A DNA stretch of 44,728 bases from Planctomycetota bacterium (lineage in GTDB: Bacteria; Planctomycetota; Phycisphaerae; Tepidisphaerales; Tepidisphaeraceae). Numbering within the stretch: position 1 is the first letter of the stretch; each line of letters starts with the position of its first letter. The stretch spans positions 1 through 44,728 of the forward strand of contig JBCDKH010000006.1 in assembly GCA_038746835.1 (NCBI GenBank), in the 5' to 3' direction. Shown piece after piece: positions 1 to 44,728 of this stretch. A model generated the notes under the pieces. That model had not been told where the DNA came from. It saw nothing but the letters and a program-made list of their open reading frames with translations, and made no database searches. The position numbers and the translations under genes were made by a program.

Positions 1-191
1 CACCCTCGCTTGCCGCCCGGGTGCGGGGGCGCTCGGTGTGTCCAGCCGCGCCCGCTCACGGGGGCGGCTCAGTGGAGCTGCTTGGAGTGAGCCGCTTCTA
101 TTGCTAATCGCAACCGCGTCTCGCCGCGCACGCTTGGGACATCAGTCCCGGTGCAGTTCGCTTGGGTCGGACGCTTGACTACCGTTCAAGC
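1..191. other. Left-edge region without a confident gene
   Basis: These bases precede the LemA gene. One forward frame stays open from base 2 to about 178 without a recognisable product, so the 3' end of a gene lying outside the window cannot be excluded. A GC-rich inverted pair (GCCCGC, GGGGGC) occurs near 48-66. No clear promoter or ribosome binding site is visible. Confidence 0.3.
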
Positions 192-803
192 GTGACGCAG
201 CTTCTCTTCATCAGCGTTGGACTCGTGGTCGGCACTGTCGTTCTCGCCGGCGTCCTTGGAATCGTTTTCTACAATCGCCTCGTCACACTGCGTGAGCGCT
301 TCCGCAACGCGTTCGCTCAGATCGACGTCCAGCTCAAGCGACGCCACGACCTGATCCCAAACCTCGTTGAGGCGACCAAGGGCTACCTCGCCCATGAGCG
401 CGAGACGCTCGAGAAGGTCATCGCCGCTCGCAACGCGGCCGTCACGGCAGTCGATAAAGCGGCGGCAGATCCCACCGACAAGGCCGCTGTGCGTCAGGCC
501 GCGTCCGCGGAAAACAGCCTCGTCGCCCTGCTCGGCCAGTTCCGGATCATCCAGGAGGACTACCCCGATCTGAAGGGCGACGCCACCGTTCGCCAGCTGA
601 TGGAGGAACTAACCAGCACCGAGAACCGCATCGCCTTCGCTCGTCAGCACTACAACGACGCGACGATGACGTACAACGCGTACCGCCAGAGCGTGCCGCA
701 GGTCTTCGTCGCCAACGCCGCCGGCTTCGGACCGGCCGAGCTGTTCGAAGTAAACGATCCCTCCGAGCGCGAAGCCGTCGCCGTCGATCTCGGGCGAGGC
801 TGA
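192..803 (+). CDS. LemA family membrane protein
   Basis: The protein has about 203 residues. One N-terminal membrane helix (about residues 5-25, rich in V, L and G) is followed by the hallmark LemA pattern: YNRLVTLRERFRNAFAQIDV, then QLKRRHDLIPNLVEATKGY, then a long helical region with a conserved ENRIAFARQHYNDA stretch. LemA proteins are small, mostly helical membrane proteins of unclear role that are often encoded beside M48 metalloproteases. Here an M48 gene lies about 1.2 kb downstream, separated by a hydrolase gene on the opposite strand. The start is uncertain: GTG at 192 places the membrane helix at the N terminus as in the family, while an in-frame TTG at 162 would add ten residues. 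Neither has a good Shine-Dalgarno sequence. Confidence 0.85.
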   Translation: MTQLLFISVGLVVGTVVLAGVLGIVFYNRLVTLRERFRNAFAQIDVQLKRRHDLIPNLVEATKGYLAHERETLEKVIAARNAAVTAVDKAAADPTDKAAVRQAASAENSLVALLGQFRIIQEDYPDLKGDATVRQLMEELTSTENRIAFARQHYNDATMTYNAYRQSVPQVFVANAAGFGPAELFEVNDPSEREAVAVDLGRG

Positions 804-807
804 TCGC

Positions 808-1903
808 TCATTCGGCGGGACGATCCGCCATCAGCAGCTCGGCCGCCCCATCACGTGCAGCGTCCACGGCCTGCCGATTCAGCTGGCTGCACGCGACCAG
901 AATGACAGCCGATGACTCCGGTGCAATCACTGCCTCAGCTAGCCACGCTGTGTTGGTGCCCGCGTGCGTGAAGATCTCGCCCAACGTGCCAGTTCGGATG
1001 GAGATCCAGCCAAGCGCGTAGGCCGGCTGGCCGTCGGTCCTCGGCGTCGTGAGTGCCGCCATCGACTCAGGCGAAAGAAACCCATCGGGACGACCGAGCA
1101 CGACATCGCACAGCTTGGCCCAATCTGCAAGGCTCAGGTGCAGCCGCCCTGCCGCGTCGTACGCGACTGGATTATCCGTCTCCGGCAAAGCCTCGCCCGA
1201 GCGAGAGTGTCCCGAGATCGCCGACGGCGGACCCCAGCCTGCCGTCTCGATGCCAAGCGGCTCGAAGACGAATCGGTCAAACAGCGACTCGAGCGGCTCA
1301 TCAGCGGCCGCCTCCAGCATCGCGCCGGCGACGATGAATCCGCCGTTCGCGTAGTCGAACTGTTTTCCTGCCTCACCAATCGGCGCGATGCACAGGATCG
1401 ACCGCGCCACACTCTGCCGCTGCGCCATGGTCGATTCGCCTGTCGCCTGACGAGCACGGCCGAAAGTCACTGCCAGCATGTCCGTCGCGGGTCCGGAGAG
1501 CCCGCTCGTGTTCGACAGCAACTGAATCAGCTCGGCCTCGACGTTTTGCTGATTGGCCGCTGGCGGAAGATCGGCGAACACGTCACCCGGCGTCGTCTTC
1601 CAAGTAATCAGGCCGGCGTCGACCATCCGTGCGGCAAGGAGTGACGTGATCGCTTTCGTGCACGAGCCGATGTGCCACGCGTCATCCGGTGAGACCAGCG
1701 CCTCGTCACCACGGGCTCGCACGCCGTGGACGGCAACGCGAACGTTGCCCCGAGCCGTCGGAAACCGCGATGCCGATAGCCGGCACGCCCTTCTCTTCGA
1801 CCACGCGCGCGGCAAGATCATCGAGTGCCGCCTGATCCGGCAGTGCCGCGGTCGGGCATGCGATTGCCAAGATCGTTGTAACGGCGAGGAGAACTCGGGT
1901 CAT
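808..1903 (-). pseudogene. Serine beta-lactamase-like hydrolase, frameshifted
   Basis: The product resembles class C beta-lactamase/penicillin-binding-protein-like hydrolases. The catalytic SxxK motif is SCTK (serine codon at 1663-1665), the second motif is YANGGF, and the third is HAGTNTAW near the C terminus. The signal peptide (MTRVLLAVTTILAIACPTAA, ATG at 1901-1903) and the first 50 residues lie in one frame. The catalytic domain lies in another. The frames meet around 1746-1756, in a C-rich tract on the plus strand, where the protein would read naturally as VSDGS followed by ARGNVRVAVHGV if one base were restored. Without the shift the catalytic frame is open from 1821 to 808 (337 residues) but has no signal peptide. 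It lies between the LemA and M48 genes on the opposite strand. It may be a real inactivating deletion or a base-calling error; the otherwise intact motifs favour a recent or artefactual change. Confidence 0.8.
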
Positions 1904-1982
1904 GCCGTTGACACGCCTCAGCTTGCTGCACGTTGCAGCTTGACGGGCGTGGTTTCATCGGCCGCGGTAGAGTCGTCCACGG

Positions 1983-3887
1983 ATGAACTTCTTTGAGGCG
2001 CAAGACCAGGCACGGAAGGGAAGCTCGCGGCTGATTCTGCTGTTCGCGATCGCCGTTGTCGGCATTGTCATTTCTCTCAATGTCATCGCCTTCTTCGCGG
2101 TCGGTGTCGCGTCGGACGGGCAGTATGACACGTTGACGCCGACGTTCGCCCCGCTCGTGCACGTCGCGGTCACCGTGGCAGCGTTGGTCATCATCCTCGG
2201 AGCCAGCCTCTTCAAGTCGGCCCAGCTCAATGGCGACGGCGGGAAGGTCGCACGCATGCTCGGCGGACGCCTGGTCGACGGCCAGACCGGCGATGCCGAT
2301 GAGCGGAAGCTCTTGAACATCGTCGAGGAGATGAGTCTCGCCAGCGGCATGCCCGTCCCCGACGTTTACGTGCTCGAGGACGCGGGCATCAATGCGTTCG
2401 CAGCAGGGACCGACGTCGACTCGGCCGCGGTCGGCGTGACGCGTGGCTGCATCGAGTCGCTCAGCCGCGACGAGCTGCAGGGCGTCGTCGCCCACGAGTT
2501 CAGCCACATCCTCAACGGCGACATGAAGCTGAACATCCGCCTCATCGGCGTAATCTTCGGCATCCTCGTCATCGGCCTCATCGGCTACACGGTCTTTCGC
2601 TACGCGCCGTACCTGATGCAGTCGGGTCGCAGCCGCTCCAGCAACGACAAGGGCGGCGGTGCGATGGTCGGCATCGCGATCCTCGTCGTCGGCGGGCTCA
2701 TCTGGCTCGTCGGCAGCGTCGGCGTCTTCTGCGGCAGGCTCATCCAGGCGAGCGTCAGCCGCAAGCGCGAGTACCTCGCCGATGCCAGCGCCGTGCAGTT
2801 CACCAGGAATCCCGGCGGTATTCGCGATGCGCTCCGGAAGATTGGCGGCAACGCGGCGGGGGCGAACGTCTCCAATCGCCATGCCGGCGAGTGTGCGCAC
2901 ATGTTCTTCGCCAGCGGCTTCACCGCGATGTTCGCGACACACCCGCCGCTGCCGCAGCGAATTCAGGCGATCGATCCGCAGTGGGACGGCACGATGCTCG
3001 CCCCGGCCGAGCCAAGACCGGCCCGCAAGCAGCAGCGACCCCAGAAGCGGCAGGAACCGCGGCACGGCGGCTTCCCGATCGGCTTCCCGGCCGTCGGTCT
3101 GGCCGGTGCGGTCGACCGCGTGGGTCAACTCGACGACGCAGCGACGGCCGCAGGGCTCGCGGTGGCCGAGGGCTTGCCGATCGACCTTCGCCAGGCCGCC
3201 CGGCAGCCAGAACTCGCGACGGCGATGGTCGCGTCACTCTTCGTTGCCGACGGCGGCCAGGTACGCGTCATGCAAGATGACCTGCTCGCGCAGCAGGACC
3301 CGGCAATGGCTCAGCGGATCGACGCCCTTTGGCCGGCCGTTCGACAGTCGGGTCGCTTGATGCGTCTGCCGCTGATCGAGTTGGCGGCACCGGCGTTGCG
3401 TGCTTTGCCGAAGCACGACGGCAACCGCGTGCTCAACCTGATCCGCCGGCTGATCGAAGCCGACGGCGAGGTCGAGCCGTTCGAGTACGCGCTGTACAAG
3501 CTGCTCGACCGCATCATCAACAAGCGGCCGATCCGCGAGAAGCAGTCGAACATCGACGCCGTGTCAGATGAGATTCGCCTGACGCTCTCAGCCCTGGCTT
3601 CCGCCGGCTCCGAGTCTCCGGACGCCGCCGCCAAGGCCTACGACGCCGGCCGGCTCGCGTTGAAGGCCCCGCTGCCGGATTACAAGGGCGACTTCAAACT
3701 CCCCGAGCTCGACATGGCCTTGGAGCGTTTGGCCGGCTGTCGGATGCCGATCAAGGAGCGTTTGATCAAAGCCGCCGCCGCCACGACCGCCGCGGATGAT
3801 CAGGTGACGGTCGAAGAGGTCGAACTCCTCCGCGCCACCGCCGCCGTCCTGGGCTGCCCAATGCCGCCGATGGCCATGACGGCCTAG
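1983..3887 (+). CDS. M48 family zinc metalloprotease with TerB-like C-terminal region
   Basis: The 634-residue protein is an HtpX/Ste24-type integral membrane peptidase. Membrane helices lie at about residues 18-42, 57-76, 187-206 and 228-249. The zinc site is HEFSH (H171, E172, H175), with the third ligand probably the glutamate in RKREYLADASA (about residue 263). A GGNAAGANVSNRHAG loop and a THPPLPQRIQAI segment follow, both typical of the family. HtpX is normally near 290 residues. The extra half carries two acidic helical stretches (NLIRRLIEADGEVEPFEY and the last 45 residues with AADDQVTVEEVELL) that resemble TerB-type metal-binding repeats; this is inference. Family members degrade misfolded membrane proteins. 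The DUF2726 gene starts 11 bases after the stop. Confidence 0.9.
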   Translation: MNFFEAQDQARKGSSRLILLFAIAVVGIVISLNVIAFFAVGVASDGQYDTLTPTFAPLVHVAVTVAALVIILGASLFKSAQLNGDGGKVARMLGGRLVDGQTGDADERKLLNIVEEMSLASGMPVPDVYVLEDAGINAFAAGTDVDSAAVGVTRGCIESLSRDELQGVVAHEFSHILNGDMKLNIRLIGVIFGILVIGLIGYTVFRYAPYLMQSGRSRSSNDKGGGAMVGIAILVVGGLIWLVGSVGVFCGRLIQASVSRKREYLADASAVQFTRNPGGIRDALRKIGGNAAGANVSNRHAGECAHMFFASGFTAMFATHPPLPQRIQAIDPQWDGTMLAPAEPRPARKQQRPQKRQEPRHGGFPIGFPAVGLAGAVDRVGQLDDAATAAGLAVAEGLPIDLRQAARQPELATAMVASLFVADGGQVRVMQDDLLAQQDPAMAQRIDALWPAVRQSGRLMRLPLIELAAPALRALPKHDGNRVLNLIRRLIEADGEVEPFEYALYKLLDRIINKRPIREKQSNIDAVSDEIRLTLSALASAGSESPDAAAKAYDAGRLALKAPLPDYKGDFKLPELDMALERLAGCRMPIKERLIKAAAATTAADDQVTVEEVELLRATAAVLGCPMPPMAMTA

Positions 3888-3897
3888 GTCCGCGTCA

Positions 3898-4434
3898 ATG
3901 CTCAAGAAGATCATCCGATTCGTCCTCAGATTCCTGACGAACCTCTTCGGCGGTTCCACGGATTCGCCGTCAAATGAGCAGTCGACGGGACGTGTGGAAG
4001 TCGAATCGCTTCCTTACGTGCGAGTGGAAAATCTCCTCAGTCAAGGCGAGCGGGCTTTCTACCGCCCATTGTTGGCGGCAGTCCGTGATCGGTACGAAGT
4101 GTTCAGTAAGGTTCGCCTCGCTGATGTCATCAAGTGCCCACGAGATCACCAGAAACAGCGAAGCTACTGGGGAAAGATCAAGGGATATCACCTCGACTTC
4201 ATCCTTGTTGATCCGGACACCACGCGGCCGCTTTTGGCTGTCGAGTTGGACGATCGATCGCACACAGGACGAGGTGGAGCAAGACAACGTGAACGCGATC
4301 GCTTCAAAGATGATTGCCTCCAGGCTGCTGGCGTGCCGATCTTGCGGGTTCAAGCACGGCAGGCCTACGCCCCGACGGAGCTCGCGGTGGCGGTAGATCG
4401 GTTGCTAGGCGTGAGATCGTCTGACGGGTCCTGA
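3898..4434 (+). CDS. DUF2726-like protein
   Basis: The 178-residue protein has a hydrophobic/basic N-terminal stretch (MLKKIIRFVLRFLTNLFGG) that may be a membrane or amphipathic anchor. The core matches the DUF2726 pattern: LLSQGERAFYRPLLAAV, then VFSKVRLADVIKC, then HLDFILVDPDTTRPLLAVEL, ending in a DRFKDDCLQAAGVPILRVQA segment. The family is thought to have a restriction-endonuclease-like fold, with the D in LDFILVD and the E in AVELDD at the places where such enzymes bind metal. Its function is unknown. It lies 11 bases after the M48 gene and 26 bases before the AAA ATPase, so co-transcription is likely. Confidence 0.75.
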   Translation: MLKKIIRFVLRFLTNLFGGSTDSPSNEQSTGRVEVESLPYVRVENLLSQGERAFYRPLLAAVRDRYEVFSKVRLADVIKCPRDHQKQRSYWGKIKGYHLDFILVDPDTTRPLLAVELDDRSHTGRGGARQRERDRFKDDCLQAAGVPILRVQARQAYAPTELAVAVDRLLGVRSSDGS

Positions 4435-4460
4435 ACGAGCAAACCACTTACACTCCGCCG

Positions 4461-5630
4461 ATGCCCGCCGGGTCGACCTTTGACACGTTCGAGCGGTACA
4501 AGCAGCAGGGTCTCGATGCGCGGCGGCGGGGGCAGTGGCCGGCGGCAAGGTCTTACTTGCTCAACGCGGCTCGGCTGATTACGGAGCTCGCTCGCGAGGC
4601 CAAGGGGGACGATCTTCGTCACGCCCGTCAGCAGACGGCCGAGAAGCTGCTGGAACTCGCACGAGACTGCGGCCAGGCGTCTGAAGAGAACCGCCCTGCC
4701 GGCTCAGCGGGCAAGAGCAAGCCCACGAGCCGCGAACACCTCGGCCGCGAAGGTGCCGACGACGAAGCTCCCGACGCCTCCGGCTGGATGGTGCGCGAAC
4801 GGCCAGACATCCGCTTCGATGACATTGCAGGACTCGCAGATGTCAAAGACGAGATTCGCCTGAAGATGCTCTATCCGTTCCGCCACCCAGACCTGGCGGA
4901 GCGATTCGGCATCCGGCCGGGTGGCGGCGTGCTGCTGTACGGGCCACCGGGGACGGGCAAGACCATGCTGGCCCGCGCGACGGCCGGCGAACTGGATGCG
5001 AGCTTCTTCACCGTCAGCGCCGCCGATCTACTCAGCAAATGGGTCGGCGAGGCCGAGCAGAATGTCAAGGCCCTCTTCGACGACGCGACCTCAGCCGATC
5101 GCGCGATCATCTTCATCGACGAGATCGAGAGCCTCGTCCCCGCCCGACGCGAAGACGCCGGCAGCGGCGTGATGCAGCGCGTCGTGCCGCAGCTGTTGCA
5201 GGGCATGGAAGGCTTCGGCAAGAAGGCGTCGCAGCCGGTGCTGTTCATGGGCGCGACGAACGTGCCGTGGCAGCTCGACCCGGCGGTGCTTCGGCCGGGG
5301 CGTTTCGACGAGAAGGTCTATGTAGGCCTGCCCGATCTGCCGGCACGTCGCAAGCTGCTTGACATCCACCTCGCGGCCCGTCCGCTGGCAAGCGACGTGG
5401 ACCTCGACACGCTCGCTAAGCGGCTCGATGGCTACAGCGGTGCGGACATCAAGTACCTGTGCGATCGTGCCGCGACGATTCCGTTCCTCGCGGCCGTCGG
5501 CAGTGGTGAATCAGGCGACGACACGACCATCGGCCATGACGTGATCAACCAAGTCGTCACCGCCACCCCGCCGAGCGTCCGTCCCGAGGCTGTCGAGCGA
5601 TTCGCCGAGTGGCGGGAGCGTCATTCGTGA
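4461..5630 (+). CDS. AAA ATPase of the Vps4/meiotic clade with MIT-like N-terminal domain
   Basis: The protein has 389 residues. Residues about 8-68 are predicted helical (FERYKQQGLDARRRGQW, then AARSYLLNAARLI, then a third helix) in a pattern like the three-helix MIT domain of Vps4, spastin and katanin. A polar linker follows. The AAA module has Walker A GPPGTGKT (161-168), Walker B IIFIDEIE (D220, E221), a sensor segment GATNVPWQLDPAVLRPGRFD and a C-terminal small domain with GYSGADIKYLCDRA. The wording GATNxPWQLD and SKWVGEAEQNVKALF is close to Vps4. Such enzymes remodel or disassemble protein polymers by pulling substrate through a hexamer pore. No ESCRT-III-like partner was seen in the window. 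The MIT assignment rests on pattern only and TPR-like helices are an alternative. Confidence 0.85.
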   Translation: MPAGSTFDTFERYKQQGLDARRRGQWPAARSYLLNAARLITELAREAKGDDLRHARQQTAEKLLELARDCGQASEENRPAGSAGKSKPTSREHLGREGADDEAPDASGWMVRERPDIRFDDIAGLADVKDEIRLKMLYPFRHPDLAERFGIRPGGGVLLYGPPGTGKTMLARATAGELDASFFTVSAADLLSKWVGEAEQNVKALFDDATSADRAIIFIDEIESLVPARREDAGSGVMQRVVPQLLQGMEGFGKKASQPVLFMGATNVPWQLDPAVLRPGRFDEKVYVGLPDLPARRKLLDIHLAARPLASDVDLDTLAKRLDGYSGADIKYLCDRAATIPFLAAVGSGESGDDTTIGHDVINQVVTATPPSVRPEAVERFAEWRERHS

Positions 5631-6205
5631 ACGACGCATTTCTCGACCAACCGCTTACGAAAGGCGACCGCTGGAGCTTTCGTCTACTGCTGGTCCTGCT
5701 GCTCGGATTGACGACGGCCTGCGGCTCGAGCGAATACCGGACGGAAATCAGCCCCGGACTGTTGCTCTGCCGATTTCACGGCGATGGTCGTTTCCTAACG
5801 AGGAACGGTCGTCCATTTTTCATCGTGCCGCCAGAGATCACGGATTTGCGCATCATCGACGGCTACGTCGTCGGCCGGCTCGGCCCACCGGATGATCTCA
5901 CCCGGTTCGAGGACCGCAGCGGTTACTTCATCATGCGTGAAACGGGAAGCAGACCGCAACTCGGACTCACCGAGGCTGAGTGGCGTCAGGCGCTGGCCGA
6001 TGCGGGACTGCCCGGGGACCTTTCAGTGAGCGGAATCCCGTCCCGCTACAACACGTCCCCTGCCGCCCGGGCGTTCAACCTGTTGTTGAGCATGTCCGGC
6101 CTCGGGGTGGTTACGCTGGTTACGGTGTTCTACGGCTTCCGACGCAGATTTATCCTCGAAGCACCCGCGTCTCAGAGGGAGAGCGCCCCGTGGTCTGGCG
6201 GATGA
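5627..6205 (+). CDS. Hypothetical lipoprotein with C-terminal membrane helix
   Basis: The GTG start at 5627 overlaps the TGA of the AAA gene (GTGA), implying translational coupling; a GTG at 5609 is an alternative. An N-terminal hydrophobic segment ends in LTTAC, a plausible lipobox, followed by GSSEYRTE. The middle (about 100 residues) has no recognisable domain. A second hydrophobic segment near the C terminus (SGLGVVTLVTVFYGFRRRF) looks like a membrane helix with a basic cytoplasmic end. No family is recognised. Its last 56 bases overlap the 3' end of the AraC gene on the opposite strand. Confidence 0.6.
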   Translation: MNDAFLDQPLTKGDRWSFRLLLVLLLGLTTACGSSEYRTEISPGLLLCRFHGDGRFLTRNGRPFFIVPPEITDLRIIDGYVVGRLGPPDDLTRFEDRSGYFIMRETGSRPQLGLTEAEWRQALADAGLPGDLSVSGIPSRYNTSPAARAFNLLLSMSGLGVVTLVTVFYGFRRRFILEAPASQRESAPWSGG

Positions 6206-6938
6206 GCTTGTTGAACGCCTGTGGGTCGGGCACGCCCACGGCCGAGGCGACGGCTTTAATGGGGAGCGACGTGCCGCGCAGCAGACCGATCGCGACGTCG
6301 CTGCGACGCTGTCGGATATAGCCGGCGATCGTTTGGCCGGTGCGCTTGCGGAATAGCCGGATCAGATGGTTGTGCGAGTAGCCGAGCTCGAGTTCGTCGA
6401 TGAGCTGCTTGACGCGAATCGGGCTGACGAGTCGCTGCTCGATGGCCGACCGGAGTCGGTCGACGACGTCATCTTCGTCGCGGGCGTTTGTTGTGAGCTG
6501 CCAGAGCACGTCCCACAAACGCACCTCGGCACGCCGTGGTGTCGTCGCCCACCAGCCGATCCCCTCTCGCAGCTCAGCATCGAGCCGAGCAAACGTCGCG
6601 GGCCGACTCGCAAGGGGCACCCGGACCATCGGATCGTCTGTGTCCGAACTCGAAAGACGGAAGAGCGCGTAGACGTGCTCGCTTTGTCGGTTGAAGTCGA
6701 AAACCATGGTCGAGCCTGGTGGCGTCAGGGTGACGACGCCGGGCTCGACATGCATGGGCTCGCCGTCGATCGCCAAGCCTGCGTGGTAGTGGTAGAGGTG
6801 CAACGACCAGAGTCCGGGCACGCGGTAGCGCTCGCGCTGCGTTTTCTGCGAGCCGGAACGTAGCTCCAGCGCATGAACTGCCACGCCGAAGTTGACGATC
6901 TCGGGCCGCTCCTGAAGTGACAGCGACACAGCACGCAT
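6150..6938 (-). CDS. AraC family transcriptional regulator
   Basis: The product has about 262 residues from ATG at 6938; an upstream in-frame ATG at 6974 would place the start in the promoter gap. The N-terminal half has a cupin-like sensor pattern (RVPGLWSLHLYHYHAGLAID, VEPGVVTLTPPGSTMVF). The C-terminal 100 residues contain two helix-turn-helix units, ELGYSHNHLIRLFRKRTGQT and SAVGVPDPQAFNKLIRQTTG, ending in SPSETR where most family members have a PxxYR-like end. It is divergent from the phytanoyl-CoA dioxygenase gene across about 70 bases, a common arrangement for a regulator of its neighbour. The ligand is unknown. Confidence 0.85.
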   Translation of the reverse strand: MRAVSLSLQERPEIVNFGVAVHALELRSGSQKTQRERYRVPGLWSLHLYHYHAGLAIDGEPMHVEPGVVTLTPPGSTMVFDFNRQSEHVYALFRLSSSDTDDPMVRVPLASRPATFARLDAELREGIGWWATTPRRAEVRLWDVLWQLTTNARDEDDVVDRLRSAIEQRLVSPIRVKQLIDELELGYSHNHLIRLFRKRTGQTIAGYIRQRRSDVAIGLLRGTSLPIKAVASAVGVPDPQAFNKLIRQTTGRSPSETRVLRG

Positions 6939-7008
6939 GATGATTTTATACCATAGATTGTGATGCCAACCCATTGTCGCGTGGGGTCTGGCGGTTTACT
7001 TTCCATGC
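6939..7008. promoter_or_regulatory. Divergent intergenic region between araC-type and phyH-type genes
   Basis: This roughly 70-base gap must hold promoters for both divergent genes. It is more AT-rich near the AraC side (GATTTTATACCATAGATTG) than the surrounding DNA, which could mark a -10-type element read leftwards. No clear inverted operator could be identified by eye. Confidence 0.35.
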
Positions 7009-7920
7009 ATGCTTACCAACGCACAGGCGGCTGCGATCCCTTCGACCGTCGGCCATTCGCGCGGCGGGTGTCTCAGCGACGAGCAGGTCGCTTTCTACGA
7101 CTTGGAAGGCTACCTCGTCATCGAGAACTACCTGAATGACGAAGACCTCGCAGGCGTTCAGGAGGCGATGTCGCAGAAGGTCGAGCTCATCGCAACGGAG
7201 ATGAAGGCTTCAGGCCAGATCGAGGACACGCTCGACGACGCACCGTTCGAGAAGCGACTCGCCCTTCTGTTCAAAGGGAAAACTGACCAGGATTTTCTCA
7301 AGTACGGCCGAAGCTGGCGTGACCGGTTCACCGGGTACTTCGACCTGATGAGCAACCCGAATGTTCTCGATGCCGTCGAGAGCCTGATCGGCGGGGAGCT
7401 CTTCGCAAATCCGGTCTACAACGTCCGCCCGAAGGTCCCCGGCGTCGCGGCCGGCGCTGTGCCATGGCACCAGGACCGCTCCTACTGGCCAGACGCCAAC
7501 AGCAACCCGGTCATCACCGCGTGGATCCCGCTCGTCGACACGACGCACGAGAACGGCTGCCTACACGTTTGGCCGCGAACGCACCGGACGCGCATGTACG
7601 ACCACGAGCCCGAGCAGTACTCCGGCACGAATTACACCACCATCCCCGAGCGTCACATGAAAAAGCTCAAGCGGGAGGCGATTCCATTACCCGTGCCGCG
7701 TGGTTCGCTGATCCTGTTCAACGACCGGAACGTGCACATGAGCACGCCGAACAAGTCTGACCACGTTCGGTGGAGCGTTGACCTGCGTTACCAGCCGACC
7801 GACCAGGACCCGATGCGCGGCCACGGTGCCGGCTTCCTCGCCCGGAGCCACGACCGCCCCGAAGCCGTCGCCACGCTGGAGGACTGGCTCGCCGAGCGGC
7901 CTGAACGCTTGGACGCCTGA
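7009..7920 (+). CDS. Phytanoyl-CoA dioxygenase (PhyH) family oxygenase
   Basis: The 303-residue protein has an Fe(II)/2-oxoglutarate oxygenase core. The HxD metal motif lies in PWHQDRSYWPDA (H154, D156). The distal histidine is H243 in NDRNVHMSTPN, and RWSVDLRYQP probably supplies the 2-oxoglutarate-binding arginine. An N-terminal SDEQVAFYDLEGYLVIENYL segment is typical of the family. PhyH-type enzymes hydroxylate varied small molecules, and planctomycete genomes hold many paralogues with unknown substrates. The AraC regulator is divergent from it and probably controls it. Confidence 0.9.
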   Translation: MLTNAQAAAIPSTVGHSRGGCLSDEQVAFYDLEGYLVIENYLNDEDLAGVQEAMSQKVELIATEMKASGQIEDTLDDAPFEKRLALLFKGKTDQDFLKYGRSWRDRFTGYFDLMSNPNVLDAVESLIGGELFANPVYNVRPKVPGVAAGAVPWHQDRSYWPDANSNPVITAWIPLVDTTHENGCLHVWPRTHRTRMYDHEPEQYSGTNYTTIPERHMKKLKREAIPLPVPRGSLILFNDRNVHMSTPNKSDHVRWSVDLRYQPTDQDPMRGHGAGFLARSHDRPEAVATLEDWLAERPERLDA

Positions 7921-7957
7921 TCGTGACGACATGGGCTGTTCGCGATAGGGTCAGGCG

Positions 7958-8527
7958 ATGCGATGGTCACTGCCGCTCCTGGTCCTTGTCGCTTCCGGCT
8001 GTGCTTCCTACGAACTCGACGGTGTCGCGGCTTTCTCGTCGGTACAGAGCGAGGCGCCTGAAGACGTCTCGCCGTTTTTCGATGATGAGGCGGGAGTCCG
8101 CGTTGCCGTGAATGCGAGCCGGTCGATCGCGACGCCGGGCCTGCTGCGTGGCAGCGGTGGGAACGGGCTTCGCGGGAACATCTCGCTCAGCGGAAGTCGC
8201 TACGACGGAAACGGCGACAGCGAGCTGACGATCATCTCGCCTCAGATTGGGCCGTCCTTCCGGCTCTCGGCCGCCAACCTGTTCGCCGAGGCCGGAGCAA
8301 CTGGTGGTGCCGCGATTGCGACCGTCGACACTCGGGTCGGCGACGATGACGAGTTCACCTGGGCGGCCCGGCCTTACTTGCGAGCGGGCGTCATTGGCGA
8401 CTGGTTCTTTGCGGGCGTGGAGGGCGGGTACGAAATCACTGGCCTCGACTTCGGCGTCGGGCCGGCGGGTGAGGACTACGAGAACTGGTACGTCGGCGTG
8501 CTGGTCGGCTTCCGCCTGACGAATTGA
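7958..8527 (+). CDS. Putative outer-membrane lipoprotein/beta-barrel
   Basis: The 189-residue product begins with a short signal peptide and lipobox (LLVLVASGCASYE). The rest alternates polar and hydrophobic residues with many glycines, for example GNISLSGSRYDGNGDSELTI, and ends in YVGVLVGFRLTN, all compatible with an eight-strand barrel. No named family is recognised. It lies between the PhyH and UbiD genes, with 18 bases before the UbiD start. Confidence 0.6.
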   Translation: MRWSLPLLVLVASGCASYELDGVAAFSSVQSEAPEDVSPFFDDEAGVRVAVNASRSIATPGLLRGSGGNGLRGNISLSGSRYDGNGDSELTIISPQIGPSFRLSAANLFAEAGATGGAAIATVDTRVGDDDEFTWAARPYLRAGVIGDWFFAGVEGGYEITGLDFGVGPAGEDYENWYVGVLVGFRLTN

Positions 8528-8545
8528 TGCCGCTTACTCTGCGGC

Positions 8546-10138
8546 ATGGCCGATGGTCCGTTTCCGAACCTCCGCAGCTTCCTCTCGCATCTCGACAGCG
8601 AGGGCGAGCTTGCCCGCGTCTCGACGTCGGTCGACCCGGTTCTGGAGGTTGCCGCTGTTTCCGATCGCGTAATGAAGTCGCCCGCACCACGCGGCCATCG
8701 GGAGCGTGACCGTCACGTCCACGCTGACAAGGGCGGCCGTGCCCTGCTCTTCGAGAGGCCCGAAGGCGCGGCAATGCCCGTCTGCATCAACGCCTTCGGC
8801 AGCTACGCCCGCATCTGCGACGCTCTCGGAACGGACTCGCTGGATGACCTGGCGGACCGCGTCGGCAAGTTCGTCAAGCCTCAGTTGCCCGCGACGCTGT
8901 ACGAGAAGTTCAAGCTCGGCAAGGAAGTGCTGGCCGATCTCTCCGCGCTCTTGCCAAAGCGTGTGAAGAACGCCGCGTGCCAGGAGATCGTGCAGACCGG
9001 CAACGACATCGACCTGTTTCGCCTGCCGATCCTCCAGTGCTGGCCACATGACGGCGACCTTGACAGTGGCCAGACGTTTGCTCACCTCGATCCGGACCTG
9101 CCTGCTGCCAAGTCACAGCCACGCACCGGCCGGTACATCACGCTCGGCGGCATCTACACCACGCACCCCGAGACCGGCGACAAGAACATCGGCATGTACC
9201 GCGTGCAGCTCTTCGACAAGAAGACCTGCGCCATGCACTGGCACTTGCACCACGACGGGGCACGACACTTCCGCGCGTGGCAGAAGCGCGGCGAGCCGAT
9301 GCCGGTCGCGGTCGTTTTGGGCGGGCCGAGCGTGATGCCGTACGCCGCGACCGCCCCGTTGCCGCCGGGCATTCCCGAGATCGCGTTCGCGTCGTTCCTG
9401 AACCGCAACCGGATCGAGATGGTGCAGTGTCGCACGGTCGACCTGCAGGTTCCGGCCGAGGCAGAGCTCGTCATCGAGGGCTTTGTCCACCCGACGGAAA
9501 CCGTCATCGAAGGGCCCTTCGGCGATCACACTGGGTTTTATTCGCTCGCCGACCGCTACCCGCGTCTCGACGTCACGGCCGTCACGCAGCGGAAGGATGC
9601 GATCTATCCAACGACGATCGTCGGCAAGCCGCCCATGGAGGATTACTTCATGGGCAAGGCGACGGAGCGCGTCTTCCTGCCGCTGCTGAAGACCATCGTC
9701 CCGGACATCCTCGACTACTCGCTGCCGATGGCCGGATGCTTCCACAATTGCGTGTACGTCAGCATCAAGAAGGAGTACGCGTACCAAGCCCGCCGCGTGA
9801 TGCACGCGATCTGGGGGGCTGGCCAGATGAGCTTCACGAAGTTCATCGTCGTCGTAGACGAAGACGTCGACGTGCACGACGAGCAGGCGGTGCTGTTCCA
9901 CCTGTTCGCCAACTGCGATCCGGCCCGCGACACCGAGATCGTCAAGGGGCCGGTCGACATCCTGGACCACGCCTCACCGGGCCTGGGCGTCGGGAGCAAG
10001 ATGGGTTTCGACGCGACGCAAAAGCTCCCGGCCGAGGCGGGTGAGAGCGTCGTGCGTGACTGGCCTGAGGAACTGGAGTTCGATAAGGCGACGCTGGAAA
10101 AGGTGTCAGGCCGCTGGAGCGAGTACGGCCTGGGTTGA
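8546..10138 (+). CDS. UbiD family (prenylated-FMN-dependent) decarboxylase
   Basis: The 530-residue length fits the UbiD family. Recognisable segments are LRSFLSHLDSEGELARV at the N terminus, KNIGMYRVQLFDKKTCAMHW, the VAVVLGGPSVMPYAA region, GFVHPTETVIEGPFGDHTGF and VGKPPMEDYFMGKATERVF. These match the prenylated-FMN binding and Glu-Arg-Glu active-site regions. Members decarboxylate 3-octaprenyl-4-hydroxybenzoate or other aromatic and alpha,beta-unsaturated acids. No UbiX prenyltransferase is nearby. Whether it acts in quinone synthesis or in aromatic acid metabolism cannot be told from the sequence. Confidence 0.9.
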   Translation: MADGPFPNLRSFLSHLDSEGELARVSTSVDPVLEVAAVSDRVMKSPAPRGHRERDRHVHADKGGRALLFERPEGAAMPVCINAFGSYARICDALGTDSLDDLADRVGKFVKPQLPATLYEKFKLGKEVLADLSALLPKRVKNAACQEIVQTGNDIDLFRLPILQCWPHDGDLDSGQTFAHLDPDLPAAKSQPRTGRYITLGGIYTTHPETGDKNIGMYRVQLFDKKTCAMHWHLHHDGARHFRAWQKRGEPMPVAVVLGGPSVMPYAATAPLPPGIPEIAFASFLNRNRIEMVQCRTVDLQVPAEAELVIEGFVHPTETVIEGPFGDHTGFYSLADRYPRLDVTAVTQRKDAIYPTTIVGKPPMEDYFMGKATERVFLPLLKTIVPDILDYSLPMAGCFHNCVYVSIKKEYAYQARRVMHAIWGAGQMSFTKFIVVVDEDVDVHDEQAVLFHLFANCDPARDTEIVKGPVDILDHASPGLGVGSKMGFDATQKLPAEAGESVVRDWPEELEFDKATLEKVSGRWSEYGLG

Positions 10139-10222
10139 TGCACCTTTTTGCCGCGCGGTCAAACGAGCGGTACGTTGCTGCGGTCCTGCCGCACGGTGCG
10201 GAGGCGCCTGCAGAGAGCGACG

Positions 10223-10852
10223 ATGAACAGCAGCAACCTGACCCGCGTCACCCGCCTGATCGGCCACCTGCTGACGCATCCAGCCGACATTGGTCCGTAC
10301 CTGAAGACGGGTCCGCTCATCAAAAAGTCCCCGCTCGATCTCGGACTGCCCTGGTTTTCGCAGGCGGCGATCCGGTTCCTCGACGGCCACGTCCAGCCGG
10401 GCATGCGTGTCTTCGAGTATGGCGCAGGCGGATCGACCCTGTTCTTTGCCGGTCGTGGCGCGGAAGTCACTTCGACCGAGAATGTGGCCGAGTGGCTCGA
10501 TCGCGTTAGCGAGGTCTTGCCGCCCGAGCTTGAGTCAAAGGTCACGCTCCAACATCGGCCGTTCGATTTCCACGACGTCAAGGACTTCGACAACAGCGAG
10601 TACCTGAACTCCATGCCGGACGAGCCGTTCGACATCATCGTCGTTGACGGCGAGGAGCACAAAACCAAAACCCGTCCGACCTGCTTCCAACACGCCCAGA
10701 GCCGCACCAAACCAGGCGGGATTGTCATCCTCGACGATTCGTGGCGTTACCAGGATCTTGTCCACGAAAGTAAGGCCAAGAAGGTCATCGACTTCCGCGG
10801 CACCGGCCCCTGCCGACCCGGCGTGACGTCGACCGCGGTGTTTTTCTACTGA
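10223..10852 (+). CDS. Class I SAM-dependent methyltransferase-like protein
   Basis: The protein has about 209 residues from ATG 10223; the frame is open upstream to 10148 but the extra residues look like non-coding sequence. Motif I is VFEYGAGGST (E65 to S71). An acidic residue in TSTENVAEW could bind the SAM ribose, and FDIIVVDGEEH is motif IV-like with PGGIVILDDSWRY after it. The layout resembles methyltransferases acting on sugars or small molecules. The substrate is unknown. The gene stands 85 bases after the UbiD stop. Confidence 0.75.
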   Translation: MNSSNLTRVTRLIGHLLTHPADIGPYLKTGPLIKKSPLDLGLPWFSQAAIRFLDGHVQPGMRVFEYGAGGSTLFFAGRGAEVTSTENVAEWLDRVSEVLPPELESKVTLQHRPFDFHDVKDFDNSEYLNSMPDEPFDIIVVDGEEHKTKTRPTCFQHAQSRTKPGGIVILDDSWRYQDLVHESKAKKVIDFRGTGPCRPGVTSTAVFFY

Positions 10853-10931
10853 TCGAAACCCCAACGAAGACCGGTGTCTGCCGATTCGAGGGTTGCACGC
10901 TGGCGAGGCGCTCGCAACACTCGTTGCCCAC

Positions 10932-12125
10932 ATGAGCGACACCAAGAGCGAGGTCCGGCTAGGCATCATCGGCATTGGCGGCATGGGTTCGAGCCATCTC
11001 GCGATGCTCACAGGCGACAACAAGGTCGATCGCCTCCGCGTGACAGCCGTTGCTGAAACCGACGCGGCCAAGCTGGATCGTGCGATCAACAAGACCGCAC
11101 ATCACCCGGTCAAGGGCTTTTCCTCCGCTGAAGACCTGATGAAGAGCGGTGAGGTCGACGCGGTGCTTATCGCCACACCGCACTACGCCCACCCGCCGCT
11201 CGCGATGATGGGCTTTGACAACGACCTGCACGTCCTCAGCGAGAAGCCTGCAGGTGTCTACACCAAGCAGGTCAAGCAGATGAACGCCGCCGCCGAGAAG
11301 GCCCAGGCAGAGAAGGGGCTGGTTTTTGGCATCATGTTCAACCAGCGGACCCGCAAGAGCCATCAGCAGATGCGGAAGCTCGTGCAGTCGGGCGAGCTGG
11401 GCGAGATCAAGCGGACCATGTACGTCCTGACGGACTGGTTCCGCACGCAGTTCTACTACGACACTGCCAGCTGGAAGGGCACCTGGGAGGGCGAAGGCGG
11501 GGCCGTTCTGCTGAATCAGAGCCCGCACAACCTCGATCTCTTCCAGTGGATCTGCGGCATGCCCAAACGCGTGATGGCCTTCTGCAAGATGGGCCACCAC
11601 CACCACATCGAGACCGAGGACGAGGTGACCGCGTACGTCGAGTACGAGAATGGCGCAACCGGCACCTTCGTCACCAGCACCGGCGAGGCGCCGGGGACGC
11701 AATTCATGGAAATTGCCAGCGACCGCGGCAAGGTCTTGATGGAAGGCGGCGATATCACCTTCTGGCGAACCACCGAGAGCGTGAAAAAGTTCAACAGCGA
11801 CTTCGAAGGCAGCTTTGACAAGCCCGAGACGTGGAAGACACAGATCCCTGGCGGCAGCGGCCCGGAGCACCGCGGCATCCTCGTTGACTTCACCAACGCC
11901 ATTCTCGACAAAAAGCCACTTCTGGCCCCGGGCACCGACGGCCTGAACGGCGTCATGCTGGCCAACGCGATGCTCCTGTCCGCGTGGACGGGCGAGTGGG
12001 TCGACCTGCCTTTCGACGAGGCGACGGACAAGCGCTACGCCGACATGCTCAACGACAAAGCCGAGAAGAGCACCTTCGTCAAGAAAACACGCGAAGTCGA
12101 GGTCAAGGCTGTCGACAGCTTCTGA
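10932..12125 (+). CDS. Gfo/Idh/MocA family oxidoreductase
   Basis: The protein has about 397 residues from ATG 10932, chosen because the Rossmann motif (LGIIGIGGMGSSH) then sits at the usual position; an in-frame start at 10893 adds 13 unrelated residues. The second hallmark is HVLSEKPAGVYTKQVKQM, containing the EKP motif with its conserved lysine. The C-terminal half is the alpha/beta domain, with GGAVLLNQSPHNLDLFQWI supplying the active-site histidine region. These enzymes oxidise or reduce sugars, inositols or related alcohols with NAD(P). The substrate is unknown. Confidence 0.9.
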   Translation: MSDTKSEVRLGIIGIGGMGSSHLAMLTGDNKVDRLRVTAVAETDAAKLDRAINKTAHHPVKGFSSAEDLMKSGEVDAVLIATPHYAHPPLAMMGFDNDLHVLSEKPAGVYTKQVKQMNAAAEKAQAEKGLVFGIMFNQRTRKSHQQMRKLVQSGELGEIKRTMYVLTDWFRTQFYYDTASWKGTWEGEGGAVLLNQSPHNLDLFQWICGMPKRVMAFCKMGHHHHIETEDEVTAYVEYENGATGTFVTSTGEAPGTQFMEIASDRGKVLMEGGDITFWRTTESVKKFNSDFEGSFDKPETWKTQIPGGSGPEHRGILVDFTNAILDKKPLLAPGTDGLNGVMLANAMLLSAWTGEWVDLPFDEATDKRYADMLNDKAEKSTFVKKTREVEVKAVDSF

Positions 12126-12131
12126 TGCGAT

Positions 12132-13010
12132 TCAGCGTTCCGTCCGCCCGACGCTAACAGAAAGCTCTGCTGCAAGGCTGAGCGTCCCTGTCCAGCCGGG
12201 TGTCATCACGAGCGAGCCCGTTGCGATCGTGGCTTCCTCCCAAGCGGCTCCGCCAATCTGTGCAAGGCGTGCGAGCCGCTCTTCAGCCGCGGCAATCACC
12301 TGTGGCGACGCGTCCGGCAACAGGACGACGACGACGTCTGGCCTCAGCGAAAGCAACGCCTCCTGATCGAGCGTCGGCCAGCTCGTGTAGTCGTCTGAGA
12401 CGGCGTTCTCACCGCCGACGTGCCGAATGAGGTCGTCGATGTAGTTGTCACGACCGGCGACAAAACTGACTTCCGGATCGAGCGCGACGAGTATTCGTGG
12501 CCGATCGAGCGGCTCGCCGACGGGCGCGAATGCCTCCAGCTCGGACGAAAACGATGCTGACGGATCGCCGACGCCGGCCGCCTTGGCGATGCGTGAGATC
12601 ACCTCGGTCACGTCCGCCAATCGACGCACCGCCGCCGGCACGATCGTGATGTCCAGCTCCTCGGCGGCCCGTCGGTCGGAATCGGTCAGCAGTCGCTCAT
12701 CGGTTCCGATCAGCAAGAGGTTTGGGCGGACTTGGGCGAGCCGCTCCCAGTCGATGCCCAACGCATTTCCCGCGACGGGCAGGTCGGCGAGTTCAGGCGC
12801 ATCGTCGTAGCTGCTTCGGGCAACCAGGTTCGCCTCAAGCCCCATGCGTCGGACGATGTCGGTCGCCGATGGAGCGGCCGATGCGATTGAAGTCGACGTC
12901 TGCGGGCCGGCACGACTGACGGCTGGCGGCGAGAGCTGCCACGCTGCAAAAAAGAGCGTCGCAACCAGAAGTGTGGCGATGCAGAGCATCCACATTGGTC
13001 GTCGCCACAT
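12132..13010 (-). CDS. Periplasmic binding protein, BtuF/FhuD-like
   Basis: The protein has about 292 residues from ATG 13010. A signal sequence or anchor (MWMLCIATLLVATLFFAAW) comes first, then a PBP type III pattern: PSATDIVRRMGLEANLVARS, LAQVRPNLLLIGTDE, a long linking helix, DNYIDDLIRHVGGENAV and LSLRPDVVVVLLPDAS. These match cobalamin, haem or siderophore binding proteins. No ABC permease or ATPase lies beside it, so it would work with a transporter elsewhere or act alone. Its start is only about 8 bases from a possible start of the divergent coiled-coil gene, so promoters must overlap coding sequence or the true starts lie further in. Confidence 0.75.
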   Translation of the reverse strand: MWRRPMWMLCIATLLVATLFFAAWQLSPPAVSRAGPQTSTSIASAAPSATDIVRRMGLEANLVARSSYDDAPELADLPVAGNALGIDWERLAQVRPNLLLIGTDERLLTDSDRRAAEELDITIVPAAVRRLADVTEVISRIAKAAGVGDPSASFSSELEAFAPVGEPLDRPRILVALDPEVSFVAGRDNYIDDLIRHVGGENAVSDDYTSWPTLDQEALLSLRPDVVVVLLPDASPQVIAAAEERLARLAQIGGAAWEEATIATGSLVMTPGWTGTLSLAAELSVSVGRTER

Positions 13011-13018
13011 CACGGGGT

Positions 13019-14092
13019 ATGTTATCGGTCGACGTGGCGAATACAGGCAACAAGTCGGGCAAACGTAAGAGCCGCCAGCAGCGCTTGCGTGAGCGACACA
13101 AGGCACGCACGGTCCAGGCCGAGGTCGTGAGACGATCGACGTCGCCTGAAACCGACGATTCCGCCCCGTCGCCGGCTGACGTCGATCGCCCCGCTGAGTC
13201 GGCTGAAGACCAGGACGAAGTCGTCTCACACGAAGAGACGCCCGACCACGAGCCGCCGACTGAAGAGACGGCCATCCAGCAGGTAGAGGCCACGCCCAAG
13301 GAGCCTGAGGGCTTCGTCGGCAAGCTCGTCGGCAGCGGCAGGCCCGAGGTCGACGGCGATACAGGACTCGTCCACTACCGCCAAAAGCCCGGACTGCTCC
13401 GGCCCTTCGCCAGGCGTGCCTATCAGCGTGACGCGACGCTGGCGAGCATCAAGAACGGCTTCGACAACCTGTCGGACCTCATGGGCGACATTCGCGACGG
13501 GCTGGACGACTCCGTCGAGCGTCAGGGCGAGCTCTTGGAGCAGCTCCAGTGGCTCCCGACGGTCGCCCGACAGAACGCCGACAACGCCAAGGAGCTTCGC
13601 GAGCAGTTCTCCCGAAGCAACGATCTTGCCGGCGAACATCTCAAGCTCCAGAGCGAGTCGCTCCGCACGCAGGCCGAAAGCGTCAAGGCCCTCCGCGACC
13701 AGATCAACGGCCAGCGTCAGCAGAGTGACAAGCTCAACGACGTCTTGGGCAAGATGAGCCGCGAGTCGCGCGACCAGAAGCGCGAGGTCGACGACCTGCA
13801 GGTCCGGCTGGACAAGATGCGCGAGAGCGACCAGAGCATCGCCGACAACCTCGGCGGCGTGGCCGGTGCGCTTCGGCACGTTTCCGAACGCACGGCCGCT
13901 CAGGGCGAGGTGATCGTCAAGATGCAGCAGACGATCGACGAGCGGACCCGTCGGCTCGAAGAGGAGACGGCCAAGCGGTCGCGATCCCAGAGCCTGCTCG
14001 TTGTGCTGTCGCTCCTCCTAGCGGTGGCCGCTCTGGGCGCGGTTGCGGCGGTCGGATATCTGTACCTGCGCGAGACCGGCACGTTCGGGTGA
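13019..14092 (+). CDS. Coiled-coil membrane protein
   Basis: The protein has about 357 residues. The N-terminal part is basic (GNKSGKRKSRQQRLRERHKA), then acidic and proline-rich. Residues from about 140 to 335 are a long coiled coil rich in Q, R, E and D. A single membrane helix lies near the C terminus (SLLVVLSLLLAVAALGAVAA), leaving a short tail. It would be a tail-anchored, rod-shaped protein. No known family is recognised. The start is ATG 13019 or GTG 13034; an ATG further upstream at 12971 would overlap the divergent gene. Confidence 0.65.
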   Translation: MLSVDVANTGNKSGKRKSRQQRLRERHKARTVQAEVVRRSTSPETDDSAPSPADVDRPAESAEDQDEVVSHEETPDHEPPTEETAIQQVEATPKEPEGFVGKLVGSGRPEVDGDTGLVHYRQKPGLLRPFARRAYQRDATLASIKNGFDNLSDLMGDIRDGLDDSVERQGELLEQLQWLPTVARQNADNAKELREQFSRSNDLAGEHLKLQSESLRTQAESVKALRDQINGQRQQSDKLNDVLGKMSRESRDQKREVDDLQVRLDKMRESDQSIADNLGGVAGALRHVSERTAAQGEVIVKMQQTIDERTRRLEEETAKRSRSQSLLVVLSLLLAVAALGAVAAVGYLYLRETGTFG

Positions 14093-14136
14093 TCGCCAAA
14101 GCCGCGTTCCGAGCATTTCCGTCGTAAGCTGCGGCC

Positions 14137-14955
14137 GTGGCACCGCGGGAAGAACAGTCGCGGCCGCCTCGCAAGCAGCTTGACACGCTGGCATTCGCCG
14201 CATTTCCAGAGACGCAGGTCGGTCTGATCGATCGTGCCCGGCATGACCAGTCTTCGATGCGTCGGCAGGCCCTGGGCGAGTGGTACGAGCTGTACCACGA
14301 TGCGATCCGGACGCGCCTTCTGCTGCGTCATCGGCTGGCGGTCGAAGACGCAAAGGACGTCGCCGCGGCCTTCGTCGCCAAGGCGGTCGAGGATGGCCGA
14401 GTCCTCGCTTCGTACGACCGCGACGGTGGTAGTCAGTTCCGAAGCTACCTGATCGCTTCGATCGACAACTTCGTCCGCGACTGGCATGACGCACGCCAAA
14501 GACTCAAACGCGGCGGCGCAGCTGGCGTGGGCAGCTTGCCAGAAGATGCTGTTGCGATGAATCACGCCGATGGTCGCGGGGATGCCGTCGCAGCTGACGA
14601 GGCGTTTCACAGAGCATGTGTTCGATCGTGCATCGACGCCGTCCTCGATCAAATGCGTCGCCAGTACGAGGAGTCTGGCGAGCCGTTTCGGTGGATCGTC
14701 TTCGACCGCCTGGTGCTTGGTCCCGAGCTTCGCAACGAGGCCAAGCCGCCCTACGCCAAGGTCGCCGCAGAAGTCGGAATCAACTCGCCTTCGAAGATCG
14801 CGGGCATCTGCACCAACGCCAAGCGGCTGTTCGACCGCATGCTGCTGGAGGCAGAGGGCCTGACGGGCGCAAGCGACGACGAGCGGCTCCGGGCCCGGAA
14901 GTCGCTGCTGGCTTACGTGGCCGAGCCAGCCGTTCGAGCCGGGGCATTGGCATGA
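14137..14955 (+). CDS. RNA polymerase sigma-70-like (ECF-type) protein
   Basis: The GTG start at 14137 gives 272 residues. SQFRSYLIASIDNFVRDWHDARQRLKRGG resembles the region 2 helices of planctomycete ECF-like sigma factors (split here as SQFRSYLIASIDNF and VRDWHDARQRLKRG). The later part (YAKVAAEVGINSPSKIAGIC, TNAKRLFDRMLLEAEG) fits a region 4 helix-turn-helix. No anti-sigma factor of a known type is adjacent. The ATG of the next gene overlaps its TGA (ATGA), so the two are probably translated together. A divergent regulator of another class remains possible. Confidence 0.55.
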   Translation: MAPREEQSRPPRKQLDTLAFAAFPETQVGLIDRARHDQSSMRRQALGEWYELYHDAIRTRLLLRHRLAVEDAKDVAAAFVAKAVEDGRVLASYDRDGGSQFRSYLIASIDNFVRDWHDARQRLKRGGAAGVGSLPEDAVAMNHADGRGDAVAADEAFHRACVRSCIDAVLDQMRRQYEESGEPFRWIVFDRLVLGPELRNEAKPPYAKVAAEVGINSPSKIAGICTNAKRLFDRMLLEAEGLTGASDDERLRARKSLLAYVAEPAVRAGALA

Positions 14956-15473
14956 GCCACACCTTCCTGTCGAACGATGCCGCGGATGCTGACTCGCTGC
15001 TGGACGATGATGCGTCTGACGTGCTGGAGGCCCTCTGGCAAGCAAGTGCAGCGGACGAGCTGGGCGCGGCGTACGCAGAGTCCTTGGCCACGGGCGAGGC
15101 AACGCACATCACAGAGCAGCTGGAACCACTGGCTGCCGCCCACGTCCCGATTGGCAAACTGCTCGAGGATCCACGTCCGCAAGACGGGGCGGGTCATGTG
15201 CTGCGTGAGCTTCGGCAGTGGTTCAAGTTGCAGCTCAGCGAAGCGCAACACCGGCTGTTGCCGCGGCGCGTTTGCTGGCTCCTGTATCTCGCCACGGTCG
15301 CGGCTGCGCTTCGCTACGACGTTCTGGATCCCGTTCGCAATGGACCGATGTCGAAATCACCGCGGCAGCAGATTGGCCAGCAACTGCACAAGGCGTCCGC
15401 CGAGCAGTGGATTCCGGAGACGATCCGTCGGCAACTGTCGGCCCACGCGACGGCTCTCAGCGCCGAAATCTGA
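14952..15473 (+). CDS. Hypothetical helical protein coupled to the sigma-like gene
   Basis: The protein has 173 residues, starting at ATG 14952 inside an ATGA overlap with the sigma-like gene. It is acidic at the N terminus (SNDAADADSLLDDDASDVLE) and helical throughout, with a tryptophan-containing hydrophobic stretch (VCWLLYLATVAAALRYDVLD) that could be a buried helix. The overlap suggests it binds or controls the sigma-like product, but no anti-sigma family is recognised. Its last 17 bases overlap the continuation of the convergent outer-membrane protein gene. Confidence 0.6.
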   Translation: MSHTFLSNDAADADSLLDDDASDVLEALWQASAADELGAAYAESLATGEATHITEQLEPLAAAHVPIGKLLEDPRPQDGAGHVLRELRQWFKLQLSEAQHRLLPRRVCWLLYLATVAAALRYDVLDPVRNGPMSKSPRQQIGQQLHKASAEQWIPETIRRQLSAHATALSAEI

Positions 15474-15642
15474 CCTCGAGCGTCGCGGCAGCACCGGGCT
15501 CGACCTCGACGTCGAAAACCTCGCGGCCGCTTTCGTCGCTGACGATGTACTGACCCCAGACGTCTCCGCCGACGCGGGCACTGACCGTCATCGCTCGGCT
15601 GGGCGTCCAGTCGACACCGACATCCAACCGAACGGCCTGCTG
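15457..15642 (-). pseudogene. In-frame continuation of the barrel gene beyond the TAG codon
   Basis: After TAG at 15643-15645 the same frame stays open for 61 codons and ends at TGA (15457-15459). It reads QQAVRLDVGVDWTPSRAMTV, then SARVGGDVWGQYIVSDESGR, then EVFDVEVEPGAAATLEVRFR and R. The alternating strands and charged turns match the upstream protein, so this is almost surely the original C terminus. CAG to TAG is one possible single-base cause. No second start is needed to explain it. Confidence 0.7.
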
Positions 15643-16446
15643 CTACAGGATGCCGTCGCTCTGGAGTCGGAAGTTATTACCGATGAACTCGCCGCCGACG
15701 CTCAGGGCGATATCGCTGCCGAACCGATATCCCGTCCGAGCACCGAGACCCTCGGATGTCAGGAAGAACGCGTCGTCGCCGTAGTCGACGTTGATCGCCA
15801 GCAGCGGCACGACGAAAAAGCTGTCGTCCAGCAGGTAAAACGCGACGACGCCGGTCGTGACAACGACGTTCCGATTAAACTCGCGCCGATATCCGATGAA
15901 GCCGCCGGGGATGAAGGCGTCGCCCACATCGGCACCGTCTTCGAACTCGAACGCAAGAAACGCACCGGCCGCGAGGCTCGACTGCTTGTCGAGCGCAACC
16001 GAGACTCGCGGGTTGAAGCTGAAGACGTACGCGTCTTCCAGAAGATCATCTGGCAAACCAACCGCCCTTCCCTGTGGCCCGAGGTTGTCCAGGTCCCACG
16101 AGTGGTAGCGAAAGGTGAAGGACCCAGCGACACTGACCAGCGGCCCGGTGATGTCCTGCGGCGAAGCCGGTCGCGAACCATCGAGCGAGAGAAACCCGCT
16201 ATCGAACCCGAGACTGGCCCCAGTCGTGAACCGATCCGCCGAACCGCCGCCATCCTTGAAGTCGGTGTCGAAGACGGAGCGAACAAACGTGCGGGCGGAC
16301 TGCGATGCGCCCGGAATGGCAAACGGCGGCGGAGTCGCAGCCGGCGGCTCGACCTCACCATTCGCAGGCAACGTCGTGGACTCAAGCTGGGCCATCGCTG
16401 GCGTCGCGGCAAAGAGAAGTCCGACGACAACAAGGCGGCGAAGCAT
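15643..16446 (-). CDS. Outer-membrane beta-barrel-like protein, ended by in-frame TAG
   Basis: The translated part has 267 residues from ATG 16446. A signal peptide (MLRRLVVVGLLFAATPAMA) is followed by a proline-rich linker and alternating beta strands such as GSFTFRYHSWDLDNL, RVSVALDKQSSLAAGAFLAF and NRNVVVTTGVVAFYLLDDSF. The pattern fits a secreted or outer-membrane barrel. An upstream in-frame ATG at 16530 would add 28 unlikely residues. The frame ends at TAG (15643-15645) directly after LQSDGIL, before the strand expected at the C terminus of such a barrel. Reading on in the same frame gives 61 more sensible codons (separate entry). Confidence 0.7.
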   Translation of the reverse strand: MLRRLVVVGLLFAATPAMAQLESTTLPANGEVEPPAATPPPFAIPGASQSARTFVRSVFDTDFKDGGGSADRFTTGASLGFDSGFLSLDGSRPASPQDITGPLVSVAGSFTFRYHSWDLDNLGPQGRAVGLPDDLLEDAYVFSFNPRVSVALDKQSSLAAGAFLAFEFEDGADVGDAFIPGGFIGYRREFNRNVVVTTGVVAFYLLDDSFFVVPLLAINVDYGDDAFFLTSEGLGARTGYRFGSDIALSVGGEFIGNNFRLQSDGIL

Positions 16447-16546
16447 GGCGGGTTCTAGCCTGACAACAGCGCCGGAGCAAGCTGACAAGGCCAGTTTCGC
16501 AAACGACTGTTTGTCACATGACCCAATCACGTCGTCTCATTGAGGA

Positions 16547-18553
16547 TTGATGAGTCCGGACCTTGCCATTCGATTCCTCGCGGCGTTGCTGATCGACGCG
16601 TTGCCGGTCGTCGCCGTCATGGCCGTCGCATCGATCGGCGTTGCCGCGCTGTTGCGACGGGCGATGCCGGGCGAGCCGAGGTCGCTCATCACGGCCACCG
16701 CGTTCGGGCTTGTCGTCGCGTGGCTCGTCACCGCCGGACATCTGCTGGGCCTTGCTGGCTGGCTGAACGCGACGTCTGCCTCGCTGCTTTTGGTGCTGCC
16801 GAGCCTCGGCTTGCTGGGACTCATCGGTCAACGGTTGCCAACGACGAAGGCGTGGAAGCCCAGCGCGTCGCATGGGATCTGGCTTCTGCCGACCGCGTCG
16901 CTGTTCGTCACGCTCGTCGCGGCCAGCCTTCCGCCGGGCATGTTGTGGGGCGGCGAGCCCAACGCGTACGACGTCCTGAGCTACCACCTTCAGATTCCAC
17001 GCGAGTGGCACGACGGTGGGCAGATCATCCCGCTCGAACACAACGTCTTCAGCCGCATGCCGCTGGGGAATGAGGTTCTGTTCCTGATCGCGATGCACCT
17101 TCGCGGCGGCCCAGCCGACGCGACGCTGGCGGTGCACTTCGTCAACGTCACCCTGTCGATCGGCTCGACACTCGCCTGCTTCGCCGCCGTTCGCGCTACC
17201 GGCGGGTCACGGCAAACGGCGGCAATCGCAGCGACGCTCTTCGCCTGCACGCCGTGGGTCATGATGTTGTCGAGCATCGCGTACAACGAGCCGCTCTACC
17301 TGCTGGCGACGTCGTTGACGGCGGCCTGGCTGCTCCGGGCGGTGAACGCCGGGTCAGTACGTGGTGCATTCCTCGCCGGACTGTTTGCGGGTCTCGGGTT
17401 CACAGCGAAGTACACAGCGCTCCCGATGCTCATCGTGCCTGCAGGTGCAGCACTTGTTGAGGGACTCGTGCTGACGCCGAAGCGGAAGCTTCGGGTCGTT
17501 GACCAGCGTGACATCGCCCCCGACCTGAACCCGAAGCTTCCGCTTCGGCGTCCGTGGCTTGTCTGCGTCCTCGCATTCGTTGCAGCATCGCTCCTGCTAC
17601 CGCTGCCATGGCTGGTCCGTAACACCGTCTGGCACGGGTTCCCGACGTCACCAGTCGTGGGCGGAGTGGACGATTGGTCAAACGAGCAGGTCGATCGATT
17701 CGCCCGAGCTCACGATGCCACGATTACGTCAGCGCCGTCCGCGTTGTGGTCAGAAGTGCTCGCCAATGGCAGGTTCGGCTACACGCTCTTACCTCTCGGA
17801 ATCGTCGGACTCGCGTTGCTCGCCAGCCGCGGGCTTACAGCCCGCGGTTCGAACGGAGAGTCGGGTGACGTCGCGTCGTCAGGAAACCGGCGGGCTGTAA
17901 GCCCGCGGCTTGGAGAGTGGTCGAACGCCGTGGTGCTCTTGACGCTCACGCTGTTTGCCATCGCCGTCTGGGCAACCGCGACACACCTCATCGGTCGGTT
18001 CCTCGTCGTCCTGATCCCGACGCTCACTATCGCCGCCGCGCTGGGGCTCGGGCGATGGCCGAAGCTCGCGACACCGCTTGCCGCCCTTGCCGCAATCATC
18101 GGGCTCGTCCACGTCGTCGCCTTGCACGACGCCGACAACGACCGCATCGGGTGCGGGCTCATCGGCTTGCTCGGCGACGGCCGATCGACGCTCGTCGGCG
18201 TCACGGGGCAACCGACCTTCCAGACGCCGTTCGACAACGACCCCGGACGCCCCGTCTACCTCGTCGGGGATGCGATGGCCTTCGCTTATCCGGTCGACGA
18301 CTTGCACTATCGAGTCGTCTTCGACGTCCCGCCCGCCGACGATCCGTGGCGAGCCTGGCTCGGAGACGCCCTCGACACGGCACCCGACGACGCGATCATC
18401 GTCGTCAACCCGTCCGAAGTCGCCCGGCTGGCCCGAACCTACGGCACACCGACCTTCGCGACCGAGCCACCCGCGAGGCTCCTGACGATGGGCGAATTGC
18501 GACAACACCTCGCGTCCGACGCGGAATCGCCCTCCCAGCCGCGCCTACCGTGA
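16547..18553 (+). CDS. GT39-type (ArnT/PMT-like) membrane glycosyltransferase
   Basis: The 668-residue protein has around a dozen predicted membrane helices. The first large loop holds LPPGMLWGGEPNAYDVLSYH, with the acidic pattern typical of GT-C enzymes, and QIPREWHDGGQIIPLEHNVF. The repeated helices ATLFACTPWVMMLSSIAYNE and LAGLFAGLGFTAKYTALPML are characteristic of the dolichyl-phosphate-mannose and undecaprenyl-phosphate-sugar transferase group. It would move a sugar from a lipid carrier to a protein or glycolipid at the membrane surface. Two inverted-repeat elements lie inside the reading frame, at residues about 310-336 and 427-455, adding charged loops. It is followed 7 bases later by rbfA. 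Confidence 0.8.
   Translation: MMSPDLAIRFLAALLIDALPVVAVMAVASIGVAALLRRAMPGEPRSLITATAFGLVVAWLVTAGHLLGLAGWLNATSASLLLVLPSLGLLGLIGQRLPTTKAWKPSASHGIWLLPTASLFVTLVAASLPPGMLWGGEPNAYDVLSYHLQIPREWHDGGQIIPLEHNVFSRMPLGNEVLFLIAMHLRGGPADATLAVHFVNVTLSIGSTLACFAAVRATGGSRQTAAIAATLFACTPWVMMLSSIAYNEPLYLLATSLTAAWLLRAVNAGSVRGAFLAGLFAGLGFTAKYTALPMLIVPAGAALVEGLVLTPKRKLRVVDQRDIAPDLNPKLPLRRPWLVCVLAFVAASLLLPLPWLVRNTVWHGFPTSPVVGGVDDWSNEQVDRFARAHDATITSAPSALWSEVLANGRFGYTLLPLGIVGLALLASRGLTARGSNGESGDVASSGNRRAVSPRLGEWSNAVVLLTLTLFAIAVWATATHLIGRFLVVLIPTLTIAAALGLGRWPKLATPLAALAAIIGLVHVVALHDADNDRIGCGLIGLLGDGRSTLVGVTGQPTFQTPFDNDPGRPVYLVGDAMAFAYPVDDLHYRVVFDVPPADDPWRAWLGDALDTAPDDAIIVVNPSEVARLARTYGTPTFATEPPARLLTMGELRQHLASDAESPSQPRLP
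17473..17552. repeat. Intragenic inverted-repeat element 1
   Basis: A perfect 24-base inverted repeat lies inside the GT39 gene: left arm 17473-17496 (begins GACGCCGAAGCGG), right arm 17529-17552 (begins ACCCGAAGC), spacer 32 bases. The arms contain a GAAGCTTC palindrome. The element keeps the reading frame and encodes a basic loop (KRKLRVVDQRDIAPDL). Size and layout are like REP pairs or BIMEs of other bacteria. Confidence 0.85.
17825..17910. repeat. Intragenic inverted-repeat element 2
   Basis: A perfect 21-base inverted repeat lies 272 bases after element 1 in the same gene: left arm 17825-17845 (AGCCGCGGGCTTACAGCCC plus GC), right arm 17890-17910, spacer 44 bases. Each arm is itself nearly palindromic around GCGGGCT and AGCCCGC. 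The reading frame is kept and the loop reads SRGLTARGSNGESGDVASSG. The sequence differs from element 1, so it is a second family. Confidence 0.85.
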
Positions 18554-18560
18554 CGGCCCG

Positions 18561-18959
18561 ATGTCGCGACGAACGGAACGGCTAGCCAGCGCGATCAAGC
18601 AAGAGGTGATGGAGGTCATCCAGCGCGATCTGTCCGACCCGCGCCTGGACGGCACCCTGCCGAGCGTCCACCGCGTCAAGGTCTCCGAAGACCTGTCGAC
18701 GGCCGACGTGTACATGGTGCTCATGGGCACGCCCGGCAAGCAGTCCGCCGGCCTGGCCGCGTTGCAGAGCTCGGCCGGCCTCATGCGGACCAAGCTCGGC
18801 AAGTCGCTGCACCTTCGAACCGTGCCGCACCTGCGGATCCAGCTCGACGAGGCGTATCGTCGCGAGGTGGAAGTGCTTGAGCTGATCAACAAGGCCAGCA
18901 GCGAGTATCGCGAAGACTCTGACGACGGTGAGATCGCCGCGGAGGCCGCCGAACGATGA
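18561..18959 (+). CDS. rbfA: Ribosome-binding factor A
   Basis: The 132-residue product fits the RbfA length and pattern: RTERLASAIKQEVMEVIQRD at the N terminus, LSDPRLDG, VHRVKVSEDLSTADVYMVLM in the KH-like core, SSAGLMRTKLGKSLHLRTVP and a C-terminal LRIQLDEAYRREVEVLELIN. RbfA assists late maturation of the 30S subunit by binding near the 16S rRNA 5' end. It is often encoded beside infB or truB; here it follows GT39 and overlaps the next gene by 4 bases (ATGA), so the context is unusual. Confidence 0.9.
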   Translation: MSRRTERLASAIKQEVMEVIQRDLSDPRLDGTLPSVHRVKVSEDLSTADVYMVLMGTPGKQSAGLAALQSSAGLMRTKLGKSLHLRTVPHLRIQLDEAYRREVEVLELINKASSEYREDSDDGEIAAEAAER

Positions 18960-19606
18960 AGAACGCGGCCAAGCTCGCGCCATTGCTCAAGGCGCTTCCG
19001 AAAAAACTCGCCAAGAAGCACCCGCCGTCGAAGTTCTACGACGACGAGGTCGCCGAAACGAAGGACCCTCTCAAGTCCTTGCTCTTGGGTGCCCTTCGCT
19101 ACGAGCTGCCGGAAAAGTCGGCCCGCGCTGCCCTCAAGCGGCTGGACGACACCTTCGTCGACGCCAACGACCTTCGCGTCGCGACCGAGCTGGAGGTGGC
19201 CGACGTGCTGGCGGAGGAGATGGACGAACCGACCGCCCACCGCAAGGCAATCCTGATTCGCATGCTCCTCAGCAGCGTGTTCGACACCGTCGGGCGACTC
19301 AGCCTCGACACCGTCGGCGGACAGAGCCGACGCGAGATTCGGCCCGCCCTCAAGAAGGCGCTCGGCGTCGATGACATGGACGACGCGTACTACGTCGAAG
19401 CCGCCTACGCCGAGTCCCACATCGCCCTCTTCGCTTTCGATTTCGGCGTGCTGCCGATCGATACGCCAACGCACGAACAGCTCGTTGCCAACAAGGTCAT
19501 CGCCGCCGAGGCCGACCTCGCCGACGCGTCCAAGTTCTGCGAGCTGAACCTGAAGGTCGAAGACTGCCGCAGCCTGTTCGCAAGCCTGCGCCAGATGCAG
19601 AAGTAG
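18956..19606 (+). CDS. Helical protein, possibly endonuclease III-like fold
   Basis: The 216-residue protein starts with ATG 18956 overlapping the rbfA TGA. The segment DPLKSLLLGALRYELPEKSA, then RAALKRLDDTFVDANDLRVA, TELEVADVLAEEMDEPTAHR and KAILIRMLL resembles the helical core of endonuclease III-type HhH-GPD proteins. The usual helix-hairpin-helix LPGVGxKTA signature, catalytic lysine and iron-sulphur cysteine cluster are not seen. It may be a non-catalytic relative, but the match is weak and the function is unknown. Palindromic element C begins at its stop codon. Confidence 0.5.
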   Translation: MKNAAKLAPLLKALPKKLAKKHPPSKFYDDEVAETKDPLKSLLLGALRYELPEKSARAALKRLDDTFVDANDLRVATELEVADVLAEEMDEPTAHRKAILIRMLLSSVFDTVGRLSLDTVGGQSRREIRPALKKALGVDDMDDAYYVEAAYAESHIALFAFDFGVLPIDTPTHEQLVANKVIAAEADLADASKFCELNLKVEDCRSLFASLRQMQK

Positions 19607-19674
19607 AGAGCTTGAAGGAGGAAGCCTGGAGTTCCGGCCTTCTAGCTTCAAGCTTCCTCCTTCAAGCTTTCTCT
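19606..19674. repeat. Palindromic element C after the 18956 gene
   Basis: The left arm begins GAGAGCTTGAAGGAGGAAGC (19606-19625). The right arm GCTTCCTCCTTCAAGC starts at 19652. The inverted arms share at least 17 bases around AGCTTGAAGGAGGAAGC. The element fills the gap before hisG and its hairpin could end or stabilise transcripts. It looks like a dispersed palindrome rather than a classical terminator, as it lacks a T tract. Confidence 0.7.
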
Positions 19675-19684
19675 CCCTCCGCCC

Positions 19685-20578
19685 ATGTCCGTCCTCCCCA
19701 CCGACACCCTCCGCCTCGGCCTGCCGAGCGGGCCGATGCAGTCGTCGACCTACGAGCTCTTCGACCGCGCCGGCTACCACATCCGCGCTCGCGACCGCAG
19801 CGTCTTCCCGGCGATCGACGACCCGAAGATCTCCTGCGTCCTGTTCCGTGCCCAGGAAATGTCCCGCTACGTCGTCGACGGCCTCGTCGACTGCGGCCTG
19901 ACGGGCCACGACTGGATCGTCGAAAACGGCAACGCCGACGACGTCATCGAAGTCTGCGAACTCACCTACAGCCGCGCGACAAGGCAGCCCGCCCGCTGGG
20001 TGCTTGCCGTCCCGCAGGAGTCGCCGATCCAAAAGCCCGAGGACCTCGCCGGCAAGCTCGTGGCGACCGAGATCGTCAACACCGTCCGCCGCTACTTTGA
20101 AGGCAAGGGCATCACCCCACCCCCCCGCACCGAGTTCTCCTGGGGCACGACCGAGATCAAGGCCCGCATCTGCGACGCCATCGTCGACCTGACCGAGACC
20201 GGCAGTTCCATCCGGGCCAACAACCTCCGCATCATCGACACGCTGCTGACGAGCACGATTCGCTTCATCGCCAGCAAGGAAGCGTGGGCCGTCGACTGGA
20301 AGCGGGAGAAGATGGAGAACATCGCGATGCTCCTCACCGGGGCCATCGCCGCCCGCGGCAAGGTCGGCCTGAAGCTCAACATCGACGGCGACAAGCTCGC
20401 CGAAATCGTCGAGATGCTCCCCGCGCTTAAGAGCCCCACCGTCAACGAAACCCACGACGGCGGCTACGCGGTCGAGGTCATCATCGACGAACACCTCGAG
20501 CGCGACCTGATCCCCCAGCTCAAACGCCACGGGGCGACCGAGATCTTCAGCTACCCGCTGAACAAGGTGATCCCGTAA
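19685..20578 (+). CDS. hisG: ATP phosphoribosyltransferase (long form)
   Basis: The 297-residue enzyme carries the phosphoribosyltransferase domain with TLRLGLPSGPMQSSTYELFD, VLFRAQEMSRYVVDGLVDCG and LTGHDWIVE, then DAIVDLTETGSSIRANNLRI near the PRPP loop. The last 85 residues are the HisG_C regulatory domain seen in long, histidine-inhibited forms. The reaction is ATP + PRPP to phosphoribosyl-ATP, the first step of histidine synthesis. No other his gene is in the window. The last 174 bases, up to TAA, are duplicated at 21413-21586. Every difference inside these 174 bases is silent: seven synonymous sense changes plus TAA against TAG. Confidence 0.92.
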   Translation: MSVLPTDTLRLGLPSGPMQSSTYELFDRAGYHIRARDRSVFPAIDDPKISCVLFRAQEMSRYVVDGLVDCGLTGHDWIVENGNADDVIEVCELTYSRATRQPARWVLAVPQESPIQKPEDLAGKLVATEIVNTVRRYFEGKGITPPPRTEFSWGTTEIKARICDAIVDLTETGSSIRANNLRIIDTLLTSTIRFIASKEAWAVDWKREKMENIAMLLTGAIAARGKVGLKLNIDGDKLAEIVEMLPALKSPTVNETHDGGYAVEVIIDEHLERDLIPQLKRHGATEIFSYPLNKVIP

Positions 20579-20587
20579 ACTCCGACC

Positions 20588-21358
20588 ATGCCCTCGCCCT
20601 TCCCCGGCATGGATCCGTACTTGGAGAACCCGCGGATCTGGCGGGAGGTTCACCACCTGCTCATCGGCAACATCAAGATCCAGTTGTTGCCTTCGCTGCC
20701 CGACCCGTACTACGCGGTTCTCGAAGAAGACCTCTACATCCACGAACCGCCCGCCGAGGATCGACTGTTCGCAAGAGCAGACGATGCCATCATCCTGACC
20801 GACGAGCCGGGCGGCCGATCCGTCGAGACGACGGCGGTGTCGTCCAAGGCGTCGCTGACGATGCGCATTCCAGTCATCGACCCCGAACTGCCGGAACGCC
20901 TTCAGAACATTGAAATCCGCACGGCCAGCAACGACCGCGTTATCACGGTGATCGAACTGGTGAGCCGCACCAACAAGCTCGGCGGCCGGCGGCAGTTCAT
21001 CGAAAAGCGACTCAACCTCCTTTCGGCGGGCGTCAACCTGCTTCAGATCGATCTTCTCCGCGTCGGCGAAACCCTATTGCCGCAGGAGTCGCCGCCGCAC
21101 GACTACAGCGCGATGTTGACGCGAGGCTACGAACCGACCGCCGACGTCTGGATGTGGACGCTGCGTGACAAGCTGCCGATTCTGCCGGTGCCGTTGGCGA
21201 ACGACGACCCGGACATCGTCCTCGACCTGCGGGCGGCCCTGGACATCACCTACGACGCCAGCCGCTACAGCCCGCGCATCTACCGCCACGCCCCTGACCC
21301 GCCGCTGGCGGAGGACCTCGTCGACTGGGCCGATGCGCTCGTGCCATCGGCGAGTTGA
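20588..21358 (+). CDS. DUF4058 family protein
   Basis: The 256-residue protein starts 10 bases after the hisG stop. N-terminal PSPFPGMDPYLENPRIWREV is the family hallmark. The core has ITVIELVSRTNKLGGRRQFI, then LLQIDLLRVGETL. The E-L-V-S-x-T-N-K and IDLLR pattern resembles restriction-like PD-(D/E)XK folds, as in Uma2-type proteins, which is inference. DUF4058 occurs mostly in planctomycetes and cyanobacteria and has no known function. It is bracketed by intact hisG and a duplicate of the hisG tail, so it looks inserted. Confidence 0.8.
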   Translation: MPSPFPGMDPYLENPRIWREVHHLLIGNIKIQLLPSLPDPYYAVLEEDLYIHEPPAEDRLFARADDAIILTDEPGGRSVETTAVSSKASLTMRIPVIDPELPERLQNIEIRTASNDRVITVIELVSRTNKLGGRRQFIEKRLNLLSAGVNLLQIDLLRVGETLLPQESPPHDYSAMLTRGYEPTADVWMWTLRDKLPILPVPLANDDPDIVLDLRAALDITYDASRYSPRIYRHAPDPPLAEDLVDWADALVPSAS

Positions 21359-21412
21359 GCCGGCGGCTTGGTGGATGGCCATTTACTCAGGCGGATCGGA
21401 ATCTGCGCCGCC

Positions 21413-21586
21413 ATTGTCGAGATGCTCCCCGCCCTTAAGAGCCCCACCGTCAACGAAACCCACGACGGCGGCTACGCGGTCGAGGTCATCATCGACGAAC
21501 ACCTGGAGCGAGACCTGATCCCGCAACTCAAACGCCATGGGGCGACCGAGATCTTCAGCTACCCGCTGAACAAGGTGATCCCGTAG
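21413..21586 (+). pseudogene. Duplicate of the hisG 3' end
   Basis: These 174 bases encode the same final 57 residues as hisG 20405-20578 (IVEMLPALKSPTVNETHDGG through SYPLNKVIP) and differ at eight bases. The differences are ATC/ATT, GCG/GCC, CTC/CTG, CGC/CGA, CCC/CCG, CAG/CAA, CAC/CAT and TAA/TAG, all silent. The frame is open back to a TTG at 21368, but the head reads VDGHLLRRIGICAA, unlike hisG. Most likely it is the orphan tail left after a DUF4058 segment arrived. Confidence 0.85.
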
Positions 21587-21610
21587 AGGATGTCCGAGAA
21601 GCGTCCCCCT

Positions 21611-21735
21611 CTGTCATTCCGAGCGGAGTGAAACGGAGTCGAGGAACCTCGGGCGCTTCAGCTGATCGAGAGGCCGGCAACCATTCGCGATCGCCCCGGT
21701 CACGCGAGGTCCCTCGGCTGCGCTCGGGATGACGG
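21611..21735. repeat. Palindromic element B1
   Basis: The left arm begins GTCATTCCGAGCGGAGTGAA (21613) and extends to about 21651 (GAGGAACCTCG). The right arm begins at 21705 (CGAGGTCCCTCGG) and ends GGGATGACGG. The ends are roughly inverted and make a long imperfect hairpin. A related copy is at 32376-32470. It lies between the hisG-tail copy and the Roco gene. Confidence 0.75.
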
Positions 21736-21772
21736 AGTGGGCTTCTGAGACACCCACTCAGCGGCGCAGGGC

Positions 21773-24541
21773 TCACTCCGCCTTTTCGACGTCCTTCTCG
21801 ATCGAGAAGTCGGGGAAGAGCACCTTTCCGAGTTGTCCGATCGTGCCCACGATGTTGCCGGTGAAATCCTTCGCCCATTTCGAGGCGTCGAGCAGACCCT
21901 TGGCGGAAACGGAGTACCAGCGACGGCTCGGCTCTTGCTTCGTCGCATGTTTGACGACCTTTTCGTAGAGATCGGTCGCCTCCTCCTGCTCGTCCTCGGA
22001 CAAGTAGGTGAGCAGCGACTTCACATCCTTGTCCAACTGTTCCAGCAGGTCTTTCCGCTCGCCAGCCTGCTGTTGCTGGATCATGTTCGTGCAGTTTTCG
22101 AGGCTGTGCCCGACTTGCGAGTTGATCACGTCACCTGTCTTGACTGGTTGAAAGTCTCTCATCTTGTCTCCTTTCACGAGGTCACCCATCACGGTCACGT
22201 TCATCGCCTGACGACGCTCCTCTTCGCGTTCGGCCATCGCAGTACCGCGAATGCACCCGAGCGCCTCGGCGATGTCGACTTCGATCAGGTCGCTCTGCTT
22301 GGCATCCGCTGGGAAAAGGTGCTTTCGAATCCCTCTGTCTTCAAGTGTGCGGAGAAACTTGTAGCTAAGAAACGGTGCTTCTGGATGTTCCGGCACCGGG
22401 ATCAACTCTTCGACCGCGTCGAGCCCCGTGACGGCCTCATGGAGCTCCTCGAACTTGAACCGCACGCGGTCGAGGGCGTCGCGTCGCTGACTTCCACGAC
22501 CACCGACAACGGAAATTTCGACCTTCCGAAGTCGCTTGTCCCCAATGACGCGGACGCGGCAGTCGCCGATCTCCAGCACACACCCTTTCCGCCAGGGCGG
22601 CGGCGCTTTGCTGTGCAGGTTGTGCGTTCGGGCGATAAAGGTCGGAATGAGCCCGGGCGGAAGGACGGGGTAGCGGTACAAGAACGGCAGCGAGTCGCCC
22701 GGCCAATCCATCTTCGGCTCTCGGTCTTCCAGGAGCAGTGGGATGAACATCTTGCCTTCCCCGGTGTCATAGAGCTGCGAAAAGCGTCGCATCACCTTCT
22801 CGACGAGGCGGTGACTCCCGACCGGGTGATTCAGTTCCTTACTGATACGAGCAAAGTCGGCTTCGCGGACGAGTCCCCCGCGCTTCTTGAGCGTCTCGTC
22901 ACCCAGAACTCGATAGACAGCCTCGGTCACCCACTCCGGATTGAGAATCGCCGTCTGACGGAGCGTCGGATCGTCGTCTTCCTCGTTGTCTGGAAAGTAG
23001 CGGACCGTTCCTAGCTTGTCCCACGTGTTGAGGAGTCCGGTTTGCAGTCTGCTGTTCGTCACGTCGGTGTCGCCGCAGAGCTGCGTGTATTCCTCGAGGG
23101 TCAGGGTTGGACGATCCAGTTCCTCCAGCTTCGCCTTGAGCTTCATCACGTCCGGGTGCATTTCCTGTCTGGCGTCGGGCAGCTTCCACACCTCGGCCAA
23201 AAGGGTCTTGCGTAGCTCGTCGATCCCGAAACCGGCACCTTTGCCCTTGTTGGGCCCGTCCTTAGCGTCCTGGCATTGCGTGCGAATGAACCCACGGAGC
23301 ATCGGGTGAAACTTGCGGATCAGCTCGTCCTCGCTCGGCCCGCCGGTGGGGTTCTCGTCGTGCTTGTTGATGACAATCCAGACGGGTGAACCATCGCCGA
23401 ACGTTTTTGCCGTTTCCAGCCACTCCTCGAGGTCCGCATCCACACGCGTGTCTTTCCGGGCCGTCGTAACCAGGACATACACGGCCCCCTTCGTCAAGAA
23501 AAAGCGGTGCGTCGCCTTGTAGATTTCCTGTCCGCCGAAATCCCAGAGGTTAAGGCGGAACGGCTCACCATCGTCCGCCAACTCGCCGTCCCGGGTCGTC
23601 AGCGGCAGCACCTCCTGCGTGATGCCGTCGGTTTGCTCGAAGTTGGGCGTCGGCGTTCCATGTTTGAGGGCATGGATGAGGCTCGACTTGCCGGACTCCG
23701 GCTGACCGAGGAAGAGCACTTTGGCTTCGTTGAGCGGCTGGACTTCACCCCGAGACCGAGCTTCTTGTAACGACAGCGCGTAAGCGATGATTTCGGATGG
23801 CGGTGCGGCTTCCTTACGTTTGAGAACAATTTCCATCCATGTCGGTCCGAGCACTTCCGTGGGCAGAGAAAACGCAGGGTTTGCGTGTACACAGAACTCC
23901 GCTAGTCGCTTGAGAGTTCGTAACCCTTCGGGCAGAGACGTGAGATTGTTGTTCTCGAGGACCAGCTCCCGCAACGCCTTGAGCTGCCCAATCTCAGTCG
24001 GCAGCGACGTGAGCTGGTTGCCGTTGAGGTACAGCTTCTCCAACGACTTGAGCTGCCCAATCTCAGACGGCAGCGACGTGAGCTGATTTTCGCTGACAGC
24101 CAGCCCGACCATCGCCGTGAGCTGCCCAATCTCCGACGGCAGCGACGTAAGCTGGTTGATGTGGAGATACAGCTTATCCAACGCCTTGAGCCGCCCAATC
24201 TCCGACGGCAGCGACTTGAGCTGGTTGTTTCCGAGGTTTAGCTCGTGCAACGCCGCGAGCTGCCCAATCTCAGACGGCAGTGAGACCAGCTGGTTGCTTT
24301 GGAGGTTCAGTTCCTCCAATGCCTTGAGCTGCCCAATCTCCGATGGCAGCGACGTGAGCTCGTTCGAGTAAATTACGAGCACCTGCAACGCCGTAAGCTG
24401 CCAAATCTCCGGCGGCAGCGACGTCAAACCAAGACCACCGAGATTCAGCTCGCGCGATCGCTTCGCGGCTGCTTTGCGAATGCGGGCCTTGGCTTCTTCA
24501 TATCCGGTTCGTCCCTCACCCTTGCTCATGGTCGGCGGCAA
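21773..24541 (-). CDS. Roco protein (LRR-Roc-COR GTPase)
   Basis: The 922-residue protein has eight 23-residue leucine-rich repeats (about residues 39-222, consensus LTSLPSEIGQLKALEELNL). The Roc GTPase has P-loop GQPESGKSS (279-287), a DFGGQ switch (334-338) and NKHD (392-395). The COR region runs to about 760. The tail (780-922) starts with a GD-rich turn region (MGDLVKGDKMRDFQ, KTGDVINSQVGHS), then a charged helical part, then a hydrophobic end (DFTGNIVGTIGQLGKVLF). Such tails are common in bacterial NLR-, TIR- and Roco-type conflict proteins, though their activity is unknown. The start is ATG 24541; ATG 24529 is an alternative. A Roco-like immune or signalling role is inferred from domain order. 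Confidence 0.85.
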   Translation of the reverse strand: MPPTMSKGEGRTGYEEAKARIRKAAAKRSRELNLGGLGLTSLPPEIWQLTALQVLVIYSNELTSLPSEIGQLKALEELNLQSNQLVSLPSEIGQLAALHELNLGNNQLKSLPSEIGRLKALDKLYLHINQLTSLPSEIGQLTAMVGLAVSENQLTSLPSEIGQLKSLEKLYLNGNQLTSLPTEIGQLKALRELVLENNNLTSLPEGLRTLKRLAEFCVHANPAFSLPTEVLGPTWMEIVLKRKEAAPPSEIIAYALSLQEARSRGEVQPLNEAKVLFLGQPESGKSSLIHALKHGTPTPNFEQTDGITQEVLPLTTRDGELADDGEPFRLNLWDFGGQEIYKATHRFFLTKGAVYVLVTTARKDTRVDADLEEWLETAKTFGDGSPVWIVINKHDENPTGGPSEDELIRKFHPMLRGFIRTQCQDAKDGPNKGKGAGFGIDELRKTLLAEVWKLPDARQEMHPDVMKLKAKLEELDRPTLTLEEYTQLCGDTDVTNSRLQTGLLNTWDKLGTVRYFPDNEEDDDPTLRQTAILNPEWVTEAVYRVLGDETLKKRGGLVREADFARISKELNHPVGSHRLVEKVMRRFSQLYDTGEGKMFIPLLLEDREPKMDWPGDSLPFLYRYPVLPPGLIPTFIARTHNLHSKAPPPWRKGCVLEIGDCRVRVIGDKRLRKVEISVVGGRGSQRRDALDRVRFKFEELHEAVTGLDAVEELIPVPEHPEAPFLSYKFLRTLEDRGIRKHLFPADAKQSDLIEVDIAEALGCIRGTAMAEREEERRQAMNVTVMGDLVKGDKMRDFQPVKTGDVINSQVGHSLENCTNMIQQQQAGERKDLLEQLDKDVKSLLTYLSEDEQEEATDLYEKVVKHATKQEPSRRWYSVSAKGLLDASKWAKDFTGNIVGTIGQLGKVLFPDFSIEKDVEKAE
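23876..24427 (-). repeat. Tandem 69-base leucine-rich-repeat units
   Basis: Eight copies of a 69-base unit encode the 23-residue repeats of the Roco protein. Unit 1 (residue 39) begins at 24427 and the last ends at 23876. The central copies share near-identical DNA (plus-strand GAGCTGCCCAATCTCAGACG and relatives), suggesting recent expansion or gene conversion. Confidence 0.8.
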
Positions 24542-24999
24542 CGTATCAGATAGCTGCGGGCGACTCGAACTCTAGGGCGAAGTTCGCTTAACTCGGTGCA
24601 TGTCAGACGGCGCTTGGCGGGCTCCGTCTGGAGTCGCGTCATTCGCGTCCTGCGTGGTAAGCGGCTCAGACACAGATGAGAGCAGACCCTTGAGCTTAGT
24701 CAACGACGCGTCGACCCTTCAGGACGCACTCCTCGCGGCTGGGTCCGCGACGTTCTCATTCCGGTTCGCCTAGATCTCATATGACTGTGGAGTGGTCTCC
24801 GTTGCGTTGTGGCCGGGTGGCGGCCCGAGCAGCGTTGTGAGGTGGTTTTTATTAGCAGGTGTTAGAACACGCGGGAGAATCGGTGATTCGTCTTGAGTGC
24901 TCCACCCGCGTGGCCGACATCTGGGGCAGCCCGGCGTCGGACGGCGTGTTCGGCGGGGCAGCGGTGTCAGGCACCGCGAATCACTTCCTCGAAGGAGCG
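24542..24999. other. Intergenic region without a supported gene
   Basis: These roughly 460 bases separate the Roco start and the next gene. No tRNA, promoter or long open frame is convincing. The stretch is less GC-rich near 24840-24880 (TTTTTATTAGCAG). It must hold the Roco promoter on the minus strand and probably that of the 25009 gene. The frame of the next gene is open back to 24859, but the added residues do not look coding. Confidence 0.45.
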
Positions 25000-25008
25000 A
25001 TGACGGTT

Positions 25009-25737
25009 ATGAACATCTACTACCCGACGGAGACGGACGCGACGTTGCTCGCGTGGATCAAGGCGACCAACGCACGGCTGGCAACCCACGCCGAGCTGTA
25101 CCCGATTACGACTCAGCAAGTCGGCAATCTGGCGTCGGCCGGGGCGCAGTTCGAAATGACGATGGACAAGATTGCGGATCCGCAGTTCCGCAGTCCGCCG
25201 TTTGTTGCAGCCAAGCGGGCTGCCGCGGAAAACCTGCGCCGTATCGCAGGACCGATCGTGTCGCAGTTGCGTCGCGACGTGAGTCTGTCGGATCAGCTGA
25301 AGCTGGATCTTGGGATCAAGCCGATCGACAAGACGCCGACGCCTGCGCCGACGCCGTCGGAGTCGCCGGTGTTGTCGCTGAAGGCCGCATCGTCGACGGA
25401 AATCGGCTTCACCGCCGCCAGCCAGAGCGACGAGACGCGTCGGGCCAAGCCGGCGGGTGTGAAGTCGATCGCAGTGGCGACGTTCGTGGGGGACGAGCCG
25501 CCGACGTCGATGGATCAGTGGAACCAGGCGATGCTCTTCGGGCGGACGCGTGGGACGATCACGATGAGCGGCATCATCGAGCCGACAAAGGTGTGGGTGA
25601 CGGCGTGGTACGTCAACACCCGCAACGTCACCGGCCCGGCCTCGGTGCCGACGAGCGTGCGCCTGCTGGGCACGGGATCGCCTGTGCCGAACCAGGAGCA
25701 GACCAGCGGCGAGGAGCCGATGAAGATCGCTGCTTGA
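25009..25737 (+). CDS. Hypothetical protein with fibronectin-like C-terminal region
   Basis: The protein has about 242 residues. GAAGGAG (24991-24997) is 11 bases before ATG 25009 but only 2 before ATG 25000, so 25009 is preferred. The N-terminal helical part (TDATLLAWIKATNARLATHA) contains QFRSPPFVAAKRAAAENLRR. A proline-threonine linker (DKTPTPAPTPSESPVL) follows, then a beta-rich half ending in PTKVWVTAWYVNTRNVTGPA. The layout resembles a planctomycete and environmental bacterial family of unknown function whose C-terminal half looks like a fibronectin type III fold. No partner gene is evident. Confidence 0.65.
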   Translation: MNIYYPTETDATLLAWIKATNARLATHAELYPITTQQVGNLASAGAQFEMTMDKIADPQFRSPPFVAAKRAAAENLRRIAGPIVSQLRRDVSLSDQLKLDLGIKPIDKTPTPAPTPSESPVLSLKAASSTEIGFTAASQSDETRRAKPAGVKSIAVATFVGDEPPTSMDQWNQAMLFGRTRGTITMSGIIEPTKVWVTAWYVNTRNVTGPASVPTSVRLLGTGSPVPNQEQTSGEEPMKIAA

Positions 25738-25763
25738 CGGAGCCGCGGATTCCGTTGGCTTCT

Positions 25764-25879
25764 AACGCAAAGACGCAAAGTGGGCAAAGGCCGAGCAAAG
25801 GTCAGAAAGAGGGTTGGGCCTGATCGTCTGACCCTTCTCTCTTCTTTGCTCGGTCTTTGCCTCTTTGCGTCTTTGCGTT
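25764..25879. repeat. Long hairpin element A1
   Basis: The outer arms are a perfect 17-base inverted repeat (AACGCAAAGACGCAAAG at 25764-25780; its complement at 25863-25879). Inner sequences (GGCAAAGGCCGAGCAAAG and the complementary CTTTGCTCGGTCTTTGCC) extend each arm to about 50 bases. A 5' flank (GAGCCGCGG and TCCGTTGGCTT) is shared with copy A2. It lies downstream of both the 25009 and 25928 genes, so it could end transcripts from both sides. Confidence 0.85.
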
Positions 25880-25927
25880 TCAGCCAGCGCGCTCCGCGAC
25901 CAACGAACGGTTATCACCCTCGCTGGA

Positions 25928-26770
25928 TCAGCGTCGGCGGCGGAGGGCGGCGACGCTGGTCAGGGCGAGGACGGCGGCGGAGGTGGGTTCGGGGATTGGG
26001 ATGAACGCTGCGCCGGAGAAGATTTCGTTGGTGGTGAAGGCGCTCGGGAAGGCGGTGTAGGTGCCGCCGGTGAGGTCGTACTCGTAGAAGTTGCCGCCCT
26101 GGTCGGTGACGAGCCAGAGGGAGCCGTCGCCGTAGGCCAGGCCGTCGATGTCGGTCTCGCCGGCCGGGTAGGAGGCGATGCCCGTGACGACGCCGGTGTC
26201 GGGGTCGATGCTGTAGAGGCCCTGTCCGACAGAGCCGGCGACGCTGTCGCTGGTGCCGTAGAGCAGGCCGTCGACGGGATTGAAGGCGAGTCCGCCGAAG
26301 TCGTAGAGGTTGCCGGGGTCGCTGAGGTCGACGACGATCTTGGATAAGCCGGTGGCCGGATCGATCGAGTAGATGCCCTCGGGCGACGCGCTAGTGGTGG
26401 TGCCAGACGTGTCGGAGCCGTACAGGACGCCGGCGACGGGGTCGAAGGCGAGGCCTACGAAGATCTGGGTGGTGACGCCCTGGTCTGGGCTGAACGCGCC
26501 GATGGCGGTGCGTGTGCCGTCGAGGGCGTAGGTCGCGTAGGCGGTGCCTTCGGCGGCGTGGAGGACGCTGCCGTCCCAGGTCAGGCCCCAGATGTCGGCC
26601 CCGGTGAAGAGCGCGTCGTAGCTGCCGCTGCCGGGGTTGTCATCGATGAAGACGGGGACCGTCGTGTCGTCGACGCCGACGACAAGGCCGGTGCTCGGAA
26701 CCTGAGCCAGAGCGGTCGCGCTCATGGCCAACGAAGCCGCAACGGCGGCTGAAAGCGTGCTGCTGTGCAT
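25928..26770 (-). CDS. PEP-CTERM surface protein, beta-propeller-like
   Basis: The 280-residue protein starts with a signal peptide ending SMATALAQ-like (AMSATALAQ). Repeats such as GADIWGLTWDGSVLHAAEGT, VGLAFDPVAGVLYGSDTSGT and GGLAFNPVDGLLYGTSDSVA, with I-Y-S-I-D-P motifs, suggest a beta-propeller. The C terminus (IPIPEPTSAAVLALTSVAAL then RRRR) is a PEP-CTERM sorting signal, recognised by an exosortase-type peptidase, so the protein is expected at the cell surface. It is flanked on both sides by hairpin elements A1 and A2. No exosortase gene is in the window. Confidence 0.8.
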   Translation of the reverse strand: MHSSTLSAAVAASLAMSATALAQVPSTGLVVGVDDTTVPVFIDDNPGSGSYDALFTGADIWGLTWDGSVLHAAEGTAYATYALDGTRTAIGAFSPDQGVTTQIFVGLAFDPVAGVLYGSDTSGTTTSASPEGIYSIDPATGLSKIVVDLSDPGNLYDFGGLAFNPVDGLLYGTSDSVAGSVGQGLYSIDPDTGVVTGIASYPAGETDIDGLAYGDGSLWLVTDQGGNFYEYDLTGGTYTAFPSAFTTNEIFSGAAFIPIPEPTSAAVLALTSVAALRRRR

Positions 26771-27178
26771 GGTGTCTCTCTCTTCTCAGTAATGGCTTCG
26801 GACGTAGCGACGAGGGAACACACAACCCCTCAGAGGCGATGGCGCGAAGCACAGATGGATCTCAACTCTCCCGGTATCTCTTCCCTTGGTGGTGTGGTGT
26901 GCCACCGAGCGACGGCTGATCTCGGGAAGCTAGCAAAATGGGGTGTCGATGCAAGCGGAACCGACGCCCGTTCGGCAGCGAGGTGATCGTGGCGTGATCG
27001 AGCCGCGGGGAGGGGTGGGTCCGTTGGCTTTGAAACGCAAAGACGCAAAGAGGCGAAGGGCCGCAAAGGACAGAGAGGGAGCAGAGGCGTCCGCTTCGCA
27101 ACGCTTTCTCTCTTCTTTGCGTTTCTTTGCGCCCTTTACGTCTTTGCGTTGAGCACTCGGCCGCCCCTATCTTCAGCC
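26771..27178. other. Intergenic region with hairpin element A2
   Basis: These 408 bases lie between the divergent PEP-CTERM gene and YebC. Element A2 occupies 27034-27150. The rest has no convincing gene. The minus-strand promoter of the PEP-CTERM gene is probably just upstream of 26770; a purine-rich GAGAGAGACACCAT leads into that start. Confidence 0.5.
27034..27150. repeat. Long hairpin element A2
   Basis: This is a second copy of the A family. The left arm AACGCAAAGACGCAAAG (27034-27050) pairs with CTTTACGTCTTTGCGTT (27134-27150), with one mismatch. Upstream it shares the GAGCCGCGG and TCCGTTGGCTT flank with A1, although the sequence between the two flank blocks differs. Interior sequences differ between copies but the ends are conserved, as in MITE- or REP-like elements. 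Confidence 0.85.
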
Positions 27179-27916
27179 ATGGCCGGTCACTCCAAATGGG
27201 CGAACATCAAGCACAAGAAGGCGGCGATCGACAAGAAGCGGGCCAAGGTTTGGGGCAAGATCGCCAAGAAGCTCATGGTCGCGGCCAAGTCGGGGTCAGA
27301 CCCGCGTGACAATCTCAGCCTGCGCTATGTAATCGACGAGGCCAAAGCGGCGAACATGCCCAAGAACACGATCGAGAATGCCGTGGCCAAGGGGGCCGGC
27401 GAGCTCGGGGCGGAGAACTACGAGGAAGTCGTCTACGAGGGATACGGCCCGGCCGGCGTGGCGGTGCTGGTCGAGGTGTTGACCGACAATCGGGCTAGAA
27501 CGGCGCCGGAGCTGCGGAACGTCTTCAGCAAGGCCGGGGGATCGCTCGGGACCAGCGGCAGCGTCGCGTATCAGTTCGAGAAGCAAGGCATCTTCGCCGT
27601 TCCGGCCGAGGGCGTGGACGAGGAGAAGCTGATGGAAGTCGCCCTGGAGGCGGGGGCGAGCGATGTCTCGGCCGAGGACGGCCTGTTCGTCGTGCTGTCG
27701 CCGATGACGGAATACGCGCAGGTGAAGGATGCCCTGGACGCGGCCGAGATCGGCGTCGAAAGCAGCGAGCTGGCCAACGTCGCCCAGAACACGATCGACC
27801 TGGATGAGGAGGGTGGCCGGAAGGTCATGAACCTCATCGAGGCGCTCGAAGACAACGAGGACGTCCAGACCGTCAGCCACAACGCCGGCCTGCCCGAGAG
27901 CCTGCTGGCCGAGTAG
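27179..27916 (+). CDS. yebC: YebC/PmpR family protein
   Basis: The 245-residue product starts with MAGHSKWANIKHKKAAIDKK, the family signature; upstream in-frame sequence belongs to hairpin A2. Further hallmarks are DNLSLRYVIDEAKAANMPKN, YEEVVYEGYGPAGVAVLVEV, LTDNRARTAPELRNVFSKAG and GGSLGTSGSVAYQFEKQGIF. YebC/TACO1 proteins were described as DNA-binding regulators (PmpR) and more recently linked to translation of proline-rich or otherwise difficult stretches. It is a single-domain housekeeping protein here. Confidence 0.93.
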   Translation: MAGHSKWANIKHKKAAIDKKRAKVWGKIAKKLMVAAKSGSDPRDNLSLRYVIDEAKAANMPKNTIENAVAKGAGELGAENYEEVVYEGYGPAGVAVLVEVLTDNRARTAPELRNVFSKAGGSLGTSGSVAYQFEKQGIFAVPAEGVDEEKLMEVALEAGASDVSAEDGLFVVLSPMTEYAQVKDALDAAEIGVESSELANVAQNTIDLDEEGGRKVMNLIEALEDNEDVQTVSHNAGLPESLLAE

Positions 27917-27976
27917 CAGCATCGCCGTCGGAATGACGTATCGACGGCTTCAGGATCATCGGCGAAGCTTGCGGTC

Positions 27977-29092
27977 GTGCGAGAGGATTCTCGGCCGAGC
28001 CGCGTCCTGCTGTGCCTCCGCTGGGGCATCGGCGACGTCGTCATGGCAACGCCGAGCTATCGCGCGCTGCGACAGCGGTTCCCGAGTGCGCAGATCGTCG
28101 TCCTCGGTGCGAAGCCTGCCACCGACTTCTTCGATGCGGACGATGTCGCGGACGACGTGCACGCCGTGCAGGACTTCGGCGTCGCGCACTGGGGCGATCG
28201 TTCGGCAGAGGCGAGTCGACGACTGACCGAGTGGTTCGACGGCCGCCCTTCGTTCGACTGGATCGTCGACGCCCTGCACGCAGCGCCGGCAGTCCAGGAC
28301 GTCCTGCGCGAGCAGTCCGGCAACTGGCTCGACGGGCACCAGCCGACGCAGCACCGCCTGACGCGCGAGGGCATCGGGCTGACAGAAGCTGTCAACCGCG
28401 CGGCCGAGGTCGGCTGGGGCTTTCCCGTCGCCTCGCCGGGCAAACCTCGCGTGAGCGTCCGACGCGAGGACGACGTCTGGGCGGACGAGCAGGTGCAGAC
28501 CACGCCCGGCTCGATGACGGCCGTCGCGCCGGTCGCGTCGATGCACCTCAAACGCTGGCCCGCCGAACGCTTTGCGGCGGTGTGCGATGACCTGCTGCAC
28601 GACGGGCCCGTGCTGCTCTTCGTTGGGCCCGAGCGGGATGTCGCCGACGAGGTGCTGTCACACATGCGTTCGCCCGAGCGTGTCCGGATCGTCGGCCCGG
28701 AGCACCTCCTGCGTCAGGCCGCCCTGCTGAGACGCTGCGATCGGTTTCTGGGCAACGACACGGGCCTCATGCACATGGCCGCGGCGATGGGCGTGGCGAC
28801 GGTCGGTCTCTTCGGCCCGACGAGTCGACGCATCGTCCTCCCGCGGCACGCCCCGTCGATTGGACTGGGCGACGCGCGAGACTGCCCGCACTTCAACGAC
28901 CAGCAACTCGACATGCCCGCCTGCTGGGCGGCGGGTCACTGTCTGCACAGTGAGCCACGGAGCTGCATCGACCGCATTTCCGTCGATGACGCGCAATCGA
29001 GCCTGAGACGCGTCGGCGGGGACGTGCGACTCCCTGTTCAGGTCACCGGCAGCGGCAGCCAGAGCGTTGTCGGCCAACACCCGCCGGCATAG
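27977..29092 (+). CDS. Glycosyltransferase family 9 (heptosyltransferase-like)
   Basis: The 371-residue protein is of the ADP-heptose:LPS heptosyltransferase type. LLCLRWGIGDVVMATPSYRA is the N-terminal signature; VAPVASMHLKRWPAERFAAV is the central motif; FLGNDTGLMHMAAAMGVATV followed by GLFGPTS is the nucleotide-sugar binding region. It transfers a sugar to a lipid or surface glycan. The GTG start at 27977 is without a strong ribosome binding site. It stands alone 60 bases after yebC. The C-terminal 40 residues are unlike the family and may be divergent. Confidence 0.85.
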   Translation: MREDSRPSRVLLCLRWGIGDVVMATPSYRALRQRFPSAQIVVLGAKPATDFFDADDVADDVHAVQDFGVAHWGDRSAEASRRLTEWFDGRPSFDWIVDALHAAPAVQDVLREQSGNWLDGHQPTQHRLTREGIGLTEAVNRAAEVGWGFPVASPGKPRVSVRREDDVWADEQVQTTPGSMTAVAPVASMHLKRWPAERFAAVCDDLLHDGPVLLFVGPERDVADEVLSHMRSPERVRIVGPEHLLRQAALLRRCDRFLGNDTGLMHMAAAMGVATVGLFGPTSRRIVLPRHAPSIGLGDARDCPHFNDQQLDMPACWAAGHCLHSEPRSCIDRISVDDAQSSLRRVGGDVRLPVQVTGSGSQSVVGQHPPA

Positions 29093-29159
29093 CGTGCCAT
29101 CGCCGCACGCCGACCGAGGCGGCGGGGCTCTGCCCTTCCCTTCCACCGCCACCTTCCGC

Positions 29160-29621
29160 ATGCGACTGACCGACATCCTGAAGCCGGAGAACGTCAAGCT
29201 TCCCGTCGAGGCAACCGACAAGGCCGGCGTGATCGACGAACTCGTCGACCACCTCCAAGCCAACGGCGATCTCGAGGACGTCGAGAAGGTCCGCACGAGC
29301 GTCCTGGAGCGCGAACGGACCCGCACCACCGGCATCGGTGACGGCCTTGCCATTCCTCACGGCAAGACCACGGGCGTCGCGTCGCTCGTTACCGCCTTCG
29401 GTCGCTGCAAGGAACCGGTCGACTTCGAAGCCATCGACGGCCGACCCGTTGAGCTCGTCTGGCTGCTGGCCAGCCCGACGGACAAGACCGTCCCGCACAT
29501 CAACGCCCTGGCCCGGATCAGCAAGATCATCGCCAAGGCCGACGTTCGCAAAAAGCTTCTGGCTGCCGAGACGCCCCGCGCGATTTACGACATCGTCGCT
29601 GAGGAAGACGAGAAGCTTTAA
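29160..29621 (+). CDS. PTS EIIA component, PtsN/fructose type
   Basis: The protein has about 153 residues from ATG 29160; the frame is open upstream to 29067 but overlaps the GT9 gene. LTDILKPENVKLPVEATDKA is a typical EIIA-Ntr start. The phosphorylated histidine is H67 in IGDGLAIPHGKTTGV. The rest (VELVWLLASPTDKTVPHINA, LARISKIIAKADVRKKLLAA) fits the fold. Members accept phosphate from HPr-like NPr. No PTS sugar permease is nearby, so a regulatory role (nitrogen, potassium or carbon signalling) is more likely than sugar uptake. Confidence 0.85.
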   Translation: MRLTDILKPENVKLPVEATDKAGVIDELVDHLQANGDLEDVEKVRTSVLERERTRTTGIGDGLAIPHGKTTGVASLVTAFGRCKEPVDFEAIDGRPVELVWLLASPTDKTVPHINALARISKIIAKADVRKKLLAAETPRAIYDIVAEEDEKL

Positions 29622-29647
29622 GCCGTCCGCGTCGTACGCTTGTTCAC

Positions 29648-31315
<1,668 letters not shown>

Positions 31316-31333
31316 CGCCTAGCGTGAAACCGC

Positions 31334-31407
<74 letters not shown>

Positions 31408-31424
31408 TTCAATCTCTTTTCACG

Positions 31425-32351
31425 ATGAACAACGATCAACGGCTCGATCTCGCCGTCCAGGCTGTCGTCCGGGCGGCTGAGGTGTGTGAGGCGGTGCGGA
31501 AGCAGCTCGTCGCCATTGACAAGCACGACAAGGGAGACCGCTCGCCCGTGACGGTGGCGGACTTTGCGAGCCAGGCGGTCATCGCCCAGGTGCTGGCCGA
31601 GGCAGGTCTGCCGATTGTGGCGGAGGAGTCGTTGGCGGAGCTGGACGAAGCGAGCGAAGACCTGCGCACCAAGGCGGCGGAGGCGTCGGGCATGTCGGCA
31701 GACGACCTTCGCAAGCACGTCGCGATGGGCGGCGGCGAGCCGACGGGGACCTACTGGGTGCTCGACCCGATCGACGGCACCAAAGGGTTCCTGCGTGGCG
31801 GGCAGTACGCGATTGCCCTCGCGCTCGTCGAAGATGGCCGGCCGACGATGGGACTGCTGGGGTGTCCGCGGTGGGACATCGGCAGGCTGTTCGCCGCGGC
31901 GGAAGGCGACGCGTGGACCGCGAGCCTCAGCCGGGCGGAGTCACACCAGCCGATCACAGCGGCAGGGACGAACGAGACGATCCGCCTGACCGAGAGTGTC
32001 GAGTCGGGCCACGCCGATCACGACCTGTCGACGCGACTGGCCGAGGCGATCGGCGTGACGGAGGAGCCGCTGCGGATGGACAGCCAGGCCAAGTACGCCG
32101 CCGTCGCGAGCGGCGAGGCAGACGTCTATCTGCGCGTGTCGCCAGGCAAGACGTATCGCGAGAAGGTGTGGGACCACGCGGCCGGCGTCGCTGTGGTCGA
32201 GGCGGCGGGTGGTCGGGTCACGGATGCCACCGGCAAGCCGCTCGACTTCACGGCGGGTCGCAAACTCGACAACAACACCGGCATCGTCGCCACGGGCGGG
32301 CCGCAGTCGCTGCACGATCGCGTGGTGGCGGCGTTGAAGTCGTCGATGTAA
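31425..32351 (+). CDS. Inositol monophosphatase-like (CysQ/HAL2-type) phosphatase
   Basis: The protein has about 308 residues from ATG 31425; an upstream frame runs into the tRNA. The metal-binding motif is VLDPIDGTKGFLRGGQYAIA (D114 to T119). VTVADFASQAVIAQ and LPIVAEESLAEL supply other acidic ligands, and WDHAAGVAVVEAAGGRVTD is the second motif. The order and the long insert are close to 3'(2'),5'-bisphosphate nucleotidases (PAP phosphatases), which recycle the by-product of sulphate activation. Myo-inositol phosphatase activity is an alternative. Confidence 0.85.
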   Translation: MNNDQRLDLAVQAVVRAAEVCEAVRKQLVAIDKHDKGDRSPVTVADFASQAVIAQVLAEAGLPIVAEESLAELDEASEDLRTKAAEASGMSADDLRKHVAMGGGEPTGTYWVLDPIDGTKGFLRGGQYAIALALVEDGRPTMGLLGCPRWDIGRLFAAAEGDAWTASLSRAESHQPITAAGTNETIRLTESVESGHADHDLSTRLAEAIGVTEEPLRMDSQAKYAAVASGEADVYLRVSPGKTYREKVWDHAAGVAVVEAAGGRVTDATGKPLDFTAGRKLDNNTGIVATGGPQSLHDRVVAALKSSM

Positions 32352-32375
32352 CTGGCGCCGCTTTTTCGTCCATCT

Positions 32376-32470
32376 TTCCGTCATCCCGAGCGCAGCCGAG
32401 GGACCTCGCAGCATTTCTGCACACGCGTCCGGACGAGGTCCTTCGACTCGCTTCGCTCACTCAGGATGAC
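32376..32470. repeat. Palindromic element B2
   Basis: The left arm begins CGTCATCCCGAGCGCAGCCG (32377) and reaches GACCTCGC. The right arm (32431-32470) begins ACGAGGTCCTTCGACTCG and ends CAGGATGACGG. It is a second copy of the B family, with the same outer ends GTCATCCCGAG and GGATGAC. It fills the gap between the phosphatase and SDR genes. Confidence 0.75.
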
Positions 32471-32495
32471 GGTTGCGGTACCTCTAGGCTGAAGC

Positions 32496-33245
32496 ATGAG
32501 CAACACATCACGCTGTGCACTCGTCACTGGTGCGAGTTCCGGAATCGGACGATCGACTGCGGTCGCCTTGGCGGAGGCCGGCTACGCGGTGGCGGTCGCC
32601 GCGCGGCGACGTGAGCCGTTGGATGAGCTTGTCGCCGAGATCGAATCGAGCGCCGGCAAGGCCGTCGCGATCACGGCCGATCTGACAAAGCCCGACGACA
32701 TCCGACGGGTCTGGACCGACGCCACTGAGAAGCTCGGCGGGCCGATCGACTGCCTCATTGCCAACGCAGGCCGGGGCCTTCAAGGCGGCGTGACGACGAG
32801 CGACGACACACAGTGGCGGCAGATGGTCGAGCTGAACCTGACCGGCACGATGGACCTGATGCGGCTCGCGGCCGAGTCGATGCGCACCGGGACAGGCGTC
32901 CGGGACATCGTCGTCATCGGCAGCGTCGTCGGGGTGAACGTGTCGCCCTTCTCGGCGGTTTACGGGGCGACCAAGTTCGCCATCGGAGCCGCAGCCGAGA
33001 GTCTGCGGCGCGACATCGGCAAGGAGGGCATCCGCGTGACGGTCATCAAGCCTGGGATCGTCACGACGGAGTTCCAGGAGGTCGCCGGCTACGACGCGGA
33101 GACATTCGGCACGGCCGTCGCCAAGTTCGGCCGGCCGCTGTCGGCAGACGACGTCGCCCGAAGCATCCGGTTCGTCGTCGAGCAGCCCGAAGGCGTGCAC
33201 ATAAACGATCTCATGATTCGCCCGACGGGTCAGGACTATCCGTGA
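32496..33245 (+). CDS. Short-chain dehydrogenase/reductase
   Basis: The 249-residue protein has the cofactor motif TGASSGIG (11-18) and NAG-type IANAGRG, and the active-site motif YGATK (Y156, K160) preceded by a serine in VVIGSVVG. This is the classical SDR layout. GIRVTVIKPGIVTTEFQE follows. ARRREPLDE places arginines where NADP-preferring enzymes carry them. The substrate is unknown. The nucleoside hydrolase gene follows after 37 bases. Confidence 0.9.
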   Translation: MSNTSRCALVTGASSGIGRSTAVALAEAGYAVAVAARRREPLDELVAEIESSAGKAVAITADLTKPDDIRRVWTDATEKLGGPIDCLIANAGRGLQGGVTTSDDTQWRQMVELNLTGTMDLMRLAAESMRTGTGVRDIVVIGSVVGVNVSPFSAVYGATKFAIGAAAESLRRDIGKEGIRVTVIKPGIVTTEFQEVAGYDAETFGTAVAKFGRPLSADDVARSIRFVVEQPEGVHINDLMIRPTGQDYP

Positions 33246-33282
33246 TTGGATCCATCGCACGGTGCGGTAGGCTGACCGATAC

Positions 33283-34197
33283 ATGAGCACTACGCACCGC
33301 GTCATCGTCGACACGGACATCGGCGACGACATCGATGATGCCTTCTGCCTCGCGTTCCTGCTGAAAGCGACGGAGCACTTCAGTTCTGTCTTCATCAAGA
33401 CCTGCTACGGCGACCCCAACCGTCGCCTCCGCCCGGCGCGGGCGATGATGCGAGCCGCCTACGACGCAGGGCTCGCCGGTGACCATCGCAACGTCGGTGT
33501 GAGCAGCGGCGTCGACGACTCACTGGAGATGCCGAAGGGCTACGGAAAGATCGGGACCCGCTATCTGTATGGCGACACGCTGCCTGCCGACTTCTACTAC
33601 CCTTCGACCTTTGGCCTTTATCCAGGAGATCAGATCGATGCCGCTCTGTCGATCGGCCCACTGACCAATCTCGCGTTGTCGATCCGAGAGGATCAGACTG
33701 CGATGGCCAAGCTCCGCCACGTCGTCATGGCGGGCGAGTTCGTGAAACCCGGCTTCATCGAGCACAACGTCCGCTGCGACGTCCCCGCCGCGGCAAAGGC
33801 GTTCGCGAGTGGCATCGCGATCGAGGTGATCCCGTGGAGCATCGGGCCGATGACGAAGCTCGTCGATTCTGACATCGTCCGCATCATGAAAGCCGGCAGC
33901 ACCGGCGACGCGATCTGCCGACTGCTGGTCGACTGGCTGATGGAGTTCTGGGGGACGGTGCCGGGCAAGACGAACATGTACGACCCGATGACGGCCGTCG
34001 CGCTGCTGCATCCGGAGTGGTTCGAGTGGAAAACTGGCCGAGTCAGCGTCGACACCTCTCGCAGTGACACGCGTGGGCTCACCACGATCGTCGCGGACTC
34101 CGAAGGTCCACATCGCATTGCTACCCGCGTCGACGTCGCAAACGCCAAGGGTCTGCTCCTCGACACGTTGTGCTGCAAGGTCGGCGGCTCGGCGTGA
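33283..34197 (+). CDS. Inosine-uridine-preferring nucleoside hydrolase family
   Basis: The 304-residue protein starts with RVIVDTDIGDDIDDAFCLAF, where the aspartates bind the catalytic calcium. IGPLTNLALSIREDQTAMAK and VVMAGEFVKPGFIEHNVRCD are also family hallmarks, with DPMTAVALLHPEW near the C terminus. The expected reaction is hydrolysis of the N-glycosidic bond of ribonucleosides, for salvage or catabolism. It lies after the SDR gene and may share its transcript. Confidence 0.87.
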   Translation: MSTTHRVIVDTDIGDDIDDAFCLAFLLKATEHFSSVFIKTCYGDPNRRLRPARAMMRAAYDAGLAGDHRNVGVSSGVDDSLEMPKGYGKIGTRYLYGDTLPADFYYPSTFGLYPGDQIDAALSIGPLTNLALSIREDQTAMAKLRHVVMAGEFVKPGFIEHNVRCDVPAAAKAFASGIAIEVIPWSIGPMTKLVDSDIVRIMKAGSTGDAICRLLVDWLMEFWGTVPGKTNMYDPMTAVALLHPEWFEWKTGRVSVDTSRSDTRGLTTIVADSEGPHRIATRVDVANAKGLLLDTLCCKVGGSA

Positions 34198-34258
34198 AAC
34201 AGAGGCGGAGGCTCCTGCCGCTTGCGACTCTGTGCCGACCCGCCGATGATGGCAGGAC

Positions 34259-36316
34259 GTGCTGGGCATTCCTCAATACCTCTGGCGGCTCGTCCCGGCC
34301 AACCCGATCATGCTCCGCGTCGTCGGCGTCGGGGGCAAACGCACCAAGGACCTCATCGCCCGCTGCGTCTACCTCGGCCTGCTCATCGGCATCGTGCTCA
34401 TCACGCTCGTCGGTGCCGACGCGGCCGGCGGTGACCTGGATGAGCTGACGGCGATCAGCACCGAGCTGTTCATCGGGATGAGCTACCTGCAGCTCGCACT
34501 CGTCGCTCTGCTGGCTCCCATTTTCACGGCCGGGGCGATCACGCAGGAGAAAGATTCGCAGACGTACGACATCCTGCTCAGCACGCCGTTGACGAACGGC
34601 CAGATCGTGCTGGGCACGTTGCTCAGCCGGCTGTTTTTCGTCTTCGCCCTGCTCATCAGTGGCATTCCGGTCTTTGGCATCACGCAGATCTTCGGCGGCG
34701 TGGGGATCCGCGAAATCCTGCTCGTCACCGGCGTCGCGGCAGTGACGGCATTGCTGACGGGTGCATTCGCCGTGGCGATCGCAACGTTCAAGGTCGGGAC
34801 GCGGCGGACGATCTTCAGCTTCTACTTCCTGATCGTCGTCTACCTCGTCGGCGGCTGGCTCATCGACGCCGGGGCCGATCCGACCCACCCGATCTTGGCG
34901 GACGGCTCGCGAGCCGAAACCGGCTGGTTGACCGCGATCCATCCCTTCCTGGCACTGCGGAGCATCCTCGACCCGGTCGACTATGCCCCGCCGGCCGTCT
35001 CGGAGCTGAGCGAAGGACTTCGCGGCTGGCCGTGGTCGTTCTACTTGTCGAAGCCAGCCGCGTTCTTCATGACGGCGGGGACGCTCGTCTCGCTGCTGCT
35101 GGTCGTCCCGAGCATCGTCCTCCTGCGACGCATGGCTCAGTCGACGCTCACGCCGGCCGGTTGGATCAACGAAAAGCTGTCGTTCCTGCCCGGCTTCACG
35201 CCGCGGGGCGATCGGCCGGCTCGCAGCGTCTGGAACAACCCGATCGCCTGGCGCGAGGCACGTACCAAAGCGTCGGCCGCCAGGTCGGGACTGCTCCGCT
35301 ACGCGTTCATCCTCCTCGGCGTCGGCGGTGCGGGGGTCGCGGCGTGGCTCTATGCAAACGAGTCCGCCGAGCCGGACACGTACGTGACGGCTGGTTCGAT
35401 CAATCCCGTCACACGGACGGTCTTCATCCGTGGCCTGGACGGCGGTACCTACGCACTGTCGCCGACCGTGTCGGTCCGCGTGAACGGCGAGGACGTGACG
35501 TTCCGAGATGCGGATCGCCGGCTTGCCGTACAGACCCCGTTGGCTCTGGAGGTCCGCAATGGCGCGCCGACGATCACACGACTCAACCTCAGCGACGTCG
35601 GACGGCGGCTCGCACCCGAGACTGCGCGAAACGTGCTGCTAGGCCTCGTGCTCTTGGAGGTCGCGACGATTTTGCTCATCGTCACCAACGCCTCGGCCAG
35701 CACGGTGACGCGCGAGCGCGAAGACGGCTCGCTCGACCTGCTGCTCAGCACGCCGATCACGAGTCGTTACTACATCTGGGGCAAGCTTCGCGGGCTCGTG
35801 AGCTTTGCCTTGCCCTTGATTGTGGTCCCGGTGGCGAGCATCGCGGCGTTTGTCCTTGCCGACCTGTTCGCCGGTGGCACGCGGCCTCTGGTGTTGCCCG
35901 AGTCCTTGCTGACGGTTCCGCTATTGCTGGTGGTAATGGTCGCGTTTGCGGCGATTGTCGGCATGAACCTGTCGCTGCGAACGGGATCGACGGTAAAGAG
36001 CGTGATGGCGTCGCTGGGCGTGGTGCTGGGCCTGTTCGCCCTGCTCGGCTGGTGCGGCACGGCCATCGCCGCCAGCGGTGAGGGCGTGACGTTGGCGTTC
36101 ACGGCGTTCAGCCCGCTGTCGGTCATGATGATCCAGATCGACCCGGCCACCTTCGCCGATGACACCGTCCTGGACCCCCAAGACGGCGGCGTGAACCGCG
36201 CTGTCCTGACGCTCTTCACGCTCGTCGCCTGCGGTGCCTACGCCGGCGGCGTCTGGACGCTGTACAAGTCGATGGTGAAAAACTTCGACATGACTATCCG
36301 TCGCCAACAGCGCTAA
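34259..36316 (+). CDS. ABC-2 type transporter permease
   Basis: The 685-residue protein starts at GTG 34259. It has two similar membrane halves: YLQLALVALLAPIFTAGAIT with QEKDSQTYDILLSTPLTNGQ in the first, and VLLGLVLLEVATILLIVTNA with REREDGSLDLLLSTPITSRY in the second. The repeated S-T-P-I/L-T motif indicates internal duplication. A soluble loop (about residues 380-460) separates them. The halves resemble ABC-2 exporter and GldF-like permeases. No ATPase gene is beside it, so its partner must lie elsewhere. The cargo is unknown. Confidence 0.8.
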   Translation: MLGIPQYLWRLVPANPIMLRVVGVGGKRTKDLIARCVYLGLLIGIVLITLVGADAAGGDLDELTAISTELFIGMSYLQLALVALLAPIFTAGAITQEKDSQTYDILLSTPLTNGQIVLGTLLSRLFFVFALLISGIPVFGITQIFGGVGIREILLVTGVAAVTALLTGAFAVAIATFKVGTRRTIFSFYFLIVVYLVGGWLIDAGADPTHPILADGSRAETGWLTAIHPFLALRSILDPVDYAPPAVSELSEGLRGWPWSFYLSKPAAFFMTAGTLVSLLLVVPSIVLLRRMAQSTLTPAGWINEKLSFLPGFTPRGDRPARSVWNNPIAWREARTKASAARSGLLRYAFILLGVGGAGVAAWLYANESAEPDTYVTAGSINPVTRTVFIRGLDGGTYALSPTVSVRVNGEDVTFRDADRRLAVQTPLALEVRNGAPTITRLNLSDVGRRLAPETARNVLLGLVLLEVATILLIVTNASASTVTREREDGSLDLLLSTPITSRYYIWGKLRGLVSFALPLIVVPVASIAAFVLADLFAGGTRPLVLPESLLTVPLLLVVMVAFAAIVGMNLSLRTGSTVKSVMASLGVVLGLFALLGWCGTAIAASGEGVTLAFTAFSPLSVMMIQIDPATFADDTVLDPQDGGVNRAVLTLFTLVACGAYAGGVWTLYKSMVKNFDMTIRRQQR

Positions 36317-36370
36317 CCGCCCGAATGTGTGATGGGTGAAGTTTCCGTGCGTCTGTGGTGTAATGCCGCG

Positions 36371-37657
36371 ATGGTCGCCAATACCAACCTGCTTCGGCCT
36401 GCGGAAGAGACGCCGACGGCGTTTTGGAAGAACGCCAACCTCTACTTCGATCGCGTGCACACGCGCATGCATCTGGACGACACGTGGCGTCAGGTGCTGT
36501 CATCGCCGAAGCGAATCACGACGGTGAGTTGCCCGGTCCACATGGACAGCGGGCAGATTCAGGTGTTCACCGGGTTCCGTGTCCAGCACTCCAACGTGCT
36601 CGGTCCGTACAAGGGCGGGCTGCGCATGGCGGCCAACGTCGCGCGGGACGAAGTCATGGCGCTGGCGATGCTGCAGACGTGGAAGAACGCGCTGGTCAAC
36701 CTGCCGTATGGCGGGGCCAAGGGCGGCATCATCTGCAATCCCAAGAGCCTCAGCCATCGCGAGCGCGAACGCCTTGTCCGTCGCTTCACCTACGAAATCC
36801 ACGATGTCATCGGCCCGGACAAGGACATCCCGGCACCTGACCTCGGCACGTCCGGCCAGGAGATGGCCTGGATCGTCGACACCTACTCCAGCATCGTCGG
36901 CCACCAAGAGCTTGGCGTCGTCACGGGTAAACCCGTCAGCATTGGCGGCTCGTGCGGGCGTGACGAAGCGACCGGTCGAGGCGCGATGAATGTGCTGCGT
37001 CGGTACATGCACGCGGCCGAAGACAAAGGACTCGACGGGCTGAAGATCGCGGTCCAGGGCTTCGGGCAAGTCGGATCCGCAGCGGCGAGGCTGCTTGCAG
37101 AACGCGGTTGCACCGTCGTCGCCATCAGCGACCAGTTCGGCGGATACCACAATCCGAAGGGCATCGACGTCGAGGCGGCCACGCGGCACTACGCCGAGAC
37201 CGGCCAGCTCACCGATCTGCCCGACGTCGAGCCGATGACGAACGACGAACTCCTCACGTGCGACTGCGACGTGCTCATCCCGGCAGCAATCGAGAACACC
37301 GTCAACGGTCGCATCGCCGACGGGATCAAGGCACGGATCATCGTTGAAGGTGCCAACGGCCCTACGACGCCGAAAGCCGATCGGATTCTGCGTGACAAGG
37401 GCGTCGTCATTCTGCCCGACATCCTCGCCAACGCGGGCGGCGTGACGGTCAGTTACTTCGAGTGGGTCCAGGGCCTGGACGCCTATTTCTGGGACCTGAA
37501 GCGCGTGCAGGACGAGTTGCAGAAGGTCATGGAGACCGCATTCGATCGCGTGCACGGATTCGTGCTTCAGGAACGGTGCGACTACCGCACTGCGGCTTAC
37601 ACGCTGGCCGTCCGGCGCGTCGCCGAAGCCTGCGAGCTCAAGGGCCTGTTCCCGTAA
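36371..37657 (+). CDS. Glu/Leu/Phe/Val dehydrogenase
   Basis: The protein has about 428 residues from ATG 36371; an upstream frame adds about 14 residues, but VANTNLLRPAEETPTAFW fits the family start better. LPYGGAKGGIICNPKSLSHR holds the catalytic lysine (K117). GVVTGKPVSIGGSCGRDEAT matches glutamate dehydrogenases, and the Rossmann motif is VQGFGQVGSAAARLLAERG. The reaction interconverts glutamate and 2-oxoglutarate with ammonia, with NAD(P). Leucine or phenylalanine use cannot be excluded. It appears monocistronic and convergent with the porin-like gene. Confidence 0.9.
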   Translation: MVANTNLLRPAEETPTAFWKNANLYFDRVHTRMHLDDTWRQVLSSPKRITTVSCPVHMDSGQIQVFTGFRVQHSNVLGPYKGGLRMAANVARDEVMALAMLQTWKNALVNLPYGGAKGGIICNPKSLSHRERERLVRRFTYEIHDVIGPDKDIPAPDLGTSGQEMAWIVDTYSSIVGHQELGVVTGKPVSIGGSCGRDEATGRGAMNVLRRYMHAAEDKGLDGLKIAVQGFGQVGSAAARLLAERGCTVVAISDQFGGYHNPKGIDVEAATRHYAETGQLTDLPDVEPMTNDELLTCDCDVLIPAAIENTVNGRIADGIKARIIVEGANGPTTPKADRILRDKGVVILPDILANAGGVTVSYFEWVQGLDAYFWDLKRVQDELQKVMETAFDRVHGFVLQERCDYRTAAYTLAVRRVAEACELKGLFP

Positions 37658-37669
37658 GCCGCTGCCCGT

Positions 37670-38542
37670 TCAGTACGCGAAGCTGATTCCGCCGCCGCCC
37701 CATATCTGCGTATCGGCGGCGAGGTCATTGTCGATGCCGTCGGTGTAGTAGACCTGCCCGCCGAGCGTCCACTTGCCGTAGCGGCGGCTGATGTTGAGGA
37801 GCGTGTTGAGCTCGTAGGCCGCCAGCAGACCGAACTGGTAGTGCTGAAAGCCCGACCCACTTCCACCGAACAGGCCTTCGAGGTTGTCGACGTACGCGAC
37901 GTGTCCCTCGTACCCGAGCGATAGCGACGACTCGCCGATCCGTTCATTTCGCCGCGCACCGAACTCGACGTACGTGCCCTCAAAGCTGTCATAGTCGTAC
38001 GCAGCAAACACGTACGGCCCGAACAGCTTGCCCTCGCCGTCGCCCAGCGCAGCGTCGTTGACGTCCAACTCGACGAAGATCTCCGCGGAGTCGAGTTCGT
38101 TGCGATCCGGATAGGTGAAGCTCTGATGCGCGACGACGAACTCGAACAGGTCAGTCTCCCAGCTGAAACCGACTGTCGGGCGAATGACCTGGAAGTTGCT
38201 CACGTCATCGCCGCCGGCCGTGTTGGTGCGGACCCGGACGAACGGATCGGGCAGTCGACCCAGATCGAAAGCAAGCTCTGCGGTGATTCCGAGATTGGCG
38301 GCGTCCTCGTTGGTCACGGCTTCGACGATCTCAAGCCCGCGGAAGACGTAATCGGTCGAGTAGATCGCCGATGCCGCAAAACCCACGGCACCGTCGTTGA
38401 AGCCCGTCCCGGGCGTCTGCAGCGGCGGCGGTCCGTAGATCGTCTCAGGCACCTCCGCGAGTGGGCCCTCGGATTCCTGAGCAACGACCAGACTCGCTGA
38501 GACAGCGACGGCTGCGAAGAACGTCGACGGGCCGACACGCAT
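37670..38542 (-). CDS. Putative outer-membrane porin (TorF/TIGR02001-like)
   Basis: The protein has about 290 residues from ATG 38542. A signal peptide (STFFAAVAVSASLVVAQ) is followed by an acidic linker and a barrel-like region. VGFAASAIYSTDYVFRGLEI resembles the SDYVFRG motif of TorF-type putative porins. Strands such as VEFGARRNERIGESSLSLGY continue to the C-terminal IWGGGGISFAY, an aromatic end typical of outer-membrane proteins. The gene follows the M20 peptidase by 10 bases on the same strand, so they are probably co-transcribed. Confidence 0.7.
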   Translation of the reverse strand: MRVGPSTFFAAVAVSASLVVAQESEGPLAEVPETIYGPPPLQTPGTGFNDGAVGFAASAIYSTDYVFRGLEIVEAVTNEDAANLGITAELAFDLGRLPDPFVRVRTNTAGGDDVSNFQVIRPTVGFSWETDLFEFVVAHQSFTYPDRNELDSAEIFVELDVNDAALGDGEGKLFGPYVFAAYDYDSFEGTYVEFGARRNERIGESSLSLGYEGHVAYVDNLEGLFGGSGSGFQHYQFGLLAAYELNTLLNISRRYGKWTLGGQVYYTDGIDNDLAADTQIWGGGGISFAY

Positions 38543-38552
38543 CGCGGTCAGG

Positions 38553-39776
38553 CTAAGGGGCCGGCGATTCACCCGCAAACGACGCGAGCACCAGGGCCGC
38601 CAGTCGTGTCCGCTCGACGAGAGACGGCAGCACGACAAACTCCTCGTCCGTGTGCAACCCGCCCCCGCGAACGCCCATCGTGTCGACCGTCGGCAAACCC
38701 GCCGCCTGAAGCTTGTTGCCGTCGCAGACGCCGCCCGTATCGCGCCAATGGACTTCAAGATCGAGGTGCGCCCCACAGGTCCGGACCCGCTCGAACAGCC
38801 GCGTCGTCTCCGGCGTCATCGGCTTGGGCGGGCTGAAGAAGCTGCCATGCATCGTCGCTTCGATGCCGTCGCGTCGGCCGAGCACGAAAGCGAGGCGTCG
38901 CAGGTCATTCTCCATCGCTTCGCGACGCTCTTCGGTCGCGACGCGGACGTTGAATCGAACGATCGCCAGGTCCGCCACACGGTTGACCGGCCCGCCGCCG
39001 TCGATTCGGCCGACGTTGACCGTCACGCCGTCCGCCTTGTTGAAGTCGGCCAAGAGCGAAACGACCTCGCCAGCGACGTGCATCGCACTCCGGCCCTGAT
39101 CGAACTCACGACCGACGTGGGCAGACCGGCCGCGGATGACCAGGTCGAAGCTCCCACTGCCGCCGCGTGCTCCGGCGAGTCGTCCATCTTCCAAAGCCGG
39201 TTCGAACACCAGGCCGATCTGGTGCTCGCTTGCGAGCTTGTGAAGCAACGACGTGCTCGACGGCGAGCCGAGCTCCTCGTCCGGATTGAACACGGCTGTC
39301 CAGCCAACGCGGCTCGCCATCGGATGCCGCTCGAATGCCCGGAGGGCTTCCGTCAGAACAACCAGCCCGCCTTTCAGGTCCGCCACGCCCGGCCCGACCC
39401 AACGGTCGGCAGAGACTTCACGCACGGTCTGAAACGACGAGTCAATGCCGAACACCGTGTCGAGGTGGCCGTTGAGCAAAACGCGGTGCGGCCGATCGGG
39501 TCGCTTGCGAACCACGAGCGCCTCAGCGACGGGAATGGACTCCAATTCGCCGTCAGCTTTGACAACCTTGCGGTCGGGCAGCGCCACCAGTTCGACAGTG
39601 TCCGCAAGATTGGCGACCGCTTCCGCGACGAGCTCTCGTTGCCGGCAGACGCCTGTGAGGTTCTCACTGCCGCTGTTGTGGTTCGACCACCGCCGCAGGC
39701 AATCACGCATCGCCGACTCACGGTCGGCGACACCACCGAGCATGTCACGTGTGTCGGCGTCCAACGCCGGGGGCAT
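38553..39776 (-). CDS. M20 family metallopeptidase/hydrolase
   Basis: The 407-residue protein resembles carboxypeptidase G2 and related M20 enzymes. Metal ligands are suggested by LLNGHLDTVFG (H, D), GPGVADLKGGLVVL (D) and NPDEELGSPSS (E, E), with GGGLHTDEEF near the end. The middle dimerisation domain contains RGRSAHVGREFDQGRSAMHV. Members remove amino acids from N-acyl or folate-type substrates. It begins 8 bases after bL21, in the place where bL27 (rpmA) is usually encoded. Confidence 0.85.
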   Translation of the reverse strand: MPPALDADTRDMLGGVADRESAMRDCLRRWSNHNSGSENLTGVCRQRELVAEAVANLADTVELVALPDRKVVKADGELESIPVAEALVVRKRPDRPHRVLLNGHLDTVFGIDSSFQTVREVSADRWVGPGVADLKGGLVVLTEALRAFERHPMASRVGWTAVFNPDEELGSPSSTSLLHKLASEHQIGLVFEPALEDGRLAGARGGSGSFDLVIRGRSAHVGREFDQGRSAMHVAGEVVSLLADFNKADGVTVNVGRIDGGGPVNRVADLAIVRFNVRVATEERREAMENDLRRLAFVLGRRDGIEATMHGSFFSPPKPMTPETTRLFERVRTCGAHLDLEVHWRDTGGVCDGNKLQAAGLPTVDTMGVRGGGLHTDEEFVVLPSLVERTRLAALVLASFAGESPAP

Positions 39777-39784
39777 CTACGAAG

Positions 39785-40111
39785 CTAGGCCTTGATGCCG
39801 GTGACCTTGACCCGCAAGTACTTCTGGCGGTGCCCGGTCTCGATGTGAACACCCTTGCGACGCTTGACCTTCACGACGCGGAGCTTCTTGCCCTTCACCG
39901 GCCCGAGCACGTCGGCCGTAACCGTAGCACCTTCGACCACCGGCGTGCCGATCGTCGGGGCGTCGCCACCTACGAATAGGACGCGGTCGAACGTCACCGT
40001 CTCGGGCAGGTTGCTGCCCTCTTCCTCACCCGGCACCACGCGATCGATCTCGAGCACGTCGCCCTCGGCGATCTTGAACTGGCGACCACTATCTTCGATG
40101 ACGGCGTACAT
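39785..40111 (-). CDS. rplU: 50S ribosomal protein bL21
   Basis: The 108-residue product matches bL21: MYAVIEDSGRQFKIAEGDVL, then EIDRVVPGEEEGS, VTFDRVLFVGGDAPTIGTPV and the basic C-terminal KKLRVVKVKRRKGVHIETGH. bL21 binds 23S rRNA and sits beside bL20. The rpmA gene (bL27) normally follows directly; here an M20 peptidase takes that place, so bL27 must be elsewhere. Confidence 0.95.
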   Translation of the reverse strand: MYAVIEDSGRQFKIAEGDVLEIDRVVPGEEEGSNLPETVTFDRVLFVGGDAPTIGTPVVEGATVTADVLGPVKGKKLRVVKVKRRKGVHIETGHRQKYLRVKVTGIKA

Positions 40112-40232
40112 GGGCTCGGCGTTGCAGAAACGGGCGGGACGTTGCGGGCCGCGATGATTCGCCGCCGATATCCGAAGTCAACCGCTCGCCTGAGCCGATG
40201 CAAGGGTGTCGGAAGTCCCGACACGACCCGCC

Positions 40233-40622
40233 ATGCCTGCGCTCACGCACGACGACATCTTCGCCAAGGTTCGCGACATCCTCGTCGAGGCGCTCGGCGT
40301 CCGGTCGGAGGAGGTGACACCGGATGCGTCCGTTCGCGACGACCTTGGGGCAGAGAGCATCGAGTTCCTCGACATTCAGTTCCGTCTCGAACGCGTTTTC
40401 GGGATCAAGATCCCCAAGGGCGACATGATGCCCGAGGACCTCCAGAACAATCCGGACTTCGTCCAGAGCGGCAAGCTGACCGATGCTGGAATCAACGAGC
40501 TCAAGAGTCGGCTCCCGCATGCCGACTTCTCCAAGCTCGCGCCTGGCGACGACCTGGAGACGCTAAGCCGGCTCTTCACGACCGAGGCAGTCGTCCGCTA
40601 CGTCGAGCAGAAGCTCAACTGA
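40233..40622 (+). CDS. Acyl carrier protein, extended type
   Basis: The 129-residue protein is longer than the usual 75-80 residues. ALTHDDIFAKVRDILVEALG leads to DLGAESIEFLDIQFRLERVF, where S42 is the phosphopantetheine site (family motif DSL). FGIKIPKGDMMPEDLQNNPD follows. An extra C-terminal helical segment (about residues 80-129) is unlike FabF-partner ACPs but similar to some planctomycete carriers. No FabD, FabF or other fatty-acid or polyketide gene is adjacent, so the partner is unclear. The upstream bL21 is on the opposite strand. Confidence 0.85.
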   Translation: MPALTHDDIFAKVRDILVEALGVRSEEVTPDASVRDDLGAESIEFLDIQFRLERVFGIKIPKGDMMPEDLQNNPDFVQSGKLTDAGINELKSRLPHADFSKLAPGDDLETLSRLFTTEAVVRYVEQKLN

Positions 40623-40634
40623 GCACCGGCCGCT

Positions 40635-41372
40635 TCAAAGGACGGACTTCAGGTAGTCGAAGCTCTTCTTCGCCGACGCCATCGGGTCGTCGTTCATCCA
40701 GCTGTTGTCCTGTTCGACGACGAGGCACTCCACGCCGCACTGGCTGGCGGTGGCGACGATCTCCTTGACCGGCACTTTGCCGTCGCCCAGCTCGCAGAGG
40801 GTCTTCTTCTCGAAGTCGCTGCAGTCCTTCACGTGAATCAGCGGCAGACGACCGCTCAGCCGCTTCATCAGCTGCGTCGGATTCCGACCGGCGACGCTGA
40901 CCCAGCACGTGTCGAGCTCGGCACCAAGGCCGGTGTCCATGATCAGAAGGTCGTAGCCGGTGTGGTCGCCGTCGACGGTGTCGAATTCCCAGTCGTGGTT
41001 GTGGTAGAGCACGCTCAGGCCGTCGAAGTTGGCCACTTTCTCGAGTGTTTTCGCTACCTTTCGGTATCCGTCTGCGGTTCGGTGTTCGTCGGGAAGGTAA
41101 GGCTGAATGGCGTGGCGAATGCCGAGATCGCCGAGCATTTTGAGCGTGTCGTTTGCGTCGTCGCCGATCAGGCTGCCCTCGTGGCTTCCGACGACGGTCA
41201 TCCCGGCGTCGCGTGCCGCTTTCGTGACAGCCTCGGTCGAGTGCCCGCTGAAGGGACCGACTTCGGCATGGGTGTAGCCGACTTCGGCGAGCTTCTTGCA
41301 CGTGTCACCGAGCTGATCGCCCGTGAGAAGGTCGCGGACGGTGTAGAGCTGCAGGCCTATCGGAAGTGTCAT
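40635..41372 (-). CDS. Sugar phosphate isomerase/epimerase family
   Basis: The 245-residue protein is a TIM-barrel of the xylose isomerase-like superfamily. LPIGLQLYTVRDLLTGDQLG is the typical start. TVVGSHEGSLI, LSVLYHNHDWEF, LGAELDTCWVSVAGRN and LPLIHVKDCSDF carry the acidic and histidine metal ligands. It would isomerise a sugar or inositol derivative, or act with Gfo/Idh-type enzymes; the substrate is unknown. It is convergent with the ACP gene. Confidence 0.85.
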   Translation of the reverse strand: MTLPIGLQLYTVRDLLTGDQLGDTCKKLAEVGYTHAEVGPFSGHSTEAVTKAARDAGMTVVGSHEGSLIGDDANDTLKMLGDLGIRHAIQPYLPDEHRTADGYRKVAKTLEKVANFDGLSVLYHNHDWEFDTVDGDHTGYDLLIMDTGLGAELDTCWVSVAGRNPTQLMKRLSGRLPLIHVKDCSDFEKKTLCELGDGKVPVKEIVATASQCGVECLVVEQDNSWMNDDPMASAKKSFDYLKSVL

Positions 41373-41396
41373 GCGCGACGATAGGCCAAAAACGCA

Positions 41397-42344
41397 TCAT
41401 CGCCGCCGCCGCTCATCGCTCGGCAGGTGGCCGAAGTGCTTGCGAAACGCGCGTGAGAACGCTTGGTGCGTTGCATAGCCGCAGGCTCGTGCTGCCGCCT
41501 TGACCGACTCGCCCTGCCGCAGCATCTCGGCTGCACGCTGGAGCCGATCGCGACGCAAAACCGCCCCGGGCGACTCCTTCCAGGTGCGGGAGACCGTGTC
41601 GCTCAGATGTGAACGCGAATAGCCAAGCCGGTCGGCCATCTCCTGGACCGTTCGCGGCGGCTTGTCCAGCACGCGGGAGTGCTTCGGGATCAGGACGGGT
41701 GCTGCTCGCCTGTCGGGTAATGGAAGTGCCGGCTTACCTGCTGCGGCTTTCACAGCGCCTGCCGCTTCACGCCAAGCACGTGCTGAAACCGCTGCCTCGC
41801 GCCACCAAGCTTGCAAAAACGCGTGCGCTTGACCGCTCCAGTGGAAGGCGTCGCGCTTCGGATCTTCGACGACCTGCTGGACCACGCGCTTCAGCTGCTT
41901 GGCCGTCAGGCCCGTCGGTCCGACGTGGTGCACGATGCCGTACGAACCACACACGTGTCGGCAGAGATCATTTGCCGCATCCCCGGTCAGCTGCACCCAC
42001 GCGTACTCGAGCGGGAGCCGCTTCGGAATGACTCGGACGTTTTTGAGCGGCAACGTCAGGCACAGGATGTCGCCCCGGGTCAACTCGTGCTCGACACCGT
42101 CAACACGCAGCAGCAAAGAGCCTCCGAACAGGAGACGAAGCTGCGTCAACGCCTGCATCGCGACCCAATCGAGGTGTTCCGCCGGCTCCGGTTCGGCAAG
42201 TACTGCGTGCCCGCACGCGTGAAGGCGATAGTGAGGTGATTCCCAGTCGTCACACTGCAGAAGCCGGGTCCCGGTATCGCGTCGGAGCGCATTTCGGACG
42301 CTCTTCGAAATCGAGGCACCTTCACGCGACAAAAGAGCACCCAT
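41397..42344 (-). CDS. AraC family transcriptional regulator (second)
   Basis: The 315-residue protein has an N-terminal cupin-like part (RLHACGHAVLAEPEPAEHLD, LTRGDILCLTLPLKNVRVIP). The DNA-binding half holds QEMADRLGYSRSHLSDTVSR and ARACGYATHQAFSRAFRKHF, ending GHLPSDERRRR. It is divergent from the pseudopilin gene across about 120 bases and could regulate it. The pairing of AraC regulators with pseudopilin-type genes recurs in planctomycetes, as far as family knowledge goes. Confidence 0.85.
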   Translation of the reverse strand: MGALLSREGASISKSVRNALRRDTGTRLLQCDDWESPHYRLHACGHAVLAEPEPAEHLDWVAMQALTQLRLLFGGSLLLRVDGVEHELTRGDILCLTLPLKNVRVIPKRLPLEYAWVQLTGDAANDLCRHVCGSYGIVHHVGPTGLTAKQLKRVVQQVVEDPKRDAFHWSGQAHAFLQAWWREAAVSARAWREAAGAVKAAAGKPALPLPDRRAAPVLIPKHSRVLDKPPRTVQEMADRLGYSRSHLSDTVSRTWKESPGAVLRRDRLQRAAEMLRQGESVKAAARACGYATHQAFSRAFRKHFGHLPSDERRRR

Positions 42345-42466
42345 CTGGACAGTCTAACACTTGTCTGATCCCTCGGCCACGTGCATAGTCCCCGCATCGC
42401 AACAGCTGCCGGCGAAACCGGAGGAGGTTTACGCCCGTCAGCTAGTCTCGAACGGAGGACGCAAAC
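42345..42466. promoter_or_regulatory. Divergent control region between AraC and pseudopilin genes
   Basis: The 122-base gap holds a GTCTAA/GTCTGA direct repeat with an 11-base step near the AraC end (42348-42366), a plausible operator half-site pair. CCGGCGAAACCGG can form a short hairpin with a GAAA loop. GGAGG at 42454-42458 is the ribosome binding site of the GTG start at 42467. All are read by eye. Confidence 0.4.
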
Positions 42467-43363
42467 GTGATTGAGCTCGTTCAACGCACGCGCACACCCC
42501 GCCGCCGCGGCTTCACACTCGTGGAGCTTTTGGTCGTGATCGGGATCATCGCACTGCTCATCAGCATCCTCTTGCCGACGCTTTCGAGTGCCCGGCAGTC
42601 AGCAACCGACACGCAGTGCCTGTCGCGCCTCCGGCAGGTCGGCGTCGCACTCAACTTCTACCTCGAAGACAATCGCGGGCAGTTCCCGCTGACGTACATC
42701 AGCCACGTCGACGTCGAGAACCTCCAGAACCGGACCATCGTCGACGGCAGTGACGAGCAGTTCTTCTACGAGCGGCCGTGGACGCAGCGTCTGGAGAACT
42801 ACGTCGGTGGCGACGGCGACACGGTCGGTGACGGCAAGGGCGATACCGACTTCATCTTCGGCTGTCCCGCCGGCGAGAAGCCGGAGACCGAAGCCATCGG
42901 CACCTACGGGCTGAACTCCGCGATGCGGCATGTCCAGTGGAACCGCGTCGCCGCACGCGTGAAGGACTCGACCCGAACGATCCTCGTCGCGGACAAGGCT
43001 GAAGACCGGATCGAAGTCGTCTCGGCTGCGGTCGTTGACACGAACCAGCCCAACGACGTCGACCCCGAGCTCGGCTATTTCTGGGGCTGGGACGGTGCCC
43101 TGGCCAACGGCAGCGGATGGCAGCGCGCCAAGCTTCGTGGGCCTTTCAACTGGCTCCCGACGAAGCTCCCACGACACGGGCGCAATGACAAGAACAACGC
43201 CGTCTTTGTCGACGGACACGCGGAGTCACTCCGCCCGTACGACATGCGACTGTTCGGCGGCCACTGGGGCTGGTGGTTGCCCGTCTCCGAGGGCAACGAT
43301 CCGACCGCTCCCACCGATCTGACTTCCGGCCCCGTGACCTACGGCGACGCGGCCCAGCCGTGA
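42467..43363 (+). CDS. Type II secretion-type pseudopilin (prepilin N-terminal signal)
   Basis: The GTG start at 42467, 8 bases after GGAGG, gives 298 residues. The prepilin motif is [20 protein letters not shown], cleaved between G15 and F16, with E20 at the required +5 position. The following helix ([17 protein letters not shown]) is a common planctomycete form. The C-terminal part is beta-rich with [20 protein letters not shown], the usual motif of the planctomycete DUF1559-type group. Such proteins may form pseudopilus-like or surface structures; their exact job is unknown. Two secreted paralogues follow. Confidence 0.87.
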
Positions 43364-43425
43364 CGCAAGCCGGCTCGGACCTGACCAACTGACTCGTCCG
43401 CACCGTCTGCGGATCACCCAACCCG

Positions 43426-43438
43426 CTCCTTAAGGAGG
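43426..43438 (+). promoter_or_regulatory. Palindrome containing the Shine-Dalgarno sequence
   Basis: CTCCTTAAGGAG (43426-43437) is a perfect palindrome, and AAGGAGG within it is the ribosome binding site of the 43448 gene, 9 bases before its ATG. The complementary half could pair with and hide the site, giving a simple means to tune initiation. A chance match to the 16S anti-Shine-Dalgarno sequence is also possible. Confidence 0.5.
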
Positions 43439-43447
43439 AGAACTCTA

Positions 43448-44152
43448 ATGCTGCACACCCACATCACCACCGTTGTTGCCACTGCTGCTGTCGCAACGTC
43501 TGCTTCCGCTTCGATCCTGACCGAGACCTTCGACGGTCCGACCTTGGGCGACACCATCTTCACGGCCGGCGGCTTCGAGGGAAGCAGTGATGGCGGCGTG
43601 GCGTTCACTAAGGACATCGCACCGACAGCCGGCGTCGGCGGTTCGGGTGCCTACGAGCTCACGGCCACGATCGACAGCGACGGCCTCGGCGACGACGGCG
43701 CGGGCAACTTTTTCTTCTTCGGTGCTGGTCAGGCTTTTGTGCCGCTGAATCTCGCAGGATTCACCCCCAGCGACATCAGCTTCACAGCCGACGTTGCGAA
43801 CGGGTCGACGAGCTCGGACGGTGGTCCCGTCAAGATCGCGCTCCAAGATGAAACGACGGGCCAGGCCTTCGACTTCGTCAGCACGCCCGTCGGCGACGCG
43901 ACGCAGTTCAGCACCATTGGCGGTACGCTGGACACCGCAAACATCGCCAATCCCGCCGCCACTCTGAGCGACGGCAACTACTCCATCTTCATCCAGTTCG
44001 AGAACGTCTTCCCCGGCAGCGGCTACGACTTCAGCGCCAACGCAGTGAACACGGTCTTCTTCGATAACGTGTCGATCACTGTCATCCCTGAGCCGGCATC
44101 TGCGGCCGCGCTAGGTCTGCTCGGCCTGGTCGGTTTGCGGCGTCGCCGTTGA
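43448..44152 (+). CDS. PEP-CTERM surface protein, tandem paralogue 1
   Basis: The 234-residue protein has a signal peptide (VVATAAVATSASA) followed by a jelly-roll or lectin-like beta region (ASILTETFDGPTLGDTIF, KIALQDETTGQAFDFVS, DGNYSIFIQFENVF). It ends VIPEPASAAALGLLGLVGLR with RRR, a PEP-CTERM signal handled by an exosortase-type enzyme. The ATG at 43448 follows a strong AAGGAGG. It shares clear sequence with the partial gene at 44229, so the two are tandem paralogues. A link to the pseudopilin 85 bases upstream is likely by position. Confidence 0.85.
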   Translation: MLHTHITTVVATAAVATSASASILTETFDGPTLGDTIFTAGGFEGSSDGGVAFTKDIAPTAGVGGSGAYELTATIDSDGLGDDGAGNFFFFGAGQAFVPLNLAGFTPSDISFTADVANGSTSSDGGPVKIALQDETTGQAFDFVSTPVGDATQFSTIGGTLDTANIANPAATLSDGNYSIFIQFENVFPGSGYDFSANAVNTVFFDNVSITVIPEPASAAALGLLGLVGLRRRR

Positions 44153-44228
44153 AGATCGATCCCGTGTCTTCCGCGGGTCGCTGCATGCGAAAGCGTGCGG
44201 TGGCTCTTTCGCCAGCCGAATCCCGATC

Positions 44229-44728
44229 ATGCGACTCTCGCTTCTCGCCCTGCTCACGCTCGCATCCGGTGCGTCGTCCGAGCCGATCTTCCACGCGGAC
44301 TTCGAAGAACAGGACCTGTTCACCGCCGACGCGTACGCGTCGAGCAGTGACGGAAACCTGTCGGTCGAGCGCGGCCTACTGAACGGACAAGGCCAGCTGA
44401 TCGCCACCATCGACGGCGATGGTCTCGAAGGCGACAATCCCTGGTTCGGCGCTGCCAGTCAGTGGTGGGGAGCAATGGATGTCGGTGACGCGACACCTGC
44501 GCAGCTCAAACTGACAGCAAGAGTCGCAGTGCCGGAGGGCAGTCCGACTGGCCCCGTCGTCCTGAGCCTCAAAGACGAAGCGACCGGCGCGACTTGGTCG
44601 TTCCAAGCCACCGCCACCGACGAGTTTCGAACCATCGGTGGGATGCTCGCCGACGCTGCTGTCGAGAACCCCGCCCCGCTCACGCCGAGCGGCAACTACT
44701 CCATTTTCGTCGCATTCGCCGAAGCGAC
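44229..44728 (+). CDS. Secreted paralogue 2 of the PEP-CTERM protein, cut by window end
   Basis: The ATG at 44229 begins a signal peptide (MRLSLLALLTLASGASSEP). At least 166 residues are seen before the window ends. IFHADFEEQDLF, IATIDGDGLEGDNPWFG, VVLSLKDEATGATWSFQ and SGNYSIFVAFAE align with ETFDGPTLGD, TATIDSDGLGDDGAGNFFF, KIALQDETTGQAFDF and DGNYSIFIQFEN of paralogue 1. The C terminus, where a PEP-CTERM signal would be, lies outside the window. No strong ribosome binding site is seen; a short GCATGC/GCGTGC hairpin lies just upstream (44183-44198). Confidence 0.8.
   Translation, partial: MRLSLLALLTLASGASSEPIFHADFEEQDLFTADAYASSSDGNLSVERGLLNGQGQLIATIDGDGLEGDNPWFGAASQWWGAMDVGDATPAQLKLTARVAVPEGSPTGPVVLSLKDEATGATWSFQATATDEFRTIGGMLADAAVENPAPLTPSGNYSIFVAFAEA

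Follow-up and report, generated by a model that had tools for sequence, protein, structure and literature searches.

A planctomycete Roco protein with a putative C-terminal module found on unrelated proteins in or near defence genes

The Roco locus

The window analysed here, a stretch of 44,728 nucleotides, is contig 6 of a planctomycete assembly of 3.85 Mb (335 contigs, 96.6% complete); relatives and proteins of the PEP-CTERM type point to this phylum. It carries on the minus strand an intact open reading frame of 922 codons counted from a TTG (21773-24541), for which the ATG at codon 5 (24529) is a likelier start than the TTG at 24541. In the product, Roc is directly followed by COR-A and COR-B in the Pfam order that defines the Roco family (E-values: LRR_8 5e-28, Roc 6e-22, COR-A 5e-24, COR-B 8e-18; Table 1), and the GTP-binding motifs GQPESGKS (P-loop), DFGGQ and NKHD are all intact in the translation. 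After COR-B come a G/D/N-rich stretch and then helices, which, together with the Pfam matches, bears out the domain order given in the preliminary description of this DNA. The leucine-rich repeats form eight units of 23 residues (69 nt), up to 87% identical to each other; within this one protein, units 1-7 vary mostly at the exposed positions 5, 6, 8, 10 and 11. The gene is the only Roco in the genome, where genome-wide profile searches gave a single match each for COR-A and COR-B; a second match to Roc is IF-2, hence not a second Roco. Its GC content (59.2%; GC3 75%) lies below that of the neighbouring genes measured (63-70%; GC3 80-93%), which hints mildly at a foreign origin.

The neighbours, namely hisG, yebC, a heptosyltransferase, a GH32 gene, an inositol phosphatase, glycosyltransferases and others, are housekeeping genes. 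Among the window genes scanned there is neither a defence gene nor an RM gene, the Roco has no effector gene at its side, and the window as such does not form a defence island. Relatives of the same family have hisG and yebC as neighbours, about 11 bp apart in one genome (G470) and about 2.8 kb apart in five; in the three of the latter examined by eye, the gap is occupied by a TPR lipoprotein-like gene. The corresponding gap of the window spans 6.6 kb and holds the DUF4058 gene, the second hisG 3' end, the palindrome, the Roco and two other ORFs. The yebC genes were located with an approximate YebC query, which matched the window copy at 68%. Since the gap is short in the relatives and long in the window, the pocket is lineage-specific. 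The DUF4058 gene looks as if it had been inserted at the 3' end of hisG together with a replacement end.

The half-sites of the palindromic element occur 149 times genome-wide (0 for the control), often as opposite-orientation pairs some 70-110 bp apart, and the element is a dispersed REP/MITE-like repeat; being spread over the whole genome, it says little about the Roco locus. The accessory character that had been ascribed to the region finds support in the hisG-yebC pocket, but not in the housekeeping flanks or the palindromes. Incidentally, a DUF4058-like gene (L027, 1-840; recognised by eye from its start, FPGMDPWLEHP) lies beside a Roco-TIR gene in the planctomycete G081. As DUF4058 occurs elsewhere too, this recurrence may be due to chance.

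Table 1. Features of the Roco locus (positions in the window)
Feature	Position	Strand	Remarks
DUF4058 gene between hisG and second hisG 3' end	20588..21358	+	
Second copy of hisG 3' end, 180 nt	21406..21585	+	95% identical to 20398-20577; Pfam HisG_C
Dispersed palindromic repeat element	21613..21733		GTCATYCCGAGCG half-sites
Roco gene (LRR-Roc-COR-tail)	21776..24529	-	ATG start 24529; stop codon 21773-21775; ORF from TTG 24541
C-terminal tail module, residues ~781-922	21776..22201	-	turn segment rich in G/D/N; helices; K-x-E-P motif; moderate hydrophobicity of the last helix
COR-B domain, residues 617-738	22328..22693	-	
COR-A domain, residues 466-604	22730..23146	-	
Roc GTPase domain, residues 274-395	23357..23722	-	G1/G3/G4 motifs intact
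LRR array, residues 49-232	23846..24397	-	eight 69-nt units

The tail and its relatives

The tail matches no family in Pfam or NCBIfam. PHROG 16834 was considered as its family and set aside, the match being too weak, and a profile search of the PDB gave coiled-coil, designed-protein and other scattered matches judged to be chance. No relative was found in phage records by tblastn, nor, in IMG/VR, any relative of the Roco- or plasmid-type tails or of the L016 protein (see below). Within the genome (assembly 96.6% complete), single-sequence and profile searches found no second copy of the tail, and a scan of the contigs with a two-sequence alignment returned one locus only.

Relatives do exist on proteins other than Rocos. 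With a tail profile built from non-Roco sequences only, the window tail reaches 38.1-40.5 bits. None of its shuffled copies (2,000 with local and 2,000 with full shuffling) exceeds 18.7 bits, so that the match is more than chance, and the Roco minus its tail scores below zero with the same profile. The tail matches that of another planctomycete Roco (L004, E 2e-8) and, in a search of 7.3 Gb, a Nitrosomonas plasmid protein of 480 residues (L007, E 3e-5), whose gene lies beside DUF3644 and a restriction-type gene cluster. A nearly identical protein is encoded in Variovorax (L022, 1946-3403, versus L007, 4918-6360), and the 97% identity of the two tails indicates recent transfer. From the tail of L004 the search leads to L008, a STAND-like AAA protein (Pfam AAA_14; E 3e-4), and a tail-type C-terminus also ends L016, a PDC-M36A-like protein (E 9e-28 to PDC-M36A). 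Three further candidates, L005, L006 and L010, were rejected as chance matches (stops, a coiled coil and an SMC protein).

Along the same line, the C-terminus of the PADLOC candidate PDC-M14B matches the tails of the window (1e-3), L004 (7e-4), L007 (9e-8) and L008 (3e-7), as well as L009, L016, L017, L034 and L035; control Rocos with other C-termini (L023, L025, L032, L033) gave no such match. A literature search turned up no description of PDC-M14. Four of these proteins (L009, L017, L034, L035) bear the tail on a winged helix. With hhalign, Roco-type and winged-helix tails gave no significant match, and a search for plasmid relatives of the winged-helix protein yielded none; this group is the weakest link, which leans mainly on PDC-M14B. 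PDC-M14B shares only the tail with the winged-helix proteins, in which winged helix and tail are separate modules.

Several of the relatives sit in or near defence genes. In two contigs of a viral collection, the winged-helix/tail gene (L034, 3318-3989; L035, 4965-5642) lies between hsdM-like and hsdS-like genes in type I restriction operons, hsdM, hsdS and hsdR having been recognised by eye from the translations; the tail genes of L017 and L009 adjoin hsdS-like genes. Going upstream from the L004 gene on the same strand, one meets an LRR frame and, beyond it, a TIR-NB-ARC-TPR gene; the L008 gene is opposite a CHAT-AAA-TPR gene near IS66 transposases. Altogether, at least five architectures bear the tail or a relative of it: the Roco, the STAND-like ATPase, the PDC-M36A-like protein, the winged-helix protein of type I RM operons and the plasmid protein of an RM island. 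Where the N-terminus is recognisable, these are sensors or switches, with no catalytic effector domain.

Judged by these sequence matches, the tail is a shared module and not a Roco-specific one. The opposite outcome, a tail confined to Rocos and unconnected with conflict systems, had been named beforehand as what would speak against the preliminary description; instead, the tail was found on non-Roco proteins in or near defence loci. The likeness to tails of conflict proteins that had been proposed holds for AAA/STAND-like, PDC-M36A-like, winged-helix and plasmid RM-island proteins, but no relative was found on a TIR, caspase or trypsin protein. The earlier interpretation may therefore be regarded as partly supported.

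Predicted shape of the tail

AlphaFold2, given two sequences, models the window tail poorly (pLDDT 51), drawing helices after the GD segment. The tail of the distant relative L035 is modelled well (pLDDT 86, pTM 0.80), with three short strands from the GD-rich segment followed by four helices and a K-P-E-P loop in the middle. A hand alignment on K-x-E-P would give the window tail these four helices as well. Foldseek found no match to the L035 tail at E<=0.001; its fold neighbours are four-helix proteins of a generic kind (best Z 7.7), among them the small soluble Avd and S23 families, and a middling Z for helical bundles may reflect a common arrangement only. Amphipathic helices ending in a hydrophobic stretch had been described for the tail: helices are there, but the stretch is modest, with a best 19-residue Kyte-Doolittle mean of 0.86 versus 1.1-2.0 in the relatives, and after it the protein closes with the charged residues FSIEKDVEKAE.

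The Roco C-terminus as a variable slot

COR-B was detected in 9 of the 294 genomes of a phylum sample and COR-A in 17 of the 248 of a class sample, a patchy distribution. In the phylum sample the Roco C-termini carry TIR (L023, L024, L027 and L032, by Pfam), an HTH (L025) or, after a similar GD linker, TM helices (L033); the tail module is on the window Roco and L004, the remaining C-termini being short or other. By eye, the other Rocos of the class end in TIR-like domains (3), TM helices (2), longer regions with hydrophobic helices (5), winged-helix-like domains (2), short (2) or other (1) C-termini, or a frame with stops (1). One genome (G048) carries two Rocos, one with a GD linker and TM helices, the other with the window-type tail. 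Five class Rocos (L049, L051, L052, L054, L055) have in common another long C-terminal domain, which combines a WW-helix with a helical stretch of strong hydrophobicity, and the L052 sequence KEWWASTIKGIQRVARWVKPVATLLPLLG resembles the final helices of the window tail. In Rocos the C-terminus is a variable slot, which matches the published description of AP-GTPase-COR conflict proteins, as far as its text goes (PMC8195603).

Possible function

The occurrence of the tail on unrelated proteins in or near defence genes suggests that the Roco is an immune receptor with a little-known output domain, and an anti-phage role is presumed for it; among the papers found for Roco and phage defence, none names Roco. 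The reading tentatively favoured here, with somewhat less than even confidence, is that of a stand-alone NLR-like receptor whose tail is a non-catalytic output, most likely one that disturbs membranes. The diversified concave face of the LRRs would bind a putative invader or stress molecule; binding would shift the Roc-COR GTP switch between closed-dimer and open forms; and the switch would free the C-terminal module, perhaps through a CtRoco-like change that exposes the tail. The G/D-rich beta-turn segment and the four-helix unit would then self-assemble into the non-catalytic output, the last hydrophobic helix most likely disturbing a membrane, with growth stop or killing of the infected cell as the presumed result. 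This output is favoured because the tail-bearing proteins are sensors or switches without a catalytic effector domain, which leaves the tail as the candidate output, and because TM helices take the same slot. The intact GTPase motifs, the LRR variation at exposed positions, the patchy presence of the gene and the swapping of Roco C-termini also speak for this reading. Against it stand the weakly hydrophobic last helix of the window tail, the poor model of that tail, the compact and perhaps soluble four-helix unit of L035, the weak hhalign link to the winged-helix tails, and flanks that are not defence genes.

An adaptor or oligomer role of the tail is nearly as likely as a membrane-active output. 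Here the receptor is the same, and the tail, like an EAD or a Death-like domain, would multimerise the Roco or recruit an effector and not act on membranes, which is a possible, if still doubtful, account. The confidently modelled beta-turn and four helices of L035 have small soluble four-helix proteins as loose fold neighbours, and this compact unit could simply be a soluble oligomerisation domain; moreover, a pore would be hard to reconcile with the DNA-binding winged-helix proteins that bear the tail, and EADs are among the named occupants of the Roco C-terminal position (PMC8195603). Yet EADs come in several copies with one on an effector, against the single tail copy found here, no effector gene stands beside the Roco in the window, and in L033 a similar GD linker is followed by TM helices in this position. 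The tails of L009, L017, L034 and L035, which sit on winged-helix proteins embedded among type I RM genes or adjoining them, would also fit a regulatory domain that senses nucleic acid or a partner protein, or acts on either, for instance by restraining an adjacent restriction-type system. Such a role is very unlikely for the window tail, for no RM gene occurs among the window genes scanned, and winged helix and tail are separate modules, of which PDC-M14B has only the tail in common.

A non-defence role, in which the Roco would serve signalling or scaffolding under GTP control and its tail would be a generic dimerisation end, would agree with the housekeeping flanks and the modest hydrophobicity of the window tail, the more so as prokaryotic Roco physiology has been called largely unknown (PMC6337361). 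It is nevertheless improbable in view of the patchy presence (17/248 in the class), the swapping of immune-type domains at the same C-terminal position, the lineage-specific insert in which the Roco sits, and the relatives of the tail, some within RM operons and others beside TIR-NB-ARC or CHAT-STAND genes. Carried to its full extent, the receptor reading would make the tail a new output domain of beta-turn and four helices on at least five unrelated architectures, and the tail-bearing Rocos GTP-switched NLR-like receptors that execute arrest or death; as a whole this appears rather unlikely.

Bacterial Roco proteins are the simplest relatives of LRRK2, the human Parkinson's protein. The shared tail offers a concrete candidate output for the GTP switch, would give the link between Roco proteins and bacterial immunity a basis in sequence that goes beyond analogy, and marks a domain without a name in current family libraries.

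Comparison with known systems

Plant and animal NLRs and four-helix cell-death domains (CC/RPW8, HET-S, MLKL) offer the pattern of a repeat sensor, an NTPase switch and a helical output module. The likeness to the window Roco is an analogy of working principle only, and the putative output of the Roco is C-terminal. As for membrane-active four-helix effectors (HeLo/CC-like), which are bundles with an exposable hydrophobic helix, four helices are seen in the L035 model, whereas the window tail has a poor model and modest hydrophobicity.

PDC-M14B (PDLC04448/04449/04451/04453) matches, with its C-terminal ~100 residues, the window tail and nearly all its relatives. Unlike the window Roco, it is without Roc, COR and LRR; the matches start at profile position 108 or later, the N-terminal part being unmatched, so that with the window only the C-terminal part is alike, and weakly (E 1e-3).

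The LRR-Roc-COR-A-COR-B part of CtRoco from Chlorobaculum tepidum (PDB 6hlu, 8r4b) aligns with residues 50-739 of the window protein (6hlu, 5e-83). GTP turns CtRoco from a closed dimer into an open monomer, and its last ~150 residues are structurally unresolved (PMC11052575). With the tail profile, a PDB search at E<=5 returned none of the CtRoco chains, and the ends of the two proteins are therefore not detectably related.

The closest class is that of the prokaryotic LRR-AP-GTPase-COR proteins, predicted to counter invaders, with rapidly evolving N-terminal LRRs and, at the C-terminus, an effector slot that varies (Kaur 2021, PMC8195603). In the LRRs of the window protein, variation within the first seven repeats falls on exposed positions. 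The window Roco resembles this class, as there described, in its LRR array, Roc GTPase, COR, variable C-terminal output and patchy distribution, and the survey of phylum and class Rocos likewise found a variable domain in the effector position. The slot has at least 24 occupants, of which the text names TIR, DRHyd, caspase, trypsin, FGS, GT4 and EADs (PMC8195603); the window tail is absent from those named in the main text, where some of the at least 24 are not named. EADs, in the same account, occur in several copies per genome with one on an effector (PMC8195603), and this genome has one tail copy. To sum up, the LRR-Roc-COR class with its variable effector slot is already published as a prediction, and, relative to the occupants named in that text (PMC8195603), the putative shared tail is the new element.
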